Virus record (IMG/VR): IMGVR_UViG_3300025121_000135
Coordinates: 1 to 25,945 of that record
Origin: a virus
DNA: 25,945 nt
Direction: 5' to 3' (one strand)
Part shown: one piece after another, positions 1 through 25,945 of the stretch
Numbering within the stretch: the stretch's first letter is position 1
Layout of the letters: every line of letters starts with the position of its first letter
The notes under the pieces: model-generated
The model's database searches: none
What the model was told of the DNA's origin: nothing
The model's input: the letters and a program-made list of their open reading frames with translations, nothing else
Made by a program: the position numbers and the translations under genes

Positions 1-72
1 CACTGAGCGAGGCCCAGAGCGAGTCACTGAGCGAGGCCCTGAGCGAGTCACTGAGCGAGGCCCTGAGCGAGG
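1..72. repeat. 24-bp tandem repeat, 3 copies, extending beyond window
   Basis: Three near-identical 24-bp units lie head to tail (1-24, 25-48, 49-72). Each is made of two related 12-bp halves (CACTGAGCGAGG and CCCTGAGCGAGT type). Only a few positions differ between copies. Read on the minus strand the unit encodes the eight-residue repeat DSLRASLS, so the repeat is part of a coding region. The array probably continues left of position 1. Confidence 0.9.
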
Positions 73-271
73 CGCATTCCGCCGCCCCCGCCTGCGGCGT
101 CAGCACCCACACCACGCCATCAACTTTGACCCCCGCGATCCTGGTCAGCTTGCGGACGGTGGCCTCCGCCCGAGGCCGGTCCGCGGGCTCCGTGCTCGTC
201 GCCGCGCGAAATGCCGCGGCGCGGTACTCGATCAGTGCCTGCTCCTGTTCCGCTGTCAGTTTGTTTATCAT
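1..271 (-). CDS. DSL/ASL-repeat protein (DUF6745-like N-terminal part), 3' end outside window
   Basis: The frame opens with ATG at 271 (MINKLTAEQEQALIEYRAAA), 16 nt after the stop of the upstream gene, with a GGGGGG Shine-Dalgarno just before it, and runs off the window edge after 90 codons. Residues 1-70 contain STEPADRPRAEA and a VVWVLTPQAGA stretch. From memory this is the usual N-terminal layout of a widespread protein family (which I associate with DUF6745) in which a conserved head is followed by long (D/A)SL(R/W/S) octapeptide repeats. The repeat starts here as ASLRASLSDSLRASLSDSLW and continues out of view. The function of the family is unknown to me. The identification rests on this architecture; the DUF number should be checked. 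Confidence 0.6.
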   Translation of the reverse strand, partial: MINKLTAEQEQALIEYRAAAFRAATSTEPADRPRAEATVRKLTRIAGVKVDGVVWVLTPQAGAAECASLRASLSDSLRASLSDSLWASLS

Positions 272-286
272 CGTACCCCCCGAGTA

Positions 287-853
287 TCACTCCACCACTT
301 CACCGATCTGTCCCTCCACATGCGGACAGACGGCAGCAGCCAGGTCCAGCCGGACGTTACCTCCGCTATTCTTCAGGGCCAGAAGTGCCCCACGGCCGTC
401 CGCCAACAAGACGATCGCCCCGTCGTCAAGAATGAGCATGTAGTCTACCGCTACTTTACCAACATAACCCAGTGCCACGAACTGCACGTCACCCGCCGGC
501 GTCAGCGCCCACACCACACCGGGTTTCAGCGTGATGCTGCGAAGATCCGTAGCAGGAAACACAGACACCCGCGTGGACAACGGCGCACGCAGAACTACCA
601 GAGCGCTGTTGCTGGATATTCTGCCCGGAGGCGTCAAAGACACCAAGTGCGACGGAGTATAAAAAACCGAACATGCCAGTATGCGCCCATCAGTAGTCAT
701 TACGTTTTGATGCACCGGCACATACCACGTGAACCCGGCCGTACCGTCTTTCCGCCCGAGCACTACAGCGAATTTATCACAGTCGGCACACGAAACAACT
801 GTACCGGGCACGCCCGGCTGAACACCCTGTGCGTCAACGGACCAAGTCTTCAT
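287..853 (-). CDS. hypothetical protein, 188 aa
   Basis: The ATG at 853 has an AGGAGG Shine-Dalgarno immediately upstream. It overlaps the end of the sigma-like gene by 20 nt, suggesting translational coupling. The protein begins MKTWSVDAQGVQPGVPG and is rich in short alternating hydrophobic/polar strands with many Val, Ala and Gly, consistent with an all-beta fold. A CADCDKF element at about residues 22-28 carries two cysteines. I see no signal peptide, membrane segment or catalytic motif. I do not recognise the family; its place at the end of the accessory gene run gives no clear function. Confidence 0.75.
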   Translation of the reverse strand: MKTWSVDAQGVQPGVPGTVVSCADCDKFAVVLGRKDGTAGFTWYVPVHQNVMTTDGRILACSVFYTPSHLVSLTPPGRISSNSALVVLRAPLSTRVSVFPATDLRSITLKPGVVWALTPAGDVQFVALGYVGKVAVDYMLILDDGAIVLLADGRGALLALKNSGGNVRLDLAAAVCPHVEGQIGEVVE

Positions 854-1421
854 CGCCGCCCTCCTGCACTACATATACCAAAGCGGCGGCAATCTGCCGA
901 AACGCGATATTCACCCTGTACTGCGACACACGCAGCCGACGAGCCACCAGTGCAGCCGACAGCAATGACGTTCTATGCGCACCAGCGGCACGCTCCTCGT
1001 CTGTCACCTCGGGCCGCAAAAGATGAACGTCCAGCACAGCCAGAGCCAGAGGGTGAGGCTGCAGCCTGCGACGCAGAGCGCGAAACACACGCGCTACCCG
1101 CCACCGCCGTTCGGCGGCGTCCCATTCTTCATCCGGCCCCATGCCAGATGCCGGGGGACCGCCGCCCTCGTCTGCCGCAAGCGGCGTGTCTACCCGCGGG
1201 TCACGGGCAGGCCACAACCGGTACCGCAGTACCCGCGTCATCCGCCTGTCTGCCACCGTAGTCTTCAGCCGAGACAAACCGTCACCATCAAGACCGGGGC
1301 AACGCTGCAACACCTCCGACACCGCCAGCGCAGCTTCCTGCTCCAGATCAGCCGGTTCCAGATCGTGCACGGAAGGAAAACGTGCAAGCCTACTCCGCGC
1401 CATTGCCGAATACGAATACAT
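834..1421 (-). CDS. sigma-70-like factor (regions 2 and 4 only), 195 aa
   Basis: The start is placed at ATG 1421 (MYSYSAMARSRLARFPSVHD) because GGGGGG lies just upstream and a longer frame from 1463 would run into the preceding gene. Residues 1-65 resemble sigma region 2: an amphipathic helix, then DLEPADLEQEAALAVSEVL, close to the DLxQEGxxAL core-binding signature, then basic helices. After a variable linker rich in acidic residues and Gly/Pro, residues 125-190 (ALRRRLQPHPLALAVL through SLLSAALVARRLRVSQYRVN) look like region 4 with a helix-turn-helix for -35 recognition. Its likely role is directing host RNA polymerase to phage promoters. It is shorter and more divergent than housekeeping sigma, so a different HTH protein is possible. 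Confidence 0.55.
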   Translation of the reverse strand: MYSYSAMARSRLARFPSVHDLEPADLEQEAALAVSEVLQRCPGLDGDGLSRLKTTVADRRMTRVLRYRLWPARDPRVDTPLAADEGGGPPASGMGPDEEWDAAERRWRVARVFRALRRRLQPHPLALAVLDVHLLRPEVTDEERAAGAHRTSLLSAALVARRLRVSQYRVNIAFRQIAAALVYVVQEGGDEDLVR

Positions 1422-1435
1422 GCCGCCCCCCCTGA

Positions 1436-1819
1436 TCAGAGTTCGATCCCCGCTCGATTGCACACGCGCCGCGCTGCTTCCTCAAACCCGAACCACGCCA
1501 GCAGGTTCTGATTCTGCTGGTCCAACGCCAGCGGGTCTTCCGAGTCCCACTTCTCAGCGAACAACGCTGCTGGACACGACTCTCCGGCGCAAGACAGCAG
1601 TTCGGCCAGCATTCGGTTGATCTCCGCCTTGTGCGTCCCGTAAAACAGCACGGTGTCCTCGTAATAAACCAGAGTGTCCACGATCCCCGACACACAGCCG
1701 TCCCGCGCCAAATCGGCAGCAACCGACTGTACGTCGCCGTCCCGTTCCTCCGCCTCTTTCCGCAGCCACTGAACAACGACATCTTCCAACTTCGTTTCTG
1801 CCGTCAATTCGTTCGACAT
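1436..1819 (-). CDS. DUF7222-like phage protein, 127 aa
   Basis: The ATG at 1819 follows a GGAGGA Shine-Dalgarno at ideal spacing. The protein is helical and acidic. It contains a central GCVSGIVDTLVYYEDTVLFY segment (about residues 41-60), then HKAEINRMLAELL, then a C-terminal block KWDSEDPLALDQQNQNLLAW followed by FGFEEAARR. This arrangement matches, from memory, a small conserved phage family that I associate with DUF7222; no biochemical role is known to me. It ends 14 nt before the sigma-like gene and is probably co-transcribed with it. Confidence 0.75.
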   Translation of the reverse strand: MSNELTAETKLEDVVVQWLRKEAEERDGDVQSVAADLARDGCVSGIVDTLVYYEDTVLFYGTHKAEINRMLAELLSCAGESCPAALFAEKWDSEDPLALDQQNQNLLAWFGFEEAARRVCNRAGIEL

Positions 1820-1841
1820 CGTCTTCCTCCGATTTCCTGAA

Positions 1842-2051
1842 TTATCCGACCTCGACGACGAGTACCTTAACGATCCGCACTACGCGGTTGGCATCATCCC
1901 AGGCCGCCCCACCAGCTTTCCGGTACTTCCGAATCTGCAGGTTGCAACCCGCCCTGTCCACGTCAAGGGCAGAAACGTCCAGCCAAGTGTGACCATCATC
2001 CTCACACTTCCTGATAGGGACATACGCCGTGATTGAATGAATGAGCGGCAT
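1842..2051 (-). CDS. small hypothetical protein, 69 aa
   Basis: The start is set at ATG 2051 (MPLIHSITAYVPIRKCEDDG) because GGTGGGGTGAGA directly upstream is a good ribosome site and because it lies just 5 nt after the stop of the preceding gene. A longer frame from 2153 would overlap that gene extensively. The product is a compact mixed protein with a basic centre (LQIRKYRKAGG) and a C-terminal hydrophobic strand (VVRIVKVLVVEVG). No motif is recognised. Synteny and the ribosome site are the main support. Confidence 0.55.
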   Translation of the reverse strand: MPLIHSITAYVPIRKCEDDGHTWLDVSALDVDRAGCNLQIRKYRKAGGAAWDDANRVVRIVKVLVVEVG

Positions 2052-2056
2052 TCTTC

Positions 2057-2341
2057 TCACCCCACCTGCGTCAAAAGACGCGTTTTCGGGTTGAACCAGC
2101 CGTGGCGACGACCGACACCGGCGGCCCCCAGGGTCACAAAATCGAAGTAGCACTGTTCGGTCGGATTCGGATCAGGGTCGAAGAACGGACGGACGATCTC
2201 GAACGACTCTCCAAGATAAATGGCGTGAACCGTGTACAGCGCACCACAGCGCGTACACTTGACTACGCTCCTCGTCTTCGTACCGTTACCGGGATCAGTC
2301 GCCAGCTTACATGCACAGGCAGGGCATCCATCCGTCTTCAT
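2057..2341 (-). CDS. zinc-ribbon-like protein, 94 aa
   Basis: Two ATG codons are close together (2347 and 2341). The GGAGG site ends only 2 nt before the first but 8 nt before the second, so 2341 (MKTDGCPACACKLATD) is preferred. The N-terminal half has CPAC and, about 20 residues later, CTRCGALY. This paired-cysteine arrangement is typical of a zinc ribbon that binds nucleic acid or supports a protein fold. The C-terminal half has aromatic and proline residues (RPFFDPDPNPTEQCYFDFV) with no recognised motif. The specific function is unknown. Confidence 0.65.
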   Translation of the reverse strand: MKTDGCPACACKLATDPGNGTKTRSVVKCTRCGALYTVHAIYLGESFEIVRPFFDPDPNPTEQCYFDFVTLGAAGVGRRHGWFNPKTRLLTQVG

Positions 2342-2371
2342 CGGCATCGCCTCCGGTTATCACCCAGCCCG

Positions 2372-2399
2372 ATTACCATGCAATCAGCGTGCCAGTCAA
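2372..2399 (-). promoter_or_regulatory. candidate sigma-70-type promoter upstream of the zinc-ribbon gene
   Basis: The 125-nt gap between 2341 and 2467 contains, on the minus strand, TTGACT (2399-2394) and, 16 nt further, GGTAAT (2377-2372), preceded by CAT. The -35-like hexamer is strong and the -10 is weak. The TGGTA core resembles the TGGTATA element upstream of three other genes here. No convincing terminator hairpin was seen in the gap. Confidence 0.35.
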
Positions 2400-2466
2400 G
2401 CCCTATTTTTCGTAACCAGCGAGAACCAAAGCAAACTGATTACCCGTAACAGAAGTGAGACAGCAC

Positions 2467-2628
2467 CTATTGTGTAGCACGGTGAAACATGCGCCTCAGA
2501 ATGAGCGTCGCAGAAAACAACACCTGCTCGACCGGAACCGGGGGAGTTTCAGTACTGGCACACGCGACTGCAAAACTCTGAGCATCCAATTCCGCACCAA
2601 CAAACAAGACCCCCGACAACATCGTCAT
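2467..2628 (-). CDS. small hypothetical protein, 53 aa, coupled to methyltransferase
   Basis: The ATG at 2628 overlaps the TGA of the methyltransferase gene (ATGA overlap), the same junction type used at several other gene borders here. A longer frame beginning at 2757 would overlap the methyltransferase coding end by about 130 nt and is less likely. The product starts MTMLSGVLFVGAELDAQSFA and is mostly hydrophobic with a basic C-terminus (LILRRMFHRATQ). No motif is recognised. There is no strong Shine-Dalgarno, so re-initiation after the methyltransferase stop would be needed. Confidence 0.45.
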   Translation of the reverse strand: MTMLSGVLFVGAELDAQSFAVACASTETPPVPVEQVLFSATLILRRMFHRATQ

Positions 2629-4229
2629 GGCCGGCACGCCATGAACGCACGAATGAACTCCGCAGCGAGCGGCGGCACTATTGCGTTTCCGTACGCGCGC
2701 AGTTGCCCCGTGCGACCGGGCCTGACGGGAGCGATCGGGCTGACCGAGCTTATGCAAAATCGGCCTCCACTACATATACCGCACCCCGCTTTCTCTTCGT
2801 CAGAAATGGATTCCCATGCTTTTTGAATCTCTGATAGTGTCGTGGGCACATCCCCGCCTTGACTGAGGTAACGCTGCAAAAACGACAAGGCGGCTTCGGT
2901 TTTGCCGTCTCCCGTCGCAAGCGCCCATGCTCTTTCATGTGACACACAAAACACACGGGCGTCAGGTTGTCCGGGGCATTGTTCATTGGGTTGCCGTCCG
3001 CGGGATGTACGTTCAAATTGCGCGCAGTCCCGCAGTCCCGGCAATTCTTCCCGACGTGCTTTGCTGCCTGTCTCCGGTATGCCTTCGGCGACTCTACCTT
3101 GATCCTCCCCATCTGCCACGACGCCATGCATCTCCTGTCGCAGAACAGCCGCTGGTTGAATACCGAAAGATCCTCCAACCTCAGCCCGAACACCTTCCGC
3201 ATCATACGCACAGCGCATTGCTTGCAATATTTCTCTGGAGTTTCCTTCTGTTTGCGCCCCATACATCACCCCCGTTTCCCTCTGGCAGGTGCCAATTGAG
3301 TCCATTGTATGGGCAACCCCATCAGATAGCAGACGAATTCTGGGGCGAGTCGGGCGAGACTTTCCGTCCCGGCAGGAAAGCCATTCGATGTCGGACCAGG
3401 GGCCTGCGCCGCCTGCCGGGGCAACTGGTCGAGTCGTTCCCGCCCCGTCCCGTCCGGGTTGATCCCCGTCGTCGCCATACCCGGTGTGTCCTTCCAGTCT
3501 CTGCTGCTTGGCGTTGTCCAGCCGACCAGTTGCACCTGGTCCTCCAGGTTCCGCACATCTCCCGGCTGTACCCGATTCCCGCCCGCGTCGCCCCGTGCCC
3601 GCGGCGTCTGCCAGCCGACAAACTTCACAGCGTGCTCCAGGCTCGCCGTGTGTTTCTTCCCGTCCTGCGTGCGCCCCGTGGCATCCATCTTGTCCACATC
3701 CATCGTTCGTCCGCCGCTTGGCGTGTTGGGAGTCGGCCACCCAGTACAGCCGCTGCCGGATGTGCGGTGCGCCGACGCTACAAGCTGGAAGTACCGTCGC
3801 CCCGCAGGTGTAACCTTCTCCTTCCAGGTCGTCGAATACAAGATCGAGCCAACCCCCTCCAATTGCTGCTCCAACCTGCTCGCCAAACACAGTGTCAGGC
3901 TTGCACTCGCGGATGAGACGGTAGAAGTCTGGCCAGAGATGTCGGTCATCACACACTCCTCTCCGATTGCCTGCAACAGAAAACGGCTGACAAGGAGCCG
4001 AGCCGGTCCACACGGGGCGTCCCTCGGGCCAACCAGCGAGATGCAGGGCCAGCGGCCAACCAGCGATCCCGGCAAAGAAGTGGCATTGCGTATACCCGTG
4101 CAAATCTGCGGGGGAAACCGTCTGTATCGGCCTGTCGTCGATGTCGCCCAACGGTATGTGCCCCGCCACCATGAGGTTCCACAGCCACGCGACGCAGTAC
4201 GGATCAATCTCGTTGTAGTACGCGACCAC
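2625..4229 (-). CDS. DNA (cytosine-5) methyltransferase, 534 aa, with HNH gene in its 3' part
   Basis: The start is GTG at 4229 (VVAYYNEIDPYCVAW), matching where related phage enzymes begin as I remember them. Cytosine-5 methyltransferase motifs are seen in order: motif I FFAGIAG (51-57, S-adenosylmethionine binding), motif IV PCQPFS with catalytic Cys80 (79-84), a motif VI equivalent VFGEQV (114-119), motif VIII RQRLYWVAD (158-166), and near the C-terminus RAYGNAIVPPLAAEF (motif X-like). Residues 160-310 hold LAD-type repeats typical of the family's variable recognition region. Residues about 322-493 overlap the HNH gene in another frame; removing that part leaves about 350-360 residues, nearer the family length I expect. 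It probably modifies phage DNA against host restriction. If the enzyme needs an uninterrupted C-terminus, activity is uncertain. Confidence 0.8.
   Translation of the reverse strand: MVAYYNEIDPYCVAWLWNLMVAGHIPLGDIDDRPIQTVSPADLHGYTQCHFFAGIAGWPLALHLAGWPEGRPVWTGSAPCQPFSVAGNRRGVCDDRHLWPDFYRLIRECKPDTVFGEQVGAAIGGGWLDLVFDDLEGEGYTCGATVLPACSVGAPHIRQRLYWVADSQHAKRRTNDGCGQDGCHGAHAGREETHGEPGARCEVCRLADAAGTGRRGRESGTAGRCAEPGGPGATGRLDNAKQQRLEGHTGYGDDGDQPGRDGAGTTRPVAPAGGAGPWSDIEWLSCRDGKSRPTRPRIRLLSDGVAHTMDSIGTCQRETGVMYGAQTEGNSREILQAMRCAYDAEGVRAEVGGSFGIQPAAVLRQEMHGVVADGEDQGRVAEGIPETGSKARREELPGLRDCAQFERTSRGRQPNEQCPGQPDARVFCVSHERAWALATGDGKTEAALSFLQRYLSQGGDVPTTLSEIQKAWESISDEEKAGCGICSGGRFCISSVSPIAPVRPGRTGQLRAYGNAIVPPLAAEFIRAFMACRP
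2750..3262 (-). CDS. HNH endonuclease with extra zinc motifs, 170 aa
   Basis: The ATG at 3262 (MGRKQKETPEKYCKQC) is preceded by GGGGGTGA. The N-terminal region has CKQC (13-16) and FCDRRC (40-45), a probable zinc knuckle. The HNH core follows: CRDC (74-77), NVHP with His86, NLTPVCFVCHMKEHGR with Cys104, Cys107, His108 and His112. The C-terminus carries CPRHYQRFKKHGNPF, a knuckle often seen at the end of phage HNH proteins. These enzymes nick or cut DNA and often act as homing endonucleases. The gene lies inside the methyltransferase gene in the +1 frame, just before the enzyme's C-terminal GNAIVPP motif, as expected of a mobile gene that entered a conserved site. Confidence 0.85.
   Translation of the reverse strand: MGRKQKETPEKYCKQCAVRMMRKVFGLRLEDLSVFNQRLFCDRRCMASWQMGRIKVESPKAYRRQAAKHVGKNCRDCGTARNLNVHPADGNPMNNAPDNLTPVCFVCHMKEHGRLRRETAKPKPPCRFCSVTSVKAGMCPRHYQRFKKHGNPFLTKRKRGAVYVVEADFA
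3266..3949 (-). CDS. predicted nested gene in +1 frame of the methyltransferase, 227 aa
   Basis: The ATG at 3949 has GAGAGGAG upstream with a 6-nt spacer, among the best ribosome sites in the window though it lies inside the methyltransferase gene. The frame stays open for 227 codons to TGA at 3266, one codon before the HNH start, in the same frame. The product begins MTDISGQTSTVSSASASLTL. It has STTWKEKVTPAGRR (39-52), three spaced GWxTP elements (70-74, 112-116, 143-147), DWKDTPGM, and ends APEFVCYLMGLPIQWTQLAP. From memory these are hallmarks of a family of uncharacterised phage proteins, including the LMGxPxxW ending. The opposite explanation is that such database entries are themselves frame-shadows of methyltransferases. 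Function unknown. Confidence 0.5.
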   Translation of the reverse strand: MTDISGQTSTVSSASASLTLCLASRLEQQLEGVGSILYSTTWKEKVTPAGRRYFQLVASAHRTSGSGCTGWPTPNTPSGGRTMDVDKMDATGRTQDGKKHTASLEHAVKFVGWQTPRARGDAGGNRVQPGDVRNLEDQVQLVGWTTPSSRDWKDTPGMATTGINPDGTGRERLDQLPRQAAQAPGPTSNGFPAGTESLARLAPEFVCYLMGLPIQWTQLAPARGKRG

Positions 4230-4232
4230 ACT

Positions 4233-4643
4233 TCACCGATCGACCGAGTACAATAGCACAGCACAATCGACACATATGCCGGGAGCAAACGTCACCATAC
4301 CGGAAACAACAACGTCCGGTATGACCGGACCGACGGACGCTACCGCAACATCTGAATCAACACCGGCTATCGCGCGTCTGAAACGGATCACACACCCCCA
4401 CAACCCGCCACCGATATGCGTCAGCCGCTCCCTGCAAACCGGGAACGGAGCCGGAAACCCCCCAGCGAGCACCAGCGCCTCCTCGGCAACACGCGCATCA
4501 TTCGCGGCGCCGAGGCTGTCCGCCAGTATCTGAGTTGCCGTAGCGACAGATAGACGGGGAGACAAGCGCACGCCCTGCAAGAGGAGAGAAAGCGCAATAT
4601 CCAATTCCGGGAACACAGGCCCGCGCCGAGACCAATCGCTCAT
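4233..4643 (-). CDS. hypothetical protein, 136 aa
   Basis: The ATG at 4643 overlaps the stop of the upstream gene (ATGA). The stop at 4233 is 3 nt before the methyltransferase GTG. The product begins MSDWSRRGPVFPELDIALSL. The N-terminal half is helical (LSLLLQGVRLSPRLSVATAT, then AANDARVAEEALVLAGG). The C-terminal half is strand-rich with a hydrophobic end (VSGMVTFAPGICVDCAVLLY). No catalytic motif or signal peptide is evident and I do not recognise the family. Operon position just before the methyltransferase is the only contextual clue. Confidence 0.7.
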   Translation of the reverse strand: MSDWSRRGPVFPELDIALSLLLQGVRLSPRLSVATATQILADSLGAANDARVAEEALVLAGGFPAPFPVCRERLTHIGGGLWGCVIRFRRAIAGVDSDVAVASVGPVIPDVVVSGMVTFAPGICVDCAVLLYSVDR

Positions 4644-5065
4644 ACCCGCACCTTCGAGTAGACGATCACCTGCTCGTAGTCGAACACACCGATCTCACGC
4701 GGGCGTACCCGTCCGTCCAGATGCCGCACCTGAAACACGATCTCAGGCGCCGCTGTATCGGGCAACCGCTTGATCACCCGGCAAAGTCCACCAGGCCACG
4801 ACCCCATCGGTACGGTTTCTACCAGCACACCAATCAGTCGGTGCCTGTAATGGCAGTCGGCGGATCGCGCATCCCAGACCTCGCCGCCAGGAAACCGGAG
4901 CTTATGCCTGACACAGAAACGGATGGCGTTACGCTGCGTACTACGCCTATAATAGAAGTTCGGTATCTGTGTTGCGCTGTCTATCTTCCAAGAAAGACAG
5001 TACGTCCCCGCTTCAAGCAGAACACAATGAAACCCGGATGCCGTCTTAGATGTGCGCACTGCCAC
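4640..5065 (-). CDS. hypothetical protein, 141 aa
   Basis: The start is GTG at 5065 (VAVRTSKTASGFHCVLLEAG), with GGGGGG upstream; a second GTG two codons later is also possible. It follows the preceding stop by 8 nt and ends in an ATGA overlap with the next gene. The protein is basic and strand-rich, with several Cys and His residues in the middle (FCVRHKLRFPGG, DCHYRHRLIG) that are not arranged as a classical zinc finger. The C-terminal third (PEIVFQVRHLDGRVRPREIG) looks like a small beta domain. Family and role are unknown. Confidence 0.7.
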   Translation of the reverse strand: MAVRTSKTASGFHCVLLEAGTYCLSWKIDSATQIPNFYYRRSTQRNAIRFCVRHKLRFPGGEVWDARSADCHYRHRLIGVLVETVPMGSWPGGLCRVIKRLPDTAAPEIVFQVRHLDGRVRPREIGVFDYEQVIVYSKVRV

Positions 5066-5073
5066 TTGCCCCC

Positions 5074-5346
5074 CTACATGCCTAAGCCGCGATAGAAAGC
5101 ATCGCGCTCCGGCTTTGCTGCAATAGCAGCGGCCTCTGTTTCAAACACATCATCAACCGAGAATGTTGTCGTCTCGCCGGAAAACGGAGAACGCCGTACC
5201 AGGGGGAACCAGACCTTGCAGACCAGCGTCGCGTCAGGTGACACCGACGACGGCCACGGCGCTACGACCAGCATCGCGGGCACAATCACCCCGGCAAACA
5301 GCGTAGTATCGGATACATACACGAAAACTGTAGCACCATCGTTCAT
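5074..5346 (-). CDS. hypothetical protein, 90 aa
   Basis: The start is placed at ATG 5346 (MNDGATVFVYVSDTTLFAG), which overlaps the upstream stop as ATGA and has GGAGG at the right distance. An earlier ATG at 5415 would overlap the preceding gene by about 70 nt. The sequence is dominated by beta-strand-like stretches (TLFAGVIVPAMLVVAPWPSS, ATLVCKVWFPLV) and ends with a short helix (EAAAIAAKPERDAFYRGLGM). It has no recognised motif. The hydrophobic stretch is too broken up by prolines to be a confident membrane segment. Confidence 0.65.
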   Translation of the reverse strand: MNDGATVFVYVSDTTLFAGVIVPAMLVVAPWPSSVSPDATLVCKVWFPLVRRSPFSGETTTFSVDDVFETEAAAIAAKPERDAFYRGLGM

Positions 5347-5696
5347 CTGATCCTCCGCGACATCCGGTACAACACGCTGTTCGACGTCATTACCGGAGTC
5401 AATAGACCGCGACACTTCTTCGGCCGGTGCACCGGCTCCGGCACAGGATCAGGCACCGACAATACCACGTTAAACCCGACAAACGATTCACTATCGCTGG
5501 CGTATGCGCGGTCAACAGAAACCAAGGCGCTGCCCGCCCACTTGGCAACAACGAAATCACCAACAAGAGCGAACAGTAAACTGTCGTCACCCCGCGCACA
5601 GGCGCGACGAAACGGCAGCGGCAGACCACTCGCATGCGCGTTCCACGTCAGACGTGAAACGAAGACCTGCTGCTCGTGTCTGCCCTGCACATTCAT
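5343..5696 (-). CDS. hypothetical protein, 117 aa
   Basis: The ATG at 5696 overlaps the primase stop codon (ATGA), so it is probably translated by coupling. The product starts MNVQGRHEQQVFVSRLTWNA and has strands such as SLLFALVGDFVVAKW and FVGFNVVLSVPDPVPEP. A basic C-terminal tail ends MSRRIR. I do not recognise the family. Its immediate position after the primase could mean an accessory replication role, but that is inference from position only. Confidence 0.7.
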   Translation of the reverse strand: MNVQGRHEQQVFVSRLTWNAHASGLPLPFRRACARGDDSLLFALVGDFVVAKWAGSALVSVDRAYASDSESFVGFNVVLSVPDPVPEPVHRPKKCRGLLTPVMTSNSVLYRMSRRIR

Positions 5697-6724
5697 TGTA
5701 ACGACCTCAGTTGCGCCTGTACCTGATCAAGCGTGAACGCCCGCTTAGTAACCGGTTGACACCGCCGAGAAATCAGTCCGATCGACTGCACCATGAAACT
5801 CATGTGCACCAACGGATCATACGGCCGACGAGCGCAGAACAAGTGCGCCAGTTGGTACGGAGGCACAGACGCCGGATCATCATCGTGACCCGGAAACTCC
5901 AACACCGACGTTTCAACGCCGCTGGAACGGAGCATCGCGGCAATAGCGTATGCCTTACCAACGGCATCGCCATCCAGAGCAACGCAGACCTCACGGAACC
6001 CAGCGGCAGCGATCAGAGCCAATTGCCGATCAGTCACGTGCTTCCCGTAACCAGCGATTATTCGGTCCCCCAGCGCCTGGGACGCTATGACCGCAGAGAT
6101 TGGTCCCTCAACCAACACCGCAATATCCCGCCGCAACACACGCCGCAGTTGGTAGACCTGGTCCCGCCTGGACACGGGTGCGTTCCGATACTTGTTCCGG
6201 TGCCCGACGAAAGTCCGCCCGACCCAATACAGCGGAATACCGTGTTCATCCTCATCAACGAAGACTACGCGTCCACGGAGGTCGTATGCCTCATTTCGCG
6301 CACCCTCGAATATCCTGTACCGCCGAATTGACCAGTCGGAGATCCCACGGTCACGCAGATAGTTGTACCCGGCGGTCGTAAGCGGTTGCAGCGGCGGAAC
6401 GGGCAGCACCTTGGCTTCTTCCGCCTTCTCTTCTTCCTCTTCCAGCAGGCTGACCATGTCGTCCAAGCACCGGCACTCAGGGTGCGTGTACAGATACGCC
6501 AGCCCGAGCCGACGATACAGCCCTTCAATCGACCCCCCCTCTTCGCACCGATGACAGAACCAGCGGCCCTTCTTCGGATTGAGGTAGAGTGGCATTTTAT
6601 GCGTATGACTGTTCAGTACAGAGTTACAGAACGGACAAGCGAACCGGACCTCGCTGCCCGACGCCGAGTGAATCGGATCGCCAAGCACACGAACAAGAAC
6701 CGGATCAGTCCCGACCACTGGCAC
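5693..6724 (-). CDS. dnaG: DnaG-type DNA primase, 343 aa
   Basis: The start is GTG at 6724 (VPVVGTDPVLVRVLGD), sharing one base with the preceding TAG and served by GGGAGA. The N-terminus has a CHC2-like zinc finger with CPFC (30-33) and CHRC (57-60), used by primases to read template DNA. An acidic helix (EEEEEKAEEAK, near residues 94-104) links it to the catalytic core. The core has the toprim signatures VLVEGPISAV (near 205-215) and VALDGDAVGKA (near 248-258) with the expected acidic residues. It is shorter than bacterial DnaG and has no helicase domain, in keeping with a separate DnaB gene upstream. It would lay RNA primers for phage DNA synthesis. Confidence 0.9.
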   Translation of the reverse strand: MPVVGTDPVLVRVLGDPIHSASGSEVRFACPFCNSVLNSHTHKMPLYLNPKKGRWFCHRCEEGGSIEGLYRRLGLAYLYTHPECRCLDDMVSLLEEEEEKAEEAKVLPVPPLQPLTTAGYNYLRDRGISDWSIRRYRIFEGARNEAYDLRGRVVFVDEDEHGIPLYWVGRTFVGHRNKYRNAPVSRRDQVYQLRRVLRRDIAVLVEGPISAVIASQALGDRIIAGYGKHVTDRQLALIAAAGFREVCVALDGDAVGKAYAIAAMLRSSGVETSVLEFPGHDDDPASVPPYQLAHLFCARRPYDPLVHMSFMVQSIGLISRRCQPVTKRAFTLDQVQAQLRSLQ

Positions 6725-7011
6725 TATCTCCCGGCAGGTTTTTCAGCAGCCCCCTTGAGGCCGTCAGCGATGTAGCCGGACGCAAAATCGGGCACAGGCA
6801 TCACCAGTGCTGTACCGACCACTTCCAGCCGTGCCACGTCATACCAACGGCTGTCTTCCACCTTCCCCGACTTCTCTGCCTGCGGTGCCACAACGGCCTG
6901 AATACAGCCGTACAGGTCGAACGACACACAGGTAACAACGCCCTTGAACCCCGTCACCTTGTCTTGAACCCGCCGCCCCAACAGCCGCCGGACATGCTCC
7001 TCAATTTTCAT
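6724..7011 (-). CDS. conserved phage hypothetical protein, 95 aa
   Basis: The start is placed at ATG 7011 (MKIEEHVRRLLGRRVQDKVT) rather than an upstream ATG at 7044, because GGGGGTC precedes it and the overlap with the previous gene is then only 11 nt. Residues 15-45 read VQDKVTGFKGVVTCVSFDLY followed by GCIQAVV, a pattern I remember from many short phage proteins of unknown function. It then has SRWYDVARLEVV and a C-terminal AEKPAGR. The sequence suggests a small beta-barrel. It sits directly before the primase with overlapping codons. Confidence 0.8.
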   Translation of the reverse strand: MKIEEHVRRLLGRRVQDKVTGFKGVVTCVSFDLYGCIQAVVAPQAEKSGKVEDSRWYDVARLEVVGTALVMPVPDFASGYIADGLKGAAEKPAGR

Positions 7012-7267
7012 CTGAGACCCCCATTGTATAGTTAATCGCAGCATCCACGACTCTCTTGCACTGGTACTTGGAACGAATGTTCGCGCGAAAGAATCGCCAG
7101 ACTGAAGAGGCCGAGCGCCAGCCCTCGACCACAGCGGCGCGAATCGTCAGCGGCCCCACATCCAGTACGACGTCGATGTCAGCGTTGGCCGGAAGGTCCG
7201 ACAACGCCGCCTCACACACCATCCCGCTGTAGCAGACCACATCATACATCACCTCTGACTTCTCCAT
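7001..7267 (-). CDS. hypothetical protein, 88 aa
   Basis: The ATG at 7267 (MEKSEVMYDVVCYSGMVCEA) follows GGGAGGTAAG, an excellent Shine-Dalgarno that also contains the stop of the upstream gene. An ATG 13 codons earlier is not supported by a ribosome site. The product has an alternating strand pattern (DIDVVLDVGPLTIRAAVV) and a basic C-terminal helix (FFRANIRSKYQCKRVVDAAI). No motif is recognised. It overlaps the next gene by 11 nt. Confidence 0.7.
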   Translation of the reverse strand: MEKSEVMYDVVCYSGMVCEAALSDLPANADIDVVLDVGPLTIRAAVVEGWRSASSVWRFFRANIRSKYQCKRVVDAAINYTMGVSDEN

Positions 7268-7271
7268 GACC

Positions 7272-7682
7272 TTACCTCCCTGGGATCTTGATCTTGCCGC
7301 CGGCAAGCCGCACGAAGTTTTCCGCAGCTACGCGGACTGCCAGCGACAGGCTCCCGTACAGGTACAGGCTGTCGTTCAAGTACTCCTTCGGAACACGGGC
7401 ATCGACCACAACAGCAACCGCGTCATCGGGGTCAGTCCCCGTCCAGACCAGGATCTCGACGTCCGTCATTCGGAGCTTGGAAGCGATATGCTCTAGGTTC
7501 TCGGCCCACATGTTCCCACAACGGACATCACCGTCAGCGAAAGTGAAATAGTTGCCCCACGCAATCGGGCGCTCCCCCGAAACACCGACGGTGGAAACTT
7601 CACCGGCGACAGGGCGTACGCGCTTCCGTTCGACAAAACACGGGGGAACCGTGATTCCCGCCGCCTTCAAGATCTCATCCAT
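7272..7682 (-). CDS. hypothetical protein, 136 aa
   Basis: The start is placed at ATG 7682 (MDEILKAAGITVPPCFVERK), with GGGGGTG upstream. A GTG at 7697 would give five more residues but lies inside the same leader. The product has a central AWGNYFTFADGDVRCGNMWA, then TDVEILVWTGTDPDDAVAVV, and ends in a helix and a basic tail (KIKIPGR). No family is recognised. A TGGTATAAT element lies about 20 nt upstream and may drive this gene and those after it down to the primase. Confidence 0.7.
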   Translation of the reverse strand: MDEILKAAGITVPPCFVERKRVRPVAGEVSTVGVSGERPIAWGNYFTFADGDVRCGNMWAENLEHIASKLRMTDVEILVWTGTDPDDAVAVVVDARVPKEYLNDSLYLYGSLSLAVRVAAENFVRLAGGKIKIPGR

Positions 7683-7699
7683 AGCACACCCCCACACAC

Positions 7700-7708
7700 A
7701 TTATACCA
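7700..7708 (-). promoter_or_regulatory. extended -10 promoter candidate TGGTATAAT
   Basis: On the minus strand TGGTATAAT (7708-7700) is an exact TGnTATAAT extended -10, in the 30-nt space between the DnaB stop and the next start. No good -35 hexamer is seen 16-18 nt upstream, which extended -10 promoters can tolerate. The same TGGTATA core recurs near 10509 and 11418. Confidence 0.45.
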
Positions 7709-7712
7709 CGGA

Positions 7713-9071
7713 CTACGACACCGAGGCAGGGAGCGCCTGTACCGGCAACACTCCCGCAGGCGGAACAATGTACTCAGTCATGTACATGCGGAAGTAATCA
7801 ACATACATCGGGATCAGTTTGAACTTCCGTCCGCGGCGCACCTTATCAACCCACAAGCGCCCCATGCACTTGTCGTACTCCTCGCGCGTCTGATTGATCG
7901 ATACGACCCCATCAGCGATCTGGACTTTCTTGATCGACTCACCGATGCGGTCCATGCGCAACTCTTCATCGCCCTTTGAAGGACGCCAGCGCTGAACCTG
8001 CGACCCCGTCCACACCAGGCAATCAAAGTCTCGGGCAAGCTGCTGCAACTGAGAATAGACGCTCTTCCCCGCCTGATAGGAATTCTCGTTGTTCATCTCC
8101 GCCAACTCGTCGGCGTAGTCCACCACGACCAGCGCCGGCGCTACGCCATCAACGGCCCGCAGTTTAGCCAAGTGCGCCCGCAGCGTTTCGACTGTGGGCC
8201 GACCCGACGGGTAGTATTTAACCCGCAAGTAGAAGGGATTGAGGCCCCACGCTCCGTCGGCGAAGAATGCCCCGAGCGGGCCGTTCGGCTTCACGATCTC
8301 AAACGTCGGAATCCCCGTGAAACGGGAACCGAAGCGGAGCAACACATCCGACTCCTCTAAATCTCCGATCGTGTAGTACACCACCGGAAACCCCTGCTTT
8401 ATCGCCGCCGCTGCCATGTTCAGCATCCAGACGGACTTCCCCCCGCCAGACAGTCCAAGAACGACCCACACCTCACCGCGGCAAGGTCCACCAAACGCGC
8501 AATGGTCAAGCGACGGAATGGCGGTCGGTACCCGCCGACGGCGCTGGTTCTCCGACCGGATGATCTGCGCCAGCGCCGGAAGCTGCTGATGCACGTTTGT
8601 CCCGATTCGCGTCACATCAAACCCGGCGAGTGTCGCCTCAGTCATTATCTTGCGGCAGTCCTCCTCGTCGCCGTTATTCCGCAAGATATCGATGCACTTG
8701 TAGATCCCGTCCTTCATCGCCTGCCGTCGGCCGAACTTCACGACAGCTTCCTTCACATACTCCGAATCGCGGACCTCGGACTGATACATCGCCCGAATGG
8801 ACTGCATCAGTGCTTCCGTCTGCTCCGGGGCGTAGGCAGCGATCTGTGCGTACTGACGTACCTCTGTCAGCAACGTGGTCTGGTCCGGCATACTCCGCCG
8901 CTCGTCGTAATACTTCAGGAGCAGCATCGCAGCTACGGACAGGTCCGTCGTCTCGAAATATCCGGGTGAAAGTACGTCCCGAAATGACGGCACGAACATC
9001 GGGTCACGGAGCATCACCGTGACGATGCGCGCCTGAAAGCCTATGTCAAAAGTATAGCGGGGAGTTTCCAC
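7713..9071 (-). CDS. dnaB: DnaB-type replicative DNA helicase, 452 aa
   Basis: The start is GTG at 9071 (VETPRYTFDIGFQARIVTVM), with AAAGGA upstream, overlapping the SF2 helicase end by 31 nt. Residues 1-150 form the helical N-terminal domain of the family. The RecA-like core starts near 175 (RRRRVPTAIPSLDHCAFGG) and has Walker A GLSGGGKS (about 205-212) and Walker B LVVVDYADEL (about 312-321). A glutamine-bearing motif 3 (LVWTGSQVQR) and an arginine-rich end (VDKVRRGRKFKL) follow. Such helicases form hexameric rings that unwind the fork 5' to 3' and recruit primase, here encoded four genes downstream. Length is in the usual range. Confidence 0.92.
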   Translation of the reverse strand: METPRYTFDIGFQARIVTVMLRDPMFVPSFRDVLSPGYFETTDLSVAAMLLLKYYDERRSMPDQTTLLTEVRQYAQIAAYAPEQTEALMQSIRAMYQSEVRDSEYVKEAVVKFGRRQAMKDGIYKCIDILRNNGDEEDCRKIMTEATLAGFDVTRIGTNVHQQLPALAQIIRSENQRRRRVPTAIPSLDHCAFGGPCRGEVWVVLGLSGGGKSVWMLNMAAAAIKQGFPVVYYTIGDLEESDVLLRFGSRFTGIPTFEIVKPNGPLGAFFADGAWGLNPFYLRVKYYPSGRPTVETLRAHLAKLRAVDGVAPALVVVDYADELAEMNNENSYQAGKSVYSQLQQLARDFDCLVWTGSQVQRWRPSKGDEELRMDRIGESIKKVQIADGVVSINQTREEYDKCMGRLWVDKVRRGRKFKLIPMYVDYFRMYMTEYIVPPAGVLPVQALPASVS

Positions 9072-10489
9072 GGATCAGGTTCCTTTATCCAGTCCATCAC
9101 GGAACAAACGCGGATACGTTCCCGCCGATAAAGCTTCAAACGCCGCCGCGAATGGCGCTCGGTCGTCGGGTGCATCGCATCCCAGAAATCGAAGACGAGC
9201 AACGTATCTCCGACACCACGACTTCGCATCCCGCGGCCCATACGCTGATAGACCCGCCGCGGTTTCTTCCCCCCGCCGCACAGCATCACACCACCGAAAT
9301 CGGGAATATCAACTCCCTCGTCCAGAGCGGGCGACGCGATTACCACCACCTGATCACGCGACTGCACGTACTCACGCAACCGCTGCAAGTCCCACTCCTC
9401 CGGCTTCTCGCCGGGCTTGGTATAGACCTCGCGGTTCCCCGTCACAAAGATCGTGCCAGGGACATACCGCGAGATCAACTCCAGCAAAGGCAGCCCGTGA
9501 GCCTCCACATGCCCGACGAAGATCAGCAACTTGATCCCGCGGTCAACACACGTCCGGGCGATGTCGGCGGCAATGCCGTTGCGGACCCGGTTGCGCGTAA
9601 TACACGCTGAGTAAAGCCCGTCCCACGACCGATCTTCGGGAATCGGCTCAGACGACGACAGGACACCCGACATGATCACGAACGGCGTCGGCAAAATGCC
9701 GCGCTCGACCAGCACATGCAGCGGCACGTAAAGCAGTGGCATCCCAATCAGGCCGATCAAAGCGAGATCGCGGGGAGCATACTCGTCAAGGTCTTCAAAC
9801 AGCGTAGCAGACAGACCGAACCTGTAGGAAGCACCACACCTCTCCAACACCGCCACGTAACTCGACGCTGGAGAATGGTGAACCTCGTCGGCGATTACAA
9901 CATCGCATGACTGCAGCAACGACAGTATACTGTCGTCCTGATGCCGCAGCCCGTTGTTCAGCGTCTGAATCGTAGCGCACGTGACCGCATGCCCGAACTC
10001 CCTTGTGTCCCCCATCACCAGCCCGACATCGTCAATCCCGTACTTCCTGTACCTAGCAGCAGCCTGCTCCGTAATGAACAGTGACCCGGAGCAGAACAAA
10101 ATCTGTTTACCGTACCCGAGCAGGATCTTCGACGCAGCGACAGCAGACTCCGTCTTGCCGGAGCCAGTAGGCAGTTCAATCAGCCCACGCCCGCCAGACA
10201 GCAGCTTCTGCACAGCGAGACGCTGATAGTCTCGCAGTTCAACGCCGGGGAGCAAGCCGGTCAACCAGGCGTCAGAAACCTCAATCGGAACCGCCGTCGA
10301 TTCTTCTACGACCACGACATCGGGCATCAGCTTGCGCACAAGTGGGACCAGCCCAGAATACATCTCACCGTCGGGCGATATGAACGCAAAGTCGGGTTCG
10401 TTTTCCAGCTTCAGCTTCACCGCCAGGTCTTGAATCTCCCAGTAGTCGGCATCGACAATTGTCTTGACCGGACCAACTTGGAGCTTCAC
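9041..10489 (-). CDS. superfamily 2 DNA helicase, UvsW/DEAD-like, 482 aa
   Basis: The start is set at GTG 10489 (VKLQVGPVKTIVDADYWEIQ), 5 nt after GGGGGTG, and not at the far upstream ATG of the open frame, which would run through the palindrome and promoter region and overlap the P-loop gene. Motifs in order: Q-like LRDYQRLAVQKLL, Walker A ELPTGSGKT (about 105-113), motif II ADEVHH (about 198-203), motif III GLSATLF (about 222-228), a second RecA domain with LIFVGH, VVVIASPALDEGVD and motif VI VYQRMGRGMR (about 411-420). These show an ATP-dependent translocase of the UvsW/RecG-like recombination-repair or fork-remodelling class. The exact role cannot be read from sequence. Confidence 0.88.
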   Translation of the reverse strand: MKLQVGPVKTIVDADYWEIQDLAVKLKLENEPDFAFISPDGEMYSGLVPLVRKLMPDVVVVEESTAVPIEVSDAWLTGLLPGVELRDYQRLAVQKLLSGGRGLIELPTGSGKTESAVAASKILLGYGKQILFCSGSLFITEQAAARYRKYGIDDVGLVMGDTREFGHAVTCATIQTLNNGLRHQDDSILSLLQSCDVVIADEVHHSPASSYVAVLERCGASYRFGLSATLFEDLDEYAPRDLALIGLIGMPLLYVPLHVLVERGILPTPFVIMSGVLSSSEPIPEDRSWDGLYSACITRNRVRNGIAADIARTCVDRGIKLLIFVGHVEAHGLPLLELISRYVPGTIFVTGNREVYTKPGEKPEEWDLQRLREYVQSRDQVVVIASPALDEGVDIPDFGGVMLCGGGKKPRRVYQRMGRGMRSRGVGDTLLVFDFWDAMHPTTERHSRRRLKLYRRERIRVCSVMDWIKEPDPWKLPAILLT

Positions 10490-10508
10490 CGCCCACCCCC
10501 ACATCATG

Positions 10509-10517
10509 CCTATACCA
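10509..10517 (-). promoter_or_regulatory. TGGTATAGG element before SF2 helicase
   Basis: On the minus strand GTGGTATAGG lies about 20 nt upstream of the GTG start, between that start and the palindrome at 10568-10585. It resembles an extended -10 (TGn plus TATAnn) and matches the element near 11418 at TGGTATAG. No clear -35 is visible. Confidence 0.4.
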
Positions 10518-10567
10518 CGAAACACAACTCCGCTTCGCCGTGACAGCTTAGCGGTGCAAACGCAACG

Positions 10568-10585
10568 GTATGTCCGCGGACATAC
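10568..10585. repeat. perfect 18-bp palindrome
   Basis: GTATGTCCGCGGACATAC is a perfect inverted repeat with no spacer, located 5 bp after the stop of the small P-loop gene and about 50 bp upstream of the TGGTATAGG element. The absence of a following T-run on either strand argues against a simple terminator. An operator for a dimeric regulator is more likely, by inference. Confidence 0.85.
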
Positions 10586-10590
10586 GTGTA

Positions 10591-10887
10591 TCACCGCTTC
10601 GGGATTGTAGTAGAAACGTGAACAACCCGGTCTGCCGCCCGGAGGATCGAAGCCGGGACCGGAGCGCCCGCAGACAGCCGCCACTCGACGAACAAAGTCT
10701 GCTGCCGGGAATACCGTTCGATCGCCTCGCAGGCATACCGTTCGTAGTCGCCCTGCTCCGCAGCGCCCTCGTCGTCAGGCGAAATCACGAAAACCAGGGA
10801 AGCGGGCGACAAATGCATCCGCCGCTGCATCCCGTCGATGAACGCGCTCTTGCCGGCACCCGCCTCTCCTACCACGAGCCAAATCAT
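10591..10887 (-). CDS. small P-loop NTPase-like protein, 98 aa
   Basis: The ATG at 10887 (MIWLVVGEAGAGKSAFIDGM) follows GGGGGGGCGAA. The frame extends further upstream but that part would overlap the previous gene. Residues 7-14 are GEAGAGKS, a Walker A motif at the very N-terminus. Further along are FVISPDDEGAAEQG and LFVEWRLSAG (a possible Walker B strand with Glu), then AADRVVHVSTT. The length suits a minimal P-loop domain. Its position before the helicases suggests a DNA-metabolism role such as an ATPase accessory, but no substrate can be inferred. Confidence 0.75.
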   Translation of the reverse strand: MIWLVVGEAGAGKSAFIDGMQRRMHLSPASLVFVISPDDEGAAEQGDYERYACEAIERYSRQQTLFVEWRLSAGAPVPASILRAADRVVHVSTTIPKR

Positions 10888-10903
10888 TTCGCCCCCCCGA
10901 GCA

Positions 10904-11392
10904 TCATGGCCGTCGCCAGTCGAAGATCTCCCACGCCACACCATACGGCTGCTCAATCAGCGGTATGAGTACGACAGACACCGTCTGCTGCACCTTGTTT
11001 TCCCGCGGACACGCAAACCCGAACTCGCCGCGCTGCATGCCCGGCCACACCAAACGAAGCTGTTCCCTATCTGCATCCGTCATCATCGCCCGGAGCAGAT
11101 CGCCATACATGCGGTCTGCCCGCACAAGCCCCGACATGTAATCAGCGTAACTGGAGAGGGAAAACACGAGGATGTCTGTCTGCAGCACATGGAAGTTGCC
11201 GATCAACCGTCTACGGTAGCAAGGCCCGAGTTCCCGACGAGCAAGCGACGAAAACCGCCCGCGGACCAGCAAGCAGTCCGCGGGCCAGTGGTCGAACAAG
11301 GCAACCAACCCCGCCAGCCGGGAAGACGCGACGGCGACTTCGCTACGCTGCGTGACCCAAGCAAGCAACTGGTCGCGTAGCGTAGCGTTCAC
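10904..11392 (-). CDS. hypothetical protein, 162 aa
   Basis: The start is set at GTG 11392 (VNATLRDQLLAWVTQRSEVA), after GGGGGTGTCT. An ATG at 11452 would pass through the TGGTATA promoter candidate and overlap the upstream gene, so it is not used. The protein has a helical N-terminus, a basic centre (RGRFSSLARRELGPCYRRRL), an LQTDILVFSLSSYADYM segment and a C-terminal WPGMQRGEFGFACPREN. I see no catalytic motif. It appears to be the first gene of the replication run. Confidence 0.7.
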   Translation of the reverse strand: MNATLRDQLLAWVTQRSEVAVASSRLAGLVALFDHWPADCLLVRGRFSSLARRELGPCYRRRLIGNFHVLQTDILVFSLSSYADYMSGLVRADRMYGDLLRAMMTDADREQLRLVWPGMQRGEFGFACPRENKVQQTVSVVLIPLIEQPYGVAWEIFDWRRP

Positions 11393-11417
11393 GTACAGAC
11401 ACCCCCGTCTGCTAGTA

Positions 11418-11448
11418 TCTATACCACAAACCGGCGTTACACCGTCAA
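11418..11448 (-). promoter_or_regulatory. candidate promoter TTGACG with TGGTATAGA
   Basis: On the minus strand TTGACG (11448-11443) is followed after 19 nt by TATAGA (11423-11418), preceded by TGG in the extended -10 position. The 19-nt spacing is slightly long; counting GGTATA as the -10 gives 17 nt. It lies at the switch from the structural to the replication genes, a natural place for a new transcript to start. Confidence 0.45.
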
Positions 11449-11663
11449 CCACCCGCCTGTATGTGCCGCCCCGCTTGAAGTAGCAAATCAGCGAGAACAG
11501 GCAGATCTGCGGGCTTCAAGTTGGCCCCACGCCTGAACGAGCCATTGACTCGCCGGTAGATGACGACGTCCACGAAAGCCCGACCGCCGGCATCCGCGTT
11601 CCGATAGACGGCAACCAGGACCGAACCGTACTGAAACCTCGCCGTCTGACTGACTGCCAGCAT
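11445..11663 (-). CDS. short conserved protein, 72 aa
   Basis: The ATG at 11663 overlaps the preceding TGA by one base (TGATG), so it is probably coupled to the head gene. The product is MLAVSQTARFQYGSVLVAVY then RRVNGSFRRGANLKPADLPV and a C-terminal helix LADLLLQAGRHIQAGG. The pattern of two or three strands, then DLPVLADLL and a terminal helix, resembles a widespread short family found in phages and bacteria, of unknown role in my memory; it is reminiscent of PC4-like single-strand DNA binding proteins. That link is tentative. Confidence 0.6.
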   Translation of the reverse strand: MLAVSQTARFQYGSVLVAVYRNADAGGRAFVDVVIYRRVNGSFRRGANLKPADLPVLADLLLQAGRHIQAGG

Positions 11664-12757
11664 CAGCGGTTGAACGGAGACGGGGGCGTCCGACCGGGAA
11701 ACAACGGTTTACGCTGCGCACGCGGCTTCTTGGGCAGCAGTCGCTTTCCAATCTGACGCAAGCCCTTCTTAGCGGCGCGGCGAGCGATACCGACCCACGA
11801 CCTGTCGCTGTACTGAATACCAAGCAGGTCCGCCATCAACCGCACCAGCGCAGCACCGCCGGTCTTGCGCTCTATTTCTTCGTACTTGGCAGCAGACACG
11901 CGCTCTTGTTTCAGGTAACAATGACAATGCTCCCGACAGATCGTGTGCCCCGCCCGCGGGTACGTCGGGAGTGTTGCCTTTGTGTAGGGGCTGTGCTCTT
12001 GTATCTTGATACAATCGGGGCATGACTCAATGAATGTCCGCACCCAGTGGTAAATCATGTGCTCGACAGCCGCCTCTGGATCTTCCTCCGGTTCTTCCTC
12101 GGGTACCTCCTCCGGCTCCGGCTCTTCCTTCGGCTCTTCCGGGGGTAACTGCGGACCCTTGACCGGCGGCGCTTCCGGCTTCGGCGCTTCCTTCGGTTCT
12201 TCCTTGGACACCTTCGGTTCTTCCGGTGGAGGTAACTGCGGACCCTTGACCGGCGGCTCGACTTCCTTCTCCGGCTTACCGAACGTGCGGCGTACAACAT
12301 CGGTCGTCCGGCGCGCGACGTCCTTCACCCAGGACGCCGCCTTACTACCTGCCCGCTTCAGCGCCGAGCCTACACGCTCAATCGTCTTGCGGAACTCATA
12401 AAGCGTCCGCGAGTACCGGATCGCCTCTTCCAGCCATTCCCGATCCCGCGGCTCTGACAGGTCCAAAGCAACCGCAGTCCGGATAGCATCTTCAAGAAAA
12501 TCAGCGTCGATGGCTTCATCCAACGGCGCGCCATGCGTCAACCCACGGAGATACGCAGCACCAAGCGTATCGGCCGTTCTTTCAGCGAACAAAGCGGAGT
12601 CAGTTTCTTCATCCAGCCGAGCCAACGCCCCGACGTGCGCTTCGATTCGAGCAGACAGTACCGCTTCATCGAGAGATGGACCCGCGACGGAAGAGAAATC
12701 CTCAATCCGCTCCAACAGGTAATACAGACCCGGAAACCGCTGCCTGAACTCAGCCAT
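11663..12757 (-). CDS. head morphogenesis/minor head-like protein with Pro-Glu linker, 364 aa
   Basis: The ATG at 12757 overlaps the portal stop by 8 nt. Residues 1-150 are helical and acidic (LDEAVLSARIEAHVGALARL). About 160-235 is a low-complexity Pro/Glu/Lys stretch with repeated PPVKGPQLPP and EEPK. Residues about 235-285 carry CPDCIKIQEH, then GHTICREHCHCYL, a Cys/His cluster like that at the end of SPP1 gp7/Mu gpF-type head proteins. The C-terminus is very basic (KKPRAQRKPLFPGRTPPSPF), which suits DNA or scaffold contact. Position directly after the portal supports a minor head role in capsid assembly, but the helical N-terminus is not itself recognised. Confidence 0.65.
   Translation of the reverse strand: MAEFRQRFPGLYYLLERIEDFSSVAGPSLDEAVLSARIEAHVGALARLDEETDSALFAERTADTLGAAYLRGLTHGAPLDEAIDADFLEDAIRTAVALDLSEPRDREWLEEAIRYSRTLYEFRKTIERVGSALKRAGSKAASWVKDVARRTTDVVRRTFGKPEKEVEPPVKGPQLPPPEEPKVSKEEPKEAPKPEAPPVKGPQLPPEEPKEEPEPEEVPEEEPEEDPEAAVEHMIYHWVRTFIESCPDCIKIQEHSPYTKATLPTYPRAGHTICREHCHCYLKQERVSAAKYEEIERKTGGAALVRLMADLLGIQYSDRSWVGIARRAAKKGLRQIGKRLLPKKPRAQRKPLFPGRTPPSPFNR
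12144..12257. repeat. 27-bp direct repeat in the head-protein linker
   Basis: The same 27 bp occur at 12144-12170 and 12231-12257, 87 bp apart, inside the Pro/Glu-rich linker of the head-like gene. On the minus strand each copy encodes the PPVKGPQLPP element. The rest of the stretch between them is made of degenerate EEPK/EAP units. It is an expanding low-complexity region, not a mobile element. Confidence 0.9.
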
Positions 12758-14564
12758 TCAGATCGGATTTCACAGGTACGGCGCCGATTACCGCCCCCTT
12801 CGGGGGTAAGCGGTCCAAATGGTCCGAGATCTCGACCGTTGATCGACGCAGGCTCTTGCCGCCTCCCTTGAACGACCGCATGAGGCCGTTAAGCAGGTTA
12901 TCCCGCACGTCATCCCCCTCAACCAACGGAATCTCGTTACGAAGCGAACGGCGCTGTACCGAAGCTACCTGCGGCTCCGGCAGCGGCGGGGCCTCGGGTT
13001 CCGGCTGCGGTAAAGTCGGCGGCTCACCCTCCAACGGTGACGTGGCACCGGGAGGCGGACCAAGCGGGACACCGGCACCCAAACCAGGCGGCATGCCTCC
13101 GACCGCACCACCAACAGTGCCCGGCTGAATAGGAGCGCAGTACCGGTCGATGTCACTATCGGAGAACGACAGAAGCGAGCGCAGAATGTAGGCACGCCAC
13201 TCTTCCATGTCGAAACCGAGATTCACGCCGAACGCCGTCATCCGATCGCCGACATCCAACACGGTCTGCAACACCTCCAGCCGCTGCAAGAGTTCCAGCG
13301 GCGACGGCGGTACCATACATATCTTGAAACTCCTGGCAGACGTCGGCAGCCCCAACAACGCCAAGTGGATCTGCGCCAGCCGCATCAACCCGGTAATGAC
13401 AGCCCGCTGCAACCGAATAGCCAAGCGGGCAAACCGGATGGAACGGAACCCCAGCGCCCGGTTACCGTCGGCCTCTTCCCCGTACCCATACCACGACTTC
13501 TTCGCGTTCGCTGAAGCAAACAGTCGGTCCAGCGTCATATCCACGTCATACGCCGCCCAAATGTCGGGCTTACCCGGCACTACCTCGATCGCCGTCTGCG
13601 AGTCCTTCCAGGTCGGCCAGATCAAGTCGTCAGTCAATCCCAGCGGGTTGTACAACACATCGTATTCACCCGTAGCCGGGTTGCGGTACGACTGCCGCTT
13701 CATCTGGTTCTTCCATCGGTTCAGCTTGTTGAAAATCTCCTGCTCCGCTGAACCCGAACCAACGTCCACCTTGATATTGCGCCGGTCGAGGCTGTTCGTC
13801 ATACGGTACGCCATCACAGTGTCCAGCGCGCATTTGAACTGCTTTGCCGGGACTCTGGTAGTCGCTAGGATGCTCTTCCCGTGAACCGCCCGCTCAATGA
13901 TCGCTGTGCTCCCGGTCCCGGTGAAATACGTCAGATTCGTACCCAACAGTCGGTAGTGAATGAAGTCCCACGGCTTGTACGCATCCTTCAAGTCATCCTG
14001 CGACCAAGCCTTGCCGCGTTGTGTCCGGTCGTAGTAGTAGCCGAGCAACGTCCCGTTATCGGATTCTGAGCGCTCCACATAGCCGGGGTCCACTGCCTCA
14101 ACGGCATCGACCCCTTTACCCGCTGTTGCGTGCACCTTGTGGTAGAAATCACCCAGTTTCGCCACATCCCGCAGTATGGCGTACACCATCTCTTCCGCTT
14201 CAACCCGGAGCAACATGTCTTCCACACAAGACACGACGCCCTCGTTCGCTGACTCTACCCAGACAGCCCGGCCCCGCTCCATGTCCACCTGCGATGCCTC
14301 CTCGGCGTAAGAGTCGAGGATCGCCGACACTTCGGGGTAAGTGTCAAGCTCCTGGTACAGATCGTACTGAGCAACACGCTGCTGCGGTGTGTTGCCGTAC
14401 ACGGCGCGCATGTACCTGTCGGCGCCAGTTGAAAGCTGCATGTCCGGCAGAACGATCGGCTCCTGCGCAGACGGCCTGACCGTCGTTGCCGTAAGCCGCG
14501 CCGACCGAGGAAGAAACGCCCTAGCAAGCGCCAGACGCCACGCTGGAATCTTGGACTCGTTCAT
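12750..14564 (-). CDS. portal protein (T4 gp20-like), 604 aa
   Basis: The ATG at 14564 overlaps the stop of the fibre gene (ATGA). The N-terminal part includes YPEVSAILDSYAEEASQVDM (about 74-93) and ILRDVAKLGDFYHKV (about 129-143), patterns of the T4 gp20 portal class. The centre has PAKQFKCALDTV and the region DVGSGSAEQEIFNKLNRWKN, which parallels the gp20 stretch before the portal stem. Near 285-295 is PATGEYDVLYNPLG. The C-terminal 130 residues are Pro/Gly-rich (PPGLGAGVPLGPPPG). Portals form the dodecameric DNA channel at one capsid vertex. Length agrees with T4-like portals. Confidence 0.8.
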   Translation of the reverse strand: MNESKIPAWRLALARAFLPRSARLTATTVRPSAQEPIVLPDMQLSTGADRYMRAVYGNTPQQRVAQYDLYQELDTYPEVSAILDSYAEEASQVDMERGRAVWVESANEGVVSCVEDMLLRVEAEEMVYAILRDVAKLGDFYHKVHATAGKGVDAVEAVDPGYVERSESDNGTLLGYYYDRTQRGKAWSQDDLKDAYKPWDFIHYRLLGTNLTYFTGTGSTAIIERAVHGKSILATTRVPAKQFKCALDTVMAYRMTNSLDRRNIKVDVGSGSAEQEIFNKLNRWKNQMKRQSYRNPATGEYDVLYNPLGLTDDLIWPTWKDSQTAIEVVPGKPDIWAAYDVDMTLDRLFASANAKKSWYGYGEEADGNRALGFRSIRFARLAIRLQRAVITGLMRLAQIHLALLGLPTSARSFKICMVPPSPLELLQRLEVLQTVLDVGDRMTAFGVNLGFDMEEWRAYILRSLLSFSDSDIDRYCAPIQPGTVGGAVGGMPPGLGAGVPLGPPPGATSPLEGEPPTLPQPEPEAPPLPEPQVASVQRRSLRNEIPLVEGDDVRDNLLNGLMRSFKGGGKSLRRSTVEISDHLDRLPPKGAVIGAVPVKSDLNG

Positions 14565-17500
14565 GCCCGCACCGTATGCAGCCGGTTGACCGCCCGCACA
14601 TCCAGCCGACGGTTCGATAGATCAAAGGCCACGCCCCCGGTAAGACCGAGAGCACGCAGCCCGAATGAATGCACACCAGGAGCGAGGTCGAGAAACACCG
14701 GCGGAAACACCAGCCACTGCGGCGCAGTAGCACCGTGCAGGTTGTGCTGCAACGCGCTGACAGCATGCCGGTGCCCGTCCACGGTCAGTTCCAGCGTCAG
14801 TTCTCCATCTGCCGCCGGAGCCGTGAGTGCTGCCCTTACTGCCGCCACCACCTCGTATGTTCCCGCCTCCGGCACAACGACGGACGTCCACGTATCGAGC
14901 ACACGCGTCAGCGTAGTGGCGGTAAGCGCCTGTGCCGCTGTCGAAAACGTTCTGCCGCCGCCTACGGCCGCATGCCCCTGCACCGAACCGTCAGATATAG
15001 GGCACCACGTCGTGCCACACCCGGTTACGTCGTTACGATGAACGAGTCTATCCGCCAACGGGCGGAATGTGGCACCGGGAGCACGAACATCAATCGCGCT
15101 GATTACCGTCGCCACTCCCGCACCGGTCTGCACGATCTTGATCGTGTGCCACCCCCAGTTAGAGCGCGCGATAACCGTCTCGAACGCAAACGCGCTTGCC
15201 TGCCCGTCGATGTACGTGTCACACGTCCCCTTCGTTCCGCGGACGACAAAGTCGGTCCCGAAAAACGAGAACGTAACCGTACCCGTAGCGTCCGTCATCT
15301 GCAGCGCATGCCCGCCAGGAAGTACTGAAGAACTGATCATCGAGATGTTCGTGCCCGTCGCTCTGAAGTCGCGATACGGGTAATGCCGGTCCCACCCGCG
15401 ACCGGGGTCAAGCGCCGTCGCAGCCAGATGCAGCAACTGCTCACCGGGCCGGTCCATAACACCGGCGATAACCTCGTCGGGCACGGCCGATTGAGCGTCG
15501 ATCGATCTGACTGTAATGCCGGAAAGCATGAACACAGCATTGGCGCCGGCGGCGGCAACACTCGGCGAGATCTGAATGACATGGTATCCCATCGGCAAAT
15601 GCTCACACACGCGCCAAGCACCAGCACCGGTTTCGGCGACCGAGTGTGACCCGATCGAATGCCCATCAATGTACACAGTAAACTCGAACGTTGCGCTGAA
15701 CGGAATTGATGTCTCGTAAGGGACGTGCAGATCGAGCCCCGTACCATACCAACCGAACCGCAGCAACGGGAACGAGAGCACAGGATCATCGTACACCAGC
15801 ACAACCAATTTCCCGGCAGCGTCCTCGGTCACAGCCGCCTGCCACCCGACGAAACATGTAGACCCGTCACCTGCCACGTAGAACATGTTGCTTTTGACAT
15901 TGTTGGGCACGTTATCGACATCGTAAAACACGCCCCCATCCGCTGCCCCCATTGACAGCGCCGTTACCGGGTAGAACGTCTTGCGCTCGGGCGCCGATGG
16001 AACATCCCACAGCGACATCCAGGTCGAGCCGTAGAACCGGACAACAGCACCGGCAGAAAGAAATCCGATGTTCTCGTCCGTCGTGATGGTATTCGCAGCG
16101 GGGTCGATAGCGATGATGTAGCGCAGAACACGTGAACCCCCGCTCTCCACCGTGATCATGTCCCCGAACTTGAAGCCCGCAATAACAGGATCGGGATTGA
16201 CATTACTGATCGTCGGCGAAGCGACTGCCGTGTCTCCCGTCGCTTGTGTCTTATCCGGAACATCGTAATGATATGCTGTCACCGTGCCCTGCTTGTTGAC
16301 CGTCCATACCGACGTGCCGCCCTTCCATGTCACCGCAGGTAACGCCGCTGAATGCTTGGTGGCTGCGCTCCGCGTGACCTGTTTCCCGTCGATAAACACG
16401 TCGCCTTGTCCGACCAGCAGCCCCGAGCTTTGGTAGTCTTGCACGACCACATCGAAGCCGTACAACAGCACGGTCTCCGATGTATTCGTCCGCAAGATCC
16501 GCATCGTATGCACGCCTGTCGCCAACCACGCCGGATCTTCATCGCCCACAGATGCCGCCGGGCTCATTACAGCCCGAGTGAACAGGCGGCACCGGAGCGC
16601 AGAGTGCGGCTCGACAGCGACATCTGTCGTCAAGTTCGTCTTCACCAACCGCCCGTCGATCCAGACCTGCCCGGTAACTGTACCGGCAGTAGTTCCTCGA
16701 ATCAGAGGGACAGCACCGTTCCCGTAGAACGTAAACTCGGCCCAACACGAAGCCCCGCTGAGCAACTGAACCGTACCATCTGCCGCCGACCAGTCCACAC
16801 GACCGCCGTAGCGAATGCGCTGATCGCGGGCATCCAACCAGATCTGATCACCGCCACGCACATTCGGCGAGGCGTACAAATCCTGCGGCCCGTATTCGTT
16901 CACTCGATACGGCTCACTCAGCAGCACACGACTGATTCCTGTCTGGCAGAACACGTCGGCCAACGGCAGACTACGCGGGTTATTGTCGATGGTGAGCTTG
17001 CCGTGCGACGAACTGCTCGGTGCCGACGTGTCCAGCGTAACATTGTAGTCGAACGTAAGCATGTCACCAGCGGTCTTGCCGAGGATACGATGCGCTGTTC
17101 CGGCCGTGTCCCAGAACAGGTACTGTGTCGTGACACCGTCCGCTATCGGGAGATTGACGGCAACCCCGAAAGCCGCCTCCGACCACCGCAGCGTAAACGT
17201 CAACGCCGCGAGACCACCAACGGCGAACACCCGGTCTACCTGAACCTGCGTATCACCCGGTACGGCGATCACACGGTACACGCCGTTGTCACCGGGCGTA
17301 CCTGCATCATTGACGATCAGTGTCGCCCCAACACGGACCACGCCTGTGAAACCGCCGGCGCCCGACGTAAAGATATCTGTCGGCCCGACACCGGTTGCAC
17401 CATCGTTCCGCGTGATCGGCGTCGGCCGCGTGTGTGTGAATGCCGTCAACCCCGTGTTGCTGAAGTGCAGCGGACCAGAAACGACAGCGCCGTGCCACTG

Positions 17501-20500
17501 TGACAGGACGGGCACCGTCGTCACGTTCGCCGCGCCGTGCAAGTAGACCCGGTTCAACGCGTCATCGACGCCCATGACACGATGCCGGACACCAGCAGCG
17601 TCGATGAACGAACTGTCGGCCATAACACCGCTGAGATCCACAGCGCCGACAAACTGAACGGTACCGATTACATCGCCGCCGGCGCCGGGCATACCGGCCC
17701 AGTTGAAGCCGACCATCGTCTCGTTACGAAACTGCGCCTGCTCCGTCTCGACCACGGCCACAGGATCAGCGGCGTAGTCACCGAGAGCGTCTACCGAGTA
17801 CGCCTTAGCGCTATCGGCCAGTTTCTCGTAGGTCACACTGCCGTCGGGGGGCGGTGTCTGCCCCAGCTTGACCGTCTGCCCTGTCTCAAGCACGGTCCCG
17901 TCACACAAGTAGACAGATGTCCCAAACCGCAGCGCCACGATCACTGTGTTATTCCCGTCAGCCAGCGGCGCGGTCTTGTGCACCACTGACGGCGCGACAT
18001 CCACGGCACCCGCGCTTGTACGCTGCAACGTTACAACCATCCTATCGCCATCGGTCCCGAGCGTCTGGGGGGAGGAAGCAAGGGAGATATCATTCCAGCC
18101 TGCGGCCGCAAAAGGCAGGTCGAACCGGAGCGGGGCAGTCCAGGAAAGAGCACCCGTCGTAGCATTCCACGAAATATTTGCTGTCGAAACCAAGCGCAAG
18201 TTTCGGTCCTGGTTCGTCCGGCTGTCGTGCTCGTGCGCCAGCAGTACAGCGCCCGTAGTGCTGTTCGTCAGCGTACCTGTTACCCGGTACGAAGACACGA
18301 TGACCTGTGAGCATCCAGCGACCAGCGTGAGCGTCTTACAATCGACACGAGATACCGTCAGTCCGACGACAGCCGCTTCAACCGAGAGCAGGCAATCGTC
18401 AAGCTCAGCATGCCCGACATAGACACGACTTCCAGTCACACTGACACTCGGCGTTACAGCAGCGGGATCAAACCCGAGGATCTGAAGCCGATTGACCGAC
18501 ATTCCGGTCCCGCCGAGACTGATAACGCCGGCAACGGTCGTGTCAAACACGATCCGATCAAACACGGAAAGCGAATCATTGCGCCCGATCGTCTGGCTGG
18601 CATTGCTGCGGATCTGGATGTCATATCTGTTATTGGCGCCGAACCCGAAGTCGCTGTCGAACCCGGCAAAAACGTCCCAATTGGCGACACTGTCGAGCAC
18701 GGTAAACCCGAGGTCGCACTTCCGGTTCTGCTTCACGTACACCCGGTTTGCCTGAACGAAATCAAGGCTTACGTCTTCACCGTGCCGCACCTCTACATAG
18801 TTGGCGACGGATGCATCACGAACGCGGACAGTCTTCTTCAGCACCCGCACACTGCCGGTATTGTTCGCCACCACGTATGTGTTCGGCAGGATCACGGACA
18901 TCGACCAGTTACCCAGCACCGCGTACAGCCACCCCCTGAACATCGTTGCTGTTGCGGGATCGTACAGATCGACCGGGTCGTACTTCTTGAGCCTTGAGTA
19001 GGGCAGGCCGTTACCGATCTGCAACGCAGCGGCGATGTCGATCTGGTAAAGCGTGTGCCCCGCCGGCAGATCAGGGGGTGCGGGAAGTGCAGCGGCAACC
19101 CAGGACGCAGCGGCGTGATCGCCGACGAATGAACGGCCGCTGCACACCAGGTTGTACGTCCCGTACAGGCTCACAGGGCCGCGGAGTTCTACACCCGACG
19201 GAAGGACCAAGTCCTCGCGCAACACAAAGTGCCCATTGGCTTCAACCGTGATCGGCGCCGTCGTACTGTCGTTGGTGAACACGTCTCGGATTGACAAGTA
19301 CTCCGCATCAACGTAATCCATCGCTTCGTCAAGCGCCAAAGCGCCGGAGAACGTACCGCGGACGGCGCCGCGGCGGTCGAGCACCTTCACTGTCGGTTCG
19401 TGATCAGCATCCAGCTTGTGCCGCGTATGACAAACAATCGCGGCGTCGGTCACGTGCAGATGCCCGAGATCCACCACATCGCGGATATCGCGGTACTTCA
19501 TGTCCAGGGACTGCAACGCTGTAATCACCGCACCGTCTGTCGGCACGACGGGAACGGTCGCAGCCAGTACTGCCGCCCCTGTGACGCTGACGATCTGGTA
19601 CGGCTGCAACGGAAGCCGCCCGTCGTCCATCTGCGCCAACACGACACGGTCGAACCTGTGATTACCAGCAGCACACAGCGCCGCCGAAATGAGGTTCGTC
19701 TGGTCTGCCTCAACCCTGATGTAGACGCCATCGCCGGTGACTGCAACACCGTGCTGCACAGACACATCGGTAACCGCAGTACCATTTGCGAGCGACAGGC
19801 CCTCCAGTACGCCGCCCGCATCAGCGGCGACTGTCCTGGTGGGGGCGGCGAGCGCCCCGAGGTAATCGGGCTTGCGTACCAGGCACTGCGAGAATGTCAC
19901 AGCGCCGGCCGGGACTTCGACGTAAGCGATGACGGTGTCTTTCACCGTCAGCGGCGGCAACCGGTACACCGTAAACGTCAACGCCGTCTGCCCGCCGGCC
20001 TTCCATGTGGTGTTGACGAGCAGCGTCGTATCATTCACCACCTCTTCGACGGTGTACTCCCCGTTATCGCCGGGGGTACCCGTGTCATTGATGCGCAGAA
20101 TATCGCCCCGCGCCACATTGACGAGGAACCCGCCCGCCAGAGACGTAAGCGTCCGCGTACCGACTGCCGATGTAGCGCCGTCTGCGGCCCCGGCCCACAT
20201 CGTCGCCGCTAACCGAAAATACGAAGCGCTCGGCGGCGGCACGGTAAGAGCGTAGGTGTAACTGGCAAAGAGCACGTCGATCCGGTACGTCCCACCGCCA
20301 ACAGGCAAGTTGAACAGATTGTCCTGACAGGCATTCTCGCCGATCCATGCATGATCCGGGGGAAGGAAAACACCGAGTGCCTTGTACGCCACGAAGTTCA
20401 ATGCAGCCAGTGAACCGACAGGCCAGTCACGGTTCACCGTGATCTGCGTGTCCAGAGGAACGCCCGTCACGATATAGGCGCCGTTGTCTCCGTTCGATTG

Positions 20501-20788
20501 GTAGTCTTCGATGACGAGGATGTCGCCGACTGCAACAGCGGCACTGAACCCGCCGGCGACAGACGTAAGCGTGCGCGCCGCAGGCAGACCTGTTGCACCA
20601 TCGGTGCCCGGCTTATTGGCTCTAGCGAGATCGGGATCGTGCTGAAACGCGCACCACATGCCTCCGGTAGAACCGGGCACGACGTTGAAGCCGCGCTGTA
20701 CGCCGAGACGGAAAAGCCCCTTACGCGCTTCGTTCAGAAACAGCGTCTGGTCATCTGCCTCGAAGTCGAAGTATCTCACCTGCGCCAT
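14561..20788 (-). CDS. giant modular tail fibre / receptor-binding protein, 2075 aa
   Basis: The ATG at 20788 (MAQVRYFDFEADDQTLFLNE) follows AGGGGTG. Three copies of a module of about 64 residues are visible: 73-136, 213-276 and 1139-1202, each with TSxAGGF near its start and GDN in the middle. Residues about 480-850 show strand-turn patterns with many short hydrophobic steps, compatible with a beta-helix or similar fibre shaft. In the C-terminal third, four loosely similar beta-sandwich units (near 1345-1447, 1673-1767, 1838-1903, 1965-2065) carry xIDG or VDG and a later GxHxxxI/F step, recalling galactose-binding-like modules. In P2 order it occupies the fibre position after gpI. Probable role: adsorption to the host surface. 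No protease or endosialidase motif was recognised. Confidence 0.8.
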   Translation of the reverse strand: MAQVRYFDFEADDQTLFLNEARKGLFRLGVQRGFNVVPGSTGGMWCAFQHDPDLARANKPGTDGATGLPAARTLTSVAGGFSAAVAVGDILVIEDYQSNGDNGAYIVTGVPLDTQITVNRDWPVGSLAALNFVAYKALGVFLPPDHAWIGENACQDNLFNLPVGGGTYRIDVLFASYTYALTVPPPSASYFRLAATMWAGAADGATSAVGTRTLTSLAGGFLVNVARGDILRINDTGTPGDNGEYTVEEVVNDTTLLVNTTWKAGGQTALTFTVYRLPPLTVKDTVIAYVEVPAGAVTFSQCLVRKPDYLGALAAPTRTVAADAGGVLEGLSLANGTAVTDVSVQHGVAVTGDGVYIRVEADQTNLISAALCAAGNHRFDRVVLAQMDDGRLPLQPYQIVSVTGAAVLAATVPVVPTDGAVITALQSLDMKYRDIRDVVDLGHLHVTDAAIVCHTRHKLDADHEPTVKVLDRRGAVRGTFSGALALDEAMDYVDAEYLSIRDVFTNDSTTAPITVEANGHFVLREDLVLPSGVELRGPVSLYGTYNLVCSGRSFVGDHAAASWVAAALPAPPDLPAGHTLYQIDIAAALQIGNGLPYSRLKKYDPVDLYDPATATMFRGWLYAVLGNWSMSVILPNTYVVANNTGSVRVLKKTVRVRDASVANYVEVRHGEDVSLDFVQANRVYVKQNRKCDLGFTVLDSVANWDVFAGFDSDFGFGANNRYDIQIRSNASQTIGRNDSLSVFDRIVFDTTVAGVISLGGTGMSVNRLQILGFDPAAVTPSVSVTGSRVYVGHAELDDCLLSVEAAVVGLTVSRVDCKTLTLVAGCSQVIVSSYRVTGTLTNSTTGAVLLAHEHDSRTNQDRNLRLVSTANISWNATTGALSWTAPLRFDLPFAAAGWNDISLASSPQTLGTDGDRMVVTLQRTSAGAVDVAPSVVHKTAPLADGNNTVIVALRFGTSVYLCDGTVLETGQTVKLGQTPPPDGSVTYEKLADSAKAYSVDALGDYAADPVAVVETEQAQFRNETMVGFNWAGMPGAGGDVIGTVQFVGAVDLSGVMADSSFIDAAGVRHRVMGVDDALNRVYLHGAANVTTVPVLSQWHGAVVSGPLHFSNTGLTAFTHTRPTPITRNDGATGVGPTDIFTSGAGGFTGVVRVGATLIVNDAGTPGDNGVYRVIAVPGDTQVQVDRVFAVGGLAALTFTLRWSEAAFGVAVNLPIADGVTTQYLFWDTAGTAHRILGKTAGDMLTFDYNVTLDTSAPSSSSHGKLTIDNNPRSLPLADVFCQTGISRVLLSEPYRVNEYGPQDLYASPNVRGGDQIWLDARDQRIRYGGRVDWSAADGTVQLLSGASCWAEFTFYGNGAVPLIRGTTAGTVTGQVWIDGRLVKTNLTTDVAVEPHSALRCRLFTRAVMSPAASVGDEDPAWLATGVHTMRILRTNTSETVLLYGFDVVVQDYQSSGLLVGQGDVFIDGKQVTRSAATKHSAALPAVTWKGGTSVWTVNKQGTVTAYHYDVPDKTQATGDTAVASPTISNVNPDPVIAGFKFGDMITVESGGSRVLRYIIAIDPAANTITTDENIGFLSAGAVVRFYGSTWMSLWDVPSAPERKTFYPVTALSMGAADGGVFYDVDNVPNNVKSNMFYVAGDGSTCFVGWQAAVTEDAAGKLVVLVYDDPVLSFPLLRFGWYGTGLDLHVPYETSIPFSATFEFTVYIDGHSIGSHSVAETGAGAWRVCEHLPMGYHVIQISPSVAAAGANAVFMLSGITVRSIDAQSAVPDEVIAGVMDRPGEQLLHLAATALDPGRGWDRHYPYRDFRATGTNISMISSSVLPGGHALQMTDATGTVTFSFFGTDFVVRGTKGTCDTYIDGQASAFAFETVIARSNWGWHTIKIVQTGAGVATVISAIDVRAPGATFRPLADRLVHRNDVTGCGTTWCPISDGSVQGHAAVGGGRTFSTAAQALTATTLTRVLDTWTSVVVPEAGTYEVVAAVRAALTAPAADGELTLELTVDGHRHAVSALQHNLHGATAPQWLVFPPVFLDLAPGVHSFGLRALGLTGGVAFDLSNRRLDVRAVNRLHTVRA

Positions 20789-20891
20789 ATCACACCCCTA
20801 AACGGCACTCACCGTAGTCCATCGGCGCGCCATTGTCCACGAAAAAAGACCGTAGAAAAAATCGGACGAAAAATGACAGAAAATCCGAGCG

Positions 20892-20918
20892 ATTTCTAGT
20901 CTGTATAAGACTAGAAAT
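20892..20918. repeat. inverted repeat, 10-bp arms, 7-nt loop
   Basis: ATTTCTAGTC and GACTAGAAAT flank TGTATAA with perfect pairing. On the minus strand several runs of T (TTTT, TTTTT, TTTTTT) follow further downstream, not immediately. It may work as an imperfect terminator or as a binding site; the sequence does not decide. Confidence 0.85.
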
Positions 20919-21059
20919 ACCTGCGCGAGCGTGCACCCGTCCGCGTTTTATGGGGTTAGAATACCTGAAAGAATGTATGGTAGAATACTTACAGTCTGTC
21001 CTTTTAGTCCTTCGGACACAGTCTTTATAGACAGATACTGTCTGTATACCTGTAGGATT

Positions 21060-21100
21060 ACCGCGGTTTAACCGCGTCTTATCCGTGGTTAAACCGCGGT
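21060..21100. repeat. inverted repeat, 14-bp arms, 13-nt loop
   Basis: ACCGCGGTTTAACC (21060-21073) pairs perfectly with GGTTAAACCGCGGT (21087-21100). The left arm is also part of an internal near-palindrome CGCGGTTTAACCGCG (21062-21076), so two alternative foldings exist. There is no adjacent T-run, so a Rho-independent terminator is not obvious. Confidence 0.9.
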
Positions 21101-21172
21101 GAGAAAGCCTCTCTTTCTTAATTCTTTCCCTACCCTTCCCTTGATACCATCCCCCCGTTTTCGACATTATCA

Positions 21173-23755
21173 TCATACAATTTTGATGTTACTTGCTGCG
21201 AAGCGGAAAACCTCACGGTACACGTATCCAGCCATCGGATCAGCCGTCGGAACGGACGGAATTATTCTGTAGCTGATCCCAACATTGCCCGACACGGGCC
21301 ATGTGGTCGTGACATCAATCGTGTGTGCATCAACGACTTGGAGCACGGCGTAGTCCCCGAGATCCGTGCTGTCCATCAGACGGAGCATGTCGCCTACTCG
21401 AATGCCCGCTGTGGTGAAGTTTCCTGCTGCAGACGTGAATCTGAATGTGCCGGGGACCGGGATGTTCGTCACTCCGTCCGTCTGCGAGAGCAGCAGGTTG
21501 TCGTTGTCGTACAGGTCGAGGTTCAGGTTGATCGAGCATGCGATCGGGTGACTGGAGTCGAAGGGCATTCCAGAGTCAAGATGAATGCCGGAATCCCAGT
21601 GGTACCTCGGGTGAGTTACAGTGTACTTGGTTCTGAATCCGTAGTAGTGACACAACGCTACCAGCGCCGAGATGATCCCGATACGCGGGTTAATCCACGG
21701 CAGCAAACCCAGGTATACACGCTGCTTGTCGAGCGGGTACTGCTCAGTTGATCTCGGGTTCTGGATTTCTGCCAGAGAAGCAATGTCCAAGAGGGGAATG
21801 AGTGCCTCGACAACAGCGGGTGTGCAGGTCTTCACGTCTGCCGGCAGTAGATAGTCCCGGCTGTCTCCCGCCCTGTCTACTGTCGCTCCAATCAGGCGCA
21901 GCAGTCGAGCCAGGTGTCCCATTTCCGTCGTCGGCCAGCCCCGGCGTACTGTTTCGTTCGTGGACGGGAGAATCAGGTCGGGGCCGCTGATCGACCGGTC
22001 CGTGTCTTCAGTCAGTGATCGCTCTGCGACGAAGCGGGCCGTAGGCAGTTGCGACCTGTACTGGAATCCCGTTGTCCTGTCCCCGCCTGCCCGGCAATAA
22101 CTGTCGCCTGCCCGGCGCCAGAGGTCGTAATTCGTGTATGCTGTGCGGGCAGCACTGGAAATTCGTAGTTGGTCGATGTACTGCTGCCAATGCAGCGCCC
22201 CCATGGCACTACACCCCCACAGACAGCTACTCATCGCCGGGATAGCGACAACACCCGCCTGTGCGACTCCAGCAACACCGTCCAGGTATACCCGGTGCAA
22301 GCCTGTACCCGTGTTCCACTCGTAGTACACATGGTGCCAGGCCGTATCGGCTATGACGGCCGCCGATGTACACGTTACCGTTGCGCCACCTTGGGTGCGT
22401 CGCCCTTGCACCGTTCCGTTCGTGATCCAAACCTGGATGCGGTTCAATCCGCCACCGTCAGTAGCGCCGACGATGTACCTTCCTACCAATGCCGCCAGGT
22501 CTGTTGTTCGTATCCACATGTCCATCGAACCGACGGCGGTATTGATGTCGGCGGCTACGGTGTTGCAGTTGACGTATCCTGTCGCTCCGCACAATACGCC
22601 ATTACCGAACTTTCCACCGGCGTTCAATGCCGCCGGAGCAACCAGCGTACCTGTGTTGGCGTGTCCCGAGGAATCGGGGATAACGCTTGCCGGCGCCGTC
22701 TCGCAGTGGAGCAATGTCAACACGCTGCTGTCGGAATCAACAGCTTCCGTCAGGTTGATGTCTGCGACCGGCTCGGTGTACTTGTGCAGCGTGCTGGTAT
22801 TCTCAGGGTCGTAGATGAAGAGTCGGAGCGTGCCGCCGCCTTCGTCAATCTCACAGAACCTGGTGGGTACGGTACGTGTAGGCGAGTACGCCTCCAGGTC
22901 TCCGCCGATAGGATCGAACCGCATGATGCGGCGGTTGTCGGCTGTGTGCCACGCCAGCCCGTCTGCTGACAGCGACAGGCCGTTGAATGCGTCGTGGTAG
23001 TAACTCTGTATCGCCGCCGGCAGCGTTGTTGACCCGGTCAGTGCTCCTGTTGTCGGGTTGATCGTTCGGACGACTGTTGCTGTGTCCAGCAAATTGATGC
23101 CGGTCATAATACCGGCAGCCCAGACGATGAAGCCGGCCGAGATGTGCTGCTTGTACATCCCGGTGTAATCGACCGAGTACACAAGCCCTGTGGCGGCATA
23201 CCCTCGGACACCTGAATCGGTAGAGATGAAGACAACGATCTGCCCGCTGGCTGCCGGGTATTCGTGGACGTCAAGGCTGCAGCGTGTTCCTTCCGGGGGC
23301 GTGAACGCAATCTCGCTCTCGACGTAGCCGCGGGTTGTGTCGAACACCAGAGCAGAGTACCCGGACGCGGACCGGCCGACCAGCCACACTCGACCGGCGG
23401 CCGTATGGGCGTGTACACCAAGCGCGACATCATGCAGACGTTTGACGCTGTGCTGCGTGCCGGAGAGCACGCTGGACGCCGGGCCTTCGTACAAAGCGAA
23501 TGCTGAGTAGTAGTACACCGTATCCGCTGAGACGACGATGTCTGCCTGTTGCGCTGGGACGGGAGGCGTGTAGTCGGCAACCAGGGTACCGTCAGTCTCT
23601 GAAGACGGGTGACGAAGTGTATGCTTGCGGACCCGCAGCGTCTTCAGCGCTACCGTTTCTGCTGCGTTGACGACCGAAACGACCAGCGTCTGCGGCGTAT
23701 CCAGTGCCGTTGTCGCATCAAAGGACGACAGGAACTCAGGATTGGGGTGCGGCAT
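21173..23755 (-). CDS. baseplate gpI-like tail protein fused to LamG-like and propeller-like regions, 860 aa
   Basis: The ATG at 23755 (MPHPNPEFLSSFDATTALDT) has GAGGACAG upstream; in the short gap before it is a 6-bp hairpin (23795-23820). Residues 1-110 resemble a fibronectin III-type domain. About 110-330 contains repeated GRVWLVGRS, RIMRFDPIGG-type strands, suggesting a beta-propeller. About 345-560 looks like a LamG/concanavalin-type jelly roll (LHCETAPASVIPDSSGHANT, then AWHHVYYEWNTGTGLHRVYL). Residues about 620-720 (GHLARLLRLIGATVDRAGDS, ALIPLLDIASLAEIQNPRST, YLGLLPWINPRIG) match the pattern of P2 gpI-like baseplate proteins. A copy of the shared module of about 64 residues sits at 773-832. 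Likely joins baseplate to fibre and may bind carbohydrate. Confidence 0.7.
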   Translation of the reverse strand: MPHPNPEFLSSFDATTALDTPQTLVVSVVNAAETVALKTLRVRKHTLRHPSSETDGTLVADYTPPVPAQQADIVVSADTVYYYSAFALYEGPASSVLSGTQHSVKRLHDVALGVHAHTAAGRVWLVGRSASGYSALVFDTTRGYVESEIAFTPPEGTRCSLDVHEYPAASGQIVVFISTDSGVRGYAATGLVYSVDYTGMYKQHISAGFIVWAAGIMTGINLLDTATVVRTINPTTGALTGSTTLPAAIQSYYHDAFNGLSLSADGLAWHTADNRRIMRFDPIGGDLEAYSPTRTVPTRFCEIDEGGGTLRLFIYDPENTSTLHKYTEPVADINLTEAVDSDSSVLTLLHCETAPASVIPDSSGHANTGTLVAPAALNAGGKFGNGVLCGATGYVNCNTVAADINTAVGSMDMWIRTTDLAALVGRYIVGATDGGGLNRIQVWITNGTVQGRRTQGGATVTCTSAAVIADTAWHHVYYEWNTGTGLHRVYLDGVAGVAQAGVVAIPAMSSCLWGCSAMGALHWQQYIDQLRISSAARTAYTNYDLWRRAGDSYCRAGGDRTTGFQYRSQLPTARFVAERSLTEDTDRSISGPDLILPSTNETVRRGWPTTEMGHLARLLRLIGATVDRAGDSRDYLLPADVKTCTPAVVEALIPLLDIASLAEIQNPRSTEQYPLDKQRVYLGLLPWINPRIGIISALVALCHYYGFRTKYTVTHPRYHWDSGIHLDSGMPFDSSHPIACSINLNLDLYDNDNLLLSQTDGVTNIPVPGTFRFTSAAGNFTTAGIRVGDMLRLMDSTDLGDYAVLQVVDAHTIDVTTTWPVSGNVGISYRIIPSVPTADPMAGYVYREVFRFAASNIKIV

Positions 23756-23843
23756 CTATCTGTCCTCGGGGGGGAGGTAGGGTATCATTCGATCCGACCC
23801 ATTCGTGGCGGGAAGGGTCGTTTCCGTTCGTTGCAGGGGTGAG

Positions 23844-25535
23844 TTATACATCCTCTTCAGCATACACTACGTCGATCTCGAAGTCCGAGTCCTGCCGGTA
23901 GTACATGTACTCGTCGGGCTGGAGTGTGATGTTGCCGAGGTAGCGGGAGGTGTAAATCGTGTAGGTGTCGCCCAGGGTGAATGTGTCGCCCGGCTCACCA
24001 ACGATGAACGAGAGCCCGCCTGACGCGTAGACTGCGCCGATTGTACCGATATCGGGAAGGAGCACGCCGTTCTGGGTCACGAAGTATGTGGTAGCGTCAA
24101 ACATGATAACGTTCCAGGTGTCTGACGAGGTAAGCGTTGAAGCAAGCGTGAAAGAGTGGACTTCGGGTGCTGCAGGGTTTGACTGCACGACCCGTGGTTC
24201 TCTGGTGAATTTGCTGATATCCACGTAGTCGGTAGTCTGTCCGTTGCTCAGGTTTTCGATCAGAGCGGAGAAGTCGGACACCTTGTACCCGCGGCCGATC
24301 TCGGCGAGAGTGTAACCTAGTGCCGTCGCCAGTTCAGCACGGACCTGCTTGGATATTGTGCTGCGAGACATACGGTGTGCCTGCTGTTGAACGACAACAC
24401 GGCAGGAAGCGACAAGCGGTACTTGTACCAGCGGGTATGCCTCGATTACCAGGCCCTCGACACACAGGTTCTGGAGATAGCTTTGCAGGTTGGTAAGCAA
24501 AGCAGGAGAAGCGGTGCCTCCGCCGTCCGGCATGACGTAGACTCTGAGCACGGACCCGCCTGGACGTGTAACGCGTACCCTGTAGACACCAGAGAAGTCG
24601 TTTGCCAGTCCTTCGGCATCTTCAGCGCGGCGGATGTAGTTGCCCGAGGCCCAGAGGCGCGGCGCCGTTCGTTTCACCGTGGCGACGTCCGGCCCGTTGG
24701 ACCCGCCGGTTGCGGCTGTTGTCTGCTGCGCCGACAGCGTCTGTCCCAGCACTCCTGTAAGGACGGAGAAGCCGTTGGTTGCCAGCGTGAAGTTGCCCGT
24801 TGTTCCGGAGCAGACGATCCAGTCGGCCGTAATGGCATCGCCGATCAACGGGCACTTGCCGAACGTACCGTCTCCGAATGTGATCCACAGGTAGCCGTCC
24901 ACGTCGTAGACCGCTTGGTAGCACAGGGTCGTATCGTCGGCGTCGTACAGCGAATCAACTCGGGGAACAGTAACGGCGTTCGCGTAGACGGTTAGGTATT
25001 CCCGCGGGATGTAGCGGGTCGAGACCTTGTACGCTTGGTACGCTCCACCGAGTGCGGCGGCGACGGCCTGCCCCGTGAACCGCTGCCCCTGAATGACGGC
25101 AGCATCGACATAGGACGATCCGACCGGGATGGATAAGGACGATGTCGTGAGACCGAATAGCGCGGGGGATGCGAATGTCTTCAACACGGTGTACTGCGGA
25201 ATGGGGATTGGTGCACCGACGACGGCCCCTGTTTGGTTGGTTAGGCGCACGGTACACCCCGATGCCGCGGGGCCGGGGGATTTGTAGTCGAGGATCGAGA
25301 AGACCTTGAACGCCTGTGTCAACCGGTCTACATCGGTAGCGTTCGACTGACGGAATCTGAAGTCCAGCGCGAAGTGCTCGGTGCGCAACAGCGAGGCGAT
25401 CAGGTTGAAGAGTTTACGCCCGTCTCCCACGGTATCGACGTTCGTGATCGACGGAAGATAGGACGGGATGTAGGTTTCCAGCAGGGTGCGCAGGTCTTCG
25501 GCGCTTTGTACGCCGTCTTTCAGCAGGTCTACCAT
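23844..25535 (-). CDS. baseplate J-like protein (gp6/Mu gp47 family), 563 aa
   Basis: The ATG at 25535 (MVDLLKDGVQSAEDLRTLLE) overlaps the upstream stop by 7 nt. The family signature appears as an N-terminal helical region, then TVLKTFASPALFGLTTSSLS, the turn WITFGDGTFGKCPLIGDAIT (about 217-236), and the common motif ATGGSNGPDVATVKRTAPRL (about 283-302), followed by EDAEGLANDFSGVYRVRV. From about 370 a C-terminal domain with QQAHRMSRSTISKQVRAELA is typical of the subfamily. In P2 and Mu the J protein forms part of the baseplate wedge. Neighbouring W-like and I-like genes match P2 gene order. Confidence 0.85.
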   Translation of the reverse strand: MVDLLKDGVQSAEDLRTLLETYIPSYLPSITNVDTVGDGRKLFNLIASLLRTEHFALDFRFRQSNATDVDRLTQAFKVFSILDYKSPGPAASGCTVRLTNQTGAVVGAPIPIPQYTVLKTFASPALFGLTTSSLSIPVGSSYVDAAVIQGQRFTGQAVAAALGGAYQAYKVSTRYIPREYLTVYANAVTVPRVDSLYDADDTTLCYQAVYDVDGYLWITFGDGTFGKCPLIGDAITADWIVCSGTTGNFTLATNGFSVLTGVLGQTLSAQQTTAATGGSNGPDVATVKRTAPRLWASGNYIRRAEDAEGLANDFSGVYRVRVTRPGGSVLRVYVMPDGGGTASPALLTNLQSYLQNLCVEGLVIEAYPLVQVPLVASCRVVVQQQAHRMSRSTISKQVRAELATALGYTLAEIGRGYKVSDFSALIENLSNGQTTDYVDISKFTREPRVVQSNPAAPEVHSFTLASTLTSSDTWNVIMFDATTYFVTQNGVLLPDIGTIGAVYASGGLSFIVGEPGDTFTLGDTYTIYTSRYLGNITLQPDEYMYYRQDSDFEIDVVYAEEDV

Positions 25536-25918
25536 GTTGGACTCCTGAACGTCTCCGTTACTGCTTCTCCCGTCCGTCTGATCCGGTAGAAGACGCGGAT
25601 CTCGGTATCACCGGCGGCTGTGAGCGCGCCTTCACATCTCAGGTACTGCACGTATGTATTGAGGACGGCGAATACTGCGGGTAGCTGTTCAGAGCAGGCC
25701 GATAGCACCTCGTCCTTGGTGTACTCGAACAACATCTCGTCCAGACCGGCCCACTCCAGGTACGAACCGAACCACGCTTGTCCACCCTCCTGCACTAACC
25801 GGCGGACATACTGCTTCAGCAGTGTTTCGTCGGATGCGTAGGCAGGTGAACCATCGGGAGATAACGACAGGGGGGAGGCGAGTCCGGTGAGTGCACCGAG
25901 TGTTGTGGGGCCGGCCAT
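25529..25918 (-). CDS. baseplate W-like protein (gp25-like position), 129 aa
   Basis: The ATG at 25918 (MAGPTTLGALTGLASPLSLS) is served by AGGCG. It sits directly before the J-like gene with a 7-nt overlap. Residues 30-75 form helices (DETLLKQYVRRLVQEGGQAW). About 73-129 has DEVLSACSEQLPAVFAVL, then YVQYLRCEGAL and DTEIRVFYRIRRTGEAV, a strand pattern similar to the end of gp25/gpW-type baseplate proteins (V.I.Y.V..T). The assignment relies on synteny (W-J-I) as much as on sequence; the N-terminus is not conserved with gp25. Confidence 0.55.
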   Translation of the reverse strand: MAGPTTLGALTGLASPLSLSPDGSPAYASDETLLKQYVRRLVQEGGQAWFGSYLEWAGLDEMLFEYTKDEVLSACSEQLPAVFAVLNTYVQYLRCEGALTAAGDTEIRVFYRIRRTGEAVTETFRSPTW

Positions 25919-25919
25919 G

Positions 25920-25945
25920 TTACGCCTGCTTCTCCAAGAGCGCCG
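25920..25945 (-). CDS. 3' end of an upstream CDS (partial)
   Basis: The last codons before TAA at 25922-25920 read ALLEKQA. The stop lies 1 nt before the W-like start, as in other junctions here. Too short to identify. Confidence 0.35.

Follow-up and report, generated by a model that had tools for sequence, protein, structure and literature searches.

A conserved gene nested within phage cytosine-5 methyltransferase genes probably encodes the second subunit of the same enzyme

To our knowledge, long same-strand overlaps with clear selection on two frames are rare outside small viruses. A methyltransferase locus in the IMG/VR record IMGVR_UViG_3300025121_000135 (positions 1 to 25,945; this stretch of 25,945 nt was analysed as a whole and is hereafter called the window) raises the question if one region can encode two proteins and, if so, what the second one does.

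Organization of the locus

The methyltransferase gene, here called alpha, lies on the reverse strand (2625..4229), starts with GTG and encodes the 534-aa catalytic subunit of a cytosine-5 (C5) methyltransferase. It matches PF00145 (2.3e-17) and phrog_363 (3.8e-71), and its residues 76-165 match M.HhaI (4.6e-9) with PCQ, FGEQV and RQRLY aligned. Alpha thus combines C5 methyltransferase motifs IV, VI and VIII with similarity to solved C5 enzymes. A single frame holds motif IV with the catalytic cysteine (PCQPFS, 3978..3995, reverse strand, also aligned to M.HhaI), VFGEQV, RQRLYWVAD and motif X (YGNAIVP, 2673..2693, reverse strand). VFGEQV and RQRLYWVAD had been assigned to the methyltransferase frame in a preliminary description of this DNA, and both are indeed found on alpha. 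Motif VIII, GAPHIRQRLYWVA, occupies 3735..3773 on the same strand. No motif IX was seen in the alpha chain, of which PF00145 and TIGR00675 cover residues 75-169 only.

Ahead of its motif X, alpha spans two nested genes. The first, here called beta (3266..3949, reverse strand), encodes 227 aa in the +1 frame. Its ATG at 3949 stands behind the Shine-Dalgarno (SD) sequence GAGAGGAG (3956..3963, reverse strand) with a 6-nt spacer, as the preliminary description had stated. All further elements named there are present too, that is three GWxTP elements (W71, W113 and W144), TTWKEKVTPAGRR, DWKDTPGM and LMGLPIQWTQ. The beta stop codon TGA is followed by one codon (TGT) and then by the ATG of the second nested gene at 3262, which encodes an HNH endonuclease.

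Beta aligns with phrog_1008 (3.2e-20, positions 61-281 of 329). Pfam and NCBIfam searches returned chance-level matches only and no model, and Foldseek comparison of its AlphaFold model with PDB yielded no significant match. A single WW-domain match from a PDB profile search (E 0.14) was not taken as meaningful. Predicted alone, beta adopts a poor fold (mean pLDDT 64, pTM 0.27); this might be expected for a subunit without its partner and gives no support either.

Occurrence in phages

Using beta as query, tblastn identified at least 197 phage records, and almost all loci retrieved through either beta or alpha have the two frames open on one and the same DNA. Both protein patterns are recurrent in phages, as the preliminary description had put forward. 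The pair occurs in 14 of 299 sampled genomes of one bacterial phylum (about 5%) and in hundreds of IMG/VR contigs. PHROGs labels both families "DNA methyltransferase". GenBank annotation comprises alpha only in N15, epsilon15, BcepC6B and RcBigEagle, beta only in Cr-LKS3 and phiKX1, and both frames in K1ind1 and K1ind2. Beta of K1ind1 is named "Mte8-like", a term for which a literature search gave nothing useful. Since both frames are present and annotators chose alpha, beta or both, both patterns look recurrent and phages seem to swap them. The idea that phages swap the frame in use is therefore mostly explained by annotation; it holds for rare loci such as L416 and L419 (see below), whose second half can no longer be read in the alpha frame. 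Annotation routinely records only one of the two overlapping genes, a common error that is corrected here.

Depletion of stop codons in the +1 frame

The +1 frame might not be translated at all and be no more than the shadow that a conserved methyltransferase casts in a GC-rich genome. High-GC genomes are rich in long spurious frames, and the window itself has 153 ORFs of at least 60 aa. Moreover, xLADA reads as GWxTP in the +1 frame, and conservation of alpha would by itself make that frame look conserved. Stops in the +1 frame were therefore counted against a null in which synonymous codons were shuffled within each alpha with its protein kept, that is, with alpha held constant. In 34 relatives selected solely through alpha, the interval that begins at motif VIII and ends shortly ahead of motif X contains 5 stops where 74 are expected, and the frame is open in 31 of them (4.9 expected). 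The +2 control frame of the same loci has 274 stops, against 280 expected. The stops of HNH-carrying loci (window, L007, L012, L016, L082 and L092/093) are probably located in the insertion region, because these loci carry the HNH insertion. The null was calibrated on 298 unrelated ORFs (6431 stops, 6648 expected, ratio 0.97); Dcm genes, comprising few independent sequences, gave 230 versus 316.

The position of stops was profiled along 154 alphas, a set that includes loci found through beta. Depletion is absent at first and sets in about 40 codons ahead of PCQPFS, from where stops are near zero up to motif X; at motif X they resume, at or above expectation. A second set of lower GC content (down to 42%) was found only by a beta motif of 7-9 residues. 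Summed over GC bins, it contains no +1 stop while 636 are expected. Even the bins of 42-50% GC, where the shadow explanation would predict 383 stops, contain none, and alpha is open in frame -1 for 195 of the approximately 200 motif matches. Frequent stops in relatives, which would speak against a second gene, are thus absent. We conclude that beta is a real, conserved overlapping gene.

Selection on the two frames

Selection was estimated by a simplified two-frame site-class count on independent close pairs. At the third position of alpha codons, change amounts to 0.197 per codon in the N-terminus outside the overlap but to 0.106 inside it, so the proposed synonymous constraint is confined to the overlap. 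At the same time, change at alpha position 1, equal to beta position 3, rises. Within the overlap, beta dNN/dNS is 0.25 (0.17-0.35) and dSN/dSS 0.29, the latter exceeding 1 in a non-overlapping control stretch. Both frames of the overlap are under purifying selection.

The two frames do not share this constraint evenly. Constraint in the catalytic part is strong on alpha and moderate on beta. In the part between motif VIII and the motif IX region, dNN/dSN of alpha is 1.12-1.15 and that of beta 0.29-0.60. In the motif IX part beta is again the more constrained, with 0.09-0.23 in the larger pair set and wide estimates if the closest pairs alone are used. Between motifs VIII and X, beta is therefore constrained and alpha is without detectable amino-acid constraint. 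The preliminary description, which took both frames to be constrained, is borne out for the overlap as a whole and for the catalytic part; from VIII to X it applies to beta only. Likewise, the "LAD repeats" listed as a feature of alpha are the shadow of WPTP modules of beta. This is the reverse of what an untranslated +1 frame would produce, and together with the stop counts it makes the shadow explanation extremely improbable.

Start of beta

In the window, the open +1 frame reaches far beyond 3949 in the upstream direction, to 4288, for a total length of 341 codons. As several in-frame GTG and TTG codons occur there, for example at 4207 and 4075, beta may be longer than 227 aa. Among high-GC relatives, the first +1 ATG past the last stop is usually found 38-55 codons before PCQPFS, and ATG is enriched at the upstream start region (84 versus 40 in a single position bin). 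Among lower-GC relatives this first ATG lies mostly 10-30 codons before PCQPFS. The window and phage N15 start at the later, 3949-type site with a clear SD; N15 belongs to a minority of relatives that share this start. Conservation of the exact start, expected for a translated gene, was found in this minority only, whereas most relatives start further upstream, in the high-GC set about 40-50 codons ahead of PCQPFS. SD-like sites precede the putative start in 55% of high-GC and 28% of lower-GC loci. SD conservation was set aside as a weak family-wide test, because GKGKG-type codons yield purine runs anyway and the lower-GC set is mostly without SD.

Beta as a candidate second subunit

We wondered what beta might contribute. 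HHalign of the beta profile against E. coli Dcm-type enzymes places LARLAPEFVCYLMGLP (3311..3358, reverse strand) as top match on motif IX, PRRLTPRECARLMGFE; the match is short (16 columns), with E 0.017 for a single comparison. In typical relatives this segment lies just upstream of alpha motif X, where motif IX belongs. Beta of L312 shows a weak PF00145 match (profile 243-297), and motifs IX and X stand together in one frame of this locus, a truncated contig. In L416 (4086-5601, 36% GC) the end of alpha follows motif VIII immediately, and beta holds WPTP modules together with motifs IX and X in one frame. L419 (3091-4156, reverse strand) is split similarly, with a somewhat longer alpha.

Since beta carries a motif IX-like segment and presumably the recognition region, its partner would be the other half of the same enzyme. 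Alpha (frame 0) would supply motifs I-VIII and X. Beta (frame +1) would be initiated within alpha from a ribosome site of its own and would provide motif IX together with the recognition region, composed of a hairpin-like TWKxKxTP segment and tandem WPTP modules. Together, the two chains would restore the canonical arrangement I-VIII / recognition / IX / X and methylate phage DNA. The locus is thus very likely to encode a two-subunit C5 methyltransferase of the M.EcoHK31I kind with subunits from overlapping frames. We infer that beta is translated as a separate protein, that the two chains associate physically and that they methylate DNA.

Beta might instead be an independent overprinted protein, such as a regulator or an anti-restriction factor, merely travelling with alpha, and it indeed has no Pfam or NCBIfam match. 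This is very improbable, as beta almost never occurs without alpha: 470 beta and 472 alpha frames were counted, and the 195 of approximately 200 pattern matches mentioned above overlap alpha. In addition, the motif IX-like segment is absent from alpha and stands at the position proper to motif IX, and in L416 motif X has passed to beta, with alpha ending after VIII. Beta, introduced by the preliminary description as an unknown partner, is by this segment and its near-constant company most likely a second subunit. Standalone beta genes, which we had expected in lower-GC phages, were dropped as an idea because of the same overlapping matches.

The DNA order of the motifs is exactly that of a single-chain enzyme, and the ribosome could in principle make one polypeptide by programmed frameshifting, leaving alpha for the +1 frame once motif VIII has been read and returning ahead of motif X. 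One shift would suffice in L416 and L419, but most loci would need two precise ones. A shift after VIII also leaves unexplained that +1 constraint sets in far upstream, about 40 codons ahead of motif IV. In several loci the candidate ATG is immediately preceded by an in-frame stop; in K1ind1 and L012 this stop forms TAG-ATG with an SD-like site upstream, and SD and ATG are clear in the window and N15. Frameshifting is for these reasons very improbable, and separate initiation of a second subunit is preferred.

In-frame fusions of alpha and beta were rejected as a regular form, since they make up only 6 of approximately 470 ORFs and resemble frameshift indels or late splits. In L384 (11232-12239) and L264 (1224-1949, reverse strand), the N-terminal part of beta runs in frame into alpha motif X and motif IX is left in the other frame, reflecting either natural frameshift or sequencing error. 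In L383 the beta motif occurs twice (818-843 and 1860-1885), at a distance of about 1 kb, possibly marking tandem alpha/beta pairs.

Proposed recognition modules

Multispecific C5 methyltransferases of Bacillus phages (SPR, phi3T) carry tandem recognition modules of about 40 aa between motifs VIII and IX. Beta of the window contains three modules on the reverse strand: module 1 (WPTPNTPSGG..., 3614..3739), module 2 (WQTPRARGD..., 3521..3613) and module 3 of the widespread DWKDTPGM type, designated T0 (3404..3520). Among 345 distinct betas, 0-8 WPTP-type modules, mostly 1-4, are found between the TWK hairpin and motif IX; segmentation was performed by pattern, so that part of the calls at the hairpin do not represent true modules. 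The DWKDTPGM type is found at any place from module 1 of 1 to module 5 of 5. Its identity is about 0.75 irrespective of whether the catalytic domains are less than 40% or more than 70% identical. This suggests that the variable region of beta is a mosaic of exchangeable modules, which would make specificity combinatorial.

We infer that the recognition region is located in beta and that its modules set the target sequence. The resemblance to SPR and phi3T would then lie in the several tandem modules; those enzymes are single-frame and single-chain, whereas here the modules stand in a separate overlapping frame. It is conceivable, though we hold this tentatively, that specificity resides in another frame than catalysis throughout a widespread phage methyltransferase family: beta modules, each with its own target, would be shuffled as double-coding cassettes for which alpha just has to stay open, resulting in combinatorial multispecific methylation that evades host restriction. 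The arrangement provides a testable prediction on where specificity of phage methyltransferases lies and a natural system in which the modules of a split methyltransferase could be swapped.

Comparison with split methyltransferases

The small subunit of M.EcoHK31I is reportedly also encoded in an alternative frame within the large one. This C5 methyltransferase (YGGCCR) consists of two polypeptides (Lee, Kam and Shaw 1995, cited in PMC3404938); as outlined in PMC3404938, the larger carries motifs I-VIII and X and the smaller motif IX. Judged by motif layout, alpha with I-VIII and X and beta with motif IX in overlapping frames are alike. In contrast, the constrained recognition region is here found in beta, with 1-8 tandem exchangeable modules, while the predicted recognition domain of M.EcoHK31I is placed in the large subunit in the same account (PMC3404938), contrary to what we propose for beta. 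Unlike M.EcoHK31I, the present enzyme belongs to phages, no restriction partner was seen, and in the window an HNH gene is nested in alpha.

M.AquI is likewise made of two polypeptides, the small one comprising part of the recognition region, motif IX and also motif X (PMC3404938). Beta of L416 and L419, which includes motif X, resembles this small subunit and represents a natural M.AquI-like split. In the window, unlike in M.AquI, motif X is retained by alpha, and the overlap of the two genes is nearly complete. The split format is already used for targeted methylation tools (PMC3439449).

HNH genes nested in alpha

The HNH gene of the window (170 aa, 2750..3262, reverse strand; phrog_1271 5e-7, weak PF01844) lies in the +1 frame between the end of beta and motif X. 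Among several hundred loci, eight distinct ones have an HNH gene after beta inside alpha (window, L016, L012, L007, L093, L034, L082 and L160). Across HNH, the alpha frames of these eight contain 1 stop, against 43.8 expected, and the third frame 43, against 42.4. The single alpha stop belongs to L007, whose alpha itself ends in that stretch. Alpha is thus kept open across HNH. A homing-type HNH would have been inserted in the +1 frame behind beta, with alpha kept open so that motif X stays attached.

This out-of-frame position resembles an insertion recently reported in ShiLan (2025, PMC11855218), where HNH occupies another frame of a methylase gene and the methylase frame is open across it. 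The eight loci are a new group of such ShiLan-like insertions. They differ in that a nested methyltransferase subunit immediately precedes HNH and shares its +1 frame; in the accessible text of the ShiLan paper (PMC11855218) we found no nested second subunit described. A further difference is that the open host frame is shown here statistically, in eight diverse loci (1 versus 44 stops).

Our literature search on phage two-frame methyltransferases found only papers on split enzymes and the ShiLan paper. New with respect to these sources are the extent of the arrangement in phages, the evidence for selection on two frames, the proposal that beta holds the recognition region, its mosaic of modules, and the joint occurrence with an out-of-frame HNH.

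Two minor observations concern neighbouring frames. In the window, a 136-aa ORF without PHROG match (4233-4643, reverse strand) ends 4 nt before the alpha start, which suggests translational coupling to alpha. In L108 (3278-4654, forward strand), the beta frame contains a further HNH-like domain, upstream of where beta usually lies; it is situated mid-alpha, between catalytic motifs, and alpha is open through it.
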